This document shows, one piece after another, positions 1 through 64,000 of a DNA stretch of 64,000 bases. A program made the translations under genes and the position numbers. The DNA comes from Paracoccaceae bacterium (GTDB lineage Bacteria > Pseudomonadota > Alphaproteobacteria > Rhodobacterales > Rhodobacteraceae). Where the stretch lies: positions 24,241 through 88,240 of the forward strand of contig PWZT01000054.1 in NCBI GenBank assembly GCA_003567315.1, given 5' to 3'. Under the pieces are notes generated by a model. That model ran no database searches, was not told the DNA's origin, and worked only from the letters and a program-made list of their open reading frames with translations. Positions within the stretch are counted from its first letter, which is position 1. Every line of letters starts with the position of its first letter.

Positions 1-1
1 G

Positions 2-640
2 GAGCGCGTCATCGAATTGCGCGGGGACGAGGCGACAGGAGAGGATTATGCCTATCTGGTCGATCTGATGGTGATCGCCGCCGGGGGTTTCGTGTCGCCC
101 GAGGCGGAGGCCATGATCGAGCAGACGCTGCGGCGCGATGCGTCGAACGGGGTCGCTCTATACTATTCGGGGCGTCTCTATGCGCAGACCGGGCGGCCCG
201 ACATGACCTTCCGCATCTGGCGCAGGCTGCATGACATCAGCCCCGGCGATGCCCCCTGGATGGGCGAAATTCGTTCCGCGCTGCCGGAGTTGGCGCAAAT
301 CTCGGGCGAGCCGCGCTTCCAGTTGCCGCCGCGCCCGGCACCGGCCGGGGCGCGCGTGCCCGATGAGATCGATATCGAGGCCGCCGAGGAGCTGGATCCC
401 GAAGAGCGCGACGAGATGATCGCGGGCATGGTTGACGGCTTGATGGCGCGGCTTGCGAATGACGGCGGCACGGCGGACGAATGGGCACAGCTTATCCGCG
501 CGCTGGGCGTGCTCGAGCGCGAGGATGATGCAGTCGCCATTCTGCAGGAGGCGCGCACGGTCTTTGCGGCACGCGCCGAGGATCTGGCATTGATCAATGC
601 CGCCGCCGATGAAGCCAATCTCAGCACGCCCGGCCCCTGA
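2..640 (+). CDS. ccmI: CcmI-like cytochrome c biogenesis protein, C-terminal part
   Basis: The frame is open at the left edge, so only the last 212 residues are present and the real start lies outside the window. Residues such as SPEAEAMIEQTLRRD and YYSGRLYAQTGRPD look like the TPR-containing periplasmic part of alphaproteobacterial CcmI, which holds apocytochrome c for haem attachment. An acidic stretch and a second helical repeat (GTADEWAQLIRALGVLERED) follow. The stop overlaps the start of ruvX by one base (TGATG), which implies translational coupling. The assignment rests on remembered family appearance; a generic TPR protein is the alternative. Confidence 0.7.
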   Translation, partial: ERVIELRGDEATGEDYAYLVDLMVIAAGGFVSPEAEAMIEQTLRRDASNGVALYYSGRLYAQTGRPDMTFRIWRRLHDISPGDAPWMGEIRSALPELAQISGEPRFQLPPRPAPAGARVPDEIDIEAAEELDPEERDEMIAGMVDGLMARLANDGGTADEWAQLIRALGVLEREDDAVAILQEARTVFAARAEDLALINAAADEANLSTPGP

Positions 641-1122
641 TGCCAGTGCTCGACCCGTTCGAGACCTTTGCGGCCAGTCTGCGCCCGATGCAGGCGCTGG
701 CCGGGCTGGATTTTGGCGAGAAGACCATAGGGGTGGCGGTGTCTGACCGGCTGCGTTCGATCGCCTCGCCGCTGGCCACGATCCGGCGCAAGAAATTCGG
801 GGTCGATGCGGCGGCGCTTCTGAAGATCGTGTCTGAGCGTGAGATCGGCGGGCTGGTGCTGGGGCTGCCGCGCAACATGGATGGCTCGGAAGGGCCGCGC
901 TGCCAGTCCACCCGGGCCTTCGCGCGCAATCTTGCGGCGCTGACCGATTTGCCCATCGGGTTCTGGGATGAGCGGCTTTCGACCGTGGCGGCCGAGCGCG
1001 CGCTTCTGGAGGCTGACACGTCGCGGCGCAGACGTGCCGAAGTGATCGACCATGTGGCAGCGGGGGTCATTTTGCAGGGTGCGCTGGATCGTTTGGCGGT
1101 CATGGGGCGCGAAAATAGCTAG
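640..1122 (+). CDS. ruvX: Holliday junction resolvase-like / pre-16S rRNA nuclease YqgF (RuvX)
   Basis: A 160-residue protein of the YqgF/RuvX family, an RNase H-like nuclease linked to 16S rRNA 5' end maturation and earlier proposed as a Holliday junction resolvase. The family strand LDFGEKTIGVAVSD lies near residue 23 and carries the first catalytic aspartate. VLGLPRNMDGSEG and FWDERLSTVAAERAL are the other two characteristic blocks, with the DER motif. Length is slightly above the usual 140-150 because of about 18 extra N-terminal residues. It overlaps the upstream ccmI-like gene by one base and is cytoplasmic. Confidence 0.92.
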   Translation: MPVLDPFETFAASLRPMQALAGLDFGEKTIGVAVSDRLRSIASPLATIRRKKFGVDAAALLKIVSEREIGGLVLGLPRNMDGSEGPRCQSTRAFARNLAALTDLPIGFWDERLSTVAAERALLEADTSRRRRAEVIDHVAAGVILQGALDRLAVMGRENS

Positions 1123-1194
1123 AATTGGCGTTTTCGGGCTGGCAAGCCGATGCGCGATGGTTAGATTGCCCGCAGGCGAGAACGAGCAGGTGCA

Positions 1195-1434
1195 ATGAAA
1201 GATCGGGCCGAGGCGAAGCAGGAGATTGAAAGCCCCTGCGTGCAGATTTGCGTCATCCATCCCGAGACGCGGCTCTGCGCGGGGTGTTTGCGCAGTATCG
1301 AGGAGATCACGGCCTGGTCGCGCATGACCCCGGAAGCGCGGCGCGAGATCATGGCGGAATTGCCTGCGCGACAAGGCCAGCATGCCCAGCGCCGTGGTGG
1401 CAGGGCGGGGCGCATGGCGCGGCGTTTTGATTGA
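1195..1434 (+). CDS. DUF1289 family small cysteine-rich protein
   Basis: A 79-residue protein with four cysteines in the DUF1289 pattern: SPCVQICVIHPETRLCAGC, followed by LRSIEEITAWSRMTPEARREIM. The cysteine spacing suggests a small metal site, zinc or iron-sulphur, but the family has no firmly established function. The basic C-terminus (QRRGGRAGRMARRFD) may contact nucleic acid, which is inference. It starts 72 bases after ruvX on the same strand and could share its transcript. It ends 181 bases before the peptide transporter. Confidence 0.85.
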   Translation: MKDRAEAKQEIESPCVQICVIHPETRLCAGCLRSIEEITAWSRMTPEARREIMAELPARQGQHAQRRGGRAGRMARRFD

Positions 1435-1615
1435 TCCGCCAGTCAAGTTTGTGACTTGAATCCCGGTGGCAGGCCAGTAATCTGTCAGCATTGTGTAACA
1501 GTCGTTGCAATTCTGTTACCCACACGCATGATACAAGCCAAGGGACCAGAGGGTCTACGGATCGCGCGCGGACGCATGCCTGCGCGCCACTGGCTGAACA
1601 ACTTGGAGAAAGAAC

Positions 1616-3178
1616 ATGAACAATACTCGAAACCGCCATGGTGTCACGCGGCGCGGTCTGCTCAAAGGGGCGACCGCGATGGGCGCCGCCGGTCTGATCC
1701 TGCCCGCGAGTTACCGCGCCGCGCGCGCCGAGCCGCAGCAGGGTGGCACATTCCGCATCGGTCTGGGGCATGGCAACTCCACCGACAGCTACGATCCCGG
1801 GCTGATCGACAACCTTTATTCGCAGGTCTTTGCTGCCGCGCGTCATAACCAGCTCATCGAGGTGGATGCGGATGGCCAGTTGATCCCCGAAATCGCGGAA
1901 AGCTGGGAGTCGGATGACGGCCAGACATGGGTGTTCCGTATCCGCCAGGGTGTCACCTTCCACTCCGGCAAGGATGTCACGGTCGAGGATGTGCTGGCCT
2001 CGCTCAACCATCATCGCGGCGAGGATGCGACCTCGGCGATCAAGCAGTTCTTCGATCCGGTGACGGATATCAGCATCGACGGGCAGAATATCGTGGTCAC
2101 GCTGGAAGCGCCGAACGGTGATTTCGCCTATCTGATGTCGGATTATCATATCGCGATCATGCCCAGCATCGATGGCCGGATCGACCCGACCTCCTCGGAT
2201 GGTTGCGGCCCTTATGTGGTGGAGAGCTTCGAGCCCGGTGTGGAGGCGACGTTGAACCGCTTCCCGGATTACTGGAAGCCCGATCGCGGCCATTTCGACC
2301 GGGTGGAGATCCTCGCGATCCTCGATTCGGCGGCGCGGCTGAATGCGCTGATGACCGGGCAGGTGGATCTGATCGACCAGATCGACCCGGCCACGATCAG
2401 CATGCTTGAGGCACAGGGCGCGGCCAATATCCTCTCGATCCCGGGCAATGCGCATTATGTCTTCCCGATGGACAGCCGCGAAGCACCTTTCAACGACAAT
2501 AATGTGCGGCTGGCGCTGAAATACGCCATCGACCGTCAGCAGATGGTGGATACGATCCTCGGCGGGCATGGGGCTGTGTCCAATGACAACCCCATCGGCC
2601 CGGCCAACCGCTATTTCTACGCGGATATGGAGGCCAAGACCTTCGACCCCGACCGCGCGCGACACTATCTGCGCAAGGCCGATATGGAGTCGCTGACCGT
2701 CAATCTGCATGTGGCCGATGCCGCCTTCGCGGGGGCCGTGGATGCGGGCGCCCTCTATGCAGAGACTGCGGCGCAATCCGGTATCACCATCAACCTCGTG
2801 CGCGAGCCCAATGATGGCTATTGGGACAATGTCTGGATGCAGAAACCCTTCGTGGCGAGCTACTGGGGCGGACGCGCGGTCGAGGACCATATGTTCACCA
2901 CGGGCTATGCTGCGGGCGCGGCTTGGAATGACAGCTTCTGGGAGCATGATCGGTTCAACGAATTGCTGGTGAAAGCCCGCTCGGAAGTGGATGAGGATCT
3001 GCGCCGCGAGATGTATCAGGAGATGCAGCGCATCGTGTCCTTCGAGGGTGCGGTCGTGATCCCGATGTACAACAATTACGTGATGGCCACGGCGACCAAT
3101 GTGGCGACCCCCGATCAGGTTTCGGCCAACTGGAACCTCGACGGGTTCCGCTGCGTCGAGCGCTGGTGGTTCGCCTGA
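1616..3178 (+). CDS. Peptide/oligopeptide ABC transporter substrate-binding protein (Tat-exported)
   Basis: A 520-residue family 5 extracellular solute-binding protein (SBP_bac_5), the periplasmic receptor of a DppA/OppA-type importer. The N-terminus has a twin-arginine signal, VTRRGLLKGATAMGAAGL, with likely cleavage near ARAEP, so it should be exported folded by Tat. WVFRIRQGVTFHSGKDVTVEDV is the usual family 5 block. The start is supported by GGAGAAAGAAC directly upstream of the ATG. Permease and ATPase genes follow on the same strand after a strong hairpin, which would fit a higher level of binding protein than of membrane parts. The true substrate (dipeptide, oligopeptide or other) cannot be told from sequence. 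Confidence 0.93.
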   Translation: MNNTRNRHGVTRRGLLKGATAMGAAGLILPASYRAARAEPQQGGTFRIGLGHGNSTDSYDPGLIDNLYSQVFAAARHNQLIEVDADGQLIPEIAESWESDDGQTWVFRIRQGVTFHSGKDVTVEDVLASLNHHRGEDATSAIKQFFDPVTDISIDGQNIVVTLEAPNGDFAYLMSDYHIAIMPSIDGRIDPTSSDGCGPYVVESFEPGVEATLNRFPDYWKPDRGHFDRVEILAILDSAARLNALMTGQVDLIDQIDPATISMLEAQGAANILSIPGNAHYVFPMDSREAPFNDNNVRLALKYAIDRQQMVDTILGGHGAVSNDNPIGPANRYFYADMEAKTFDPDRARHYLRKADMESLTVNLHVADAAFAGAVDAGALYAETAAQSGITINLVREPNDGYWDNVWMQKPFVASYWGGRAVEDHMFTTGYAAGAAWNDSFWEHDRFNELLVKARSEVDEDLRREMYQEMQRIVSFEGAVVIPMYNNYVMATATNVATPDQVSANWNLDGFRCVERWWFA

Positions 3179-3186
3179 TCTGACTG

Positions 3187-3214
3187 CCCCGCCCCCTTGC
3201 GTTCGGGGGCGGGG
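3187..3214 (+). terminator. GC-rich intercistronic hairpin after the peptide-binding protein gene
   Basis: Ten-base arms CCCCGCCCCC (3187-3196) and GGGGGCGGGG (3205-3214) pair perfectly around an 8-base loop and are followed by TGTTTC. There is no long T-run, so this is as likely a 3' stabilising or attenuating hairpin as a full terminator. Its place between the binding protein and permease genes is typical for setting different transcript levels. Confidence 0.6.
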
Positions 3215-3259
3215 TGTTTCGCCCGGTTGCGGGCGCAAGAGCAATAAACAGGGGGGACA

Positions 3260-4213
3260 ATGCACGCCGTCCTCATCATGATCCTGCAGCGGCTCGCGCT
3301 GGGGCTGCTGACGCTCTTCGTCGTGTCGGTGGTCATCTTCGGCGCGACCGAGCTTCTGCCCGGCGATCTCGCCTCGACACTGCTGGGGCAGGCCGCCACG
3401 CCCGAGACCGTGGCTGCGCTGCGCCGCCAGCTTGGGCTCGATCAGCCTGCGCCCGTGCGCTACTGGGCCTGGCTGACAGGGGTGCTGCAAGGCGATTTCG
3501 GCACGTCGCTGGCCACGCGCCGCCCGATCGCCGATATGCTGGCCGCGCGGCTGGGCAACACGATCTTCCTTGCGCTCTATGCGGCGGCGCTTGCCGTGCC
3601 GCTCGCGCTGATCCTCGGGATCCTTGCAGCACTCTGGCGCAATTCGCTGTTCGACCGCGTGGCCAATGCCGGGGCGCTGTCGGCGATTTCCTTCCCGGAA
3701 TTCTTCATCGCCTATATCCTGATCTATCTGCTGGCGCAGAGTGGCTATTTCCCCTCGATGGTCCGGCTTTCACCCGCCATGTCGCTGGGCGACAAGCTTT
3801 ATGCCAGCTTTCTGCCCGCGCTGACGCTCACGCTCGTCGTCACTGCGCATATGATGCGCATGACGCGGGCCGCGATCATAAACCTGCTGGCCTCGCCCTA
3901 TATCGAGATGGCGCGGCTGAAGGGGGTCTCGCCCCTGCGCATCGTGCTGCGCCACGCGCTGCCCAATGCGCTCGCGCCCATCATCAATGTGATCGCGATC
4001 AATCTGGCCTATCTGATCACTGGTGTGGTCGTGGTCGAAGTGGTGTTCGTCTATCCGGGGCTGGGGCAGTTGATGGTGGATTCGGTCTCCAAGCGCGACA
4101 TTGCCGTGGTGCAGGCCATCGCGCTGATTTTCGCCTCGGCCTATGTCCTGCTGAACCTGACAGCGGATGTGCTCTCGACGCTGACCAACCCGCGCCTGAT
4201 GCGGAGGAAATAG
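3260..4213 (+). CDS. Peptide ABC transporter permease, DppB type
   Basis: A 317-residue inner-membrane permease of the DppB/OppB family. The first membrane helix is at residues 8-30, after MHAVLIMILQRLALG. The family N-terminal block ELLPGDLASTLLG and the ATPase-coupling EAA loop (EMARLKGVSPLRIVLRHALPNA, about residues 214-235) are present. Several further hydrophobic segments follow, ending in LTNPRLMRRK. It sits three bases before the second permease, forming an operon with the binding protein and the fused ATPase. Confidence 0.93.
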   Translation: MHAVLIMILQRLALGLLTLFVVSVVIFGATELLPGDLASTLLGQAATPETVAALRRQLGLDQPAPVRYWAWLTGVLQGDFGTSLATRRPIADMLAARLGNTIFLALYAAALAVPLALILGILAALWRNSLFDRVANAGALSAISFPEFFIAYILIYLLAQSGYFPSMVRLSPAMSLGDKLYASFLPALTLTLVVTAHMMRMTRAAIINLLASPYIEMARLKGVSPLRIVLRHALPNALAPIINVIAINLAYLITGVVVVEVVFVYPGLGQLMVDSVSKRDIAVVQAIALIFASAYVLLNLTADVLSTLTNPRLMRRK

Positions 4214-4216
4214 GCG

Positions 4217-5140
4217 ATGGGTGTGCTGATTTTCCTCGTCCTCTTCATCGCCGCGAGCATCCCGCTCTCCTGGAGCTTTCGCGCAGGGCTTGCGCGCGTG
4301 CTCCCGCGCCACATGAAGAGTGCCGCTCGGGACATGCCGCTGACGGCTGCTTTCGGGATCATGGTGATCGCGGTCTATATCCTAGTCGCTATCTTCGCGC
4401 CGCTGCTCGCCCCGTTTCCGGAGCGCGCAGTGGTCGGCACGCAGTTCCAGCCCTGGGACAGCACGCATCTTCTGGGCACGGACCGGCTCGGGCGCGACAT
4501 GCTTTCGCGGCTGATCTATGGCGCGCGCAATACGGTCGGCATCGCCTTCGCCACCACGGCGCTGGCTTTCCTCGTGGGCTCGCTGTTGGGCATTCTTGCA
4601 GCATTGCGCGGCGGTTGGCTCGATCAGGGGCTTTCGCGCTTCGTCGATGCGCTGATGGCCATTCCTTCGCTGATCTTCGCGCTGCTGCTGCTCACGATCT
4701 TCGGCACCTCTGTGCTGACGCTGATCCTTGTCATCGCCGCCGTTGATGCAACGCGTGTTTACCGGATTGCGCGCTCGGTCGGCGAGGGGATCGTGGTGAT
4801 GGATTATATCGAGGCCGCACGCCTGCGCGGCGAGGGCAACTGGTATCTGATCCGGCGCGAGATCCTACCCAATGCGCTGGCCCCCCTCGTGGCCGAGTTC
4901 GGGCTGCGCTTCTGCTTCGTGTTCCTGACGATTTCCTCGCTGTCGTTCCTCGGGCTTGGCATCCAGCCGCCCACGGCTGACTGGGGCTCGATGGTGCGCG
5001 ACAATGCCACGCTGATCACCTTCGGCAATGTCACTCCGCTGCTGCCCGCGGGCGCGATTGCGCTGCTGACCGTGGCGGTGAATTTCGTGGTGGACTGGCA
5101 GCTTTACCGCGCCTCGGGCCTGAAGGAGCAAGTCGGATGA
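4217..5140 (+). CDS. Peptide ABC transporter permease, DppC type
   Basis: A 307-residue DppC/OppC-type permease. It has an N-terminal helix (VLIFLVLFIAASIPLSW) not usual for a minimal DppC, a short basic linker, then the standard DppC body starting at AFGIMVIAVYILVAIFAPLLAP. The block HLLGTDRLGRDMLSRLIYGAR is diagnostic. The EAA loop is EAARLRGEGNWYLIRREILPNAL. The stop overlaps the start of the ATPase gene (ATGA), implying translational coupling. The extra N-terminal helix is a mild oddity. Confidence 0.92.
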   Translation: MGVLIFLVLFIAASIPLSWSFRAGLARVLPRHMKSAARDMPLTAAFGIMVIAVYILVAIFAPLLAPFPERAVVGTQFQPWDSTHLLGTDRLGRDMLSRLIYGARNTVGIAFATTALAFLVGSLLGILAALRGGWLDQGLSRFVDALMAIPSLIFALLLLTIFGTSVLTLILVIAAVDATRVYRIARSVGEGIVVMDYIEAARLRGEGNWYLIRREILPNALAPLVAEFGLRFCFVFLTISSLSFLGLGIQPPTADWGSMVRDNATLITFGNVTPLLPAGAIALLTVAVNFVVDWQLYRASGLKEQVG

Positions 5141-6741
5141 CAGGCGAGGTACTGCTGGAAATCCGCGATCTGCATATCGAGGGGCGCGCCGGGGATGACT
5201 GGCTGCCGATCATCGAGGGCGTGGATCTGACGCTGCGCAAGGGCGAGGTGCTGGGGCTGATCGGCGAGTCGGGCGCGGGCAAATCGACGCTGGGGCTCGC
5301 GGCCATGGGCTTTGCTCGGGACGGTTGCCGCATCTCCAGAGGCGAGATCCGATTCGACGGGATCGATCTGCGAAAAGCGCCCGAGACGCAGAAACGCCGC
5401 CTGCGCGGTCAGCGCATCGCCTATGTGGCGCAATCAGCCGCGGCGAGTTTCAACCCCGCGCATAAGCTGATCGACCAGTATTGCGAAGTCCCTGTGCTCA
5501 AGGGCATAGCGCGCAAGACAGCGGCGGCGGAGGCGGTCACGCTCTACCGCAAGATGCAGCTTCCCGCGCCCGAGGAAATCGGCTTTCGCTACCCGCATCA
5601 GGTCTCGGGCGGGCAGTTGCAGCGCGCGATGACCGCCATGGCCATGGCCTGCCATCCCGATCTGATCATCTTCGACGAGCCGACCACGGCGCTCGATGTC
5701 ACCACCCAGATCGAGGTTCTGGCTGCGATCCGCGATATCGTGCGCGATTACGACACGGCCGCGATCTATATCACGCATGACCTTGCCGTGGTCGCGCAGA
5801 TGGCTGACCGGATCAAGATCCTGCTGCGCGGGTGCGAGGTGGAAGAGGCCGACACGCGCAGCATGCTGGCCGCCCCTAGGGCCGATTACACCAAAAGCCT
5901 CTGGGCCGTGCGCAGTTTCGCGCGCCCCGAGACACCCGCGCCTGCCGGGCCGCCGCTGCTGTCGGTGCAGGGGGTGACGGCTGGCTATGGCAAGGCAGAT
6001 ATCCTGCATGATGTAAGCTTCGACATCCATCCGGGGCGCACTCTGGCCGTGGTCGGCGAGAGCGGCTCAGGCAAATCGACTGTGGCGCGGGTCATCACCG
6101 GGCTCTTGCCGCCGCGCGCGGGCGCAGTGCTGCTGGAAGGTCAGGCGCTGCCGCCCGATTATCGCGCCCGCACGCGCGATCAGCTGCGCCAGTGCCAGAT
6201 GATCTACCAGATGGCCGATACGGCGCTGAACCCGAAGCTGCGACTGCGCGAATTGATCGGACGGCCCGCGCAGATGTATCTCGGCCTGCAGGGGCGCAAG
6301 CTGCGCGAGCGGGTGCGCGAATTGCTCGACCTGATCGAACTCGAGCCTGACAGTTTCATCGACCGGCTGCCATCGGAGCTTTCCGGCGGGCAGAAACAGC
6401 GCATCGGCATCGCCCGCGCGCTCGCCGCCGAGCCGAAGCTCATCATCTGCGACGAGGTCACCTCCGCGCTCGATCAGATCGTGCAGGAGGGGATCTTGCG
6501 GCTCCTCGACCGGCTACAGCGCGAATTGGGGCTGGCCTATATGTTCATCACACATGATCTGGCGACCGTGCGCGCGATTGCCGATGATGTGGTGGTCATG
6601 CAGCATGGCCGCATCGTCGAGCAAGGCCCCAAGCCACGCGTCTTTGCGCCCCCGCATGAACCCTATACCGAGTTGCTGCTCTCCTCGGTCCCGCAGATGG
6701 ACCCGGACTGGCTGACCAATCTGCTCAAGGCGCGCGCCTGA
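5137..6741 (+). CDS. Fused double ATP-binding subunit of the peptide ABC transporter (DppD-DppF type)
   Basis: A 534-residue protein carrying two complete ABC ATPase domains. Domain 1: Walker [10 protein letters not shown] (about residues 44-52), signature VSGGQLQR, Walker [13 protein letters not shown], switch histidine in ITHDLAV. Domain 2: Walker [10 protein letters not shown], signature LSGGQKQR, Walker [20 protein letters not shown]. The two halves replace separate DppD and DppF subunits and would power the two permeases encoded just upstream. All ATPase motifs look intact in both halves. It is the last gene of the operon; a dispersed repeat follows. Confidence 0.94.
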
Positions 6742-6745
6742 CCGG

Positions 6746-6790
6746 CCTTCATCTTGCCCCAAATACTCTCGGGGATTTTCAAGGGGCATG
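6746..6790 (-). repeat. Copy A of a dispersed extragenic repeat (partial)
   Basis: Read on the minus strand this contains GAGAGTATTTGGGGCAAGAT followed by GAAGGC, nearly the same as the core at 53517-53610 and 60317-60410. Only the core is kept here; the flanking 7-bp hairpin seen in the other two copies is missing. It fills the short gap between convergent transcription units. Confidence 0.6.
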
Positions 6791-6841
6791 AATGCCTCTT
6801 GAAGCAGGGGGTTTGGGGGGCGGCAGCCCTCCAAGCCACCC

Positions 6842-7261
6842 TCACGCCTCGACCCCACCCATTTCGCAGATAACCCGCCACTCCGCCTCCGTCACTGGCT
6901 GCACCGAGAGCCGCGACTGGCGCAAGAGCGCCATCTCCGCCAGGCGCGGTTCGGCCTTGCAATCCGCCAGCGTCACCGGGCGGGGCAGGGGGGGGACGGC
7001 CTTCACATCCACGCATTCCCAGCGCGGGTCATCGGTGGTGCTGTCGGGATGGGCTTCGGCGATCACCTCGCAGATGCCGACCACGGCCTTGTCCTTCTGG
7101 CTGTGATAGAAAAACGCCTGATCGCCCAGTGACATCTCGCGCATCATGTTGCGGGCCTGATAATTGCGCACCCCGTCCCATTCCTCGCCGGCATCGCCCT
7201 TGGCGACCAGATCCGCCCAGGAAAACGCATCCGGCTCGGATTTCATCAGCCAGTAGCGCAT
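6842..7261 (-). CDS. EVE domain-containing protein
   Basis: A 139-residue single-domain EVE protein. MRYWLMKSEPDAFSW is the characteristic opening, and WDGVRNYQARNMMREM and GDQAFFYHSQKDKAVVGI are the other family blocks. EVE domains are PUA-like folds that bind modified bases in RNA or DNA; the exact target here is unknown. I chose the ATG at 7261, which overlaps the stop of the upstream yciI-like gene (TGATG), over an in-frame alternative 21 bases upstream. It is the last gene of a tsaD-gpsA-yciI-EVE run. Confidence 0.92.
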   Translation of the reverse strand: MRYWLMKSEPDAFSWADLVAKGDAGEEWDGVRNYQARNMMREMSLGDQAFFYHSQKDKAVVGICEVIAEAHPDSTTDDPRWECVDVKAVPPLPRPVTLADCKAEPRLAEMALLRQSRLSVQPVTEAEWRVICEMGGVEA

Positions 7262-7536
7262 CAGCCGATGACCTTCTTCCATTCCTGCAACCGCACGCTC
7301 TCGAAGAGCCCGGCCAAGGCGTACGGATCCTGCGCGCCCCAGGCCTTGGCGGCTTCCATGTCGGGCAGGTCAAGCACGATCAGCGAGCCTGCCATCTCGC
7401 CCGCCTCATTGAGAAGTGGGCCAGCCTGCACCACACAGCCGGTTTCGGCCACATAGGCGAGATGCGCCTCGCGCGTGGCTTTGCGCAACTCCAGCGCGCC
7501 GGGTTTGTCAGTGCAGAGCATCATGTAGAGCGGCAT
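7261..7536 (-). CDS. YciI family protein
   Basis: A 91-residue YciI-like protein with a ferredoxin-like fold. MPLYMMLCTDKPGALELRKATREAHLAYV carries the conserved H-x-x-Y region, and QDPYALAGLFESVRLQEWKKVIG is the typical C-terminus with the D-P-Y motif. Functions proposed for the family range from muconolactone isomerase-like to dehydrochlorinase-like enzymes, and none can be assigned here. It lies 12 bases downstream of gpsA and overlaps the EVE gene by one base, so it is surely co-transcribed. Confidence 0.88.
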   Translation of the reverse strand: MPLYMMLCTDKPGALELRKATREAHLAYVAETGCVVQAGPLLNEAGEMAGSLIVLDLPDMEAAKAWGAQDPYALAGLFESVRLQEWKKVIG

Positions 7537-7548
7537 GGATCGGTCCTT

Positions 7549-8499
7549 TCATTCATCGGTCAATGGGCGAGCCAGCAGCGCGGAGAGCGCCTCGGGCAAG
7601 ATCAGATAGCCTTCGATCAGCGCGGCCACCATGCGCGTGATCGGCATATCGATCTCACGCGACTGCGCCAGCCGTGCCACAGCGCGCGCGGTCGCGGCCC
7701 CTTCGACCGTGGTTGCGCCATCGAAACTCTCACCGCGCCCCAAGGCAAGCCCGTAGCGGAAATTACGCGATTTCTCCGACCCGCAGGTGAGGATCAGATC
7801 ACCGAGCCCCGAAAGCCCCGCCAGCGTTTCGGGCTGCGCGCCGAGGCTGAGTGCGAGGCGCTGCATTTCGGCATAGCCGCGTGCCATCAGCGCTGCGCGT
7901 GCCGACTCGCCCAGGGACGCCCCAATCGCGACCCCGGCGGCGATGGCAATGACGTTTTTCAGTGCGCCGCCCAGTTCCGCCCCGATCACATCTTCATTGC
8001 GGTAGAGCCGCAGCGCCTGCGTGGACAGGCGCTCCTGCAACACCCGCCCAAGCTCAGGCTCTGCGCAGGCCAGCGTCAGCGCCGTTGGCAGGCCGCGCGC
8101 GATATCCTGTGCGAAGCTCGGCCCGGTCAGAAGCGCGGCGTCGGTTTCGGGCAGCACCGCGCCGATCACGCCGACAGGGCCGATCATCAACTCCAGATCC
8201 ACGCCCTTGGAGCAGGCGACAAGCGTGCGGTCCTTGAGCCAGTCGCGATGCTCTTCAAGAAAGCCACGGGTTCGCTGCATCGGAATGGCGATGAGCAGAA
8301 TCTCGGCATCAATCTGCGCCAGCTCCGACGTGATCTCGATATTCTCCGGCAAGGGTACGCCGGGCAGTTTCCTGGCATTTTCGCGCAGGCTGCGCATCGC
8401 CTCGGCCTGCCCGGCATCGCGACACCAGAGCTGGACATCGCCCAAGCTGCAGGCGAGCGCCGTGCCGAAGGCCCCGGCGCCCAGAATGGCTGTCTTCAT
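7549..8499 (-). CDS. gpsA: Glycerol-3-phosphate dehydrogenase [NAD(P)+]
   Basis: A 316-residue cytoplasmic enzyme that reduces dihydroxyacetone phosphate to sn-glycerol 3-phosphate, the backbone of membrane phospholipids. The N-terminal Rossmann motif is [12 protein letters not shown] (residues 5-16). [26 protein letters not shown] and [13 protein letters not shown] follow, the last holding the catalytic lysine. [12 protein letters not shown] is the C-terminal substrate-site block. The start overlaps the tsaD stop (ATGA), so the two are translationally coupled, an arrangement common in alphaproteobacteria. Confidence 0.95.
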
Positions 8500-9617
8500 G
8501 CTTTCGCCCCTTTCTTGCCGGACCCGAGCATCGGGGCCGTGCGGTCATCCAATGGCCAGCGCGGCCGTGCCGTGAAACCCTGCCCGGGCGCGATGCCCGC
8601 GCGCAACTGCTCGATCCCGGCCCAGGCGATCATGGCGGCATTATCGGTGCAAAGGCTCAAGGGGGGTGCAAGAAAGCGCACGCTTGCTGCATTCGCAACC
8701 GCTTCAAGGGCGCCGCGCAGCGTCTGATTTGCCGCCACGCCGCCAGCGACAGCGATGACGGGCGCGGTCGGGGCGCTGTGTTCCATATAAATTTTCAACG
8801 CCCGCTGTGTTTTCGTGGCGAGAAGGTCCGCCACGGCGGCCTGAAAGCTTGCGCACAGATCCGCGCGATCCGCGCGGCGCAGCCCGCCATGCTCTGCGAC
8901 CAGCGCGTCGCGGGTGCGCAGAACGGCTGTCTTGAGGCCCGAGAAGGACATATCGCAGCCGGGTCGATCCATCAGCGGGCGGGGTAGCGCGAAGCGTTTG
9001 GGGTTACCCTCGCGCGCCTCGATCTCGACAGAGGGACCGCCGGGTTGGGGCAGGGCGAGGAGGCGTGCGACCTTGTCGAACGCCTCGCCCGGTGCATCGT
9101 CGATCGTCCCGCCCAGCCGGGTGAATCGGTCTGGACCTTCGACCAGCAGGAACTGGCAATGCCCGCCCGAGACCAGCAGCATCAGATACGGAAAGGCGAT
9201 ACCGTCGGTGAGGCGTGGCGTCAGCGCGTGGCCTGCAAGATGGTTCACGCCGATCAGTGGCAGCCCGGTTGCCGCAGAAAGCCCGCGCGCGAGCATGACG
9301 CTGGAGAGCACCCCGCCGATCAGCCCCGGCCCGGCGGTCACGGCGATGGCGTCCAGGGTGTTCAGCCTCAGATCTGCCTGAGCGAGCGCGGCCTCTACTG
9401 CGAGATCAAGCTTCTCGGCATGCGCGCGCGCTGCAATTTCGGGCACAACGCCGCCGAAATCAGCATGCAGCGCCGCCTGCCCCCAGACCACATTCGACAG
9501 GATTTCAGGGCGCGCGGGCGCGGCATGGCGGATGATGGCGCTTGCCGTGTCATCGCAAGAGCTTTCGATCCCGAGAACGGTCAGGGGGCGTGCAGGGTCG
9601 TGCAGTGGCAGGCTCAT
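8496..9617 (-). CDS. tsaD: tRNA N6-adenosine threonylcarbamoyltransferase TsaD
   Basis: A 373-residue protein of the Kae1/TsaD family, which transfers threonylcarbamoyl to A37 of ANN-reading tRNAs with TsaB and Tsa[15 protein letters not shown] opens the ASKHA fold. [10 protein letters not shown] contains the metal-binding H-x-x-x-H pair and [14 protein letters not shown] is the phosphate-binding loop. [14 protein letters not shown] and the C-terminal block [12 protein letters not shown] are also present. The frame stays open far upstream, but the family N-terminus fits the ATG at 9617. It is divergent from hemD with 96 bases between starts, so both promoters must lie there. Confidence 0.95.
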
Positions 9618-9713
9618 GCGGCGCTCTGGTTGCCAAAGAGATGGGTTTGGAGCTACCACTGCGGTCGCGGGGGGACAATCCCGCCTGCGCATTTCCGCTG
9701 CAAACCGGGATGA

Positions 9714-10457
9714 ATGATGCCCCCGCGCCCCTGCCTGCTTCTGACCCGTCCGCGCGCTGACTCCTCGCGCTTTGCAGAAGCTGCACGGCGCGCGGGGTGG
9801 GATCATGAAGTACTCATCGCACCCTTGATGCAGATCGTGCTGCACCCTCCCGCGCCTGCGCAGCTTGCGCGCGCGCGCACGCTTGTCTTCACGTCGCAAC
9901 ACGCCGTTGCCGCTGTGGCGGATGTAGCGCCGCGCGAGGCTGTTGTCTGGGCGGTCGGGCCACATACGGCGCAAGCCGCGCGGGCCGCGGGGTTTGCGGA
10001 TGTGCATGTCGCGCAAGGTGATGCGACATCCTTGTTGCAGGCGCTTGCGGCCGCGCCACCGCCCGAACCTGTCCTGCATCTGCGCGGCAAGCACGCCGCG
10101 ACAGATATCGCCGAGGCGTTGCGCGCGTCGGGACATGCGGCCTCTTCGCTCATCGTTTACGCGCAAGCGGCGCGCGCGCTGGAGCCTGCGGCGGCGACGC
10201 GGCTCGAAGACGGAGGCGATGTCGTGCTGACGGCCTTCTCGCCGCGCTCTGCGGCTCTGCTCGCCGAGGCGCTTGCGCCGCTGTCGCTGCATGCTGCGCG
10301 GCTGCATCTGGTCGCGATCAGTGCAGCGGCGGCGGCGCCGCTGGATGAGCTGACGGGGGCGCGATGTCGCATCGCATCGCACCCTGACGTGCCGGCGATG
10401 CTGGATGCGCTGATCGCGACACAGGCGGCGCTTGAGCCTTGGGAAAAGCCGCGATAG
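9714..10457 (+). CDS. hemD: Uroporphyrinogen-III synthase
   Basis: A 247-residue HemD-type protein that cyclises hydroxymethylbilane to uroporphyrinogen III in tetrapyrrole synthesis. Sequence conservation in this family is poor. The call rests on the opening [21 protein letters not shown], the mid block [14 protein letters not shown], a repeat of the two-domain pattern ([18 protein letters not shown]), and its position just before the Mic60-like and HemY-like genes, where hemD is normally found in alphaproteobacteria. Two adjacent ATGs (9714, 9717) make the start uncertain by one residue. Confidence 0.85.
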
Positions 10458-10514
10458 AGTGCAGCATAACAAAATTTCTGTTGCGCTGCAGCACAAGGGA
10501 ATGGGGAGAAGACA

Positions 10515-12386
10515 TTGGCGCGGAAAACCACACGCAGCGGGCCTGCAGCGGGAAAATCTCGGACCCGAGCGCGAAAGCGCACTTCATCCGCTGTCACCTC
10601 TGACAAACCTGCGGCCGAAACAGATAACACTGAAGCCGAAAGCTCGGTGACGGAAGGTGGTGATCGCTCCGGGGTCACGTCGGATCAGGCCGAGGGCAAG
10701 CAGGTTGAGGCGCCCGAAACGGTTGACAAGACGGATGGTGCCGACACGCCTGTTTCGGAGGCTGCGGAAATCTCCGAAAGCGGTGATGGGCAAGGTGATG
10801 CACAGCCGCTGCAAGACACAGCCAGCGCTGAAACCCAGTCAGACCTTGCGTCGGCGCAGGCTGACGAAACGGCAGATGCAAAGACTGCGGCGCAAGGCAC
10901 CGAGGATGCATCGGCCCTGACCGAGGCAGGGCCAACGCCCCCAGCCACCGAGGCGAGCGCCGATGATACGGGGCGCATCGGGTCAGAGACGCAGATGCCC
11001 GAAGCGACAACGGAGGATCCGACCAGCGCCGAAGCCGAGCAAAGTGACGCGGATGCTCCGGCGCAGGATGCGGGCTCTGATATGTTGGCCGAAACGAGCC
11101 TGCGCGACACCTCTGATTCTGGCATATCTGCCGATGCGGGTGGTGCGTCCGAGGGTGTGGATACAGTTGTTGCGGCGTCCGGGGTGGACGAAAAACCCTT
11201 CGGGTCCGACACCGCCAGCGCGCAAGTGACGCCCGGGTCCTCGGAAGCGACAGCAGCCTCAGAACCAGCATCGTCGTCAAGCAGTGCTCCACCGCCTCTG
11301 CCGCCTGCAAGCGAGGCACCGCCACCCGAACGCAAGGGCGGGTTCATTCCGCTGCTGCTTGGCGGGCTGGTCGCGGGCGGGATCGGCTATGGCGTCAGTT
11401 TCCTGACCGATGACAGGGCGAATGTCGATGCCGAACTGACCATCCTGCGCGGAGAAATCGCCGGGCTGCGCACGGAGCTGGAGGCGATCCCCGTCGCGGA
11501 TACCGAAGCGCTGGAAGCCGAGCTTGCGCAATTGCGCGAAGATCTGGCCCAGATGCCACAGCCGGAAACGGTGGTTGAAGGCGACGAGCTTGCTGCGGCG
11601 GTCGAGCTGTTGCGAGAGGAATTCGCGCAGCTTGAAGATGTTGATCTGACACCTCTAGAAGCCCGTTTCGCGGAAGTCCAGGAGGCGCTGGAGGCGCAGC
11701 AACAAACGCTTGATAGCGCCGAAGAAACAGCGCTTGCGAATTCCGAACAGGTCGCCCGGTTCTCGGAGGACATCTCGCAAGTCTCGGAGCAGATGGCGCA
11801 TTTTGAGGATCGGCTTGCAGCACTGGATGCCGACATGGCCGATCTGCGTGATCTGGCCGAGCGTCGGGTGACTGAGGCGGAGGCTGCAATCGATGGTGCG
11901 CGGGCGCAATCGGGTCTCGACTCGGTGCGCGCCGCAATGGAGACCGGCGCCCCGTATGCCGATGCAGTCGCACGCCTGCAGGGTGCCGGGGTCGAGGTGC
12001 CTGAGCCGCTGGTGGCGTCGGCGGAGACAGGCATCGCCACAGTTGAAGAGCTTCAGGAAGGCTTCGACGCGGCCGCGCGCGCTGGCCTCCGGGTCGCGCT
12101 GCAGGATGCACCGGCTGACAGCGCGGCTGACAGGCTGGGCAATTTCTTCCGCGCACAGGTCGGGGCGCGCTCGACCGTGCCGCGCGAAGGGGATGATCCC
12201 GACGCCGTCCTCTCCCGCGCAGCCGCTGAGGTAGAGGCAGGCGAGATCGAGGCGGCCCTCGCAGAGATCGCCAATCTGTCAGAGGACGCGCAGGCGGCGA
12301 TGGGGGATTGGCTGTCACAGGCCGAAGCCCGGCTAGCGGCGCGGAACGCCATAGAAGACCTCACCACTGCGATCACGACAGAGTAA
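10515..12386 (+). CDS. Mic60/mitofilin-like inner-membrane protein (COG4223)
   Basis: A 623-residue protein with the architecture of alphaproteobacterial Mic60. A short basic N-terminus is followed by a long, very acidic, Ala/Glu/Asp/Ser-rich disordered region to about residue 270. A single membrane helix lies at about 276-297 ([20 protein letters not shown]), then a long coiled coil at about 305-455, then a C-terminal mitofilin-like domain with [21 protein letters not shown]. Mic60 shapes mitochondrial cristae, and its bacterial homologue is linked to intracytoplasmic membranes. The best start is TTG at 10515 behind GGGGAGAAGA. It lies between hemD and the HemY-like gene, its known neighbourhood. 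Confidence 0.88.
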
Positions 12387-12396
12387 GGAAGCACAT

Positions 12397-13866
12397 ATGT
12401 TCTGGACGATTTTCAAGATCCTGCTCTTCGTGGCTGTCGTGCTTGGCCTTGCCTACGGGGCGGGCGAGTTGATGGACAGCAACCAGACGGTGGGTCTGCG
12501 CATTCTGGATATGGAATTCGTGCTCGGCCCGATCCAGGCGATCATCGCGCTTGGCGTCTTTGTCTTTGCGCTATGGCTGGTGCTCAAGCTGCTCGGGCTC
12601 GCTGTGGCCGTGCTGCGCTTCATGAATGGCGATGAGACCGCCGTGCGCCGCTTCTTCACGCGCAATCGCGAAAAGCGTGGGCTTGACGCGCTGCTCGCGG
12701 CCATGATCGCGCAGGCCGAAGGCGATGGCAAAACTGCGATTGCCAAGGCGGAAAAGGCTGACAAGCTGCTCAATCGTCCCGTGATGACCAAATTGCTGGT
12801 CGCACAGAGTGCGGAAATGAAGGGCAATCGTGCGCTCGCCGAGGAAAGCTACAAGGCGCTGCTCACAGATAATCGCACGCGGTTTGCGGCCGTGCAGGGG
12901 CTGATGCGCGCCAAGCTGGATGAGGGCGACAAGGACAAGGCGCGCGCATTGGCAAGCAAGGCGCTGGAGATGCAGCCCGCGCATGAGGTCACGCAGAACA
13001 CGCTTTTGCAATTGCAGACCGAGGCCGAGGATTGGACCGGCGCGCGCAAGACCCTCATGACCAAGAAATCCTCGGGCTATTTACCGCGCGACGTCTGGCG
13101 TCGCCGGGATGCGTTGCTGGCCTTGCAGGATGCCGACAGGCATGCCGCCAAGGGCGAGTTGAACCGTGGGCGTGAGGCGGCCATCGAAGCCAATCGCTTG
13201 TCGCCCGACTTGATCCCCGCGGCTGTCGCGGCGGCGCAGGCGCTGGTCGCGCAGGGCAAGACGCGCTATGCGACCAAGGTCATCAAGAAAGCCTGGAAGA
13301 CACAGCCACATCCTGAGCTCGCCTCTGCCTTCGCGGCAATCGAGCCGGACGAGACGCCGATGCAGCGCCGCGCGCGGTTCGAGAAGTTGCTGCGGATGCA
13401 TCCTGACGCGGATGAGACCAAGCTGCTGCGCGCCGAGTTGCTGATCGCCGCTGAAGACTTCCCGGCCGCGCGCCGCGTTTTGGGAGATATGTGCGACCGT
13501 AACCCGACAGTGCGGGCGCTGACAATCATGGCGGCGATCGAGCGGGGCGAGGGTGCGGATGATGCTGTCGTGCGCGGCTGGCTCGCGCGGGCGCTCACTG
13601 CGAAACGCGGCCCGCAATGGGTCTGCGGGAATTGCCAACATGTGCATTCGTCCTGGACGGCGATCTGCGATAATTGTTCGGCCTTCGACACGCTTGAGTG
13701 GCGCGAGGCCCCGGACAGTGCCGGACCTTCCGCGACCCAGACCGAGCTGTTGCCGCTGATCGTCGGGAGCCTCCCGAAACCGGCGGAGGGGGCGTCCGAG
13801 GCTGACGCGGAGGTTGTCGAGGGCGATGTGACAGAAAGCGACCCGGAGGAGAAAAAATCTGCCTGA
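12397..13866 (+). CDS. hemY: HemY-like TPR membrane protein with C-terminal zinc-ribbon motif
   Basis: A 489-residue protein of the HemY N-terminal-domain family. Two membrane helices (about residues 3-22 and 43-70) precede a cytoplasmic TPR array, with AEMKGNRALAEESYKALL and AFAAIEPDETPMQRRARFEKL typical of the group. Near residue 408 is a rubredoxin-like four-cysteine motif, CGNC-x12-CDNC, ending in FDTLEW as in LapB-type proteins. The name reflects haem-gene linkage; it is not protoporphyrinogen oxidase. It starts ten bases after the Mic60-like gene, so the two are co-transcribed. The acidic tail of about 50 residues is poorly conserved. Confidence 0.88.
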   Translation: MFWTIFKILLFVAVVLGLAYGAGELMDSNQTVGLRILDMEFVLGPIQAIIALGVFVFALWLVLKLLGLAVAVLRFMNGDETAVRRFFTRNREKRGLDALLAAMIAQAEGDGKTAIAKAEKADKLLNRPVMTKLLVAQSAEMKGNRALAEESYKALLTDNRTRFAAVQGLMRAKLDEGDKDKARALASKALEMQPAHEVTQNTLLQLQTEAEDWTGARKTLMTKKSSGYLPRDVWRRRDALLALQDADRHAAKGELNRGREAAIEANRLSPDLIPAAVAAAQALVAQGKTRYATKVIKKAWKTQPHPELASAFAAIEPDETPMQRRARFEKLLRMHPDADETKLLRAELLIAAEDFPAARRVLGDMCDRNPTVRALTIMAAIERGEGADDAVVRGWLARALTAKRGPQWVCGNCQHVHSSWTAICDNCSAFDTLEWREAPDSAGPSATQTELLPLIVGSLPKPAEGASEADAEVVEGDVTESDPEEKKSA

Positions 13867-14045
13867 AGGGTCTGGTCGGTCAAAAAATACGGTGCTAGAG
13901 ACTAACGCGTTGTAACGGGTGGCCGCTTTGCTCTGCCGGACGATCTGGCGCTGGGGCGGGCACTTGATGCAACCATGACAGAAAAGAGGCGCGGTCTCTT
14001 TGTCTTGGGCACGTGACTGGTCGCAACCCAGTGTTTTGAAGGAAA

Positions 14046-14121
14046 GCCGCTGTAGCTCAGTTGGTAGAGCACGTCATTCGTAATGATGGGGTCGGGGGTT
14101 CGAGTCCCTTCAGCGGCACCA
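14046..14121 (+). tRNA. tRNA-Thr (anticodon CGU)
   Basis: A full 76-base cloverleaf with encoded CCA. The acceptor stem GCCGCTG pairs with CAGCGGC. The D arm is GCTC/GAGC, and the anticodon stem CGTCA/TGATG encloses TTCGTAA, giving anticodon CGT (reads ACG, threonine). The T arm is GGGGG-TTCGAGT-CCCTT with two G-T pairs. It stands alone between the HemY-like gene and the glycan cluster. Confidence 0.96.
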
Positions 14122-14306
14122 CTTCTCAAGCGCTAATTGTCTTCATTCTGTGAACAATCGGGGTTCGAGAGCACGGCTGTTGCATTCTCTTCCCGGCTTC
14201 GGCACAAGTATCATACGCGGGCGCGCATCGTGAATTAAACGCAAGATTAAGAAATAATGCGATAATTGCCCGGGGCAGGAAGTCGCAGAATGAAGGTGGC
14301 AGGAAC

Positions 14307-15317
14307 ATGGGTGTGCTCGGTCAGTTCCGATTGCGAGCAGAGCGTCACATCAAGCTGTTTCGCTGCCTGCGGAAGTCCGCCGCATTGAAAACCCATCACA
14401 GCCGCACCGACATGATCAGGCAAGATGACATTCTTGCCTTCCTCACCTTGCGTAACGAGTTGATCCGGCTGCCTTATTTTCTTGACTATTACCGCGCGCA
14501 GGGGGTGCGGCATTTTCTGATCGTCGATAATGGCTCCACCGATGGCACGACCGAATATCTTGAATCGCAGCGCGATGTGTCGCTCTGGACGACGACCGCA
14601 AGCTACAAGAATGCCAGTTTCGGCGTGGATTGGATCAACCATCTGCTCTGGCTCTACGGGGCGGGCCATTGGGTGCTCGTGCTCGATGTTGATGAGTTTC
14701 TGGTCTATCCGTTTTGCGACACCCGCCCGCTGCGCGCCTTGACCGACTGGCTCGACAGCCAGGGGCGCCGCTCCTTCGGTGCGATGCTGCTCGATATGTA
14801 TCCCAAGGGTCCGGTCTCGGCGCAGCCCTACCAATCCGGCCAGAACCCTTTCGAAATCGCGCGCTGGTTTGATAGCGGGAATTACACCATCCGCCGGAAC
14901 GCGCGATATCAGAACCTCTGGATTCAAGGTGGCGTGCGCCAGCGGGTCATCATGGCTGACGAACCGAAAAAGGCCCCTGCGCTCAACAAGATCCCGCTTG
15001 TGCGCTGGTCGCGAAAATACGCCTATAAGAGCTCGACCCACATGATCCTGCCGCGCGGGCTCAACAAGGTCTATGACGATTCCGGGGGCGAATTTGCCTC
15101 GGGTGTGCTACTGCATGCCAAGTTTCTCGACACCATCATCGACAAGACACGCGAAGAACTGGAGCGCGGCCAGCATTACGCGGGAAGCCGGGAATACCGA
15201 GCCTATGAGGCGAGCCTTGCACGGGCGCAGGATCTGTGGTGCGAGTGGTCGACTGAGTATATCAACTGGCGACAATTGGAAATCATCGGGCTGATGTCGA
15301 AAGGAGACTGGGCATGA
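14307..15317 (+). CDS. Glycosyltransferase family 2 (Glyco_tranf_2_4 type)
   Basis: A 336-residue GT-A-fold transferase. LTLRNELIRLPYFLDYYRAQ and FLIVDNGSTDGTTEYL are the nucleotide-sugar blocks, and VLVLDVDEFLVYP carries the metal-binding D-x-D. A basic 35-residue N-terminal leader precedes the domain and is common in rhodobacteral members. An ATG at 14412 is a weaker alternative start. The stop overlaps the next gene (ATGA). With the following GT14-like transferase and sulfotransferase it probably builds or decorates a surface polysaccharide; donor and acceptor are unknown. Confidence 0.88.
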   Translation: MGVLGQFRLRAERHIKLFRCLRKSAALKTHHSRTDMIRQDDILAFLTLRNELIRLPYFLDYYRAQGVRHFLIVDNGSTDGTTEYLESQRDVSLWTTTASYKNASFGVDWINHLLWLYGAGHWVLVLDVDEFLVYPFCDTRPLRALTDWLDSQGRRSFGAMLLDMYPKGPVSAQPYQSGQNPFEIARWFDSGNYTIRRNARYQNLWIQGGVRQRVIMADEPKKAPALNKIPLVRWSRKYAYKSSTHMILPRGLNKVYDDSGGEFASGVLLHAKFLDTIIDKTREELERGQHYAGSREYRAYEASLARAQDLWCEWSTEYINWRQLEIIGLMSKGDWA

Positions 15318-16978
15318 GTGACGGCCCCGGCGCTCTGGGCATCATCATGCTGTGCCACACGGCGCTGCGTCGGGCCGCACAGGTGGCGCGGTTCTGGCTG
15401 GAGGCAGGCTGCCCTGTCGTGATCCATGTGGACCGCGCGATCAAGGATGCCGAGTTGCAGGCGATGCAGGCCGATCTGGGCCAGCATCCTTTGCTGCGCT
15501 TCAGCCCGCGCCATCGCTGTGACTGGGGCTCCTGGCGGCTGATCGAGGCCACGCAGGATGCCGCCGAGATCCTGTTACGCGACTTCCCCGAGACAGGCCA
15601 TGTCATGCTCACCTCCGGCGCCTGTCTGCCCCTGCGCCCGGCCCAAGAGATGCAGGCATATCTGGCAAAGCATCCGCAAACGGATTTCATCGAATCCGTT
15701 GCCATCGAGCATGCGAACTGGATCACGGGCGGGCTCTCGCTGGAGCGTTTCACCCTGTATTTCCCCTTCAACTGGCACCGCCAGCGATGGGCGTTTGATC
15801 AATTCGTGGAAGTGCAGCGCAAATTGCGTATCCGGCGTGAGATACCGCGTCCGCTACGGCCGCATATGGGCTCGCAGTGGTGGTGCCTGACGCGCGACAC
15901 CTTGGCCGCGATCCTGAACGACCCGAAGCGCAAGCGCTACGAGCGGTTTTTCCGGCGCAACTGGATCCCCGATGAAAGCTATTTCCAGACGCTCGCGCGG
16001 CTGCATGCGCGCCAGATCGAGAGCCGGTCGCTGACGCTGGTCAAATTCGACCGCAACGGGCGGCCCAATCTGTTCTACGATGACCATCTGCAACTCCTGC
16101 GCCGCTCGGATTGTTTCATGGCGCGCAAGATCTGGCCCGAAGCGGAACAGCTCTATGCGTTTTTCCTCTCCGATCAGCCCAGGACACTCCCGCCTGTCGC
16201 CGCCGAACCCGCCAAGATAGACCGCTACTTCGAGCTGGCCGAGCGCCAGCGGATCGAAGGGCGCGCCGGGCTCTACATGCAAAGCCGATTTCCGCGCGAT
16301 GACAGCGGCGCCGACAAGACCGCCGGTCCTTATTCCCTGTTCTCGGGCTTCGATCATCTGTTCCCGGATTTCGACCACTGGCTCGGGCAGGTCAGCGGCA
16401 CCCGACCGCATGGCCATCTTTACGCGCCCGAGCGCGTGCAATTTCATGGCGGCGCGAAAATCTGGCACGGGGCGCTGAGCGACTCGGCGGCGATCCGCGA
16501 CTACAACCCGCGCATGTTTCTGACCAATCTGCTCTGGGCCACGCGCGGCGAACGCCAATGCTTCAGCTATGGGGCCGAAGACACGATGGACCACGAGGTC
16601 AACTGGTTCATGGCCACGGATGCGAACGCGTCCATTGCGCTGATCCGAGGGGCATGGCTCTTGCCGATGGCGCAGCGCGGGACGGTTTCCGACGAAGCGA
16701 TCGCGCAGGTGAGCCGCCTGCAGAAGCGCGAGGAAGACTGGCTCGAGATTTTGCGCTCGCGCTGGGCATTGGCGCGGCTTCATGTCTGGAGCGTGGCCGA
16801 GGTTCTGCATGCACCCGATCGCGTCTTGCTCAAAGCCGTTGAGGATTTCGCCGATCCGGCGGCTCTGAGCGCACATGGCTTGCCTGCGCCGCGTCTCCCG
16901 GATGAGTTGGAGAGTTATCTCCGGGCGCTGCGCAACAAGGGCATGTCCTCGCAATTCGTCAAGACATTTCAGGGATAG
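15314..16978 (+). CDS. Core-2/I-branching beta-1,6-N-acetylglucosaminyltransferase-like protein with DUF5928-type C-terminus
   Basis: A 554-residue protein. The N-terminal half resembles GT14 branching enzymes: IIMLCHTALRRAAQVARFW, VIHVDRAIKD, VMLTSGACLPLRP (the usual LSGxDxPL block in altered form), GSQWWCLTRDT and RNWIPDESYFQTLA. The C-terminal half from about residue 290 matches what I remember as DUF5928, with FHGGAKIWHGALSD and GERQCFSYGAEDTMDHEVNWF. The N-terminus has no signal peptide, so the action is probably cytoplasmic. It is coupled to the upstream GT2 gene by ATGA and followed 14 bases later by a sulfotransferase gene. Confidence 0.82.
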   Translation: MSDGPGALGIIMLCHTALRRAAQVARFWLEAGCPVVIHVDRAIKDAELQAMQADLGQHPLLRFSPRHRCDWGSWRLIEATQDAAEILLRDFPETGHVMLTSGACLPLRPAQEMQAYLAKHPQTDFIESVAIEHANWITGGLSLERFTLYFPFNWHRQRWAFDQFVEVQRKLRIRREIPRPLRPHMGSQWWCLTRDTLAAILNDPKRKRYERFFRRNWIPDESYFQTLARLHARQIESRSLTLVKFDRNGRPNLFYDDHLQLLRRSDCFMARKIWPEAEQLYAFFLSDQPRTLPPVAAEPAKIDRYFELAERQRIEGRAGLYMQSRFPRDDSGADKTAGPYSLFSGFDHLFPDFDHWLGQVSGTRPHGHLYAPERVQFHGGAKIWHGALSDSAAIRDYNPRMFLTNLLWATRGERQCFSYGAEDTMDHEVNWFMATDANASIALIRGAWLLPMAQRGTVSDEAIAQVSRLQKREEDWLEILRSRWALARLHVWSVAEVLHAPDRVLLKAVEDFADPAALSAHGLPAPRLPDELESYLRALRNKGMSSQFVKTFQG

Positions 16979-16992
16979 GCGAAGGGTCTTCC

Positions 16993-18423
16993 ATGTCGAT
17001 ATCGCATGCTTTCCGCAGCTTCGTCGTGCTCGCCGAGATGCGTACGGGCTCCAACCTGCTCGAAGCCTGCCTCAACAGTTTCGAGGGGCTTTCCTGCCAT
17101 GGCGAGGTCTTCAACCCCCATTTCATCGCCTATCCCAAGACAGAGGCATTGTTTGGATTTGACAAGGCGGCGCGCGACGCCGACCCGCTCGCGATGCTTC
17201 ATCAGTTCCCGAAGCAGCCCGGGCTATCCGGGTTTCGCTTTTTCCATGACCATGACGGGCGGGTGTTCGAGCCCTTCATGCGGGACGCGAGCTGCGCGAA
17301 GATCGTGCTGACACGCAATCATCTCGACTCCTATGTCTCGCTCAAGATTGCCCGGGAAACCCAGCAATGGCGGCTGGGCGATGTGACGCAGCGCCGGATT
17401 GCGAAAGTGGTGTTTGATCCGGCTGAGTTCGCCGAGCATGTGAGCTTGTTGCAGGATTTCCAGTTGCGCGTGCAGAAGCTGTTGCAAAACACGGGGCAGA
17501 CGGCGTTCTATCTCGCCTACGAGGACATTCTGGACCTGGATGTGCTCAATGGTCTGGCGCAATGGCTGGGGGGGGAGGGGCGGATCGAGGCCTTGCCGCG
17601 CAGGCTCAAGCGACAGAACCCCGAGCCGCTGGAAGACAAGCTGGTGAACCCTGAGGCCGTGGCGGATGGGCTGGCGCGGATAGACCGGTTCAACCTCTCG
17701 CGCAGCCCCAGTTTCGAGCCGCGCCATGCACCGATGAATTGGGCCTTCCGGGCCTGTAACACTGTGCCGCTTGTCTATGCGCCGCTTCCGGGCGGGTCGG
17801 ATCGCGCGATCCTGAAATGGATGGCCGAGATCGACGGGAGCAGCCATCGCGATCTGCGGGCGGATTTCAACCCAAGGACATGGCGCGACTGGCAGCGCGA
17901 CAACCCCCGGCGAATGACGTTTTCAGTGCTCCAGCATCCCCTGCGGCGAGCACATGACGTGTTTGTCGATCAGGTTCTTTTGGGCAAGCGCGTGAATGTG
18001 CGCGATTTCATCGAACGCAGCCGGGGTGTGGAACTGCCGCGCGCGGAAGCGGAGCTGGCCGATTGGCCGCAGGACGCGCATCGCAGCGCCTTCCTCGGGT
18101 ATCTGGCTTTCGTCAAGGCCAATCTGAATGGTCAGACCTCGTTGAAGACACGCCCGATCTGGGCCAGTCAGGCGCGGCTGATCGAAGCGATCACGGGCCA
18201 ATGCCCGCTCCATCGGCTGGTGCGCGATGAAGACCTTGCGCGAGAGTTGCCGTCCCTGGGTCAGCCGCTCGGCGTGTCGTTCCCTGACTATGACGCGTCC
18301 CGGAAACCGCCCCCCAAGCTGGATCTGGCCACGATTTACGACGCGCAGGTAGAGGCCGCCTGCCGGGCCGCCTATATCCGCGATTACGATATGCTCGGCT
18401 TTGCCGATTGGTCGCCCGCGTGA
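16993..18423 (+). CDS. Sulfotransferase family protein (NodH/LPS-sulfotransferase-like)
   Basis: A 476-residue protein whose first 220 residues look like a PAPS-dependent sulfotransferase. FVVLAEMRTGSNLLEACL corresponds to the 5'-phosphosulfate loop, and AKIVLTRNHLDSYVSLKIA to the 3'-phosphate region. The C-terminal 240 residues (MNWAFRACNTVPLVYAPLPG onward) form a second domain resembling a degenerate sulfotransferase-like fold; I do not recognise it firmly. It follows the two glycosyltransferase genes closely, so sulfation of their glycan product is a reasonable inference. It ends exactly where the convergent ptsN gene ends. Confidence 0.82.
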   Translation: MSISHAFRSFVVLAEMRTGSNLLEACLNSFEGLSCHGEVFNPHFIAYPKTEALFGFDKAARDADPLAMLHQFPKQPGLSGFRFFHDHDGRVFEPFMRDASCAKIVLTRNHLDSYVSLKIARETQQWRLGDVTQRRIAKVVFDPAEFAEHVSLLQDFQLRVQKLLQNTGQTAFYLAYEDILDLDVLNGLAQWLGGEGRIEALPRRLKRQNPEPLEDKLVNPEAVADGLARIDRFNLSRSPSFEPRHAPMNWAFRACNTVPLVYAPLPGGSDRAILKWMAEIDGSSHRDLRADFNPRTWRDWQRDNPRRMTFSVLQHPLRRAHDVFVDQVLLGKRVNVRDFIERSRGVELPRAEAELADWPQDAHRSAFLGYLAFVKANLNGQTSLKTRPIWASQARLIEAITGQCPLHRLVRDEDLARELPSLGQPLGVSFPDYDASRKPPPKLDLATIYDAQVEAACRAAYIRDYDMLGFADWSPA

Positions 18424-18888
18424 TCAGGCGGCCTTGCTGGCCTCGGTGCTGCTGAGGATCGCAAAGATCTTTGCCGGATCGTCATTGGCGCGAAGTTTTT
18501 CGCAGGTTTGCCCATTGCGCAGCGTGCGGGAGATGAAGGCCAGCGCCTTGAGATGCTCGACCCCCGCCTCGCGCGGGGCGAAAAGCGCAAAGACCAGATC
18601 AACAGGCGCCTTGTCCACGGAGCCGTAATCGAGCGGCTTTTCCAGACGAAAGAACACCCCCAGCACCTGATCAATCGCCTCGAGCCGCGCATGCGGGACA
18701 GCGACGCCATGCCCCACGCCGGTTGGCCCCAATGTCTCGCGCTCCTGCAGTGCGCCGATGACTGTCTCGCTGTTGAGGCCGTACACGCTCTGCGCAGTTT
18801 CAGCGATGCTCTGGAAGAGGCGTTTCTTACTGGTTGCCGAAGCAACATAGCGGACGGCCTTGGCGTTGAGAAGCGAAGACATTTCCAT
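18424..18888 (-). CDS. ptsN: PTS IIA-like nitrogen-regulatory protein PtsN
   Basis: A 154-residue EIIA-Ntr protein. The phosphorylated histidine is H66 in GVGHGVAVPHARL, preceded by the conserved ALQERETLGPTGVG. KPLDYGSVDKAPVDLVFALFAP and HLKALAFISRTLRN complete the fold. It takes phosphate from the PTS-Ntr chain and regulates potassium, nitrogen and envelope functions in relatives. It is the last gene of the lpt-hpf-ptsN block, 79 bases after hpf. rpoN, often in this block elsewhere, is absent. Confidence 0.93.
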   Translation of the reverse strand: MEMSSLLNAKAVRYVASATSKKRLFQSIAETAQSVYGLNSETVIGALQERETLGPTGVGHGVAVPHARLEAIDQVLGVFFRLEKPLDYGSVDKAPVDLVFALFAPREAGVEHLKALAFISRTLRNGQTCEKLRANDDPAKIFAILSSTEASKAA

Positions 18889-18967
18889 CTGGGCACTCTC
18901 CAGCGGCTGAAACAGGAAATTACCCCCCGGACATCATGCCCGAGGGTGGGGTGACGGACATGGTGGG

Positions 18968-19534
18968 TTATTGTGGATCGATCCAGCCGATATTGCCGTC
19001 ATCACGGCGATAGACGACATTCAGCCCGCCATGGCGCTCGTTGCGGAAAACCAGAACTGGCGAATGAGCGAGTTCCATCTGCATCACGGCCTCTCCTGCG
19101 CTCAGAGATGGAATACGCGTTTCCATCTCTGCGATTATGATCGGCTGGAGCGAGTCGGGCTCGTCCGCAACCTCGGCTTCGTCAGACGCGAGTATATAGG
19201 ACGACGCATCCGCGAACTCAACCGGCTTGGCACGTTCGCGGTGATGATCCTTCAGCCGACGCTTGTAGCGGCGCAACTGTTTGTCGAGTTTCTCGCGGCA
19301 GGATTCGAATGCCGCATAGATCTCATGCGCTTGCGCCCGGGCAGCGGCGGTCAGACCAGTAGAAAGATGCAGCGTCGCTTCACAGACATGATTATGCGCG
19401 TCGCGCGAGAAGATCACCACGGCTTCGGTCGGGCGTTGCTGGTATTTCTCGACCAACTCGCCGAATTCGGCCTTCACATGTGTCTGTAATGCTTCACCAA
19501 TATCAATCTGTTTGCCGCTGATCTGATAACGCAT
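18968..19534 (-). CDS. hpf: Ribosome hibernation-promoting factor, long form (HPF/RaiA)
   Basis: A 188-residue long-form HPF. The N-terminal domain starts MRYQISGKQIDIGEALQTHV and includes HVCEATLHLSTGL and the basic helix KQLRRYKRRLKDH. The C-terminal dimerisation domain contains MELAHSPVLVFRNERHGGLN and ends IGWIDPQ. The long form joins ribosomes into inactive 100S dimers in stationary phase. The start is the ATG at 19534 behind a clear AAGGAG; an open frame 40 residues further upstream is not family-like. 183 bases separate it from lptB. Confidence 0.94.
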   Translation of the reverse strand: MRYQISGKQIDIGEALQTHVKAEFGELVEKYQQRPTEAVVIFSRDAHNHVCEATLHLSTGLTAAARAQAHEIYAAFESCREKLDKQLRRYKRRLKDHHRERAKPVEFADASSYILASDEAEVADEPDSLQPIIIAEMETRIPSLSAGEAVMQMELAHSPVLVFRNERHGGLNVVYRRDDGNIGWIDPQ

Positions 19535-19717
19535 GCGCTTCTCCTTGCTGTGGTGGCAGGTTATCGCCCTGCCGGGTAGTGTTGCGCTGCTTGCCCCGAA
19601 TGAAGCGGGTCGTACCCTCCCTGTTGCGTATCGGGGCCTGCCTCCTTCACGCATTTGGCACCGGATTGCGCGAGGATGTCAATGCTTTCCGACATGGTAC
19701 CCATGCGTAGCCAGCGC

Positions 19718-20470
19718 CTATTGCAGGCGGAAATCGGTCCCCAGATAGACCCGGCGCACCTCCGGGTCGGCCACAACCTCTGCGGGTGTGCCTTCCTTCA
19801 GGACACCGCCATCATGCAGGATATAGGCGCGGTCCACGATGGCGAGTGTCTCACGCACATTGTGGTCGGTGATCAGCACGCCAAGCCCGCGGGTCTTGAG
19901 GTCTGCGACAAGGCCGCGAATCTCACCCACAGCGATGGGATCGACCCCTGCGAAAGGCTCGTCGAGCAGCACATAACGCGGATTTGCCGCCAGCGCCCGC
20001 GCGATCTCGACGCGCCGCCTTTCGCCGCCAGAGAGCGCCAGCGCGGGCGAATCGCGTAGATGCTCGATCGAGAATTCCTGCATGAGACCCTGCAACTTCT
20101 GCTTGCGTTGCGCGCGATCGGGTTCGGCGAGTTCGAGGACCGCCATGATGTTCTGCGCCACCGTCAGGCCGCGAAAGATCGACATCTCCTGCGGCAGATA
20201 CCCAAGGCCCAGCCGCGCGCGCCGATAAAGCGGCAGGCCGGTCGCATCGGCCCCGTCGATCTCGACCGTCCCGCCCTCGTGGCGCACGATGCCCGAAATG
20301 CAGTAGAAGCAAGTGGTCTTGCCACAGCCATTCGGCCCCAGTAGCGCCACCACCTCGCCGGGATGCAGGACGAGGGAGAAATCGCGGATTATGACGCGCT
20401 TGCCATAGCGTTTCTCCAGATGCGCGACTTCGAGAGCGGCTTGCGGCTGCACAGTAGAGGGCTGTTGCAT
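19718..20470 (-). CDS. lptB: LPS export system ATP-binding protein LptB
   Basis: A 250-residue ABC ATPase that drives lipopolysaccharide transport with LptF, LptG and LptC. Walker A is LLGPNGCGKTT, the signature LALSGGERRRVEIARAL, Walker B YVLLDEPFAGVDP, and the switch is ITDHNVRETL. DRAYILHDGGVLKEGTP is the usual LptB tail. I chose the ATG at 20470, giving a short leader before EVAHLEKRYGKR; in-frame starts further upstream would overlap lptA. It lies four bases after lptA, so it is translated from the same message. Confidence 0.95.
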   Translation of the reverse strand: MQQPSTVQPQAALEVAHLEKRYGKRVIIRDFSLVLHPGEVVALLGPNGCGKTTCFYCISGIVRHEGGTVEIDGADATGLPLYRRARLGLGYLPQEMSIFRGLTVAQNIMAVLELAEPDRAQRKQKLQGLMQEFSIEHLRDSPALALSGGERRRVEIARALAANPRYVLLDEPFAGVDPIAVGEIRGLVADLKTRGLGVLITDHNVRETLAIVDRAYILHDGGVLKEGTPAEVVADPEVRRVYLGTDFRLQ

Positions 20471-20474
20471 CAGC

Positions 20475-20972
20475 TCACGGGTCAGTCTGGATAATCGTGC
20501 GGACATTGCCCTCCATGCGGCCTTGTCCCGATTGCAGGTTGAAATCGAGCCGATCGCCCGACAGGACATTTTCGCCCTGCGTCAGAATGACCGAGCCGCG
20601 CATCATCACAGTACCGGCGATGACCTCATAGACGGCGTTCTGCGCTTCGGCGGCTTCATCGGCGGTTACCAGCGTCACACCGCCCGAGGCTTCCATGCGC
20701 TGAATGCGCCCATCCCCGCCTGCTGCGTAGAATATGCGGATGACAGGGGCTGCGAGCCGCATGTCGCCCTGGCCGATGACTGCATTGCCCGAAAACACTG
20801 TCTCGCCCGTCGTGTTGTCCACTTCCAGTTCATCGGAGCGTATCTCGACCGGCAAGCCGCGCACAGAGTCCAGACCGCTGAAGGACAGGCTCATGCCCTG
20901 CGCCGCCGCGGACCCCGCGTGCAGCAGCGCCACCAGCGCGATCAGTGCTATGAACATGGCAGCATTCGGCAC
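20475..20972 (-). CDS. lptA: Lipopolysaccharide transport periplasmic protein LptA
   Basis: A 165-residue OstA/LptA protein with a Sec signal peptide (FIALIALVALLHAGSAAAQ, cleavage after about residue 25). The body is a beta-jellyroll: VEIRSDELEVDNTTGETVF, GNAVIGQGDMRLAAPVIRI, MMRGSVILTQGENVLSGDRL and NLQSGQGRMEG. It bridges inner and outer membranes in LPS export. It lies between lptC and lptB on the same strand with 13- and 4-base gaps. Confidence 0.93.
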   Translation of the reverse strand: MPNAAMFIALIALVALLHAGSAAAQGMSLSFSGLDSVRGLPVEIRSDELEVDNTTGETVFSGNAVIGQGDMRLAAPVIRIFYAAGGDGRIQRMEASGGVTLVTADEAAEAQNAVYEVIAGTVMMRGSVILTQGENVLSGDRLDFNLQSGQGRMEGNVRTIIQTDP

Positions 20973-20985
20973 GCGACAGGCCCCC

Positions 20986-21615
20986 TCAATTATCTGGCAC
21001 GTATATCAGCCTTACATTCCCCTTGAAGGCAAGCAGATATCCGCTTTCCGCCGTCGGCGCGCGGCTGAGTTCGAGCCGGTCAGCGGTCAGCTCACCCGCC
21101 GGACCTTCGGCCTCAATCCCGCCAAGGCCCTCGACATGCGTGCGCGCCAGTGCGGCACGCAACTCCGGCATGCGGGCGATATAGCCGTCGGATGTCTCGA
21201 GAACCACATTGCCGCGCAGGAGCATGGAATCGGCGGCCTCGTCGATCTGCCCGTCATCGCCCCGGAAATTCGCGACGCGCCCTGCCGGAAACTCCAGCCG
21301 TCCTTGCGGTGCATCGAGCGTCAGCAGAACGGGTGCGCGCTCGCTCGGGTCAGTCGCAGAGCGCACGGAATTTGCCGTGATGGTCATCGCCGTGTCATCG
21401 CTGGTGACAGTGGCGATTCGCGCCGTACCCACGCGCGGCTCGCGGGTGAGGTCCTCGATGTCGATATCGGACATCTCCACTGCGCGCTGCGGGTCGATAT
21501 TCTCCGAGAACAGAAACACCGTCGATAGCAGGGCCAACGCACCGAGCGGCAGCACGAGACGCGCGATGCGCGAAATCTGAAAGCCGAGGCCGGAGCGTGG
21601 GGCAGGCGGTGCCAT
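20986..21615 (-). CDS. lptC: LPS export ABC transporter periplasmic protein LptC
   Basis: A 209-residue bitopic LptC. One membrane helix (ARLVLPLGALALLSTVFLFS, about residues 17-37) is followed by a periplasmic OstA-like domain with MTITANSVRSATD, GRLEFPAGRVANFRGDDG and SMLLRGNVVLETSDGY. It receives LPS from LptB2FG and passes it to LptA. I chose the ATG at 21615, with GAGG six bases upstream. A TTG four codons upstream, overlapping the rnd stop, is the alternative. Confidence 0.9.
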   Translation of the reverse strand: MAPPAPRSGLGFQISRIARLVLPLGALALLSTVFLFSENIDPQRAVEMSDIDIEDLTREPRVGTARIATVTSDDTAMTITANSVRSATDPSERAPVLLTLDAPQGRLEFPAGRVANFRGDDGQIDEAADSMLLRGNVVLETSDGYIARMPELRAALARTHVEGLGGIEAEGPAGELTADRLELSRAPTAESGYLLAFKGNVRLIYVPDN

Positions 21616-21623
21616 GGCGGGCC

Positions 21624-22235
21624 TCAATGCGCGAAGATATCCGTGTCGGGCCAGCCCATCAGGTCAAGCTCTGCCCGGGTCGGCAGAAAGTCAAAGCATC
21701 GCTGCGCGAGTTCCGCGCGTCCTTCGCGCGCGAGCATGACCTCGAGCACCTCGCGTAACTTGTGCAGATGCAGCACATCCGAAGCCGCATAGGCCTGTTG
21801 CGCATCGCTCAGCGTCGGCGCGCCCCAGTCCGAGCTTTGCTGCTGTTTGGAAATATCTACACCCAGAAGCTCGGCCAGCAAATATTTCAGACCGTGCCTG
21901 TCAGTATAGGTGCGCACGAGTTTAGAAGCGATCTTGGTGCAATAGACTGGCGCGGTGGTCACGCCGAAGCTGTGGCGCAGCAGGGCGATGTCGAAGCGGC
22001 CGAAATGGAAGAGCTTGAGCACATCGGGGTCGGCCAACAGGCGGGTGAGGTTCGGGGCAGGGCGGATGTCGCGCCCGATCTGCACCAGATGTGCTGTGCC
22101 ATCGCCGCCCGAAAGCTGCACAAGGCAAAGCCGGTCGCGATGCGGGTTCAGCCCCATGGACTCGCAGTCAATCGCGACGATGGGGCCCAGATCGAGCCCA
22201 TCGGGCAGATCATCGGCGTAAAGGTGAACGGTCAT
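21624..22235 (-). CDS. rnd: Ribonuclease D-like 3'-5' exonuclease (single domain)
   Basis: A 203-residue DEDDy exonuclease. The catalytic residues are in VAIDCESMG (D and E), FHFGRFDIALL (D) and YAASDVLHLHKL (Y and D). It is about half the length of E. coli RNase D and lacks the HRDC domains, which is normal for the short form next to lptC in alphaproteobacteria. It probably trims RNA 3' ends. It is first in the rnd-lptC-lptA-lptB run; its promoter must lie in 22236-22389, shared with a divergent gene. Confidence 0.92.
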   Translation of the reverse strand: MTVHLYADDLPDGLDLGPIVAIDCESMGLNPHRDRLCLVQLSGGDGTAHLVQIGRDIRPAPNLTRLLADPDVLKLFHFGRFDIALLRHSFGVTTAPVYCTKIASKLVRTYTDRHGLKYLLAELLGVDISKQQQSSDWGAPTLSDAQQAYAASDVLHLHKLREVLEVMLAREGRAELAQRCFDFLPTRAELDLMGWPDTDIFAH

Positions 22236-22389
22236 GCGCGCCTCGGTTTTCCAGCTGCTTCAGCAAGTGGGCTAGGCCGTGCGGGGCAGAAAATCAAGCA
22301 GCTTGCCTGACAGGAATGCAGGTGGCTGACGCTGGGTCAGCCTTCGTGATTGCCCGATCCTGGCCTATGCTCTCGCCCAGGAGCCCCAG

Positions 22390-23049
22390 ATGCCGCAGTC
22401 CTTCACACCGCGCCAGAGTTACAGCCGCGCCGAGCAGCGGCTTGATGCTGCGATCCATTTCCTCGGGCTGGGGGGTGTGCTGCTGGCAGTGCCTTTGCTG
22501 ATCGGGGTTGCGCTGATGCGCAGTGCCTCAGACGGCTCGATGGAGTTTCTGCTGGCTGTCAGCATTTATGGCGCATGTTTCGCTGCCATGATTGGCGCCT
22601 CGGCGTTGTTCAATCTTAAGCTGCGACCTTCGCTCAACTGGCTTTTCCAACGTCTCGATCATGCCGCCATCTATCTCAAGATCGCAGGCACCTACACGCC
22701 CTTCACGCTTGTCACCGGGCAAGGGCTCTGGCTTCTGGCCGGGCTCTGGGGGGCTGCGGCCTTCGGCGTGGCGCTCAAGCTTGTCTCGCCTGTGCGGTTC
22801 CGGGCTCTCGCGCTTGGACTCTATCTGGGCATGGGCTGGGTCGGGGTCGTGATCCTGCCCGAACTCGCGCACAGCCTGCCGCTTGCAACGCTGGTGCTTA
22901 TGGTGCTGGGCGGGCTCGTCTATACCAGCGGTGTCGTGTTTTATCTCTGGGACCGCCTGCCGTATCATTTCGCGATCTGGCATATTTTCGTGCTTGTCGC
23001 GAGCTTCCTGTTTTACGCAGCGGTCATGGTGCTAGTGGTTGCCCTCTGA
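22390..23049 (+). CDS. Hemolysin III family / PAQR-type membrane protein
   Basis: A 219-residue seven-helix membrane protein of the HlyIII/PAQR group. It opens YSRAEQRLDAAIHFLGLGG. The metal-site pattern includes S..FN in SALFNLKLRP, the aspartate and histidine of RLDHAAIYLKIAGTYTPF, and the C-terminal histidines of WDRLPYHFAIWHIFVLVASFLFY. Members are putative hydrolases or receptors; haemolysis is not implied. The last 18 bases overlap the 3' end of the convergent gene. Promoters here and for rnd share 154 bases. Confidence 0.9.
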   Translation: MPQSFTPRQSYSRAEQRLDAAIHFLGLGGVLLAVPLLIGVALMRSASDGSMEFLLAVSIYGACFAAMIGASALFNLKLRPSLNWLFQRLDHAAIYLKIAGTYTPFTLVTGQGLWLLAGLWGAAAFGVALKLVSPVRFRALALGLYLGMGWVGVVILPELAHSLPLATLVLMVLGGLVYTSGVVFYLWDRLPYHFAIWHIFVLVASFLFYAAVMVLVVAL

Positions 23050-23811
23050 CGGCCACTGCCCGCGGTCCCGCAAAACCTTGCGCAGAAGCGTCGGGCAGTC
23101 AGTAATCAGACCGTCCACGCCCATATCAAGCAGGCGGTTCATCTCTTCTGCCTCATTGACCGTCCAGACCTGAACTGCGACCCCGGCGTCGTGAGCAGCC
23201 CTGACCAGCCTTGGCGTCACAACCGGAATACCCTTCCAGACGGCCGGGATCTGCACAACGCCGAAGCCGCTCAGCCGCATCGGCAGGCCCCAGCCGCGCG
23301 CCCAGAGCCGTGCAACCTGCGCATGGGCGGGCGACCACAACAGGCGTGGCCCCAGCCGCGCGACTGCCGCCTCTGTGCAGGCCGGGTCAAAGGCGCCGAT
23401 ACAGACGCGTTCAAGCGCCCCGGCCCGCTCTATCAGATCGCAGAGCGGGGCGATCACGGCACGACTCTTTGTCTCTATTGTCACGAAGAGCCGCGGATAC
23501 TCGACGAACAGTGTCTTCAACCGGGGAATTTCATTACCGCCCCGCGTGCGGATGCTGCGAAGCTCGGCATAGTCGAGATCCGCGATTCGTCTCGAATCGC
23601 CGCACATTCGGGTCAGATCGGCGTCATGATGGATAACCACGACATTGTCGCGCGTGGCATGCACGTCGAGTTCGACATGGGTGTACCCCAGAGCCTGCGA
23701 ATGGGCGAAGGCTGGAAGCGTGTTCTCTTCGTTTTCCTGCGCGCCACCGCGATGCGCGAAAGCAATCGCCCCGGGGGCTGTGAGAAATGGGTGACGTTGT
23801 TGATCGCTCAT
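23032..23811 (-). CDS. Glycerophosphodiester phosphodiesterase
   Basis: A 259-residue GDPD-family enzyme that hydrolyses glycerophosphodiesters to glycerol 3-phosphate and an alcohol. Catalytic and metal residues are in FAHRGGAQENEENTLPAF (H-R-G and E-N-T), ELDVHATRDNVVVIHHD (E, D and the second H), and VTIETKS. The C-terminal block VQVWTVNEAEEMNRLLDMGVDGLITDCP is typical. There is no signal peptide, so it is probably cytoplasmic. It is convergent with, and overlaps by 18 bases, the HlyIII-like gene. Confidence 0.93.
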   Translation of the reverse strand: MSDQQRHPFLTAPGAIAFAHRGGAQENEENTLPAFAHSQALGYTHVELDVHATRDNVVVIHHDADLTRMCGDSRRIADLDYAELRSIRTRGGNEIPRLKTLFVEYPRLFVTIETKSRAVIAPLCDLIERAGALERVCIGAFDPACTEAAVARLGPRLLWSPAHAQVARLWARGWGLPMRLSGFGVVQIPAVWKGIPVVTPRLVRAAHDAGVAVQVWTVNEAEEMNRLLDMGVDGLITDCPTLLRKVLRDRGQWPSEGNH

Positions 23812-24656
23812 GACGTTGCATCATGCCCGGTTTCAGGTCCGAGTCGAGACCGGATCACCGCTTGATCGTATCGCTTGTCGGGATTTTATGTCGCTTTGAT
23901 CTGAGTCATCCACGAGAAAAGTATCCTGTGCCAATTTTGACAGACCAACAGGAGGACAACCATCATGAGGGACACCTCATCAGACACACCCAATGACAGA
24001 AGTCAGCCGTGTCGGGTCAGGGAGGGGCACGCAAGTACCATTCACCAGCTTGCGATGCGTTCAATGCGGACAGTGAAAGCCGACAAGGATGCGCTCTGGC
24101 CCCGCCGCGTCCGCCCGGTGAGCGCCAGAACCCGAGAGCTTGTCTCCTGAGCGCTCGAAACCTGCAAGGATTGGCCCACCGCTGTTGATGCGACCTAGGG
24201 CATGTTGGCAAGGTATCTCGTGCGCTGACATCTTGTGATTGGGCAGGGGGCGGCCGTGGCGATTATGGTGCAGATTTGAGGCTCCGCAACGCGTCAGGCT
24301 GGTCGTCAACGCGCCGTTTCGGGAGCGGGTGAAATCATTGGCTCGGTCCTCGAAGCGTCTCGAGATAGCGTCTTCCGCTGGACAAAGGCCAAGGCGGCGC
24401 TGCCCCAGCGCTTCGATGCCGACGCCCTCCAGGGCGCGCTGTCGCAGCGGATGGCACGATCTCCGATCAGAATGACACGGCTGAATATCGCGCCAATCTC
24501 GTCCGCCTGATGGATTCGCGGGTCATGCGCGCGGCCAGCTGACGCTACGGAACGGCGGTTGACAGACGTGCCGCGCAAAGCTCCGTTCCATTTCCAACTT
24601 GGAATTGATCATATCATGCTTAGCTTGTGCAGCAATCCACGCTCACAGGAGGTTGT
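23812..24656 (+). other. 845-bp gene-poor region
   Basis: No conserved gene could be recognised here on either strand. It holds one small open frame with a good ribosome binding site (23965-24150) and several short frames that break off (for example plus-strand frames across 24300-24540), which would fit decayed coding DNA. No terminal inverted repeats or transposase motifs were seen. The last part, 24600-24656, holds the promoter and AGGAGG of the GST gene. Confidence 0.5.
23965..24150 (+). CDS. Possible small hypothetical protein
   Basis: A 61-codon frame preceded by a perfect AGGAGG (23950-23955) nine bases before the ATG, one of the strongest ribosome binding sites in the window. The product is hydrophilic and basic (SMRTVKADKDALWPRRVRP) with no membrane segment or recognised motif. 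Without homologues it may be a real small protein, a remnant gene whose 5' signals survive, or chance. It lies in otherwise gene-poor DNA. Confidence 0.3.
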   Translation: MRDTSSDTPNDRSQPCRVREGHASTIHQLAMRSMRTVKADKDALWPRRVRPVSARTRELVS

Positions 24657-25358
24657 ATGAGTATCGATCTGCATTACTGGCCCACGCCGAATGGCTGGAA
24701 AATCTCCATTGCGCTCGAGGAGATGGGGCTCCCTTACAAAGTGCATTACGTCAATATCGGTGCGGGCGACCAGTTCGAGCCTGCGTTCTTGAAGATCGCT
24801 CCGAACAACCGGATGCCCGCGATTGTCGATCCCGACGGGCCGGACGGCGCCCCGATCTCGATTTTTGAATCGGGCGCGATCCTGCAATATCTCGCGCGCA
24901 AGACCGGGCAATTCGGCGGCGCAACCGAGCGCGAACGGGTCGCGGTCGAACAATGGCTGATGTGGCAGATGGGGGGGCTGGGACCGATGGCCGGCCAGGC
25001 GCATCATTTTCTGAAATATGCGCCCTCGATGGACCCGCCGCAGGATCTGCCATATGCCAAGGACCGTTACCGCAACGAGACGGCCCGGTTACTGGGGGTG
25101 CTCGACCGTCAGCTTGCCCGGCATGAATATGTTGCGGGCGATTTCTACTCGATTGCGGATCTGGCGATCTGGCCCTGGGCGTCGCTCTGGGAGGGGCAGG
25201 AGCAGACGCTCGAAGACAAGCCCAACCTGAAGCGCTGGCTCGATGTCGTTGCCGCGCGCGAGGCAGTGCAGAGCGGGTGTGCGCTTGGGGCCGATAAACG
25301 TTCCGATGTGAAGACGGATCGCGCGGCGCAGAAGGTGCTGTTCGGTCAGCGCGACTGA
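24657..25358 (+). CDS. Glutathione S-transferase family protein (YfcG/Ure2p-like)
   Basis: A 233-residue GST. The thioredoxin-like domain begins LHYWPTPNGWKISIALEEMGL and includes the cis-proline block NNRMPAIVD and the glutathione gamma-Glu contact IFESGAILQYLARKTG. The C-terminal helical domain has YSIADLAIWPWASLW, the usual D-x-A-x-W/P core. The TPNGWK opening resembles disulfide-bond oxidoreductase YfcG. The start at 24657 follows CAGGAGG; a TTG ten codons upstream is less likely. Confidence 0.92.
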   Translation: MSIDLHYWPTPNGWKISIALEEMGLPYKVHYVNIGAGDQFEPAFLKIAPNNRMPAIVDPDGPDGAPISIFESGAILQYLARKTGQFGGATERERVAVEQWLMWQMGGLGPMAGQAHHFLKYAPSMDPPQDLPYAKDRYRNETARLLGVLDRQLARHEYVAGDFYSIADLAIWPWASLWEGQEQTLEDKPNLKRWLDVVAAREAVQSGCALGADKRSDVKTDRAAQKVLFGQRD

Positions 25359-25365
25359 TCTTGCG

Positions 25366-25390
25366 ACGGGCGGGCGCCAGCCCGCCCCGA
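25366..25390. terminator. Possible bidirectional hairpin between convergent genes
   Basis: GGGCGGGC and GCCCGCCC form an eight-base stem with a 4-base loop between the ends of the convergent GST and yciB genes. No T-run follows on either strand, so termination is a guess from position and symmetry. Confidence 0.4.
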
Positions 25391-25395
25391 CACGC

Positions 25396-25998
25396 TTATT
25401 GCTTGTCTGGTGCCGTGCTGTAACGCTCGAACAGCTTGCCCTGCAGAATGAAGAAGCCGAACAGCATGAGCGGCAGCACGAAGGTGCGGAAATTCACCCA
25501 AGCGTCGGTAGACATGGTGCGCCAGACGAATTCATTCGCAAGCGCCATGACCGCGAACATGATCGCCAGACGGCGTGTGAGCACGATCCAACCCTCATGC
25601 TTGAGCGGCAGCGCGCCTTCCATGACCAACTCCAGCCAGCTCTGCCCGCGCGCAAGCCCGATGAACAGAAGCACCGCAAAGATCGAGTAGACGGCCGTGG
25701 GCTTCATCTTGAAGAACCGCTCGTCATTGAGCCAGACCGTCAACCCGCCGAACAACACGACCATCACCAGCGTGACAAGCTGCAACCGGCTCAGCCGCCC
25801 CGAGAGCTTCCAGAGCACGAAGGTCGCCACAGCCATCAGCGGGATGAAAGCCGCTGTCAGCAAGATGAAGGCGTCATACTCGGTTCCGCCGATCTGGTAG
25901 CTTTGCCCGCGTGTGCTGATATAGCCGAGAAAGAACAGAAGCACCGGGCCGAGTTCCAGCCCGATTTTCACGGCAGGTGAGACTTGCTTTTCAGACAT
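25396..25998 (-). CDS. yciB: Inner membrane septation protein A-like (YciB/IspZ family)
   Basis: A 200-residue membrane protein of the YciB family with about five or six helices. The opening VKIGLELGPVLLFFLGYI and blocks GGLTVWLNDERFFKMKPTAVYSIFAVLL and ALANEFVWRTMSTDAWVNFRTF are characteristic. In enterobacteria YciB affects septation and envelope integrity. I took the ATG at 25998 (MSEKQVS). Transcription converges with the GST gene; the large gene at 26045-28918 lies upstream on the same strand, 46 bases away, so the two may be co-transcribed. Confidence 0.92.
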   Translation of the reverse strand: MSEKQVSPAVKIGLELGPVLLFFLGYISTRGQSYQIGGTEYDAFILLTAAFIPLMAVATFVLWKLSGRLSRLQLVTLVMVVLFGGLTVWLNDERFFKMKPTAVYSIFAVLLFIGLARGQSWLELVMEGALPLKHEGWIVLTRRLAIMFAVMALANEFVWRTMSTDAWVNFRTFVLPLMLFGFFILQGKLFERYSTAPDKQ

Positions 25999-26044
25999 TC
26001 GTGATCCTTGCAAACTGCGCGCTCCCCTGCGGCCTTATCCCGTG

Positions 26045-28918
26045 TCAGGACGCGAGACGCAACACAACATCACGTCCGCGGCGCGTGTAGCGCAACTCAG
26101 AGTCGCCAATCGCGGTCACTTGTCCGCCATCAAGTCGTTCGCCAACCCGAACTGTCACCACGCGTCCATTGGACAGCCGCACCAGCGCCCGACGGTTCGA
26201 GGAGGTGCCCATAACCCCGATCAGGTTGACCTGGCGCAGGTTGATCGCGCGGCTCTGGGTCGCTTCGCGTGCGACTGATGCCGAGGTGGGAATGGACGGG
26301 ACCGCCGCCGCGCGCGCAGTCTGAACCGGCTGCGAAGGCGTTGCGCTCTGCTGGTCGCTCTGCGCCGCTCGCAGCGTGCGCTGCACCACAGCCGCGAACT
26401 GGCTCGGGCGCGTGTCCGGTCGCAGCGAGGCCGGAACAGCAAGCTCCGAGGCATCCGCGAAACTGTCCTCGTCCTCCGCTGCCATCCCGGCTGCCTCGGA
26501 GAGTTCGTCGGGACGCGTGACCGGGCGCAGAGCCGACAAGGCAACACCGCCCGGCGGCGGTGTCGTCAGGCTGGCCTGATCGTCCTCTTCCGTGGCTTGC
26601 GCGGGCGGGGCCGCGTCCGCTTCGGGCGGTGCATCTGTGTCAGGTGTCTGGGGCAGCGTTTGCTCCGCCTCCGGAGCCAGCCCAGCGGGCCGTTCGGGTG
26701 GGGTGGCCGCAGGCGTTCCGCTGGAAACTTCTATGTCCAGAGCAGATTCGTCAAAAGGATCGGGTTCGGCAGGCGCGATCTCGTCTTCTGCCACAGCCTG
26801 CTCTGCAATGGTCTCAGGCAATTCCTCAACCGGCTCGGGCTCTGGCAGTGCGGCGGCCTCGCGCAGTGCCTCCAGTTGCGCTTCGGACAGAAGACCCTCC
26901 GGGCGTTGCGGGGGCACAGCAGCTGGCGTGCCCGGGGTTACCAGGATTTCCAGCGCGGCTTCTGACTCGGGAATATCTCCGCTCGGCAAGGTTTCTTCGG
27001 GCCCCTCGGCGATCTCGGCGTCCTCTTGTGCTGCAAGGTCAGCGGCGAGTTCCGAGCGGGTCGGCGGGAGCGGCTCGGTTCCGAAGGGGGCAGGGCTCTC
27101 GGGAGAAGATGGAAGCGTCGCCGCCTCTTGTGGCTGTATGAGGGCGACAGACCGAAGTGCTGCAAGGCGCCCCGCGTTTGCATCGGCCTGCGCTGTCGGT
27201 GTATCGGCGCCGGGCTCTTGCGTGGGCTCTGATGGCGCCAGTTCGGCATCGGAAAGGTCCAGCGGCGGCTGTTGCGCAGCATCTTCGAGTCCGAGCGCTG
27301 CTTCGACCTCGTCCTGAGCAGCAAGCGAAGCCTCGGGTTCGGCCTCGGCGGGTGCGGCAATCTCGGCCTCTGCGGGCGCTGCACTGTCCTCCGCGATCTG
27401 TTCGGGCGCGGGCTGGGTAACGTAGAAGAACGCCGCCCAGATCCCAACGGCAACAAGGAGCATTGCGATGCCCCCCAGAACAAGCAGCGCGCGCCTGTTA
27501 CCTGTGGTCGCTGGCATGTCTTGGTTGCGCGCGCCGAAAATCGTCAGGCGTTCGGCTTCCTTGGGATCCGGCCCGCGATTGCCATGCTCGCGCAGCATCG
27601 TGAGCGGGTCTTTGCGTTGCTTTGGATCGGCAGCGGTATCAGCGGGTGACGCAAGTGTTGTGGCCGGAGCTTTTTTAGCAGATTTGGAGGTTAGGGCCGC
27701 TTCCGGCGCAGCGGGTGCAGACTTCGCGTCGGTGGCTGACAGCTTATTTCGCGCCGCAGCCGCCTTGCCGGACGCGGCTTTCGCCTTGTTGAAAAGCTTC
27801 GTTGCAGGCTGGCTCGACCTGGCCTTCACGCGCGCGAGCAGCGTTGTCAGCGGATTGCTGCGCGCGGCTACCTCTTTCGCAACGCGAGTTGCTGTCTCTG
27901 ACGGTTTTGCGCTCGCTCGGCGCGAGCGGAATGTCGCGGGTGTTGTATCCCCCTCGCTTTCAGCTTCGGGCGCATTAGCCTTGCCCTGCTGTTTTGGCAT
28001 GGCAGATTGCTTGATTGCCGCTGCCTTTTCCTTCGCGCCAGTGAGCCGCGCGAGAAGTGCGTTCTTGCGGTCCTGCGCGGCCTTGGCCGCCGCCTGTTTT
28101 GCGCCTGTCGGCTTCTTAACGCTCTCGGGTTTGTCAGCGCTTTCGGGCTTGTCAGCGCTTTCGGGCTTGGCCTTGTCCGGGGTCGAGACTGACGGCGCAG
28201 GGTCTGCCTTCTGTTCGGTCGGGGCAGGGGCCTCTTCCGTTTCTATCTCCGATTTCGTGCCAGCCGCATTGGGTGATGGCGGCGCGTCAATCGTTTGATC
28301 CTGCCCTTTTTCGGCCACGAAGACAGGCTCTACCGCTGGATCGGGCGTTACCTCAGACGGGTCGGCAGAAACGAAGCCCACCTCGCGCACCAGATCGCGC
28401 TGCAGGGCGCAGACGGACGGATCGTCGAAAATCTCGCGCGCGGTGCGCGTGGTACAGAAGACAGGCTCCATCGGGTAGCGCGCCTTTGCGGGCGCTGCGA
28501 CCGCACTGACCGGGTTGAACCCATAGCCACGCGCGAATTCCTCGGCTTCGAGGATGGTTTCGCGCGCTACCACTGCCATGCAGGCGTGGCCGTTCTCCTC
28601 GAACCAGTCGATTTCAAGCTCTTCTACCGGATAGGGGGTGCGGCCTTCGAGTTGCGCGCGCAGCATCGCGTCCTGTTCTGCGGGACTACCGGAGCCAAGT
28701 TCCAGATCACAATAAAGGATCTGGTCGTCGGGAACTACAATCTTTGTGATGATCCGGTCCGGCTCCAACCGTGCGGCCGCTTCGGCCATTGCGCGCATGT
28801 CGCTGTCAAGCGTCGGGCTGTCCGGGGCGACCGCATCAACACGCAACCACCCCGAGGCATCACGGTGCCAGAGGGTGATCCCGTCATCGGTAAGACCAAG
28901 TGCGAAATTGGGTTTCAT
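26045..28918 (-). CDS. Large bitopic protein with PilM/GspL-like N-terminus and PilP/GspC-like C-terminus
   Basis: A 957-residue protein. The first 170 residues (ALGLTDDGITLWHRDASGW, IVVPDDQILYCDLELG, RTPYPVEELEIDW) look like the actin-like cytoplasmic fold of PilM/GspL. A long charged Ala/Lys/Glu region follows, with a tandem KPESAD repeat near residues 250-266. One membrane helix lies at about 478-500 (LLVLGGIAMLLVAVGIW). An Ala/Pro/Glu-rich periplasmic linker carries two related blocks (SGTPAATPPERPAGL and TPGTPAAVPPQRPEGL). The last 65 residues (LIGVMGTSSNRRALVRLSNG, VRVGERLDGGQVTAIGDSEL) resemble the PilP/GspC homology region. No pilus genes adjoin it. Names such as translation initiation factor would come only from low-complexity similarity. 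Confidence 0.75.
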   Translation of the reverse strand: MKPNFALGLTDDGITLWHRDASGWLRVDAVAPDSPTLDSDMRAMAEAAARLEPDRIITKIVVPDDQILYCDLELGSGSPAEQDAMLRAQLEGRTPYPVEELEIDWFEENGHACMAVVARETILEAEEFARGYGFNPVSAVAAPAKARYPMEPVFCTTRTAREIFDDPSVCALQRDLVREVGFVSADPSEVTPDPAVEPVFVAEKGQDQTIDAPPSPNAAGTKSEIETEEAPAPTEQKADPAPSVSTPDKAKPESADKPESADKPESVKKPTGAKQAAAKAAQDRKNALLARLTGAKEKAAAIKQSAMPKQQGKANAPEAESEGDTTPATFRSRRASAKPSETATRVAKEVAARSNPLTTLLARVKARSSQPATKLFNKAKAASGKAAAARNKLSATDAKSAPAAPEAALTSKSAKKAPATTLASPADTAADPKQRKDPLTMLREHGNRGPDPKEAERLTIFGARNQDMPATTGNRRALLVLGGIAMLLVAVGIWAAFFYVTQPAPEQIAEDSAAPAEAEIAAPAEAEPEASLAAQDEVEAALGLEDAAQQPPLDLSDAELAPSEPTQEPGADTPTAQADANAGRLAALRSVALIQPQEAATLPSSPESPAPFGTEPLPPTRSELAADLAAQEDAEIAEGPEETLPSGDIPESEAALEILVTPGTPAAVPPQRPEGLLSEAQLEALREAAALPEPEPVEELPETIAEQAVAEDEIAPAEPDPFDESALDIEVSSGTPAATPPERPAGLAPEAEQTLPQTPDTDAPPEADAAPPAQATEEDDQASLTTPPPGGVALSALRPVTRPDELSEAAGMAAEDEDSFADASELAVPASLRPDTRPSQFAAVVQRTLRAAQSDQQSATPSQPVQTARAAAVPSIPTSASVAREATQSRAINLRQVNLIGVMGTSSNRRALVRLSNGRVVTVRVGERLDGGQVTAIGDSELRYTRRGRDVVLRLAS

Positions 28919-29032
28919 ACGACGGCTTTAGCACAGAGTTTGAAGCATTCGGGAGTCACTTTCCCCTGACTTCGAAATTTGAGCGCGAAAAACCGCCCAT
29001 GCCGAGGCGCATGAGCGATTCTAAGAGCGCGC

Positions 29033-30319
29033 CTAGCTGCAGGCCGCTGTAAGTGCTTGATCGAGATCGGCAATCAGGTCATCGGCATCTTCCAGCCCGA
29101 TGGACAGGCGCACAACATCGGGCGCGGCACCGGCTGCGATCTGCTGCGTCTCGGTCAATTGCCGATGTGTGGTCGAGGCCGAATGGATGATCAACGAGCG
29201 CGTATCGCCCAGATTGGCGACATGGCTGAAGAGATTGACGGAATCGATCAGCTTCACGCAGGCCTCATAGCCGTCCTTGAGCGAGAAGGTGAAGAGCGAC
29301 GACGCACCCTTGGGGCAAACCTTCGCCATGCGCGGATAATAAGGCGAGGAGGGCAACCCCGCATAGGTCACATACGCCACGCGCGGGTCACGCTCCAGCC
29401 ACTCGGCGACCTTCACAGCATTGGCGCAATGCTTTTCCATGCGCAGCGACAGCGTCTCGATCCCCATCAGCGTGTAATGCGCCGCTTGCGGGTTCAGGGT
29501 CATGCCCAGATCGCGCAGCCCGATGGCGATGGCGTTGAAGGTGAAGGCGAGCGGGCCGAAAGTTTCATGGAATTTTAGCCCGTGATAGGCGGGCTCGGGC
29601 TCGGAGAGCGCCGGGAATTTCCCGTTCGACCAGTCGAATTTGCCCGAGTCGATGATCGCACCGCCCGTGACCGTGCCATTCCCGGTCAGGTATTTCGTGA
29701 GCGAATGCACCACCAGCGTCGCGCCATGCTCGATCGGGCGGCAAAGATAGGGCGTGGCCGTGGTGTTATCCACGATCAACGGCACGCCCGCGCGCTCGGC
29801 GATGGGCGAAATTGCATCGAGATCGGTGATATACCCGCCCGGATTGGCGATGGATTCGCAAAATACAGCGCGCGTATTGTCGTCGATCGCGGCTTCCACC
29901 GCATCGAGATCGTCGAAATCCACGAATTTCGCGCTCCAGCCGAAGCGTCGGATGGTATGGCTGAATTGCGTCACCGTGCCCCCGTAGAGCCGGTTGGAAG
30001 CCACGACATTCATGCCCGGCCCCATCAGCGGAAACAGCGCCATGATTTGTGCGGCATGACCCGAAGAGCAGCACACAGCCCCCGCGCCACCTTCAAGCGA
30101 TGCCATACGCTCCTGCAGTGCGGCTACAGTCGGGTTGGTCAGACGCGAGTAGATGTAGCCCACTTCCTGCAGGTTGAAGAGGGCTGCGGCGTGATCGGCA
30201 TCGCGAAACACGAAAGCCGTGGACTGGTAGATCGGCACTTGCCGCGCGCCGGTCGCCGGATCGGGCAGGGCACCGGCATGGATCTGGAGTGTCTCGAAGC
30301 TGGGGGTCTTTTCGGACAT
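29033..30319 (-). CDS. metY: O-acetylhomoserine sulfhydrylase / aminocarboxypropyltransferase
   Basis: A 428-residue PLP enzyme of the Cys/Met metabolism family that makes homocysteine from O-acetylhomoserine and sulfide. The start MSEKTPSFETLQIHAGALPDPATGARQVPIYQSTAFVF is the MetY signature. The PLP lysine is in VVHSLTKYLTGNGTV and the phosphate site in CCSSGHAAQIMAL. I chose the ATG at 30319, eight bases after GGAGG. The frame is open 42 codons further upstream but not family-like. No SAM riboswitch could be recognised in the leader. It lies 181 bases downstream of an mltB-like gene. Confidence 0.93.
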   Translation of the reverse strand: MSEKTPSFETLQIHAGALPDPATGARQVPIYQSTAFVFRDADHAAALFNLQEVGYIYSRLTNPTVAALQERMASLEGGAGAVCCSSGHAAQIMALFPLMGPGMNVVASNRLYGGTVTQFSHTIRRFGWSAKFVDFDDLDAVEAAIDDNTRAVFCESIANPGGYITDLDAISPIAERAGVPLIVDNTTATPYLCRPIEHGATLVVHSLTKYLTGNGTVTGGAIIDSGKFDWSNGKFPALSEPEPAYHGLKFHETFGPLAFTFNAIAIGLRDLGMTLNPQAAHYTLMGIETLSLRMEKHCANAVKVAEWLERDPRVAYVTYAGLPSSPYYPRMAKVCPKGASSLFTFSLKDGYEACVKLIDSVNLFSHVANLGDTRSLIIHSASTTHRQLTETQQIAAGAAPDVVRLSIGLEDADDLIADLDQALTAACS

Positions 30320-30499
30320 GCGCATATCCTCCATTCTGCAAATCTGCGTTACGCTATGCCAGCGCGCGCGGCAACGCAATCGCGCTTTACGCGGCGCGTC
30401 CAGCATAGGTGCCTTGCCTTTAGTCCCGTGGAAGGCTGCGTACACTGCACTGCGTGCGCAGTGTTCACAACAGCACAGTCTATCATTCCGGCTTTTGAA

Positions 30500-31753
30500 T
30501 CATGCGCTTCCACGCAACTGCTCAAGCAGCGCACGAGATGGCTGACCTGTCACGGACATTCCCCTCGACTGCTGATATGATCGGATCGCCGCCTCGGAAT
30601 TCGGCCCGATCACCCCATCCACACCTTGCGTGTGGAACCCTGCCCGTGTCAGCAAACGTTGCAACTCCTGCCGGTCGGCCAGACGCAGACCAAAACGGTC
30701 GGGCTGGAAGTTGCCCTGGATCGGGCCGCGCCCACGCAGCCTGTCAGAAAGATGCCCGACACCAATGACATAGAACTCGGAGTTGTTGTAACGCATGAGC
30801 GCGGTGAAGTTGCGGAAGATCACGAAGGCAGGCCCGCGCGGCCCATCAGGCAGCAAGAGTGAGGATGGGCCGTGATCCGCAACCGGACCCCCATTCACAT
30901 CGCGCACGCCCAAGCCGCTCCATTCCGAGACCGCCCGCGTGCTCCCCCGCCCCGCAAGCGACGTGTCGAACCCCTCTGGCAGCCGCACCTCGACGCCCCA
31001 GGGCTGCCCACGACGCCAGCCCATGCGAGACAGGTAATTCGCAGCCGAGGCCAGCGCATCGCTCGGGTCGTCCGCCCAGATGTCGCGCCGCCCATTGCCT
31101 GTGAAATCAACGGCGTATTCCTGATAGGTCGTCGGGATGAATTGCGTATGCCCCATCGCGCCCGCCCAGGAGCCGCGCAGATTGGCGAGGGTGGTGTCCC
31201 CGCGCTGCAGGATACGAAGTGCCGCAAGCAACTGGCTTTCGAAAAACGCCCCGCGCCGCCCATCAAAGGCGAGCGTCGCGAGGGCCGAGATGGCCGGAAT
31301 ATCGCCCCGCTCGGTGCCATAGCGCGACTCCAGCCCCCAGACCGCTGTAATGACCTCGGCTTCGACACCATAGCGCGACTCGATCGCGCGCAGCGTGTCG
31401 CTGTGACGCGCCTGTGCCGCGCGCCCTGCGGAAATGCGTTCGTCGGTGACAGCGATGGCGGTAATGTAGTCCTCGAAGGTGCGCGTGAATTCCGCCTGCC
31501 TGCGGTCGCGCGCGACAACATCGGGCAGGAAACCCGCGCCCTCAAGCGCCGGGTCCAGAATATTCTGCGCAATTCCGGCGCTCCGCGCGCGCGCGCGAAA
31601 CTCCGCTTTCCACGCATCGAAGGCTGGATTGGGCTCGGGGCGCATCGGTGACTGACGCGCGGAGGGCGCGCTCATCGGTGCACCGCCTCCCATGCAGGCC
31701 GAAAGGGACAGGGCCATGAGCCCGCATATGCTGGAACGTCGTGAAAGATGCAT
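30500..31753 (-). CDS. Lytic murein transglycosylase, MltB type, lipoprotein (copy 1)
   Basis: A 417-residue MltB-family enzyme that cleaves peptidoglycan with 1,6-anhydro product formation. The signal LMALSLSACMGGG ends in a lipobox with the cysteine at about residue 20. The SLT_2 domain has the catalytic glutamate in TAVWGLESRYGTERG, followed by GRRGAFFESQLLAALRIL and GSWAGAMGHTQFIPTTY. The last 60 residues form a peptidoglycan-binding domain (GFHTQGVDGVIGPNSEAAI). It is head-to-head with a paralogue at 31895, separated by about 140 bases. Confidence 0.93.
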   Translation of the reverse strand: MHLSRRSSICGLMALSLSACMGGGAPMSAPSARQSPMRPEPNPAFDAWKAEFRARARSAGIAQNILDPALEGAGFLPDVVARDRRQAEFTRTFEDYITAIAVTDERISAGRAAQARHSDTLRAIESRYGVEAEVITAVWGLESRYGTERGDIPAISALATLAFDGRRGAFFESQLLAALRILQRGDTTLANLRGSWAGAMGHTQFIPTTYQEYAVDFTGNGRRDIWADDPSDALASAANYLSRMGWRRGQPWGVEVRLPEGFDTSLAGRGSTRAVSEWSGLGVRDVNGGPVADHGPSSLLLPDGPRGPAFVIFRNFTALMRYNNSEFYVIGVGHLSDRLRGRGPIQGNFQPDRFGLRLADRQELQRLLTRAGFHTQGVDGVIGPNSEAAIRSYQQSRGMSVTGQPSRALLEQLRGSA

Positions 31754-31894
31754 GACACTGCTTGCCTCGTTTTCTTGTTTGATAATCAGAGTAGCGGATT
31801 GTTCACGGGCTGTTAAGACAGATGCGCTATACTCGGCATCATCCGGCTTGGTTTATGATGGCGTCCTGTCTAGCATGAGGAGACTGCTCTGGGA

Positions 31895-33118
31895 GTGATA
31901 TTCGTGCGCCTTTTGATCCTGATACTCTGCCTCGTCCTGCCGGGGTGCCTCGGCGCCAACACATCGGTATCGCCACGCCCCGAGCCGCGCCCTGCCCAGG
32001 CTGAGCAGGGCGATTTCAGCGCGTGGCTTGACGGGTTTGCCAGTCGCGCGCAGGCACAAGGCATTTCGAGCGCCACGCTCGCGCAGGCACGGCCGCATAT
32101 GCGTTATCGTCCCGAGACGATCCGCCTCGATCAGCGCCAGAGCGAATTTGGCGCGCGGGTCTGGGAGTATCTGGACAACGCGGTCACCACGGGACGAATC
32201 GCGCAGGGTCAATCCTTGATGCGCCAGCATTCGGGGGTGCTCTCGCGGATCGAGCAGCGCTATGGCGTACCGCCTGAAATCGTGGTCGCGATATGGGGGA
32301 TCGAGACCTCCTATGGCGCAGATCGCGGGCGTGTCCCTCTGCTCGCGACGCTGGCCACGCTCGCGCGGGACGGGCGGCGCGGCGCGTTCTTCGAGGACCA
32401 GCTCATCGATGCCCTGAAAATCGTGCAGTCGGGCGAGGTCAGCGCGGGTGATCTGATCGGTTCCTGGGCCGGGGCGTTCGGGCATACGCAGTTCATGCCG
32501 TCGAGCTTTCTGGCCTATGCCGTTGATTTCACCGGGAATGGAAAGCGAGATTTCTGGAGTGGCGATCCGAGTGACGCGCTTGCCTCTGCGGCCAACTATC
32601 TGGCGCGCCGTGGCTGGCAACGCGGCCAGCCATGGGCCGTCGAAGTTATTCTGCCATCCGGGTTCGACCTTGGCCTTACCGGGCAGCAACGCAGCGCATC
32701 GGCTTGGGCGCGGGCTGGTCTGCAGACGACGACAGGGGCCGAAATACCGGGAGGCGACGCGCGGCTGATCCTGCCGGGTGGCGCGCGCGGGCCAGCCTTT
32801 CTCGCCTATGGGAATTACGATGTTCTGAAAGAATACAATATCTCGGATGCCTATGTGCTGGCCTTGGGCCATCTGTCCGACAGGTTGCGCGGGGCCGGGG
32901 CGCTGCGCGGGCAATGGCCCCGGAGTGACCGCGCCCTGACCCTTTCCGAGCGCAAGGAAGTGCAGCGCCGGCTCGTGGCGCTCGGGTTCGATACGGCGGG
33001 GATTGACGGGCGGCATGGGCCAGCGACGATCGCGGCGGTTCAGGGATGGCAACGCCAGCAGGGCCTGCCCCCGGATGGTTATATCAATGCCGAGCTTCTG
33101 GCGCGTCTGCGGCGTTGA
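31895..33118 (+). CDS. Lytic murein transglycosylase, MltB type, lipoprotein (copy 2)
   Basis: A 407-residue paralogue of the divergent neighbour. The lipoprotein signal is LLILILCLVLPGC. The catalytic glutamate lies in VAIWGIETSYGADRG, with GRRGAFFEDQLIDALKIV and GSWAGAFGHTQFMPSSF, then a peptidoglycan-binding domain (LGFDTAGIDGRHGPATIAA). The start is a GTG: 31895 (AGGAG about 12 bases upstream) or 31904 (GGGAG eight bases upstream); the latter gives the tidier signal peptide. The 3' end overlaps the convergent DUF6525 gene by 35 bases. Confidence 0.92.
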   Translation: MIFVRLLILILCLVLPGCLGANTSVSPRPEPRPAQAEQGDFSAWLDGFASRAQAQGISSATLAQARPHMRYRPETIRLDQRQSEFGARVWEYLDNAVTTGRIAQGQSLMRQHSGVLSRIEQRYGVPPEIVVAIWGIETSYGADRGRVPLLATLATLARDGRRGAFFEDQLIDALKIVQSGEVSAGDLIGSWAGAFGHTQFMPSSFLAYAVDFTGNGKRDFWSGDPSDALASAANYLARRGWQRGQPWAVEVILPSGFDLGLTGQQRSASAWARAGLQTTTGAEIPGGDARLILPGGARGPAFLAYGNYDVLKEYNISDAYVLALGHLSDRLRGAGALRGQWPRSDRALTLSERKEVQRRLVALGFDTAGIDGRHGPATIAAVQGWQRQQGLPPDGYINAELLARLRR

Positions 33119-33383
33119 TTGCTGAGGGGTGGTGCAGGCCCCAGACCTTGGCCGAATCGCGCGCGATCAGGCGCGCTTCGACACGGCTCAGTACGGCCTG
33201 CGCCGCCTGCACATCGCCTTGCGCCTCGCGCAACGCGCGCTGCCAGAGTGTCAACGCCGAGGGCGCGCTCCACGGCAGGGCCGCATGGGCCAGCCAGCGC
33301 CGCAACTCACGCGGCAAGCGGTCATAAAGCGCCATCGATGCTGCCCGCCGTCGCTTCAGGCTCGTCGAGAGATTGCAACGCAT
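33084..33383 (-). CDS. DUF6525-type small protein
   Basis: A 99-residue protein typical of Rhodobacterales. The conserved core is ALYDRLPRELRRWLAHAALPWS, with LTLWQRALREAQGD and a final ARDSAKVWG block. Function is unknown. It is basic and helical with no signal or membrane segment. I chose the ATG at 33383, five bases after the stop of the upstream GTPase gene, so it is probably co-transcribed with it. Its 3' end overlaps the convergent mltB-like gene by 35 bases. Confidence 0.75.
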   Translation of the reverse strand: MRCNLSTSLKRRRAASMALYDRLPRELRRWLAHAALPWSAPSALTLWQRALREAQGDVQAAQAVLSRVEARLIARDSAKVWGLHHPSAINAADAPEARH

Positions 33384-33388
33384 CTCGG

Positions 33389-34600
33389 TTACGCGGCCTT
33401 GCGCTGGCCCCACCGCGGAAACGGGTCTTCGAGTCCGGCCCAGGCTTGGGGCGCGAAATCCGCCGCGTCGATCAGGCAGTGATCAAGCGCTGCGACCAGC
33501 GCATCCCGATCCATACCCGCCCCGATGAAGACCAACTCCTGCCGCCGGTCGCCCCAGGGCTCGACCCAGTTTTCCGCCATTCGGGCGCGGGCCTCGGGAT
33601 GATCCGGCCAGCGGTCTTTCGGCACAGCAGCCCACCAACCGCCCAGCGGCGTGACGCTGGACATCGCGCCCGCGAGCGAAAATTCCGCCACCCAGTTGGG
33701 GCGGGTCGCGATCCAGAAATGGCCTTTCGCGCGGATGACACCGGGGAGGGGGCCATTGAGAAAGGCATGGATTTTCGCCGGATCAAAGGGCCTGCGCGCA
33801 CGATAGACGAAGCTGGACACGCCATATTCCTCGGTTTCGGGCACATGATCGGCAAAGCCGTACAACTCCTTGGCCCAGAGCGGATGCTCATGCGCGCGGT
33901 CGAAATCGAACAGGCCGGTGTCGAAGATCAGACCGGCCTCCAGATGAGAATGGTCGGTCTCGATCAGGCGCGCATCCGGGTTCAACGCCTTGATGATCTT
34001 GCGCGCGGCATCGACGCGCTCCGGGCCTGCATCCGAGACCTTGTTGAGCACGATCACATCTGCGAATTCGATCTGATCGGTCAGCAGATTGACCAGAGTT
34101 CGTTCATCTTCTGCGCCAAGTGTCTCGCCCCGATCGGACAGGAAGTCATGGCTGGAGAAATCCTTCAGCAGATTGACCGCATCCACGACTGTCACCATCG
34201 TATCGAGGCGGGCCACATCCATCAGGCTCTCGCCGATTTCGTCGCGGAACTCGAAGGTCGCGGCAACCGGCAGCGGTTCGGAAATGCCGGTGGACTCGAT
34301 CAGCAGATAGTCGAATCGCCCTTCGGCCGCGAGCCTGCGCACCTCGGCCAGCAGATCATCGCGCAGCGTACAGCAGATGCAGCCATTGGACATCTCGACG
34401 AGCTTTTCCTCGCCACGCTTGAGATCGACCCCGGCCGCGATCAGATCGGCATCGATGTTCACCTCGGACATATCGTTGACGATCACTGCGACGCGCCGAC
34501 CCTCGCGATTGTTCAGCACATGGTTCAGAAGCGTTGTATTCCCGGCCCCGAGAAAGCCGGAAAGAACAGTCACAGTCAAACGCGCGTCAGGCTGGGGCAT
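33389..34600 (-). CDS. COG0523 (CobW/ZigA-like) GTP-binding metallochaperone with altered Walker A
   Basis: A 403-residue COG0523 protein. The CxCC metal motif is in [16 protein letters not shown], and the segment [18 protein letters not shown] marks the zinc-linked (ZigA/YeiR-like) branch. The C-terminal CobW domain includes [15 protein letters not shown]. The P-loop reads [16 protein letters not shown]: the invariant lysine at position 21 is asparagine (codon AAT), which should cripple GTP binding if real. A Zur-box-like palindrome lies 16 bases upstream, so expression under zinc shortage is expected. Relatives deliver zinc to proteins during zinc starvation. Confidence 0.9.
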
Positions 34601-34615
34601 GAAGCATCTCCATAT

Positions 34616-34632
34616 ATGTTATATCATAACAT
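34616..34632 (-). promoter_or_regulatory. Zur-box-like palindrome upstream of the COG0523 gene
   Basis: ATGTTAT and ATAACAT form perfect seven-base arms around a 3-base spacer. This matches the AT-rich TGTTAT-N3-ATAACA form of alphaproteobacterial Zur sites and stands out in GC-rich DNA. It ends 16 bases before the start codon of a gene family commonly repressed by Zur, so binding would block transcription when zinc is ample. Confidence 0.75.
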
Positions 34633-34708
34633 TTATGGTATGAGATGCCGTGGTGCAAGAGTTGAAATCCCAAGGGTGCGTGAACGCCACGCACCCGAGG
34701 AAAAGCCT

Positions 34709-35638
34709 TTATGCCTTGCCCTTGTAGATATCGACCAGCTTGGCCAGCATCGCCAAGGCATCGTCGCGATCGCGCTGGAAGCTGTTGCGTCCTATGATCG
34801 AGCCATTGCCGCCGCCATCGCGGATCGCGCGGGCGTCGTCATAGACCGAATCGGCGCCCTTCTTGGCGCCGCCCGAGAACACCACGATCCGGCGCCCGTT
34901 GAAGCTGGCCTCCATGCAATGCTTCACCCGAGCGGCCTGCGTGGCGATGTCGATCTGCTGGTCTTCATAGACCTTTTTCGCCTCAGGTAGCATCAGATGA
35001 TCGGTCGAAAGCTTGATCTTGATGATATGCGCACCGAGCAGGGCGGCAATCTGTGCGGCATAAGCGGCCACGTCGATGGCCGTCTCGCCCTCCTTGGTGA
35101 CCCCCTCGCCGCGCGGATAGGACCAGATGACTGTGGCCACACCTTTCGCGGCGGCTTCCTCGCGCATCGCCGAGATTTCCTCGTACATGTCGAGTGCGCA
35201 ATCGCTGCCCGGATAGATGGTGAAGCCGATGGCCGAACAGCCCAGCCGCAGCGCGTCATCGACACAGGCTGTGACTGCCTGATTCTTGCCCGCTGTGCCT
35301 GACATCAGCGAATTGGCCGAGTTCATCTTCAGGATCGTGGGAATCTGGCCTGCATAGGTATCCGCGCCCGCCTCGATCATGCCCAGCGGCGCGGCATAGG
35401 CGTTGAGCCCCGCATCGATCGCAAGCTGGTAGTGATAATGCGGATCATAGGCGGCAGGGTTGACGGCAAAGCTGCGCGCGGGGCCGTGCTCGAAGCCCTG
35501 ATCGACGGGCAGGATAATCATCTTGCCGGACCCGCCGAGCTTGCCATGCATCAGCATGCGGCAGAGATTGGCTTTGACGCCAGGTGTGTCGCCCTCGTAA
35601 TTGGCGAGGATTTTCTGAACGATGCGGGTCGCGCGCAT
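34709..35638 (-). CDS. Class I fructose-bisphosphate aldolase (DhnA type)
   Basis: A 309-residue bacterial/archaeal-type class I aldolase (COG1830), which cleaves fructose 1,6-bisphosphate through a Schiff base. The opening block is MIILPVDQGFEHGP. The Schiff-base lysine lies in GAHIIKIKLSTDH, and the phosphate site in RIVVFSGGAKKG and GNGSIIGRNSFQR. It is a single cytoplasmic TIM barrel. It appears monocistronic, with about 125 bases to tRNA-Gly upstream and no visible operator. Confidence 0.92.
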   Translation of the reverse strand: MRATRIVQKILANYEGDTPGVKANLCRMLMHGKLGGSGKMIILPVDQGFEHGPARSFAVNPAAYDPHYHYQLAIDAGLNAYAAPLGMIEAGADTYAGQIPTILKMNSANSLMSGTAGKNQAVTACVDDALRLGCSAIGFTIYPGSDCALDMYEEISAMREEAAAKGVATVIWSYPRGEGVTKEGETAIDVAAYAAQIAALLGAHIIKIKLSTDHLMLPEAKKVYEDQQIDIATQAARVKHCMEASFNGRRIVVFSGGAKKGADSVYDDARAIRDGGGNGSIIGRNSFQRDRDDALAMLAKLVDIYKGKA

Positions 35639-35769
35639 GGGCTGCTCCTGTCCGGTTGTGATTTTGGAGCAGGGTTAATCCGTGCAATGGAGCAAAACAA
35701 TGCGTTTTCCGGGCGCAGGCCCCACTATAGCGCTAACACGGCTGCCGGTTCATCTGTGGAGCGGAATCA

Positions 35770-35843
35770 TGGAGCGGGTGAAGGGAATCGAACCCTCGTC
35801 GTCAGCTTGGGAAGCTGCTGCTCTACCATTGAGCTACACCCGC
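35770..35843 (-). tRNA. tRNA-Gly (anticodon CCC)
   Basis: A 74-base cloverleaf on the minus strand with encoded CCA. The acceptor stem GCGGGTG pairs with CACCCGC, the D arm is GCTC/GAGC, and the anticodon loop TTCCCAA gives CCC (reads GGG, glycine). The T arm is GAGGG-TTCGATT-CCCTT. The outermost anticodon-stem pair is a G-A mismatch; all other stems are sound. Confidence 0.95.
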
Positions 35844-35889
35844 GACACTCTGCGCTTAGCCTGCGCCGCGCGATCCGTCAAGCATGGGT

Positions 35890-36363
35890 TCAGAACGGGA
35901 TTTCGTCATCCATGTCTGCCGGGCCAGCCGGTACCGATTTGCCATAACTCGAGGAATAACCGTCATCGCGCTGATACCCGCCGCCGCCCCCGCCGGACCC
36001 GCCGCCTTCGCCGCGCCCGTCAAGCATGGTCAGCGTGCCCCCGAGCCCTGCGACAACGACATCGGTCGAGTAGCGGTCCTGACCGCTCTGGTCCTGCCAT
36101 TTGCGGGTCTGCAGTGTCCCTTCGACATAGACCTTGGAGCCTTTGCGCAGATATTGCTCGGCCACGCGCACAAGCCCGTCGCCGCGCAGAACGACATTGT
36201 GCCACTCAGTTCGCTCGCGCTGTTCACCGCTCGACTTGTCGCGCCAGCGCTCAGACGTCGCGATACGCAGATTGCACAGTTTCCCGCCATCCGGGAATGT
36301 CCGCACCTCCGGATCACGCCCCAGATTGCCGATAAGAATGACCTTGTTGACTGATCCCGCCAT
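35890..36363 (-). CDS. ssb: Single-stranded DNA-binding protein
   Basis: A 157-residue SSB. The OB fold runs [21 protein letters not shown] through [40 protein letters not shown] Gly-rich linker and the acidic tip DMDDEIPF follow; the tip recruits repair and replication proteins. The start at 36363 matches the family; an ATG eight codons upstream is less likely. It is divergent from the SLT transglycosylase gene with about 190 bases between starts. Confidence 0.96.
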
Positions 36364-36555
36364 ATCTTTCCCCTGTCTGCCGTCCACGCCGTTGTCTGCC
36401 AGAATCGCCGTGGCTGCAACCGCATTAACCTGTGCTCATGATCGTAAAGAAGTCATGAAAATCCGCAAGCCGGGCCAAGGCAGAACCAAAAGTCTGGAAA
36501 AACCAATGCGCGATCGCTAAACTGCCAGCATAATTCCAATGAGCGAGGGAACGGG

Positions 36556-37158
36556 ATGCAAGGCAGGGCGCTTTGTCTGGTGGTCGGGTTGGCTCTGATC
36601 TCGGCGGACCACGCGGATGCGCAGGGGCTGAACCTGTCCGGCAATAGCGGGGCCTCGCGGCTTGATTCCGTGCGCGCCGCCGGGCGGTTGATAGATGGGC
36701 GGCTCTCGGAGCAGTATTCCAAATCCGTGCGACTTTTGCCCAATGCCGACAACACACCGCAGACGACGATTCCGCGCTATAACGGTCGCTATCAGGGCGA
36801 ATATCTCGACCTTGCGCGCGCCGCAGCCCGCCGTCACAATATCCCCGAGGATCTCTTCCTGCGCCTTGTCAATCAGGAGAGCCGCTGGAATCCCAATGCG
36901 CTGTCGCACAGGGGCGCGATTGGGCTGGCGCAGCTCATGCCCGGCACGGCGCAGATGCTGCGCGTAGACCCGAGCGACCCGCATCAGAACCTCGATGGTG
37001 GCGCGCGGTATCTGCGGATGATGTATGAGAAATTCGGCAATTGGCAGCTTGCGCTGGCCGCCTATAACGCGGGCCCGAGGGCGGTCGAGCGACACGGGGG
37101 TATCCCGCCCTATGCCGAGACGCAGAATTATGTCCGGGTGATCCTCGGGACAGGCTGA
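36556..37158 (+). CDS. Periplasmic lytic transglycosylase (SLT domain)
   Basis: A 200-residue exported protein with a signal peptide (LCLVVGLALISADHADAQG). The SLT domain has the catalytic glutamate in FLRLVNQESRWNPNALS, then GAIGLAQLMPGTAQML, NLDGGARYLRMMYEKFGNW and LALAAYNAGPRAVERHGGIPPYAETQNYV. These are the classic goose-lysozyme-like motifs. It is small, with no cell-wall-binding module. This is the third lytic transglycosylase within 7 kb. Confidence 0.93.
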   Translation: MQGRALCLVVGLALISADHADAQGLNLSGNSGASRLDSVRAAGRLIDGRLSEQYSKSVRLLPNADNTPQTTIPRYNGRYQGEYLDLARAAARRHNIPEDLFLRLVNQESRWNPNALSHRGAIGLAQLMPGTAQMLRVDPSDPHQNLDGGARYLRMMYEKFGNWQLALAAYNAGPRAVERHGGIPPYAETQNYVRVILGTG

Positions 37159-37232
37159 GCGCGAGAGCTTTCGGGGTTGCGACTTTGCGCGCGGGTAATC
37201 ACAGTGGCGCGACCAAGCAACCCGGAGGCCCG

Positions 37233-38468
37233 ATGCATCTGCCCAAGCTGGACCTTGATTTCGTCCGCGCGCAATTCCCCGCCTTTTCCGAGCCGAGCCT
37301 GCAAGGCCAGGCGTTTTTCGAGAATGCCGGGGGCTCCTATACCTGCCAGCCCGTCATTGACCGCCTGACGCGCTTTTATCACAGCCGCAAGGTTCAGCCC
37401 TACGGCGCCTATGAAGCCTCACAACTTGCCGGCGCGGAGATGGATGAGGCGCGCACCCGGCTTGCGGCGATGATGGGGGTCGCGCCTGATGAGCTGAGTT
37501 TCGGGCCATCGACCACGGCCAATACCTGTGTCCTCGCGCAGGCGTTTGGCGAATGGCTGACGCCGGGTGATGCGATCATCGTGACCGATCAGGACCACGA
37601 AGCCAATTCCGGCCCATGGCGGCGGCTTGCTGCGCGTGGGGTCGATGTGCGTGAGTGGACCATCGACCCGGTGACAGGGCATCTCGACCCTGAAAGCCTC
37701 TGCGGGTTGGTGGATGACAAGGTGCGGCTGGTGTGTTTTCCGCATTGCTCCAATGTCGTGGGCGAGATCAATCCCGTCGCCGAGATCTGCACGCAACTGC
37801 GCGATGCGGGCATCTATTCTTGTGTCGATGGTGTGTCCTACGCGCCGCATGGGTTGCCGGACGTGAATGCGCTTGGGGCGGATATCTATCTGTTTTCCGC
37901 CTACAAGACTTATGGGCCGCATCAGGGGCTGATGGTCATTCGCCGCGCGTTGGGCGAGGCGCTGCCCAACCAGGCACATTATTTCAACGCCGACACGCTC
38001 TACAAGCGCTTCACCCCCGCAGGCCCCGATCATGCCCAGATCGCCGCCTGTGCGGGCATGGCCGATTATATCGACGCGCTGCATGCGCATCATTTCGGGC
38101 AGGGCAATGCCGACCCCAAGACCCGTGCCGCGCAAGTGCATGACCTGATGCGCGCGCAGGAAACCGCGCTGCTGCAACCGCTGCTCGACCATCTCTGCGG
38201 GCGCAATGATCTGCGGCTGCTTGGGCCACAAAAGGCTGCGGGGCGGGCCCCGACAGTGGCGGTTGCGCATGACCGCGCCGGGGTGAAGCTGGCGAAGGCG
38301 TTGGCCGCTGAGGGGATCATGGCGGGCGGAGGCAGTTTCTACGCCAATCGCGCGCTCGAAGGGCAGGGGATCGACCCCGCGCATGGTGTGTTGCGGCTTT
38401 CATTCGTGCATTACACAACCCCGCAAGAACTTGACCACCTGATCACGGCGCTAGATCGCGTATTGTAA
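37233..38468 (+). CDS. Class V aminotransferase / cysteine desulfurase-like PLP protein
   Basis: A 411-residue class V aminotransferase-fold enzyme. FFENAGGSYTCQPVIDRL and FGPSTTANTCVLAQ are the N-terminal cofactor blocks. The PLP lysine should be in LFSAYKTYGPHQGLMV, preceded by SCVDGVSYAPHGLPDVNALGAD. True SufS/IscS enzymes have a mobile cysteine loop, which I could not place, so this is better called desulfurase-like. The ATG at 37233 follows GGAGG. A photolyase gene starts 21 bases after its stop, so the two are likely co-transcribed. Confidence 0.85.
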   Translation: MHLPKLDLDFVRAQFPAFSEPSLQGQAFFENAGGSYTCQPVIDRLTRFYHSRKVQPYGAYEASQLAGAEMDEARTRLAAMMGVAPDELSFGPSTTANTCVLAQAFGEWLTPGDAIIVTDQDHEANSGPWRRLAARGVDVREWTIDPVTGHLDPESLCGLVDDKVRLVCFPHCSNVVGEINPVAEICTQLRDAGIYSCVDGVSYAPHGLPDVNALGADIYLFSAYKTYGPHQGLMVIRRALGEALPNQAHYFNADTLYKRFTPAGPDHAQIAACAGMADYIDALHAHHFGQGNADPKTRAAQVHDLMRAQETALLQPLLDHLCGRNDLRLLGPQKAAGRAPTVAVAHDRAGVKLAKALAAEGIMAGGGSFYANRALEGQGIDPAHGVLRLSFVHYTTPQELDHLITALDRVL

Positions 38469-38489
38469 TTCAGAGCAAGGCCCGCAGAT

Positions 38490-39908
38490 TTGCCCGATAC
38501 CTCTCCGATCCTGATCTGGTTCCGGCGCGATCTGCGCCTGAGCGATCATCCCGCGCTCGCCGCCGCTGCAAATAGCGGGCGTCCTGTTATAGCGGTTTTT
38601 CTGCATGATGAGGTGGTCGAGGGGCTGGGCGCAGCGCCGAAATGGCGGCTTGGGCTGGGTGTGGGGGCATTCGCCGAGCGGCTGGAGGAGATTGGCGCGC
38701 GGCTGATCCTGCGTCGTGGCAAGGCGCTTGAGACACTTCGGGCGCTGGTCCGCGAGACCGGTGCCGGGGCCGTGTGGTGGACGCGGCAGTATGACCCTGA
38801 CCAGATCGCCCGCGACAAGGCGGTCAAGGCCGGGTTGCGCGGGGATGGGATCGAGGCAAGGAGCTTTCCCGGCCATCTGATGTTCGAGCCCTGGGAGGTC
38901 GAGACAGGGCAGGGCAAGTTCTATCAGGTTTACACACCCTTCTGGCGTGCTGTGCGCGGCCGCGATGTGGCGGCGCGCATCGCGGCACCTGATCGCTTGG
39001 AAGCGCCCGCAAGCTGGCCCGCGAGCGACAGGCTCGAAGACTGGCAGATGGGCCGCGCGATGGATCGCGGCGCGGATGTCGTCGCGCAGTATCTGCATGT
39101 GGGCGAGGCGGCCGCGCAGGCTCGGCTCGCCGCCTTCATGCGCCACCGGATCGAGAGCTATGGCCGCGATCGCGACCGGCTCGATCTCGACGCTACCTCG
39201 GGCCTGTCCGAAAACCTAACATATGGCGAGATCAGCCCGCTTGCGCTTTGGGAGGCAGGCCAGCGCGCGCTGGAGGCGGGCAAGGCGGGGGCCGAGACCT
39301 TCCTCAAGGAAGTTGTCTGGCGCGAGTTTGCCTATCATCTGATCTACCACACCCCGCACATCACGCGAGATAGCTGGCGGGCGGGTTGGGAAAACTTCCC
39401 CTGGGAGTCGGAGAACGAGACGACACTGCGCTGGAAACAGGGCCGCACGGGCATAGAGGTGGTCGATGCCGCCATGCGTGAAATGTACGTGACAGGGCGG
39501 ATGCATAACCGCGCGCGGATGCTGGTGGGATCCTATCTGACCAAGCATATGCTGACCCATTGGCGCGTCGGACAGGAGTGGTTCGCGGAATGCCTGGTGG
39601 ATTGGGATCCGGCCTCCAATGCGATGGGCTGGCAATGGGTTGCCGGTTCCGGCCCGGATGCGTCACCCTATTTCCGTATCTTCAACCCCGACACGCAGGC
39701 GGAGAAATTCGACCCCGCGCGCAACTATCGCCGGCAGTGGCTCGCCGAGCTTTCGAGCGATCCACCCGAGACGGCGCGCGCGTTCTTTCAAGCCTGCCCG
39801 CGCGGCTGGAAGCTTGAACCCGATATGGACTACCCCGCCCCACTGGTCGATCTGGCCGAAGGGCGCAACCGGGCCCTCGCGGCCTATGAGCAGAAGAAAA
39901 CCGGCTGA
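38490..39908 (+). CDS. phr: Deoxyribodipyrimidine photolyase
   Basis: A 472-residue cryptochrome/photolyase that repairs UV dimers with light. The antenna-binding domain opens PILIWFRRDLRLSDHPAL. The FAD-binding domain includes VWREFAYHLIYHTPHITRDS, EVVDAAMREMYVTGRMHNRARMLV, DWDPASNAMGWQWVAGSG and SPYFRIFNPDTQAEKFDP. The start is TTG at 38490, with AAGG upstream; no ATG fits the family N-terminus. A CFA synthase gene follows at once. Confidence 0.94.
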   Translation: MPDTSPILIWFRRDLRLSDHPALAAAANSGRPVIAVFLHDEVVEGLGAAPKWRLGLGVGAFAERLEEIGARLILRRGKALETLRALVRETGAGAVWWTRQYDPDQIARDKAVKAGLRGDGIEARSFPGHLMFEPWEVETGQGKFYQVYTPFWRAVRGRDVAARIAAPDRLEAPASWPASDRLEDWQMGRAMDRGADVVAQYLHVGEAAAQARLAAFMRHRIESYGRDRDRLDLDATSGLSENLTYGEISPLALWEAGQRALEAGKAGAETFLKEVVWREFAYHLIYHTPHITRDSWRAGWENFPWESENETTLRWKQGRTGIEVVDAAMREMYVTGRMHNRARMLVGSYLTKHMLTHWRVGQEWFAECLVDWDPASNAMGWQWVAGSGPDASPYFRIFNPDTQAEKFDPARNYRRQWLAELSSDPPETARAFFQACPRGWKLEPDMDYPAPLVDLAEGRNRALAAYEQKKTG

Positions 39909-39935
39909 CAAGGCCGCAGCAGGGACATCTTGCAG

Positions 39936-41189
39936 ATGACAGACATGGCATTACCATCCGTACCCATGAACGGGATACTGACCTCGATTGCCGGACAGGC
40001 CGACCTGCCGCGTTACTTCGCGCAAGCTTTTGCGCGGGCGGAACGGCTGAACAAGGGGCGACTCGATGTGGTGCTGCCCGATGGCCGGCGCTTCCGCGCG
40101 CAAGGCAAGCAGCCGGGCCATGTCGCGGAATTGCATGTGCATGATCCCGACCTCTTCGCGCGGCTCATTCGTGAGGGCGATGTAGGCTTTGCCGAATCCT
40201 ACATGGAAGGCGGCTGGAGCACACCCGATCTGCAGGCCTTCATGGATCTGATCAATGACGACAACCCTTCGGTATATGACGAGGCCGTGGGCATGGGGCT
40301 GGTGCGCGCGCTCGAGCGGTTGCGCCACTGGCTGCGCGCCAACTCCAAGGCGCAGGCGCGCAAGAATATCCGCCATCACTATGATCTGGGCAATGACTTC
40401 TACAGCCTCTGGCTGGATGAGAGCATGACCTATTCATCCGCGGTTTTCACCACCGGGCAGGAGAGCCTGGAGGCCGCGCAGGAAGCCAAATATGCCGCCA
40501 TGGTGGACCGCATGGGCGTGCAACCGGGCGATCATGTGCTGGAGATTGGCTGCGGCTGGGGCGGTTTCGCCGAATACGCTGCCGCCAAGCGCGGGCTCAA
40601 TGTCACTGGGCTCACGATCTCGCAGGCGCAATACGACTATGCTGTCGCCCGCATGGATCGTCTGGGCCTTGCGGAGCAGGTCGAGATCCGGATGCAGGAT
40701 TACCGCGACACGCAAGGCCAGTTCGACGGCATCGCTTCCATAGAGATGTTCGAGGCGGTGGGCGAAAAATACTGGCCGCGCTATTTCGAGGCAGTGAAGG
40801 AGCGGCTCAAACCCGGTGCGCAGGCCGTGATCCAGATCATCATGGTCTCTGATGCCCGCTTCGAGGCCTATCGCAACCATGTCGATTTCATTCAGAAATA
40901 CATCTTTCCGGGCGGTATGCTCGGCGCGCCCACCCCCGTTCGGGAGGTCGCCGCAGCGCAGGGGCTGGATTTCCTTGCAAGCCACGATTTCGCCGATAGC
41001 TACAGCGAAACCTTGCGCCGCTGGAACGCCACCTTTCAGGAGCGTTGGCCCGAGATCGCGGCGCTGGGCTATGATACACGTTTCAAGCGCATGTGGGAGT
41101 TCTACCTGACCTCCTGCGCCGGGTCCTTCCGCTCAGGGCTGTGCGATGTCACGCAGATGGTCTTGCAACGCCCCCTCTCCAGCGCGTAA
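39936..41189 (+). CDS. cfa: Cyclopropane-fatty-acyl-phospholipid synthase family
   Basis: A 417-residue SAM-dependent enzyme that methylenates unsaturated acyl chains in membrane lipids. FAESYMEGGWSTPDLQAFM is the N-terminal CFA block. The SAM motif is VLEIGCGWGGFAEYAA, followed by GLTISQAQYDYA and GIASIEMFEAVGEKYWPRYF. KYIFPGGMLGAPTPV completes the pattern. The start is ATG 39936, or TTG 39930 two codons earlier, closer to AGGGA. It lies 27 bases after the photolyase gene, a pairing I recall from the singlet-oxygen response of Rhodobacter sphaeroides. Confidence 0.93.
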   Translation: MTDMALPSVPMNGILTSIAGQADLPRYFAQAFARAERLNKGRLDVVLPDGRRFRAQGKQPGHVAELHVHDPDLFARLIREGDVGFAESYMEGGWSTPDLQAFMDLINDDNPSVYDEAVGMGLVRALERLRHWLRANSKAQARKNIRHHYDLGNDFYSLWLDESMTYSSAVFTTGQESLEAAQEAKYAAMVDRMGVQPGDHVLEIGCGWGGFAEYAAAKRGLNVTGLTISQAQYDYAVARMDRLGLAEQVEIRMQDYRDTQGQFDGIASIEMFEAVGEKYWPRYFEAVKERLKPGAQAVIQIIMVSDARFEAYRNHVDFIQKYIFPGGMLGAPTPVREVAAAQGLDFLASHDFADSYSETLRRWNATFQERWPEIAALGYDTRFKRMWEFYLTSCAGSFRSGLCDVTQMVLQRPLSSA

Positions 41190-41259
41190 TGCGTCAGATA
41201 GCATCAGCGCACACTGACTGTTCAGGTATGTACGATCCTGACGTGATGGAGACCTTGCA

Positions 41260-41718
41260 ATGCCGACATTCACCCGTCTAGCGGCGTTTCTGCTGTTCGG
41301 TGCTGCTGCCTTTTTCTTTCTGCGCGAATTCCAATTGCTCGATGGAGGTTTCACGATAGCTCCCGCCGAGACTTATGTCATGGTCGCGCTGAGTGCAGTC
41401 ATCGGCTGGAGCTATGTCGGAAAGCGCATCAACCAGTCCATCCTCCGGGCCTTCTCCATTGTCTTACAGGGGAGTGCCCTCTCCCTGATCATGATATATG
41501 TCACTGCAAGCGTGGTCATTGTGGTCATCGATCCCCCTCGGGGGCGCTATACCAATATGAATATCACGATGAGGCGGCTGAGCTCGGGTCTTCAGGAGAG
41601 CCTTGTGCTGATGTTCGATGCGGATTTTCTGACGCTTGTTTTCTCGTCTCTGGCAGCTATCGCTGTGGCGTTGGCACTCGTTTTCCGCTTTGCCGAAGCC
41701 CGTCGCATGGCGCGATGA
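41260..41718 (+). CDS. trgA: TrgA-like membrane protein
   Basis: A 152-residue membrane protein with four predicted helices: about residues 5-22, 37-53, 66-88 and 123-145. MPTFTRLAAFLLFGAAAFF and VIGWSYVGKRINQS fit the TrgA family, named from the tellurite-resistance trgAB locus of Rhodobacter sphaeroides. Its molecular role is unknown. The call is strengthened by the next gene, a TrgB-like Nudix protein whose start overlaps the stop here (ATGA). Confidence 0.8.
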   Translation: MPTFTRLAAFLLFGAAAFFFLREFQLLDGGFTIAPAETYVMVALSAVIGWSYVGKRINQSILRAFSIVLQGSALSLIMIYVTASVVIVVIDPPRGRYTNMNITMRRLSSGLQESLVLMFDADFLTLVFSSLAAIAVALALVFRFAEARRMAR

Positions 41719-42824
41719 CCTGTCTGGTCTTCCTGACGGCACCGCTCGATGATGCCGATTGGTGCCGCGAGGTTCTGGGCGTGGAGCGATCCCTGCGCGC
41801 AGATGTGCCGGGATATGGGCTTGAAGGCGCGGAGAAATCGCTGCCAGGCATCTGGCAATCAGAGCGCGCTATGGTTTCGGGGTGCTTGGTGTCGGTCACG
41901 CCTGCGATGCTCGAAAGGCTGACTGCGCTTTATGCGACTTTCGGAGCATTTCCCGCCGAAATCGAGGTGCAGGCAACAGGTGGCTGCATGTCTGCCACCG
42001 CTTTTATGAATACCAGCACAGGGTCCGCGCAAGCCGCACCTGATCGCGACCGGGCCATCATCCTGCGCCGGGCCAGCGCAGAAATGCTCGCGCTGGCAGC
42101 AACGCATGGCCCGGACGCGCTGCGGACGCGTTGGCCGATGGCGCTTTCGCATGCGGCCTCTGTCGCGCGTGCGAAGGCCGCGGCGAACCCAGCGAAGCTC
42201 CGCGCGGCATGGGGCAGGGCGGATGTAAAACCGCAAGCGCGCAAAATCCCCTATGCCTGGTTCTTTGGTGTTGTCGAGGAAGAACTGCAATTTCGGCGCT
42301 TTGATGGCGCGCTGAGCCCGGCAGTGAAGCGTGCCGGCTTCGTGATGAGCGATGCTGTCACGGTGCTGCCCTATGATCCGGAACGCGACTGCGTGCTGCT
42401 GATCGAGCAGTTTCGCTACGCACCGTGGCTACGCGGTGCTGAGAACTGCTGGTCACTGGAGCCGATCGCGGGCCGTGTGGACCCTTTCGAGCGCCCCGAA
42501 GATTGCGCCCTGCGCGAAGCGCGCGAGGAAGCCGATCTGGGGCTTGCGCGCGACGGCCTTATCGCTGTCGGCAATGTCTATCCCTCCCCCGGCGCGGTCA
42601 CGGAGTTCCTCTATCATTATGTGGCGCTCTGCGCGTTGCCGGAAGGTACCGAGACTGTGGCGGGCCTTGAAAGCGAGGCCGAGGATATCCGCAGCCACGT
42701 CATATCCTTCGATGAACTGATGAGCCTCATCGCATCGGGTGAGGTACAAAACGGCCCGCTTGTGCTCACGGCCTATTGGCTCGCCGCCCACCGCGAAGGC
42801 CTGCGCAGCACGGCGCGAAGCTGA
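41715..42824 (+). CDS. trgB: TrgB-like protein: gamma-glutamylcyclotransferase-type domain plus Nudix hydrolase
   Basis: A 369-residue two-part protein. Residues 1-185 begin CLVFLTAPLDDADWCREVLG and include PGYGLEGAEKSLPGI, resembling the AIG2/gamma-glutamylcyclotransferase-like part of TrgB. From about residue 205 comes an ADP-ribose pyrophosphatase-type Nudix domain: VLLIEQFRYAP, then the Nudix box GRVDPFERPEDCALREAREE. The box glycine after REAREE is replaced by aspartate (ADLG). It is translationally coupled to trgA and converges with the mocA-like gene 61 bases on. Confidence 0.85.
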   Translation: MTCLVFLTAPLDDADWCREVLGVERSLRADVPGYGLEGAEKSLPGIWQSERAMVSGCLVSVTPAMLERLTALYATFGAFPAEIEVQATGGCMSATAFMNTSTGSAQAAPDRDRAIILRRASAEMLALAATHGPDALRTRWPMALSHAASVARAKAAANPAKLRAAWGRADVKPQARKIPYAWFFGVVEEELQFRRFDGALSPAVKRAGFVMSDAVTVLPYDPERDCVLLIEQFRYAPWLRGAENCWSLEPIAGRVDPFERPEDCALREAREEADLGLARDGLIAVGNVYPSPGAVTEFLYHYVALCALPEGTETVAGLESEAEDIRSHVISFDELMSLIASGEVQNGPLVLTAYWLAAHREGLRSTARS

Positions 42825-42885
42825 AATGGTTGCGGGCGGTCATTCTTGCGCAGGTTCTCTTGTCGTCTGCCCGCGCGGAAATGCC

Positions 42886-43434
42886 CTACACCTCGCCCTT
42901 GCGCCGCCACGCTGCCCAATCTTCCGGCGTGTCGAGATCTGTTATTGCGCGCGCGCCCTCCAGCGGATGCAGAAGTGGCGGATGGGCGCGCAACAGCGCG
43001 CGCGCGCCGCTATCGCCGCGTAAGGTCCGAACCTCGCCAAACAGTCGCCGCGGCAGAATGACCGGATGTCCGGGCGCTCCCTCCTGCGTGCTCGCGCGCA
43101 ACGGCTGATCGGGCCGCGCGGCCTGCGCGTCGATCAGCGCACGCATATCGCTGCTGGTGATCTCGGGCATGTCGGGCAGGGCGATCATCAGCGCAGACGC
43201 CCCGAGGTTTTCCGCCCAGAGCGCGCCTGCGCGCAGTGATGCGGCCATACCCTCGGAAGCCTCCGGCACGGGCAGTAACTCCACATCAAGCCCGCAGAGC
43301 AAGCTCCTCCGCGCAGTATCCACGGTAGCAAGGCTCACGGCCACATGGCTGCTCGCCGCTAGCGCCCGCTCTGCCACCAGGCGCAGGAGCGGCGCACCCG
43401 CGACATGCATCGCCAGCTTGTCCGCCCCGCGCAT
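42886..43434 (-). CDS. MocA/MobA-like molybdenum cofactor nucleotidyltransferase (N-terminus extends upstream)
   Basis: From the first ATG this is 182 residues of an NTP_transf_3 protein: GADKLAMHVAGAPLLR, MIALPDMPEITSSDM, GAPGHPVILPRRLFGEV, GDSGARALL and DLDTPEDWAAW, as in MocA-type cytidylyltransferases. The nucleotide-binding motif should precede the ATG, and the DNA does encode AILLPAAGASRRM in frame just upstream (43435-43497), bounded by a stop. No ATG, GTG or TTG lies in that stretch; CTG at 43494 is the best candidate. The true gene therefore probably starts near 43494, overlapping the livM stop. Confidence 0.8.
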   Translation of the reverse strand: MRGADKLAMHVAGAPLLRLVAERALAASSHVAVSLATVDTARRSLLCGLDVELLPVPEASEGMAASLRAGALWAENLGASALMIALPDMPEITSSDMRALIDAQAARPDQPLRASTQEGAPGHPVILPRRLFGEVRTLRGDSGARALLRAHPPLLHPLEGARAITDLDTPEDWAAWRRKGEV

Positions 43435-43483
43435 CCGCCGCGACGCGCCTGCCGCAGGCAGCAGGATCGCGCAGCCTGTGGCC

Positions 43484-44788
43484 TCAGCGTTCAGGGATCA
43501 GCCCGCGCGGGGCAAAACGCAGCATCAGAAGCAGCGCGATCCCCATCGTGGTCAACCGCATATAGGCCGCTGAATCCAGCAGGTGACGGCGCAGCGCTGA
43601 GCCCACATCCATGTTGGAGGTGATCATCTCCATCACCCAGCGCCCCGCCGGTTCCACCTGCACCCAGAGGAACCAGATCACGAAAGCGCCCAGCACCGAG
43701 CCCCAGTTATTGCCGGAGCCGCCCACGATCACCATCACCCAGATCAGGAAGGTGAAGCGCAAGGGCTCATAGCTGCCCGGGGTAAGTTGGCCATCCATCG
43801 ACACCATCATCGCGCCCGCGAGCCCGCACACGGCCGAGCCCAGCACGAAGATATTGAGATGCCGCCGGGTCACATCCTTGCCCATGGCGCGGGCCGAGAC
43901 CTCATTGTCGCGGATGGCGCGCATCATCCGGCCCCAGGGCGAATTGAGCGCGCGTTCGGCAAGCCATATCAGGATGCCCAGCACGATCAGGAACAGCACC
44001 GAATAGCCCAGCCCCGAGATGACCGAAGCCGTTTGCGACAGGCTCCAGCCAAGGCTGTCGGCCAGCGATTGCACCCATGGCAGCGGCTGCAGCTCCACCG
44101 GGCGCGGCACGGGGCGGTCGATCCCGGTGACATTGTTGACCCCGCGCGCAAGCCAGCGCTCGTGCTTGAGCACGGCGATCACGATCTCGGAAATCCCGAG
44201 TGTCGCAATCGCCAGATAATCCGAGCGCAATCCGAGCGAGACCTTGCCCACCAGCCAGGCGACACCTGCCGCAAAGACGGCGCCCACGGGCCATGACAGG
44301 ATCACCGGCAGATTGGCACCGCCCAGATAGCCGGTCGCGGCCGGGTTAACCGCCTGCACGGCCTGTTTCGCCGGGCCAAAGACATAGGAGGTGATCAGAA
44401 ACCCCACTGTAACCACGGCAAACAGCGTAAACCCGCGCAGTTTGCTGGGCGGCATGCGCTTGTAGACGATCACCGCTGCGAGGATGGTGGCCACCCCCAG
44501 CATCAGCCCGAGGAGGATACCAAGACCACCCGCGGCCCATGCCTCGGGCACAGGGGGCTGCGCGATCAGCACCACGGCCAGCCCGCCGACCGCCGTGAAC
44601 CCCATGATCCCGACATTGAAGAGGCCCGCATAGCCCCATTGCATGTTCACCCCGAGCGCCATGATCGCCGAGATCAGGCTCATGTTCAGGATGGTGATCG
44701 CCAATTGCGGGCTTTGGAACATTGCCACCATCGCCAGCACGGCCCCCATGATGGCGAAGAGGCCAAGATCGCGCGCGGTCAGGCTCAT
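43484..44788 (-). CDS. livM: Branched-chain amino acid ABC transporter permease LivM
   Basis: A 434-residue permease with about ten helices. YAGLFNVGIMGFTAVGGLAVVL is the LivM N-terminal block and YLAIATLGISEIVIAVLKHE the central one. SPWGRMMRAIRDNEVSARAMGKDV is the ATPase-coupling region, and MVIVGGSGNNWGSVLGAFVIWF follows. It is longer than E. coli LivM because of an extra loop around residues 200-240. Its start overlaps the livH stop by four bases. Confidence 0.94.
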   Translation of the reverse strand: MSLTARDLGLFAIMGAVLAMVAMFQSPQLAITILNMSLISAIMALGVNMQWGYAGLFNVGIMGFTAVGGLAVVLIAQPPVPEAWAAGGLGILLGLMLGVATILAAVIVYKRMPPSKLRGFTLFAVVTVGFLITSYVFGPAKQAVQAVNPAATGYLGGANLPVILSWPVGAVFAAGVAWLVGKVSLGLRSDYLAIATLGISEIVIAVLKHERWLARGVNNVTGIDRPVPRPVELQPLPWVQSLADSLGWSLSQTASVISGLGYSVLFLIVLGILIWLAERALNSPWGRMMRAIRDNEVSARAMGKDVTRRHLNIFVLGSAVCGLAGAMMVSMDGQLTPGSYEPLRFTFLIWVMVIVGGSGNNWGSVLGAFVIWFLWVQVEPAGRWVMEMITSNMDVGSALRRHLLDSAAYMRLTTMGIALLLMLRFAPRGLIPER

Positions 44789-45795
44789 ATCACTTTCCCC
44801 TTGAAGATGCCTGTGGGCCGGAACAGGAGCACCAGCACCAGTATCGCGAAGGTCACGGCGAATTTGTAGTCAACGGGCAGGAGCTGCATCATGGTGCTGG
44901 GCTCCATCCCCTCGGGCATGAGATAGGTGAGCACCCGCCGCCACGCGAAGGTGATGCCCATCTCGGCAAAGGCCACCACATAGGCCCCGACAATCGCGCC
45001 CAGCGGCGAGCCCAGGCCGCCCAGGATCGCGGCCGCGAACATCGGCAGCAGGAGCTGGAAATAGTTGAAGGGCCGGAACCCCTTGTCGAGCCCGTAAAGC
45101 GTGCCCGCCAGCACCAGCAGGATCGCCGTGATTGTCCAGGTGATCACCACGACGCGTTCGGGGTTGATGCCCGACAGCAGTGCAAGATCCTCATTGTCGG
45201 AATAGGCGCGCATCGACTTGCCCGCGCGGGTGCGGTTGAGAAACCAGAACAGGACCACCATCACGATCAGCGCCGTGACGATCGTCGTCGCCTGCGCGGT
45301 GCGCAGCGCCATGCCTTCCGCGAGCCCGCTCCATTCACGGAATTCGCGAATTGTGAAGATGAAGCGCTGGCCATCCTCGAACCGTGTCTCGCTCACCCCC
45401 ATGAACAGCCGGGTGATCCCGTTGGTGACAAACATCACCCCGAGCGAGGCCATCACGAAAGTCAGCGGCTTCGCCTTCACCTTGCGGAAATATTTGTAGA
45501 CCAGCCGGTCGGCAGCCAGCAGGTAGAGGACCATCACCAGGATCCCGAACGGAATCGCCAGAAGTGCGGTTGGCAAACCACCAATCGAGACACCCTGCGC
45601 CTGCAGGAAGAAGGTGCCGCCAATCACGGCCGCTGTCCCGAGCGCCATCGTGTCGCCATGGGCGAAATGCGCAAAGCGCAGGATCGAGAAGATCAGCGTG
45701 ATCCCGAGCGCCCCCAGCGCAAGCTGGCTGCCATAGGCAAAGGCGGGGATGAGCATGAAATTCGTCACACTGACGAGTGCGTTGAGAGGTTCCAT
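44785..45795 (-). CDS. livH: Branched-chain amino acid ABC transporter permease LivH
   Basis: A 336-residue permease with about eight helices. ALGITLIFSILRFAHFAHGDTMALG is the usual LivH opening. TRAGKSMRAYSDNEDLALLSGINPERVV is the coupling loop, and FAAAILGGLGSPLGAIVGAYVVAFAE the C-terminal block. It pairs with LivM in the channel. It lies five bases after livF and overlaps livM, so it is firmly within the operon. Confidence 0.94.
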   Translation of the reverse strand: MEPLNALVSVTNFMLIPAFAYGSQLALGALGITLIFSILRFAHFAHGDTMALGTAAVIGGTFFLQAQGVSIGGLPTALLAIPFGILVMVLYLLAADRLVYKYFRKVKAKPLTFVMASLGVMFVTNGITRLFMGVSETRFEDGQRFIFTIREFREWSGLAEGMALRTAQATTIVTALIVMVVLFWFLNRTRAGKSMRAYSDNEDLALLSGINPERVVVITWTITAILLVLAGTLYGLDKGFRPFNYFQLLLPMFAAAILGGLGSPLGAIVGAYVVAFAEMGITFAWRRVLTYLMPEGMEPSTMMQLLPVDYKFAVTFAILVLVLLFRPTGIFKGKVI

Positions 45796-45800
45796 GCGGC

Positions 45801-46514
45801 TCAGCCTCCGAGAAAGGATTTGCGGACTTCGGGATCGGCCAGCAGCGCCGCGCCCGTATCCGTGTAGCGGTTCTCGCCCTGCACCATGACATAGCCCTTG
45901 TCAGCAATGCCAAGCGCCTGACGCGCGTTCTGCTCCACCATCAGGATCGAGATGCCGGTGCGGGCAATCTCGATGATCCGGTCGAACAATTCATCCATGA
46001 CGATGGGGCTGACCCCGGCGGTCGGCTCGTCAAGCATCAGCACTGTGGGTTGCGTCATCAGCGCGCGGCCCACAGCGACTTGCTGGCGCTGCCCGCCCGA
46101 TAACTCACCCGCCGCCTGACGGCGCTTGTCGCGGAGGATGGGAAACAGCTCATAGATCTGCGCCATGGTTTCGCGCGTGTCGTCATCGCGGATGAAGGCG
46201 CCCATCTCGAGGTTTTCCTCGACGGTCATGGACGGGAAGATATTGCCGGTCTGCGGCACGAACCCCATCCCCTCGCGCACCCGCGCCTGCGGCGTGAGGC
46301 GTGTGATGTCATTGCCCTTCAGCCGCACCGCGCCTTGCCGCAGGTTCAGCATCCCGAAGACTGCCTTCATCGCCGTGGATTTGCCTGCCCCGTTGGGGCC
46401 GACGATTACGGCAATCTCGCCTTTCTCGACCGCGATGGTGCAGTCATGCAGGATATCGGGGCCATTGCCATAGCCGCCGGTCATGTTCTCGCCGATCAGA
46501 ACAGGATCAGACAT
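45801..46514 (-). CDS. livF: Branched-chain amino acid ABC transporter ATP-binding protein LivF
   Basis: A 237-residue ABC ATPase. Walker A is VGPNGAGKSTAMKAV, the signature AGELSGGQRQQVAVGRAL, Walker B VLMLDEPTAGVSP, and the switch region MVEQNARQAL shows the LivF-type Gln-Asn. VPQTGNIFPSMTVEENLEMGAF is also typical. It follows the unidentified exported-protein gene by three bases. Confidence 0.95.
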   Translation of the reverse strand: MSDPVLIGENMTGGYGNGPDILHDCTIAVEKGEIAVIVGPNGAGKSTAMKAVFGMLNLRQGAVRLKGNDITRLTPQARVREGMGFVPQTGNIFPSMTVEENLEMGAFIRDDDTRETMAQIYELFPILRDKRRQAAGELSGGQRQQVAVGRALMTQPTVLMLDEPTAGVSPIVMDELFDRIIEIARTGISILMVEQNARQALGIADKGYVMVQGENRYTDTGAALLADPEVRKSFLGG

Positions 46515-46517
46515 GGA

Positions 46518-47051
46518 TTACTCCTCTGTGGCCGGGCGCAGCGCTGCGGCCAGATCGCGCGCGGATTGTTCGAACGCGTCCGCGTCCATCGGCTCATTCC
46601 CCGACAGCAGCAGGGTCAGCCAGACGTCGTCATCCTCGGTCAGCAGCACGGCGAGCGGGAATTCCGCGCCATCCATCACCTCGGTGAACAGATCAAACGC
46701 GATGGTCGCGTGGTCCGTCACGATCATGTCGCGCTGGCGGCGCGCGGGGGCGGCTTCGCCTTCGGCAAGCGCCTCCTCCGTCAGCATCATCTCGATCATG
46801 CTCAGCGCAGCATCGGCTGTGGTGAATTCGGCTCTGTCGACAAGCTCGGGAATGGCCTCAAGGTAAAATGGCGGGGCCTCGAATGCGCGGGTTTCGGGGT
46901 CGCCCGGGATCGCGACGGCATCGGCCCAGACCCCGCTTTCGGGGCATAGCGCGATCTGTCCGCCCAGCGGCAGGCAGGGCGCATCCGCAAGGGCGGCCGT
47001 GGGCAGAAGGGCGGCCACCAGTAGGCTGCGCGCCAGCGCCGCACGGCTCAC
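46518..47051 (-). CDS. Exported protein of unknown function inside the liv operon
   Basis: A 177-residue protein with a Sec signal (ALARSLLVAALLPTAALADA, cleavage after about residue 22), so it should be periplasmic. The mature part is very acidic and has two early cysteines (PCLPLGGQIALCPESG) that could pair. I do not recognise a domain. Its start overlaps the livG stop by four bases and livF begins three bases after it, so it is translated with the transporter. A periplasmic accessory role is inference from position only. Confidence 0.85.
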   Translation of the reverse strand: MSRAALARSLLVAALLPTAALADAPCLPLGGQIALCPESGVWADAVAIPGDPETRAFEAPPFYLEAIPELVDRAEFTTADAALSMIEMMLTEEALAEGEAAPARRQRDMIVTDHATIAFDLFTEVMDGAEFPLAVLLTEDDDVWLTLLLSGNEPMDADAFEQSARDLAAALRPATEE

Positions 47052-47848
47052 AGGGTGGCCTCCTCTTCCTTGACCACCTTGTTCTTCAGTCCCGTGCCCA
47101 GATACGCCTCGATCACGTCCTCATTGGCCTTGATCTCGTCCAGCGTACCTTTCGCGAGCACCTTGCCCTCGGCCATGCAGATCACCGGGTCGCAGATGCG
47201 ACCGATGAAATCCATGTCATGCTCGATCACGACGAAAGTGTACCCCTGCTCCTCGTTCAGTCGCACGATGGCATCGGCGATCGTGTTCAGCAGGGTGCGG
47301 TTAACCCCCGCGCCGACTTCGTCAAGAAACACGATCTTCGCATCGGTCATCATCGTACGCCCGAGCTCGAGCAGCTTCTTCTGCCCGCCCGAGATCTGGC
47401 CCGCCTTCTGATCGGCGATATGGCTGATGGTCAGGAACTCCAGCACCTCATCGGCCCGCGCGCGGATGCGGCGCTCTTCCGCGCGCACCTGCGCGCCATG
47501 AAACCAAGCTGACCAGAGGTTTTCACCCGATTGGCGCGGCGGGACCATCATCAGGTTCTCGCGCACGGTCATGGTATGGAACTCATGCGCGATCTGAAAG
47601 GTCCGCAGGAGCCCCTTGGCGAACAACTCATGCGGGGGCAGGCCGGTGATATCCTCGCCTTCCATCAGCACCCGGCCCGATGTCGGTGCCAGCACGCCTG
47701 CGATCACATTGAAGAGCGTCGTCTTGCCGGCACCATTCGGGCCGATCAGGCCGGTTATCGAGCCTTTTTCGATCTCCAGCGTCGCCCCGTCCACGGCATG
47801 AAAGCCGCCGAAATGCTTGTGCAGATCCTGTACTTCGATCATGGCCAT
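47048..47848 (-). CDS. livG: Branched-chain amino acid ABC transporter ATP-binding protein LivG
   Basis: A 266-residue ABC ATPase. Walker A is LIGPNGAGKTTLFNVI, the signature AGQISGGQKKLLELGRTM, Walker B IVFLDEVGAGVNR (the usual proline after E is V) and the switch VIEHDMDFI. The C-terminal LivG extension includes GKVLAKGTLDEIKANEDVIEAYLG. ATGs at 47848 and 47842 are both possible starts. It is separated from the binding-protein gene upstream by a terminator-like hairpin. Confidence 0.94.
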   Translation of the reverse strand: MAMIEVQDLHKHFGGFHAVDGATLEIEKGSITGLIGPNGAGKTTLFNVIAGVLAPTSGRVLMEGEDITGLPPHELFAKGLLRTFQIAHEFHTMTVRENLMMVPPRQSGENLWSAWFHGAQVRAEERRIRARADEVLEFLTISHIADQKAGQISGGQKKLLELGRTMMTDAKIVFLDEVGAGVNRTLLNTIADAIVRLNEEQGYTFVVIEHDMDFIGRICDPVICMAEGKVLAKGTLDEIKANEDVIEAYLGTGLKNKVVKEEEATL

Positions 47849-47893
47849 GTTTCATTCCCCCGGAATCCGCATGCAGCTTTTGCCATCTGTCGG

Positions 47894-47925
47894 AAAACGG
47901 CCCGGGGTGGTCGTGCCCCGGGCCG
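47894..47925 (-). terminator. Hairpin with T-run between the binding-protein gene and livG
   Basis: On the minus strand CGGCCCGGGG and CCCCGGGCCG form a perfect ten-base stem with an 8-base loop, followed by TTTTCC. It lies 28 bases after the binding-protein stop and before livG. Partial termination here would give more binding protein than transporter. Confidence 0.75.
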
Positions 47926-47952
47926 GAAGGATCCTGTCGGATCCGCGCTCGG

Positions 47953-49134
47953 TCAGTGGAAGCGGATCGTCACGAACTCGCCGTCTTCCACCACATATTC
48001 GCGATAGGTACCTGCAGCTTCGCCCGGTCCGATCAGTTCCACATCGGTCGCGCCGACATAGTTGATCTCACCGCCGTCACGCAGGATTTCCAGCGCGCGC
48101 GCCAGCTCACCTGGCAGGATCTCTTCACCCGGCGCGTTGGCCACGTTCAGGATGTTGGCGGCAATGCCCTCGGGCGTGGCTTCACCTGCGGCCTCTGCCG
48201 CCAGTGCCAGCAGGGCAGCGGCGTCATAGCTCTCACCTGTGAACGAGCTTGCCGTGACAACGCCAGCGGCTTCGCCGAGCGCGGCAAAGGCCTCAGCGCC
48301 CTCACCCTCGGCGCCCGGCAGCGTGCCGACAGTGCCTTCCAGCGCTTCACCCACAGCCTCGACCAGCTCATCGCCATACATGCCGTCACCGATGAAGAAG
48401 GACTCGAACGCGCCCAGCTCCCAGGCCGTGCGCAGCATCGAGCCGCCGCCATCCGTATAGCCAAGGATCACCAGCGCATCGCCCCCGGCTGCAGCGAGCG
48501 TGCCCGCTTCGGCCGAATAGTCGCCGCGCCCGTCCTCATGCGGGATCGAGGTCGTCACAGTGCCGCCAGCAGCCTCGAAACTCTCGATGAACGCATTGGC
48601 GAAGCCTGCGCCGTAATCATTGTTGGTGAAGGTCACGGCAACTTCATTGATGTCGCGGCTCATCACGATATCGGCCAGCACAGCGCCCTGACGGGCATCC
48701 GACGGCGCGGTGCGGAAGAACATGCCGCCCGAATCAACATCGGTGAAGGCAGGCGAGGTCGCCGAAGGCGAGATCATCGGCACGCCTGCCGACATCGCCA
48801 CGTTCTGCAACACCGACATGGTCACGCCCGAACAATCCGCGCCCATGATCGCGACCACGCCATCAGACGAGATCAGGCGCTCGGCAGCGGCCTGTGCGGC
48901 GCTCGAGTCCAGGCAGGTCGAATCCGCGCGGACCGAGCTGATCATTTGTCCGCCGAGGATGCCACCGGCTTCATTGATCTCGTTCCACGCCATCTCGGCC
49001 GAATCCGCCATATGCGGCGTGACCGATTCAATCGGCCCGGTGAATCCCAGCAGCACGCCCATCTTGATCTCGTCGGCCATTGCCATGCCCGCCGAGAATG
49101 CCAGCGCCGTGCTGGCAAGTAGAAGCTTTTTCAT
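47953..49134 (-). CDS. Branched-chain amino acid ABC transporter substrate-binding protein
   Basis: A 393-residue periplasmic binding protein (Peripla_BP_6 type) with a Sec signal, KKLLLASTALAFSAGMAMA, cut before DEIKMG. The mature part runs IKMGVLLGFTGPIESVTPHMAD, with AIMGADCSGVTMSVLQNVA and TFTNNDYGAGFANAFIESFE as the ligand-lobe blocks. The preceding GGGAG fits the ATG. Substrate specificity (Leu/Ile/Val, amides or another small acid) cannot be read from sequence. It heads the liv operon. Confidence 0.93.
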   Translation of the reverse strand: MKKLLLASTALAFSAGMAMADEIKMGVLLGFTGPIESVTPHMADSAEMAWNEINEAGGILGGQMISSVRADSTCLDSSAAQAAAERLISSDGVVAIMGADCSGVTMSVLQNVAMSAGVPMISPSATSPAFTDVDSGGMFFRTAPSDARQGAVLADIVMSRDINEVAVTFTNNDYGAGFANAFIESFEAAGGTVTTSIPHEDGRGDYSAEAGTLAAAGGDALVILGYTDGGGSMLRTAWELGAFESFFIGDGMYGDELVEAVGEALEGTVGTLPGAEGEGAEAFAALGEAAGVVTASSFTGESYDAAALLALAAEAAGEATPEGIAANILNVANAPGEEILPGELARALEILRDGGEINYVGATDVELIGPGEAAGTYREYVVEDGEFVTIRFH

Positions 49135-49294
49135 CAGATATCTCCCATCGGTTTGTTATCATGTGACCTGAATGATTTGACACACAGATCCGGCGGTTTT
49201 GACCGCCTTGCCCATTGCGTAGCATGGGCTTTTGCCAAGGGGAAGAATTTTTGGCACGCTGCGGTGCAGCCTGCGCAAGGTATTGATGCGGGCG

Positions 49295-50854
49295 TTACTC
49301 CAGCTCGATGGTGCCCGGCGGTTTCGAGGTGCAGTCATAGAACACCCGGTTGATCCCGCGCACCTCATTGATGATCCGCGTGGAGGTCTCGCCCAGAAAT
49401 TCATGGCTGAAAGGATAATAATCCGCCGTCATCCCGTCCACGCTTGTCACCGCGCGCAGGGCGAGCGCGTAATCATAGGTCCGCCCGTCGCCCATCACGC
49501 CCACAGTGCGCATGGGCAGGATCGCGGCGAAAGCCTGCCAGATCTCGTCATAGAGCCCATGGCGGCGGATCTGGTCGATATAAATCGCATCGGCCTTGCG
49601 CAGGATCTCGAGCTTTTCGCGCGTGATCTCGCCCGGGCAGCGGATCGCGAGGCCAGGGCCGGGGAAGGGATGGCGGCCAATGAAATGATCCGGAAGGCCC
49701 AGTTCGCGACCCAGCGCACGGACCTCATCCTTGAACAACTCGCGCAGGGGCTCCACGAGCTTCAAGCCCATCTTCTCGGGCAACCCGCCGACATTGTGAT
49801 GGCTCTTGATCGTCACTGACGGCCCGCCCGAGAAAGACACTGATTCGATCACATCCGGGTAAAGCGTGCCCTGTGCGAGAAACTCCGCGCCCTCGATCTC
49901 GCCCGCGTATTTCTGAAAAACGTCGATGAACAATTTGCCGATTGTCTTGCGCTTTGTTTCCGGGTCGGAAACCCCCTCCAGCGCGCCAAGGAACAGATCA
50001 GCCTCATCGGCATGAATGAGCGGGATGTTGTAATGGTCGCGGAACATGGTGACGACATCCTGCGCCTCGTTCTGGCGCAACAGCCCGTGATCGACGAAAA
50101 CGCAGGTCAACTGGTCGCCGATGGCCTCATGGATCAGCACCGCCGCGACCGAGGAATCGACCCCGCCCGACAGCCCGCAAATCACCCGCTTGTCGCCCAC
50201 TTGCTCCCGGATCTTCGCGATGGCCTCGGCGCGATAGGCCCCCATCGTCCAGTCGCCCTTGAACCCCGCCAGCGCCAGAAAATTGCCGAGCATTCGCGCA
50301 CCCTGCGGAGTGTGATGCACCTCGGGGTGAAACTGCACGGCATAGAAATGCCGGGCCTCATCTGCAATCATGGCGAAAGGCGCGTTTGGCGAGGTGCCGA
50401 TCACTTCGAACCCCGGCGCAAGCTCGGTCACACGGTCGCCATGGCTCATCCAGACCTGCTCGCGCCCGGTGCCGAACAGCCCCGCGAAAATCCCGTCCTC
50501 GCGATGGCCCGCCGCGGGCTCGACCCAGGCCCGCCCGAACTCGGCGTGATGGCCCGATTCGACGCGCCCGCCAAGCTGGTCCATCATCACCTGTTGCCCA
50601 TAGCAGATGCCGAACACTGGCACGCCCATCTCGAACAGATATTGCGGCGCGCGCGGGCTGCCCGCCTCTGGCACAGATCCGGGACCACCCGACAAGATCA
50701 CCGCCTTGGGCGCGCGCTCCTTCAGGAATGTCTCATCGACATTCTGAAACGGATGGATCTCGCAATAGACGCGCGCCTCGCGCAGCCGCCGCGCGATCAG
50801 TTGCGTGACTTGCGAGCCGAAATCGATGATGAGGCAGAAATCATGCTGGGTCAT
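49295..50854 (-). CDS. guaA: GMP synthase (glutamine-hydrolysing)
   Basis: A 519-residue enzyme that aminates XMP to GMP. The amidotransferase domain has the catalytic cysteine in [10 protein letters not shown] and the histidine and glutamate in [13 protein letters not shown]. The ATP-pyrophosphatase domain has [18 protein letters not shown]. The dimerisation domain ends in KPPGTIELE with [21 protein letters not shown] before it. The ATG at 50854 (MTQHDF) fits the family; twelve more codons are open upstream. It is probably monocistronic. Confidence 0.97.
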
Positions 50855-50899
50855 GGCGCTTCGCTTATGCCAAGCCCGCCGCGCTCGCAAGGGGCTTGG

Positions 50900-51961
50900 T
50901 CAGGCCACGCGCGCAGCCGCCTCGGCGCGGCAGAGCATCCCGAAAAGGTCGCGGGTATCGTCCGGGTCGGCGATCATGTCGAGTTCCTGAAACAGACCCG
51001 TTCCCTGCAACCGCGCATGGATATAGCGCAGCGCGCTGAAATCCTCGATGGCAAAGCCCACGGAGTCGAACAGTGTAACCTGCCCGGCCCCTGTCCGCCC
51101 CGGAGCCGCCCCGGTGATGACCTCCCAGAGTTCGGTGACCGGGTGATCGGCGGCAAGCTGCTGGATCTCGCCCTCGACACGCGTCTGGGGCGGGTATTCG
51201 ACAAAGATGCCCGCGCGCAGCAGGATATCGCGGTGCAACTCGGTCTTGCCGGGGCAGTCGCCGCCCACTGCGTTGATATGCACGCCGCCGCCAACCATGT
51301 TGTCGGTCAGGATGGTGGCATATTGCTTGTCGGCGGTGCAGGTGGTGATGATCTGCGCGCCAAGGATGGCGTCCTCGGCAGTCTCGCATTGCGTCACGCG
51401 AAGACCGCGCCCGGCCAGATTCGCAGCGGTTTTCTGCGTGGCAACCGCGTCGATGTCATAGAGCCGCACTTCCTCGATCCCGCAGATGGCCTTCATCGCC
51501 AGCGCCTGAAACTCGGCCTGCGCGCCATTGCCGATCATCGCCATAACGCGCGCATCGCGGGGTGCGAGCCATTTCGCGGCCATGGCGCTGGTCGCGGCGG
51601 TGCGCAGCGCAGTCAGGATGGTCATTTCCGACAAGAGCAGCGGATAGCCTGTCGATACATCGGCGAGCACGCCAAAGGCCGTGACTGTCTGCAATCCCTG
51701 CCGCATGTTGCCAGGGTGGCCGTTGACATATTTGAACCCGTAATGCTGCCCGTCCGAAGCAGGCATCAACTCGATCACGCCGATATCGGAATGGCTCGCC
51801 ACGCGCGGGGTCTTGTCGAATTGCGGCCAGCGGCGGAAATCGGCCTCGATGGCCTCGGACAGTTCTACCATGATCTGCTCGATGCCGACATGAAGAACGA
51901 GCCGCATCATGTTGTCAACGCTGACAAAGGGAACGAGGGCGGTGCGCGAGGGCAGGGACAT
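50900..51961 (-). CDS. Ornithine cyclodeaminase
   Basis: A 353-residue member of the OCD/mu-crystallin family, which turns ornithine into proline and ammonia with bound NAD. The dinucleotide motif is MAMIGNGAQAEFQALA. KYVNGHPGNMRQGLQTVTAFGVLAD and TALRTAATSAMAAKWLAP are substrate-site blocks. INAVGGDCPGKTELHRDILL is typical for true cyclodeaminases, with the catalytic aspartate of GGDCPGKTE. The ATG at 51961 follows GAAGGAG. Arginase lies 13 bases upstream on the same strand. Confidence 0.94.
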   Translation of the reverse strand: MSLPSRTALVPFVSVDNMMRLVLHVGIEQIMVELSEAIEADFRRWPQFDKTPRVASHSDIGVIELMPASDGQHYGFKYVNGHPGNMRQGLQTVTAFGVLADVSTGYPLLLSEMTILTALRTAATSAMAAKWLAPRDARVMAMIGNGAQAEFQALAMKAICGIEEVRLYDIDAVATQKTAANLAGRGLRVTQCETAEDAILGAQIITTCTADKQYATILTDNMVGGGVHINAVGGDCPGKTELHRDILLRAGIFVEYPPQTRVEGEIQQLAADHPVTELWEVITGAAPGRTGAGQVTLFDSVGFAIEDFSALRYIHARLQGTGLFQELDMIADPDDTRDLFGMLCRAEAAARVA

Positions 51962-51974
51962 GGGCAGGGCTCCT

Positions 51975-52904
51975 TCAGGCAAAGATTCGGGTGGGGCGGT
52001 CAAAGACCTTGCGGCCCATCAGCGAGCCCAGAAGATCGACCATCAACCGCGCGGTGCGCCCGCGCTCGTCCAGAAACGGGTTCAGCTCGACCAGATCGAG
52101 CGAGGTCATCAGCCCGGTCTCATGGATCATCTCGCAGACCAGATGCGCCTCGCGGAAGGTCGCGCCACCGGGGACCGTGGTGCCGACCGCAGGCGCGATA
52201 CCGGGGTCGAGGAAATCGACATCGAGGCTGACATGCAGCATCCCGCCTTTCGCCTGCACAAGGTCGAGAAAGGCGCGCAGGGGCGCGGCGATGCCGTGCT
52301 CATCGAGCATGCGCATGTCGGTGACCGCGACCGCGCATTCCGCGAGCGCCGCGTGTTCCGCAGGGTCGACGCTGCGGATACCGAAAAGACAGATGCGTTC
52401 GGGTGGCAGCGGCGCCGGGAAGGGCGGGAAAGGCTCGAATCCCGCGCGCCCCGTGGCATAGGCAACCGGCGTGCCATGCAGATTGCCCGAACTGGTGCTG
52501 CGCGGCGTGTGGAAATCGCTATGCGCATCGAGCCAGAGCAGGAACAGAGGGCGTTCTGCGCGCGCGGCATGCGCCGCAGCCCCCGCGACGGAACCGAGTG
52601 CGACCGAATGATCGCCGCCCATAACGATGGGCAGGCGATCCTTAGCCAGTTCGGCTTCGACGGTCGCGCGGATGGTCGCGGTCCAGCCAAGCGTTTCGGG
52701 CAGTTGGTCAAGCGCCGGGTTGGGCGCGGTGCAATCGGGCAGGGTGGCGGGCAGGGCGAGATCGCCCCGGTCGCGCGCGGAATGGCCGAGCGCGGCGAGC
52801 GTCTCGCGCAGGCCCGCGACGCGCAGGGCGGCGGGGCCCATCAGGCAGCCAGGCTGGCGCTGGCCGCTATCCACGGGCGCGCCGATCAATGTGGGCGGAT
52901 TCAT
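51975..52904 (-). CDS. rocF: Arginase
   Basis: A 309-residue ureohydrolase that splits arginine into ornithine and urea. The dinuclear manganese ligands lie in MGGDHSVALGS, WLDAHSDFHTP and LDVDFLDPGIAP. The arginase-type loop SSGNLHGTPVAYATG is present, arguing against agmatinase. It feeds ornithine to the cyclodeaminase encoded just downstream. A divergent Lrp-type regulator gene starts 111 bases away. Confidence 0.94.
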   Translation of the reverse strand: MNPPTLIGAPVDSGQRQPGCLMGPAALRVAGLRETLAALGHSARDRGDLALPATLPDCTAPNPALDQLPETLGWTATIRATVEAELAKDRLPIVMGGDHSVALGSVAGAAAHAARAERPLFLLWLDAHSDFHTPRSTSSGNLHGTPVAYATGRAGFEPFPPFPAPLPPERICLFGIRSVDPAEHAALAECAVAVTDMRMLDEHGIAAPLRAFLDLVQAKGGMLHVSLDVDFLDPGIAPAVGTTVPGGATFREAHLVCEMIHETGLMTSLDLVELNPFLDERGRTARLMVDLLGSLMGRKVFDRPTRIFA

Positions 52905-53015
52905 GGTGATCTCCTGTGTTCGCGCGGATATGGCGCGCGAATCGAGAAGGTATCAACTGGACATTTTGCAAGACCGGCGCATAAACTGATCAGATTGGTA
53001 AGCAAAAGTGACATT

Positions 53016-53447
53016 ATGGACGATACCGATCAGTACCTGATTGCCGAGCTGCGCCGCGACGGGCGGGCCTCCGTCCAGGCCCTCGCTGCACGGCTGGGGG
53101 TGAGCCGCGCGACCGTGCGCGCGCGTCTGGCGCGGTTGCAGGCGCAGGGCGAGATACTGGGCTTTACAGTGCTCACGCGCGGCGATGTGGCCGACGCGCC
53201 CGTGCGCGGGCTGATGATGATCGGCATCGAGGGGCGCGGCACCGAGCGGATCCGCGCGCGGCTTTCGGGACTGCCGCAGGTGACGGCGGTACATTCGACC
53301 AATGGCCGCTGGGATCTGATCGTGGAACTGTCCGCGCAATCGCTGGCCGAGCTTGACACGGTTCTGACCCAGATCCGCGCCTTTGAGGGGATCACGGCAT
53401 CCGAGACCAACCTGCTTCTGGCCACTCGCCGCCCGCGGTCGCGCTAA
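53016..53447 (+). CDS. Lrp/AsnC family transcriptional regulator
   Basis: A 143-residue regulator. The N-terminal helix-turn-helix is YLIAELRRDGRASVQALAARLGVSRATVRARLARLQAQGEI. The C-terminal RAM effector domain has VRGLMMIGIEG and VTAVHSTNGRWDLIVEL. It is divergent from the arginase gene, so local control of arginine breakdown is likely. Its true start is the ATG at 53016; an open frame extends far upstream across the antisense of arginase but is not coding. Confidence 0.93.
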   Translation: MDDTDQYLIAELRRDGRASVQALAARLGVSRATVRARLARLQAQGEILGFTVLTRGDVADAPVRGLMMIGIEGRGTERIRARLSGLPQVTAVHSTNGRWDLIVELSAQSLAELDTVLTQIRAFEGITASETNLLLATRRPRSR

Positions 53448-53516
53448 TACGCCGCGCGATCAGGGTGGGGCGTTGATGCGTGACCGTCGGGGTGGCTTGT
53501 GACGCTCAAAGGGGGG

Positions 53517-53610
53517 GCGCGCCTGACGGCGCGCTGCCTTCGGCGAGAGTATTTTGGGCAAGATGAAGGCGAGGGGCAGGGAGGTATCGGCTGGCGCAGG
53601 CTGATCGGGT
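53517..53610 (+). repeat. Copy B of the dispersed extragenic repeat
   Basis: Begins with a perfect hairpin, GCGCGCC-TGAC-GGCGCGC, then GCCTTCGGC (a TTCG-loop mini-hairpin) and the core GAGTATTTTGGGCAAGATGA. Similarity to the copy at 60317 continues through TATCGGC and ATCGGG. It lies in the short gap between the regulator and the convergent glycerate kinase gene. Confidence 0.75.
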
Positions 53611-53620
53611 CTGGAGCAAC

Positions 53621-54844
53621 TCAGCCAGAGGGCTCAAGCGACAGGATTTGCAGATCGGCCACATTGGTCCCCGTCGCCCCGGTGATCAGCAGATCGCCCG
53701 CAAGCTGCAACGCGCGGTAGCTGTCGTTATTCGCAAGCAATGCCGCAGGATCGCCGCCCGCTGCGCGAATGCGCGCCACGCTCTCGCCATCGACAATCGC
53801 GCCCGCCGCATCGGTCGGCCCGTCGCGGCCATCCGTCCCGCCCGAGAGAAAGCGCCAACCCGTCCGCCCCTCCAGCGCCATTGCCACGCGCAAGGCGAGT
53901 TCCTGATTGCGCCCGCCGCGCCCATCGCCGCATAAGGTAACGGTCGTCTCGCCGCCATAGAGCATCAGCGGTGTGCCTGCCTCGACCGCGCGCAGGATCA
54001 CCTGCGCGGCCTCCTCCACATCCCCAATCAGCGGATGCGCCGCAATCTCGGCCTGGGGCATCTCGCGCGCCATCGCTTCCAGCGATTGCCGATTCGACCC
54101 GATCAGCCGGTTATCGGCCCCGCGCGCTGGCAGATCTTCCTCCGCGCGCAGAAGGGCTCTCTGCGCGCCCTCGGGCAGCCGCGTCCACATGCCGGAGGCG
54201 CGCAGCATCTCGACCACATGCGGGCGCGGCGCGATAGGGGCCACGGTCGGGCCCGACGCGATCGCGCGCAGATCATCGCCGATCACATCCGACAGTATGA
54301 GCGCCGTAACCCGGGCCGGATAGGCGGCCTGCAACAGCCCCCCGCCCTTGAGCCGCGACAGATGCTGGCGGACCGCGTTCATCGCCACGATATCCATGCC
54401 GCCTGCGAGCAGGATGCGGTTGACCTCGGCCTTCTCGGCAAGGCTCAAGCCTTCCACTGGCGCGGGCAGAAGCGCCGAGCCCCCGCCCGAGACCAGCACC
54501 AGCACATGATCCTGCGCGCCTGCTTCCGCCAAAGCCTCCTCGACCAGCGCGGCCGCGCGCAGGCCGTTCTCATCGGGCACAGGGTGGCCCGCCGCAATGA
54601 TTTCGGCCCCCGCAACAGGCGCCGCATTCTCGTAATTCGTGACCACCAGCGCGCGCGCGGGCGCAGGCACCATATCCAGCGCGGCCTCTGCCATCGCACA
54701 GGCCGCCTTGCCGAGCGCGATCACGAACAGCCGCCCATCGAAAGCGACCGGCATCTCGCGCAAGCTTTCGCGCACGGCGGCGCGCGGCTCGGCAGCCGCG
54801 ATGCCTGTCTTGAAAAGCGTCATCATTTCATCACGGGTCAGCAT
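53621..54844 (-). CDS. Glycerate 2-kinase / hydroxypyruvate reductase-type (DUF4147-MOFRL)
   Basis: A 407-residue protein of the GckA/TtuD family. The N-terminal DUF4147 part includes VIALGKAACAMAEAALDM, ALVVTNYENAAP and LVLVSGGGSALLPAP. The C-terminal MOFRL domain has LMLYGGETTVTLCGDGRGGRNQELALRVAM and FLSGGTDGRDGPTDAAGA. The family makes 2-phosphoglycerate from glycerate; older names call it hydroxypyruvate reductase. The ATG at 54844 follows GGAGGAGG; open frame further upstream is not coding. It is divergent from fabG. Confidence 0.92.
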   Translation of the reverse strand: MLTRDEMMTLFKTGIAAAEPRAAVRESLREMPVAFDGRLFVIALGKAACAMAEAALDMVPAPARALVVTNYENAAPVAGAEIIAAGHPVPDENGLRAAALVEEALAEAGAQDHVLVLVSGGGSALLPAPVEGLSLAEKAEVNRILLAGGMDIVAMNAVRQHLSRLKGGGLLQAAYPARVTALILSDVIGDDLRAIASGPTVAPIAPRPHVVEMLRASGMWTRLPEGAQRALLRAEEDLPARGADNRLIGSNRQSLEAMAREMPQAEIAAHPLIGDVEEAAQVILRAVEAGTPLMLYGGETTVTLCGDGRGGRNQELALRVAMALEGRTGWRFLSGGTDGRDGPTDAAGAIVDGESVARIRAAGGDPAALLANNDSYRALQLAGDLLITGATGTNVADLQILSLEPSG

Positions 54845-54967
54845 CGGCGCGTCCTCCTCCAGATGCCTGTTTTCCCTCAAGCTCTGCCGCAGACAAGCCA
54901 CAACTTCGTCATGGCGCAGCGCGCGCGTGATTGTTATAGAGCGCGCCAAACTGGGAAAGGGAGTGGC

Positions 54968-55705
54968 ATGTTTGATCTGACAGGAAAATCCGCATTGGTC
55001 ACAGGTGCCTCGGGCGGTATCGGGGCCGCGATTGCGCGCAGCTTGCATGGCGCAGGCGCCACGGTCGCGCTCTCGGGCACGCGCGAGACCCCCTTGCAGG
55101 CCCTCGCCGAAGAGCTTGGCGCGCGCGCCCATGTCCTGCCCTGCAACCTGTCCGACCCGGAGGCCGTCGAGACCCTGCCCAAGGCTGCCAGCCAAGCGAT
55201 GGGCAGTCTCGATATTCTGGTCAACAATGCCGGGATCACCCGCGACAATCTGATGATGCGCATGTCCGATGAACAATGGCAGCAGGTGCTCGATGTGAAT
55301 CTGACGGCCAGCATGCGGCTCATGCGCGGCGCGCTGCGCGGCATGATGAAGGCGCGCTGGGGGCGGATCGTGAGTGTCTCGTCAGTGGTGGGCACGATCG
55401 GCAATCCGGGGCAGGCGAATTATGTCGCTGCCAAAGCCGGGCTGGTGGGGCTGTCGAAATCGCTCGCGCAGGAGGTCGCCACGCGCGGGATCACGGTCAA
55501 TTGCGTGGCCCCGGGTTTCATCGAAACACCCATGACCGAGTCCCTGACCGAGGCGCAGCAGCAGACCATCAACGCGCGCATCCCCGCAGGCCGGATGGGC
55601 ACGCCCGAGGAAATCGCCGCCGGGGTGCTCTATCTCGCCAGCCGTGAAGCAGCCTATGTCACCGGCGCTGTGCTGCATATCAATGGCGGCATGGCCATGA
55701 TCTGA
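54968..55705 (+). CDS. fabG: 3-oxoacyl-[acyl-carrier-protein] reductase
   Basis: A 245-residue short-chain dehydrogenase for the first reduction of fatty acid elongation. The NADPH motif is LVTGASGGIGAAIAR. NNAGITRDNLMMRMSDEQWQQV is the FabG-specific block. The catalytic S-Y-K are in VSSVVGTIGNPGQANYVAAKAG, and GFIETPMTESL follows. The start is ATG 54968 after GGGAG. acpP lies 180 bases downstream. Confidence 0.95.
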   Translation: MFDLTGKSALVTGASGGIGAAIARSLHGAGATVALSGTRETPLQALAEELGARAHVLPCNLSDPEAVETLPKAASQAMGSLDILVNNAGITRDNLMMRMSDEQWQQVLDVNLTASMRLMRGALRGMMKARWGRIVSVSSVVGTIGNPGQANYVAAKAGLVGLSKSLAQEVATRGITVNCVAPGFIETPMTESLTEAQQQTINARIPAGRMGTPEEIAAGVLYLASREAAYVTGAVLHINGGMAMI

Positions 55706-55720
55706 GCCGCGCGAAATCAT

Positions 55721-55748
55721 TTGAGGCAGCGGGGCGATATGCTATAGG
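55721..55748 (+). promoter_or_regulatory. Candidate sigma-70-type promoter for acpP
   Basis: TTGAGG, a 16-base spacer and TATAGG lie about 140 bases before the acpP start. This fits a housekeeping promoter and a separate strong acpP transcript with a long 5' leader. It is a weak motif match only. Confidence 0.35.
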
Positions 55749-55885
55749 GCATCTGCAGCGCGCCGCGTGGGAGAGGGTTGACCCGTAGCGGCAATGGCCT
55801 TAAGGGGCGCGCAAGACCACGCCGCGACCGGTTGTGGACGAGGGAATTCAAATGCCGCGCGGCGGCAAAACCTGAGGGGAAGAAC

Positions 55886-56119
55886 ATGAGCGATATCGCG
55901 GATCGTGTGAAGAAGATTGTGGTCGAGCATCTGGGCGTTGATGAGAGCAAGATCACCGATGGTGCGTCTTTCATCGATGATCTGGGGGCAGACAGCCTCG
56001 ACACGGTCGAACTGGTCATGGCGTTCGAGGAAGAATTCGGCATCGAGATCCCGGATGACGCCGCCGAGAATATTCAGACATTCGGCGACGCCGTAAAATT
56101 TATCTCGGAAGCCAGCTAA
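55886..56119 (+). CDS. acpP: Acyl carrier protein
   Basis: A 77-residue acidic carrier protein for fatty acid synthesis. The phosphopantetheine serine is in [23 protein letters not shown], flanked by [15 protein letters not shown] and the C-terminal helix [16 protein letters not shown]. The start follows GAGGGGAAGAAC. A strong terminator closes the unit. fabF, the usual next gene, is not found here. Confidence 0.97.
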
Positions 56120-56141
56120 GCCTTTCGCGATCAATTTGCGC

Positions 56142-56176
56142 AAAACGCCACCTGCCTCGCAGGTGGCGTTTTTCGT
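56142..56176 (+). terminator. Rho-independent terminator of acpP
   Basis: AAAACGCCACCTGC (56142-56155) pairs with GCAGGTGGCGTTTT (56159-56172), a 14-base stem with a 3-base loop, and TTTC follows. It is the most convincing terminator in the window, 22 bases after the acpP stop. Because the stem ends in A and T runs it may also work on the other strand. Confidence 0.9.
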
Positions 56177-56269
56177 TGCGCGCAGCATCGTGATCATGGG
56201 CAGGCGGGCTCTTGGCGCAGGCCCGCGCGTGGCGTAAGACAGGAGCCCGGCAGCAAGAAGGACAGGCAC

Positions 56270-58567
56270 GTGCTCGACCAGACCCAGCGCATCATAAACG
56301 CAATCGCCAGCGAGATCTCCGCCCGTCCGGCGCAGGTCGCAAGCGCGATCGATCTGCTTGATGGCGGCGCGACCGTGCCCTTCATCGCGCGCTATCGCAA
56401 GGAGGTCACGGGCGGGCTGGATGACACGCAATTGCGCACACTCTCCGACCGGCTGGGCTACCTGCGCGAGATGGAGGCGCGGCGCAAGGTGATCCTCGAG
56501 TCGATGCGCGCACAGGACAAGCTTACCGAAACACTCGCCCGCGACATCGCGCATGCCGAGACCAAGGCCGCGCTGGAAGACATTTATCTGCCCTACAAGC
56601 CCAAGCGCCGCACCAAGGCTATGATCGCGCGCGAGCGTGGGCTCGAGCCGCTGCTGCGCGCGATTCTCGACAATCGCAATGCTGCACCCGAGGCGCTGGC
56701 GGAAGCCTATCTCTCCGAGGATGTGCCCGACGCGAAAGCCGCGCTGGAAGGCGCGCGCGATATCTTGACCGAGGAACTGAGCGAGAATGCGGCGCTCTTG
56801 GGCAAGCTGCGCGCCTATCTGCGCGAAAACGCCCGTATCTCTGCGCGGGTGCTGCCGGGCAGGGAAGCGGCGGGCGCGAAATTCTCGGATTATTTCGACC
56901 ATCAGGAGGCATGGGCGAAGATCCCGTCACACCGGGCGCTCGCGATTCTGCGCGCAGCGAAGGAAGAGATCGTCACCATCGATATCGGCCCCGACCCCGA
57001 AGAGGGCCTGCCGCGCGTCCACGCGATGATCGCGGCCACCATCGGGATCACGGGCGACGCGCCCGGGGATGCATGGCTGCGCAAGGCGGCGGATTGGACA
57101 TGGCGCGTCAAGCTCAGCCTTGCGATGTATGCCGATCTGATGGCCGAGCTGCGCCAGCGCGCGCATGAGGATGCGATTGCGGTTTTCGCGCGCAACCTCA
57201 AGGATTTGCTGCTCGCGGCCCCTGCTGGCGCGCGTCCAACCATCGGGCTCGACCCGGGCATCCGCACCGGGGTGAAACTCGCCGTGGTCGATGCGACCGG
57301 CAAACTGCTCGCCACCGACACGCTCTACCCGTTCCAGCCGCGCAAGGATCTGCGCGGCGCACAGGCGCGGCTCCTTGAGTTGATCGCCGCCCATAAGGTC
57401 GAGTTGATCGCCATCGGAAATGGTACTGCGAGCCGCGAGACGCAGGCGATGGTGGCCGAGGCGCTGAAGCTGCTGCCCTCTGGAACCGCGCGGCCGACCA
57501 GCGTGATCGTGTCCGAGGCCGGGGCTTCGGTCTATTCGGCCTCCGAGCTTGCCGCGCGCGAATTTCCCGATCTCGATGTGTCGCTGCGCGGCGCGGTCTC
57601 CATCGCGCGGCGCTTGCAGGATCCGCTGGCAGAGTTGGTGAAGATCACGCCGCAATCCATCGGTGTGGGCCAGTATCAGCATGATGTGGACCAGCGTCGC
57701 CTCGGCCTCGCGCTCGATGCCGTGGTCGAGGATGCGGTGAATGCGGTGGGCGTGGATCTCAACATCGCCTCCGCCCCGCTTCTGGCGCGCGTGGCCGGGC
57801 TGGGGCCGTCGCTTGCGCAAGCCATCGTCGCCCATCGCGACGCGCAAGGCGCGTTCCCCAGCCGCAAGGCGCTTCTGAAAGTGTCAGGGCTCGGGTCGAA
57901 AGCCTTTCAGCAATGCGCGGGCTTTCTGCGACTGCGCGAGAGTGCAGAGCCGCTTGATGCGACCGCCGTGCACCCGGAAGCTTACGATGTCGCGCGCCGG
58001 ATCGTGGCGGCCTGCGGGCGCGATATCCGCGCGATCATGGGCGCGCCCGAGGCGCTGAAAGGCCTGCGCGCGCAGGATTTCGTGACGGAAGAATTCGGCC
58101 TGCCAACCGTGCGCGACATTTTTGCGGAGTTGGAAAAACCGGGCCGCGACCCGCGCCCGAGTTTCGTGACGGCAAGTTTCGCCGATGGCGTCGAAGAGAT
58201 CGGCGATCTGCGCGCGGGCATGCTGCTTGAGGGCACTGTTACCAATGTCGCGGCGTTTGGGGCGTTTGTGGATATCGGCGTGCATCAGGACGGGCTGGTA
58301 CATGTCAGCCAGCTTGCCGACCGGTTTGTGAAGGACCCGCATGAGGTGGTGAAAGCAGGCGATGTGGTGAAAGTGCGCGTGACAGAATTGGATGTCGCGC
58401 GCAAACGCATCGGATTTAGCATGCGCAAGGATGGCGCGGCCCCTGCGCCGCGTGACGGGCAAAAGGGCAGGGCAGCGAAGGGCGCGAAACCCCAGCCGGC
58501 GCGCAAGCCGCGCGGGGATCAGGGGGCGTTGGGGGCCGCGCTCCAGCAGGCGCTGCGCAAGGGGTAA
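56270..58567 (+). CDS. tex: Tex family S1 RNA-binding transcription accessory protein
   Basis: A 765-residue Tex protein. The N-terminal helical part includes VPFIARYRKEVTGGLDDTQLRTL and YLPYKPKRRTKAMIARERGLEPLL. A YqgF-like RNase H fold follows (IGLDPGIRTGVKLAVVD). The helix-hairpin-helix block is VGVDLNIASAPLLARVAGLG with FPSRKALLKVSGLGSKAFQQCAGFLR. The S1 domain is near residue 650 (LEGTVTNVAAFGAFVDIGV). The C-terminal 40 residues are basic. The start is GTG at 56270, with AAGGA ten bases upstream. It stands alone after the acpP terminator. Confidence 0.95.
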   Translation: MLDQTQRIINAIASEISARPAQVASAIDLLDGGATVPFIARYRKEVTGGLDDTQLRTLSDRLGYLREMEARRKVILESMRAQDKLTETLARDIAHAETKAALEDIYLPYKPKRRTKAMIARERGLEPLLRAILDNRNAAPEALAEAYLSEDVPDAKAALEGARDILTEELSENAALLGKLRAYLRENARISARVLPGREAAGAKFSDYFDHQEAWAKIPSHRALAILRAAKEEIVTIDIGPDPEEGLPRVHAMIAATIGITGDAPGDAWLRKAADWTWRVKLSLAMYADLMAELRQRAHEDAIAVFARNLKDLLLAAPAGARPTIGLDPGIRTGVKLAVVDATGKLLATDTLYPFQPRKDLRGAQARLLELIAAHKVELIAIGNGTASRETQAMVAEALKLLPSGTARPTSVIVSEAGASVYSASELAAREFPDLDVSLRGAVSIARRLQDPLAELVKITPQSIGVGQYQHDVDQRRLGLALDAVVEDAVNAVGVDLNIASAPLLARVAGLGPSLAQAIVAHRDAQGAFPSRKALLKVSGLGSKAFQQCAGFLRLRESAEPLDATAVHPEAYDVARRIVAACGRDIRAIMGAPEALKGLRAQDFVTEEFGLPTVRDIFAELEKPGRDPRPSFVTASFADGVEEIGDLRAGMLLEGTVTNVAAFGAFVDIGVHQDGLVHVSQLADRFVKDPHEVVKAGDVVKVRVTELDVARKRIGFSMRKDGAAPAPRDGQKGRAAKGAKPQPARKPRGDQGALGAALQQALRKG

Positions 58568-58652
58568 GCGGCAAAAGCGCCCGTCCGCCGCACCCACCCG
58601 CCCGCCCTTGCACGCCGGACGGGCGCTGCCTGTGCCTGTGGCACAGGCGGGA

Positions 58653-60035
58653 TCAACCGCGCGGGACGATCTGCCCCCAGAGGTCGTATTCACCCGCCTC
58701 ATCCACCTCGACCGTCACGATATCGCCTGCGTTCAGACCGTCCGTGTCCGCATCGATGAAAAGATTGCCGTCGATTTCGGGCGCATCGGCCTTGGTGCGG
58801 CAGGTGGCGACGCCCTCCGCGTCGATCTCATCGACGATCACCTCCAGCCGCTGCCCGAGTTTTGCGGCCAGTTTCGCCTCCGAGATCGCCTGCGCTTTTT
58901 CCATGAACCGCGCCCAGCGTTCGGCCTTGATCTCATCAGGCACATGATCCGGCAGCGCATTCGAGCGCGCGCCTTGCACATTCTCGTACTGAAAACACCC
59001 CACCCGGTCGAGCTGCGCCTCATCGAGCCAGTCGAGCAGATGTTCGAATTCAGCCTCCGTTTCGCCCGGATAGCCCACGATGAAGGTCGAGCGCAGGGTG
59101 ATCTCGGGGCAGATGCTGCGCCATTCGGCAATCCGGTCGAGCGTTTTTTCACCCGCCGCAGGCCGCGCCATGCGCTTGAGCGTGTCGGGGTGGGAGTGCT
59201 GGAACGGGATGTCGAGATAGGGCAGCACCCGCCCCTCCGCCATCAGCGGGATCAGCTCGCGTACATGCGGGTAGGGGTAGATGTAATGCAGCCGCACCCA
59301 GGCCCCGAGACTGCCAAGATCGCGGGCAAGATCGGTGATATGCGCGCGATGGCCGCGCGCTTCGGCATGTTTCAGATCGACGCCATAGGCAGAGGTGTCC
59401 TGCGAAATCACCAGAAGCTCGCGCACGCCCGCTTCAACGAGCCGCTCCGCCTCGCGCATCACGGCATGGGCAGGGCGCGAGACCAGCCGCCCGCGCATGT
59501 CGGGGATGATGCAGAAGCGGCATTTGTGGTTACAGCCCTCGGAGATCTTGAGGTAACTGTAATGGCGCGGCGTGAGGCTCACCGATTGCGCAGGCATCAG
59601 GTCGATGAACGGATCCGGCGAGGGGGGCACGGCAGCATGCACTGCATCGAGCACCTGCTCATATTGATGCGGCCCGGTGACGGCGAGCACCTTGGGATGC
59701 GCGCCAGTGATATAGTCGGGCTCAGCCCCCAGACAGCCGGTCACGATCACCCGGCCGTTTTCATTCAGCGCCTCGCCGATCGCCTCGAGGCTCTCGGCCT
59801 TGGCGCTGTCGAGAAAGCCGCAGGTGTTCACGATCACTGCATCCGCGCCTGCATAATCGGGCGAGATGCCATAGCCCTCCGCCCTGAGCCGCGTGAGGAT
59901 CCGCTCGCTATCGACCAGCGCCTTGGGACAGCCGAGCGAGACCATGCCGATGGTCGGCTGGCCGGGGCGGGGCGCGTCGCGCATCATGGCACGGGGGGCG
60001 AGATCGGGGCGGAGGTCGGGCGGGTTCTGCGTCAT
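58653..60035 (-). CDS. rimO: Ribosomal protein S12 methylthiotransferase RimO
   Basis: A 460-residue radical-SAM enzyme that methylthiolates an aspartate of ribosomal protein S12. The auxiliary cluster cysteines are in [24 protein letters not shown] and [10 protein letters not shown]. The radical-SAM cluster is [20 protein letters not shown]. The C-terminal TRAM domain ends [13 protein letters not shown]. No strong ribosome binding site decides between ATG 60035 and upstream starts at 60044 or 60092; the family N-terminus favours 60035. Confidence 0.94.
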
Positions 60036-61077
60036 GGGCGGCATATACTGCAGCCGGTCCGAGGCGAAAAGCCCCTCGCGGGGGTGCAGCATGGATTATC
60101 CGCTGTCAGTCGTCATGCGGCGCGGTGCTGTCACCCGATTTTTTTGCCGCGCGTTCGCGTGGCAGGGTCTTGCGTTGGGGGGTGCGACGCCGGGGCGGTC
60201 GCTCCGGCGTCGGGATATTCGCGGAGCATGGCTGGAGGGCTTCTCGACGGCTTGCGGTTATCACGCGTCGGCGGGGCTGCGCTTTCCGGAGTGCGCATGC
60301 CTTGTCTTGGGGTGAAGCGCGCCTGACGGCGCGCGGCCTTCGGCGCGCGTATTTTGGGCAAGATGAAGCCAAGGCGCGGGGCCTTATCGGCGGGCGCTGG
60401 CTCATCGGGGACAGGTCGAGGGTGTGGACCGTGAGAGTGGTGCAGACATCTCCGCCGGCGTTGCCTGCCTTCGGGGCCATGATGCGGGGAGACACTGTCA
60501 TCCTGCACGGCGCGTCAGGTGAGGTCAGCCGCTTTTCCTTTCGGGCCTCGTGGCCTTTTACGCGAGGATGCGGCCGCCCGCGCGGCCCCCACGCTCTGCG
60601 CCGATATCCGTGCTGGCTGGCTTTGCTTCGTGACAAGCCTCTCGTGCCGCCATGCAGTATGCCAGCCGCATATCGCGCGGCTCATGGTCGGAGCGCGTGG
60701 TTATCCGTTCGGGGCGTATCGCGACCCTCGAGGGGCACAAGGCATTGCCATTGCACCATCGTCAGTCTGTGCTCTCCAAGGACGGCGCGGATAGCGGGTC
60801 TGTGCGGGGGAGTCCCGCTCAGAACTGTTCAAGCCGCGCCGCGAGGATGACACGCGCGCCCTATGCGTCGCACGGACCGGACCCGCGCTTTTCCAGTATC
60901 GGTGTTCCGGATGGCAACTGTCGCCGTGATCGTAGCGCCAAGACGGACACTCCAGTACGTCGCTGCAAGGCGCGTCCGCCTGCACTGCGGCGCACTACGA
61001 TATAAGCAGAGCGGTTGCCCCCAGTGCCGATATGCGTGCGCGTGTTCGCGCAGGCCAGCGCGCATATCCGGCCGCCC
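60036..61077. other. About 1 kb gene-poor region
   Basis: Between the ends of rimO's 5' side and imuA's 3' side no conserved gene is recognised. Open frames exist on both strands (such as 60125-60850 plus), but their products are Arg/Ser/Pro-rich with no family motif, as expected from GC-rich non-coding DNA. It contains repeat copy C at 60317-60410. No imuB or dnaE2 remnant could be made out. Confidence 0.55.
60317..60410 (+). repeat. Copy C of the dispersed extragenic repeat
   Basis: Starts with the same GCGCGCC-TGAC-GGCGCGC hairpin as copy B, then GGCCTTCGGC and the core GTATTTTGGGCAAGATGAAG, with similarity lasting to CATCGGGG. Orientation matches copy B and is opposite to copy A. Confidence 0.75.
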
Positions 61078-61680
61078 TCACGCCACGGCCAATGCGCGGC
61101 CGCCGAGATCAGCGTCGATATGCCAGGCCGCGCGCGGAGCCATGCGCGCGCGTAGCCGCTCCAGCCGCCATGCGGGCGTGACGCTCCCGTCCTGCGCAGC
61201 GCAGGGGGTCAGGTGCCAGCGGCTTTCCACCCCCGGCGTGCCGCCCTGCTCGGGCGTGAGCACGCAGCCCCAGAGCGCGCCCGATGCGGCCCCGCTGCGG
61301 CGGCGGGCAAGCCCGGTGCCCGCGGCCAGATGCAAGCGGCGCAGCGGGGTCAGGGCCGGGGGGCTCGCAAGCTCCACCACCACCAGCGCGACCGCGCCCG
61401 AGCGCAGCGCCTCTTCCGCGCAGCCCAGCGCCTCGGCTTCGCGCGCGGGCGTGAGGGTGATCAGCCCCTCGGGGCTGGTCCAGTCGCGCAAGGCCTGCGG
61501 ATGCAGATGCTCCGCACTCCAGCCGGGGCGGATCCAGATCACGGGCGCGCCAACCGACAGCCTGCCCATGACCCAGGTTGCCAGCACCCGCCGCGCCGGG
61601 CCGCAGAATTCATGCATCCGGCCGGGTGCGAGGGTCAGGATATCTCCCAGCGGGTCAGGATCGCGCGCAAATGTTCTCAT
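61078..61680 (-). CDS. imuA: ImuA-like SOS translesion-synthesis accessory protein
   Basis: A 200-residue RecA-fold-like protein of the ImuA/COG4544 group. DILTLAPGRMHEFCGPARRVLATWVMG, APVIWIRPGWSAEHLHPQAL and a C-terminal PAWRLERLRARMAPRAAWHIDADL are as remembered for rhodobacteral ImuA. ImuA normally works with ImuB and the polymerase DnaE2 in damage-induced mutagenesis. Neither partner gene follows here. A perfect LexA box overlaps the start codon, which supports both the start and SOS control. Confidence 0.8.
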   Translation of the reverse strand: MRTFARDPDPLGDILTLAPGRMHEFCGPARRVLATWVMGRLSVGAPVIWIRPGWSAEHLHPQALRDWTSPEGLITLTPAREAEALGCAEEALRSGAVALVVVELASPPALTPLRRLHLAAGTGLARRRSGAASGALWGCVLTPEQGGTPGVESRWHLTPCAAQDGSVTPAWRLERLRARMAPRAAWHIDADLGGRALAVA

Positions 61681-61687
61681 AATGTTC
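61673..61687 (-). promoter_or_regulatory. LexA (SOS) box at the imuA start
   Basis: GTTC at 61673-61676 and 61684-61687 are separated by exactly seven bases, the direct-repeat GTTC-N7-GTTC form of the alphaproteobacterial LexA operator. It covers the ATG of imuA, so LexA binding would block transcription start or elongation of a near-leaderless message. Confidence 0.85.
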
Positions 61688-61788
61688 TAATCTAGCAAAT
61701 CCAATGCCGCACGCAACCCTGTTCACGCAGCAGATGCAGCGGCATAGTGCCACTGCCAAGACATACGCTCAAACACAGGAGATTGCCC

Positions 61789-62049
61789 ATGCTGCCCCGC
61801 GCCATGCTCGCCATTGCCTTCATCGCCATCGCTGCCTGCACCCCGCGCGAGAGCGCAGAGCCGACATGCCCTGCGCCGCAGATGCAGGATTTGATCGGAG
61901 AGCCCCTTGCAGCCATCTCCTTCGACGATCTGCACGCGCCGCATCGCATCATCGGCCCCGACATGGCCGTGACCATGGACTGGAACCCCGACCGGCTGAA
62001 TATCGAGCATGACGCGGGCGAGATCATCACCCGCATCCATTGCGGCTGA
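61789..62049 (+). CDS. I78 family peptidase inhibitor-like lipoprotein
   Basis: An 86-residue protein with a lipoprotein signal (MLAIAFIAIAACTPRES, cysteine at about residue 16). The mature part matches inhibitor family I78: LIGEPLAAISFDD, HRIIGPDMAVTMDWNPDRLNIE and a terminal RIHCG. Two mature cysteines may form a disulfide. It probably guards the envelope against serine proteases. The ATG at 61789 follows AGGAG by eight bases. It is divergent from imuA. Confidence 0.88.
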   Translation: MLPRAMLAIAFIAIAACTPRESAEPTCPAPQMQDLIGEPLAAISFDDLHAPHRIIGPDMAVTMDWNPDRLNIEHDAGEIITRIHCG

Positions 62050-62118
62050 AATCGAGCCTTTCCCCGCGCGCAAAACCCGTTAGATTGCGCAGCGCGAGGC
62101 AAACTGGCGAGGATGCAG

Positions 62119-63159
62119 ATGCACAAACAGAAGCTGGGACATTCCGATCTGATGGTATCGGGCTATTGTCTGGGCACGATGACCTATGGCACCCAGACCG
62201 ACGAGGCAGACGCCCATCGCCAGCTCGACATGGCCGTGGAGGCCGGCATCAACTTCCTCGACACCGCCGAGATGTACCCGGTCAACCCTGTGCGGCTCGA
62301 AACCGCAGGCGAGACCGAGGCCATCATCGGGCGCTGGATCGCCAGCCGCAAACCGTCCGATATGATCATCGCCACCAAGATCACGGGCGAGGGCTCCTCG
62401 GCTGTCAAGGACGGCGCCCCGATCACTGCCGCGCGGATGCGCGAGGCCGTGGAGGCCTCGCTCAAGCGCCTGCAGGTGGACTGCATCGACATCTACCAGC
62501 TTCACTGGCCCAATCGCGGCTCCTTCCATTTCCGCCGCAACTGGAGCTATGACCCCACAAGCCAGAACCGCGCCGAGACCCTCGCCCATATGCGCGAAAT
62601 CCTCACCTGCGCGCAGGATCTGATCGCGCGAGGCAAGCTGCGCCATATCGCTCTCTCCAATGAGACCGCATGGGGCGTGACCACATGGGCCAATATCGCC
62701 GAACGCGAAGGTCTGCCGCGCATGCTCAGCATCCAGAACGAATATTCGCTGCTCTGCCGCCAGTTCGACCTCGACCTCTCCGAGGCCTGCGTGAACGAGA
62801 ACATCCCGCTGCTCGCCTTCTCGCCCCTCGCCGCCGGGCTGTTGACTGGAAAATACGCAGGCAATGTGATCCCCGACAACTCGCGCCGCAGCTTCAACCC
62901 CGATCTCGGCGGGCGTGTCTCCGGCCGGGTGTTCGAGGCCGTCTCGGGCTATCTTGCCATCGCGCAGGAATTCGGGCTCGACCCGGTGCATATGGCCGTG
63001 GAATGGACCCGCACCCGCCCGGTGATCACGCTCCCCATCATCGGCGCGACCACCTCCGAGCAACTCGCGCATCTGATCGACGGTATCGACACCCCCATCT
63101 CGGACGAGGTGAAAGCGGCGATAGACCAGCTCAACCGCGCCATGCCGATGGTCTACTGA
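62119..63159 (+). CDS. Aldo/keto reductase (Tas-like)
   Basis: A 346-residue NADPH-dependent aldo/keto reductase. The catalytic tetrad is visible in FLDTAEMYP (D and Y), IIATKITGEG (K) and DIYQLHWPNRG (H). The NADPH site includes HIALSNETAWGV and TLPIIGATTSEQL. Close resemblance to E. coli Tas is suggested by the long loop KDGAPITAARMREAVEASLKRLQVD. The ATG at 62119 has GAGG six bases upstream; ATG 62113 is the alternative. It may share a transcript with the following phosphatase gene (9-base gap). Confidence 0.92.
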   Translation: MHKQKLGHSDLMVSGYCLGTMTYGTQTDEADAHRQLDMAVEAGINFLDTAEMYPVNPVRLETAGETEAIIGRWIASRKPSDMIIATKITGEGSSAVKDGAPITAARMREAVEASLKRLQVDCIDIYQLHWPNRGSFHFRRNWSYDPTSQNRAETLAHMREILTCAQDLIARGKLRHIALSNETAWGVTTWANIAEREGLPRMLSIQNEYSLLCRQFDLDLSEACVNENIPLLAFSPLAAGLLTGKYAGNVIPDNSRRSFNPDLGGRVSGRVFEAVSGYLAIAQEFGLDPVHMAVEWTRTRPVITLPIIGATTSEQLAHLIDGIDTPISDEVKAAIDQLNRAMPMVY

Positions 63160-63168
63160 GCCGCCCCG

Positions 63169-63873
63169 ATGCCCTTCACCCATATCCGCGCCATTCTGTT
63201 CGACAAGGACGGCACGCTTTTCGACTTCTCGGCAAGCTGGTCGGGCTGGGCCGAGGCGCTGCTCGATGACCTCGCGGATGGTGCCCCCGAGCGCCGCGCG
63301 CGGCTGGCCGAGGCGATCAGCTTCGATCTCGGGGCAGGGCGCTTCGACCCGGCCTCACCCGTCATCGCGGGCACGTTGGAGGAGGCGACGGATCTGCTGC
63401 TGCCGCATCTGCCGCATATGCGCTTCGCGCGACTGTGCGATTTCCTCGTCGCGAGCGCCACCCGCGCCGAGATGGTCCCGCCGGTCCCTCTCGCGCCGCT
63501 GATGGAGCAGTTCACCGCGCGCGGCTTCACGCTGGGCGTGGCCACCAATGACGCGTATGAGGCCGCCGAGATGCATCTGATCCGCGCAGGCATCCACAGC
63601 CAGTTCGCGCATGTGCTGGGCTATGACAGCGGCTATACGCCCAAACCCGCGCCCGACATGCTCCTGGGCTTCGCGTCCCGCGCGGGGCTTTCGCCGGAAA
63701 GCGTGGTGATGGTGGGCGACAGCACCCATGACCTGATCGCAGGCCGCCGCGCGGGCATGGCCACCATCGGCGTGCTCACTGGCCTCGCGCCCCACGCGGA
63801 GCTTGCGCCCCATGCCGATGCGGTGCTGCCGGATATCGGGCATTTGCCGGAGGTGTTGGGTTTGGCGCTATGA
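63169..63873 (+). CDS. gph: HAD-family phosphatase, phosphoglycolate phosphatase-like
   Basis: A 234-residue HAD-superfamily hydrolase. Motif I is ILFDKDGTLFDF (nucleophile D, acid-base D), motif II LGVATND, and the motif III/IV region is GYTPKPAPDML and VVMVGDSTHDLIAGRRAGM. The order fits Gph-type 2-phosphoglycolate phosphatases, though substrate is not certain. It lies nine bases after the aldo/keto reductase gene. The last 127 bases of the window after it hold no recognisable gene. Confidence 0.9.
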   Translation: MPFTHIRAILFDKDGTLFDFSASWSGWAEALLDDLADGAPERRARLAEAISFDLGAGRFDPASPVIAGTLEEATDLLLPHLPHMRFARLCDFLVASATRAEMVPPVPLAPLMEQFTARGFTLGVATNDAYEAAEMHLIRAGIHSQFAHVLGYDSGYTPKPAPDMLLGFASRAGLSPESVVMVGDSTHDLIAGRRAGMATIGVLTGLAPHAELAPHADAVLPDIGHLPEVLGLAL

Positions 63874-64000
63874 TGCGGAAGGGCGGGTATGCGGGACTTT
63901 TCTGCCGTTCGCTTCATCTGCGCAAAATCTGCTCGCAGTCTAAGCATCAGCGAAGTGGAGGGCGAAAGAGCCGCCATTCGCACCAGCGGCACCTCAGGGC

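Follow-up and report, generated by a model that had tools for sequence, protein, structure and literature searches.

A 957-residue protein encoded in the window (the whole 64,000-nucleotide stretch of contig PWZT01000054.1 from a Paracoccaceae bacterium that was analysed) is predicted, with near certainty, to carry a GspL/PilM-type head, one membrane helix and a GspC/PilP-type tail on a single chain. Its gene is a core gene of Rhodobacteraceae, a trait of the family and not a peculiarity of the window, and we give about even weight to the protein being a trans-envelope tether that functions without a pilus or a secretin, for which we infer partners and a task. GspL/PilM and GspC/PilP are regarded as dedicated pilus or T2SS parts that are linked by GspM/PilN/PilO and docked on a secretin. 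Both end folds are already known; the novelty lies in their fusion, in the gene's place in the core genome and in an apparent independence from the usual machine. None of the paper titles listed in searches of the open-licence PMC literature describes the protein.

Domain architecture and predicted topology

Reading-frame analysis of the window and family searches placed the gene at 26045..28918 on the minus strand, where 957 codons plus a stop are read from an ATG; all parts of the gene given below lie on the same strand. The AlphaFold2 model of the head (residues 1-186; 28361..28918) was of high confidence and had GspL and PilM as its top PDB fold matches, consistent with a reduced GspL/PilM-type actin-like fold, the alignment to PilM covering 150 residues on a PilM chain of 352. 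The identification of the head was decided by this fold search, as sequence searches of the PDB had given only chance-level matches: phmmer of the full protein returned two matches only, at E 2, and the head profile retrieved mostly CENP-S, at E 0.22 and worse. In Pfam, PilM_2 was matched by 5 of 68 head members at E up to 10 (best 3.4e-4), and the window protein's own head piece matched no family. The modelled tail (residues 895-956; 26051..26236) had GspC and PilP as its top matches in the PDB, pointing to a GspC-HR/PilP beta fold, and the match to the best machine type was far ahead of other folds (10.0 versus 3.6). PilP was the sole Pfam match of the whole window protein, at 19.2 bits, and the tail piece by itself reached 23.4 bits, both below the cut-off of 25.6; all 62 tail pieces matched the PilP profile at E up to 10 (best 2.1e-6). 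The same Pfam search of the whole window protein found no PilN-type domain after the helix.

Hydropathy analysis predicted a membrane helix at residues 477-495 (27434..27490), and 70 of 73 proteins had a single hydrophobic segment. In all 73, positive charge was greater on the head side of this segment, from which a topology with the head inside and the tail outside is predicted. The 957-residue chain ends in the PilP-like tail and has a single hydropathy segment, near its centre; lipoprotein-type anchoring of the tail by its own N terminus was not found. Composition and hydropathy show the helix flanked by two long linkers of low complexity. The predicted cytoplasmic linker (residues 187-476; 27491..28360) is rich in Ala, Lys and Pro and contains, ahead of the membrane helix, a conserved stretch with the family consensus EAExLTxFGAR. 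An 18-base tandem repeat of 2.8 copies was noted at window positions 28120-28169, within the part coding for this linker. The predicted periplasmic linker (residues 496-888; 26255..27433) is rich in Pro, Ala and Glu, with 15% Pro, 22% Ala, 13% Glu and zero Lys over residues 501-880. A motif scan located two RPxxRP motifs in it, at residues 798-803 (26510..26527) and 833-838 (26405..26422), and the motif was present in 72 of 73 outer (periplasmic) linkers, with a mean of 2.12 versus 0.02 in shuffled sequences.

The RPxxRP motif was also seen at codon 28 of the SLT_2 lytic transglycosylase gene at window positions 31895-33118 (plus strand), just behind a lipobox-like start recognised by eye, and it may be an envelope motif shared with this enzyme. 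The gene lies side by side with a divergent one at 30500-31753 (minus strand), both encoding SLT_2 plus PG_binding_1 transglycosylases.

The original prediction had likened the N-terminus to the actin-like fold of PilM/GspL and the C-terminus to PilP/GspC, and had placed one central membrane helix between them in a chain that could span cytoplasm to periplasm; the models and the predicted topology agree with each of these points. Its further proposal, that this chain could stand in for the pilus or T2SS assembly bridge, fared differently and is taken up with the secretin data below.

Family distribution and gene neighbourhood

The protein search covered 5.8 billion proteins, of which the best-sharing 7991 candidates were scored, giving at least 269 homologues at E<=1e-3; names among the matches listed include 'type IV pilus biogenesis protein PilP' and 'Translation initiation factor 2'. 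At least 511 stretches of the GTDB contig collection encode a relative, and the best 80 of these were taken as loci. Their titles name Rhodobacteraceae genera, some metagenome bins being named by broader groups only. Head and tail share one open frame in 72 of these best 80 loci, and in the remaining eight, where the tail was not found, the DNA stretch ends 0.5 to 2.6 kb past the start.

Among 196 genomes sampled from the order, which as drawn represent 87 genera of a single family, the head profile matched 194 and the tail profile 195. Inspection of the two genomes missed by the head search, G110 and G141, revealed in each a single frame (885 and 614 aa, respectively) that encodes both a diverged head and a tail; the sole tail miss, G185, has kept the head. 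Split genes were seen in G102, where the frame stops at a contig end, in G127, where a run of N lies inside the gene, and in G162 and G182, where head and tail occupy two overlapping frames in what looks like a frameshift in the linker. Among the matches listed, the two ends lie on different contigs in G111, G149 and G155, and one internal stop was flagged in the tail rows of G116 and G137. The 144 genomes drawn from the class gave five head matches, three from the family itself and one each from G298 and G247. Neither of the latter was retained as a member from outside the family: the G298 gene (L117) has a PilN match and neighbours a secretin gene whose product carries an N0 domain, identifying it as GspL, and the G247 gene (L104) was taken for GspL by eye, from frames alone.

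Two side observations concern variants of the protein. The genes of G141 (L105, 614 aa) and G110 (L106, 885 aa) encode strongly diverged versions, and in G141 a secretin frame of GspD size and a strong T2SSE match were also seen, about 10 kb or less apart. In addition, two tail matches occur in 95 of the 196 genomes among the matches listed, and the four second matches that were read correspond to a short, tail-only protein (L111:5734-6330, L112:5588-6022, L113:5021-5362 and, on contig C51 of the genome to which the window belongs, L114:6189-6578). The L111 protein (199 aa) has an HR-type tail and, by eye, a hydrophobic segment; it aligned with the tail profile at 44% identity over 72 columns (E 1.6e-14). 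The C51 gene lies near a gene that resembles one for a LuxI-type synthase.

A MetZ gene of the same orientation lies upstream in 68 of the best 80 of at least 511 loci. It was the only strongly recurring neighbour among the 20 window genes and frames tested, and it gives no functional hint. The neighbourhood bears on two other explanations. The protein could serve mainly to sense or regulate envelope growth or division, with an FtsA/PilM-like head that would signal inside the cell and a tail that, together with the RPxxRP motifs, would read peptidoglycan or the outer membrane; this is unlikely, since the septation gene that comes next in the window was present in 13 of 80 loci only, and upstream CenR sites, sought in the light of extracts of PMC9275681, occurred at chance level, with 5% of loci above the 95th percentile of controls. 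Distinctly unlikely, too, is that the protein forms the bridge of a so far unrecognised secretion or filament machine whose channel and motor would be unrelated to secretins and T2SSE, as operon partners other than MetZ were not conserved and the neighbour clusters present in at least 8 loci contained, by eye, no conserved machine-type gene cluster and nothing resembling an envelope machine. A divergent SIMPL-like gene was found in 2 of 80 loci by a pattern that was probably too narrow and in 33 loci by a neighbour cluster taken for SIMPL by eye, and neither figure was used.

Occurrence relative to secretins, T2SS and Tad loci

The secretin profile PF00263 matched 188 of the 196 genomes and had no match in eight (G022, G054, G055, G139, G163, G168, G172 and G185), which span four genera, with five of the eight genomes belonging to g7. 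The head was kept in all eight and the tail in seven, and T2SSE was above the cut-off in three, below it in G185 and without a match in four. GspD-N0 (PF21305), STN and PilN (PF05137) were each found in 0 of 9 genomes, comprising these eight and the window's own; control genomes were matched, and the absences rest on Pfam profiles, which a divergent copy could escape. The eight secretin-less assemblies are 99-100% complete and the window's own is about 90% complete. As the eight are all multi-contig drafts and five come from one genus, a secretin may have been overlooked. Tail scores in g7 are alike with and without a secretin match, ranging from E 1.7e-22 to 5.4e-31 in the five genomes with a match. 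Of the five genomes without one, four had tail matches at E 1.2e-20 to 5.5e-24 and the fifth, G185, had no tail match.

The proposal that the protein replaces the pilus or T2SS assembly bridge is not supported by its retention in these genomes, four of which have no T2SSE match, or by the lack of GspD-N0, STN and PilN in all nine. The co-occurrence check that the original prediction had suggested, as carried out for secretins, tells against a strict link, the protein being kept in the eight genomes outside the 188 with a secretin. In G080 the one-chain protein is accompanied by a T2SS locus that includes genes for a PilN-bearing GspL, for a secretin with an N0 domain and for a weakly HR-like product, and it is therefore no T2SS replacement there. 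According to extracts of PMC3169554, GspC docks by strand addition to the N0 domain of GspD, a mode for which the nine genomes offer no recognisable partner.

These data also make it rather improbable that the protein is an accessory bridge of the Tad pilus, its head binding the Tad ATPase or TadZ and its tail the Tad secretin. The high frequency of secretins in the family is in keeping with such a bridge, as are the single secretin and single T2SSE match of the window's own genome, which lie together on contig C14 in what we take, from its domains, to be a Tad locus. Extracts of PMC6668835 describe PilMNOP homologues as missing from, or very uncommon in, the vicinity of Tad genes, a gap that would be filled by a single-chain stand-in with its gene at another site. 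However, the protein does not occur solely together with a secretin as a Tad component would, the gene and the Tad-type locus are on different contigs (a profile search found no secretin or T2SSE gene within the window), and the C14 secretin matches T2SS-T3SS_pil_N and BON, not N0. Given the 188 genomes with a secretin, a facultative role with the Tad secretin is conceivable.

Origin, comparison with known systems and proposed role

The head profile aligned with the GspL of the G298 T2SS locus at 27% identity over 126 columns (E 2.1e-5), and the tail profile aligned with an HR gene two genes from that GspL at 38% over 40 columns (E 1.8e-6). The tail also aligned with the HR-like gene of G080 (E 3.5e-4), which has no Pfam match, and the head aligned weakly with the G080 GspL (E 0.05); a mismatched control alignment gave E 0.4. 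From these alignments we infer that the protein probably descends from T2SS-type gspL and gspC-like parts, with loss of GspM and of the PilN-type middle. A likeness at the level of folds only, with two common small folds joined by chance and unrelated to T2SS or pili, would fit the sequence matches below curated cut-offs and the window head piece without a Pfam match, but is highly improbable because both ends independently best-match the same kind of machine, the tail with a wide lead over other folds, and a single alphaproteobacterial T2SS locus contains genes with which the two ends align.

The one-chain protein shares the head fold, the single membrane helix and the predicted inside position of the head with GspL of T2SS, but differs in having no PilN-type domain beyond the helix (PilN is matched by both alphaproteobacterial GspL examined), in ending in an HR-type tail and in being encoded outside a T2SS locus, its own genome's secretin lying on another contig and lacking N0. 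With GspC it has in common a membrane helix, a Pro-rich linker and an HR domain (a layout given in extracts of PMC3169554), whereas it has a folded cytoplasmic head in place of a short stretch, a linker of about 390 residues and nothing beyond HR, and the GspD N0 partner (PF21305) was not found in its own, about 90% complete, assembly. The head resembles part of PilM of the type IVa pilus, although PilM structures are about twice its length and the PilN partner (PF05137) was not found in its own genome; the tail resembles PilP, which unlike it is a lipoprotein, and both resemblances sit here on a single membrane-spanning chain. TonB/TolA-type tethers have an inner-membrane anchor, a long periplasmic stretch and a small C-terminal domain, a layout that is shared, whereas the folds differ and the one-chain protein adds a large cytoplasmic head. 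Extracts of PMC3169554 supply a precedent for fused platform proteins in the PilO-PilP fusion of Pseudomonas putida, which joins another protein pair and lies within a pilus system.

Since it is kept in relatives in which a secretin was not found, the protein likely links the cell interior to the outer envelope for another purpose. As a tether, its head would lie against the cytoplasmic side of the inner membrane and bind a cytoplasmic partner, and the linker of about 390 residues would be long enough to bring the tail as far as the outer membrane or peptidoglycan. Through its edge strand, in the fashion of GspC, the tail would dock to an envelope protein without a recognisable GspD-N0 or STN domain, and the RPxxRP motifs would provide a second docking site. 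The parts, probably captured from T2SS-type gspL and gspC-like genes, would now serve a general envelope task, for example positioning or inner-outer membrane linkage. More tentatively, the whole family may possess an envelope machine free of secretin and pilus, with a one-chain GspL-GspC bridge at its centre, in which a T2SS platform would have been captured as a core-genome tether, with both ends acquiring new docking partners.

In a large, well-studied family, the first and last links of the GspL/PilM-GspC/PilP chain are predicted to be fused in the product of a core gene, and this gene persists in genomes where searches found no secretin, motor or N0 docking domain. The protein would offer a natural minimal bridge for asking which non-secretin targets an HR domain binds, and gives a directly testable envelope function in the genetically tractable Rhodobacteraceae.
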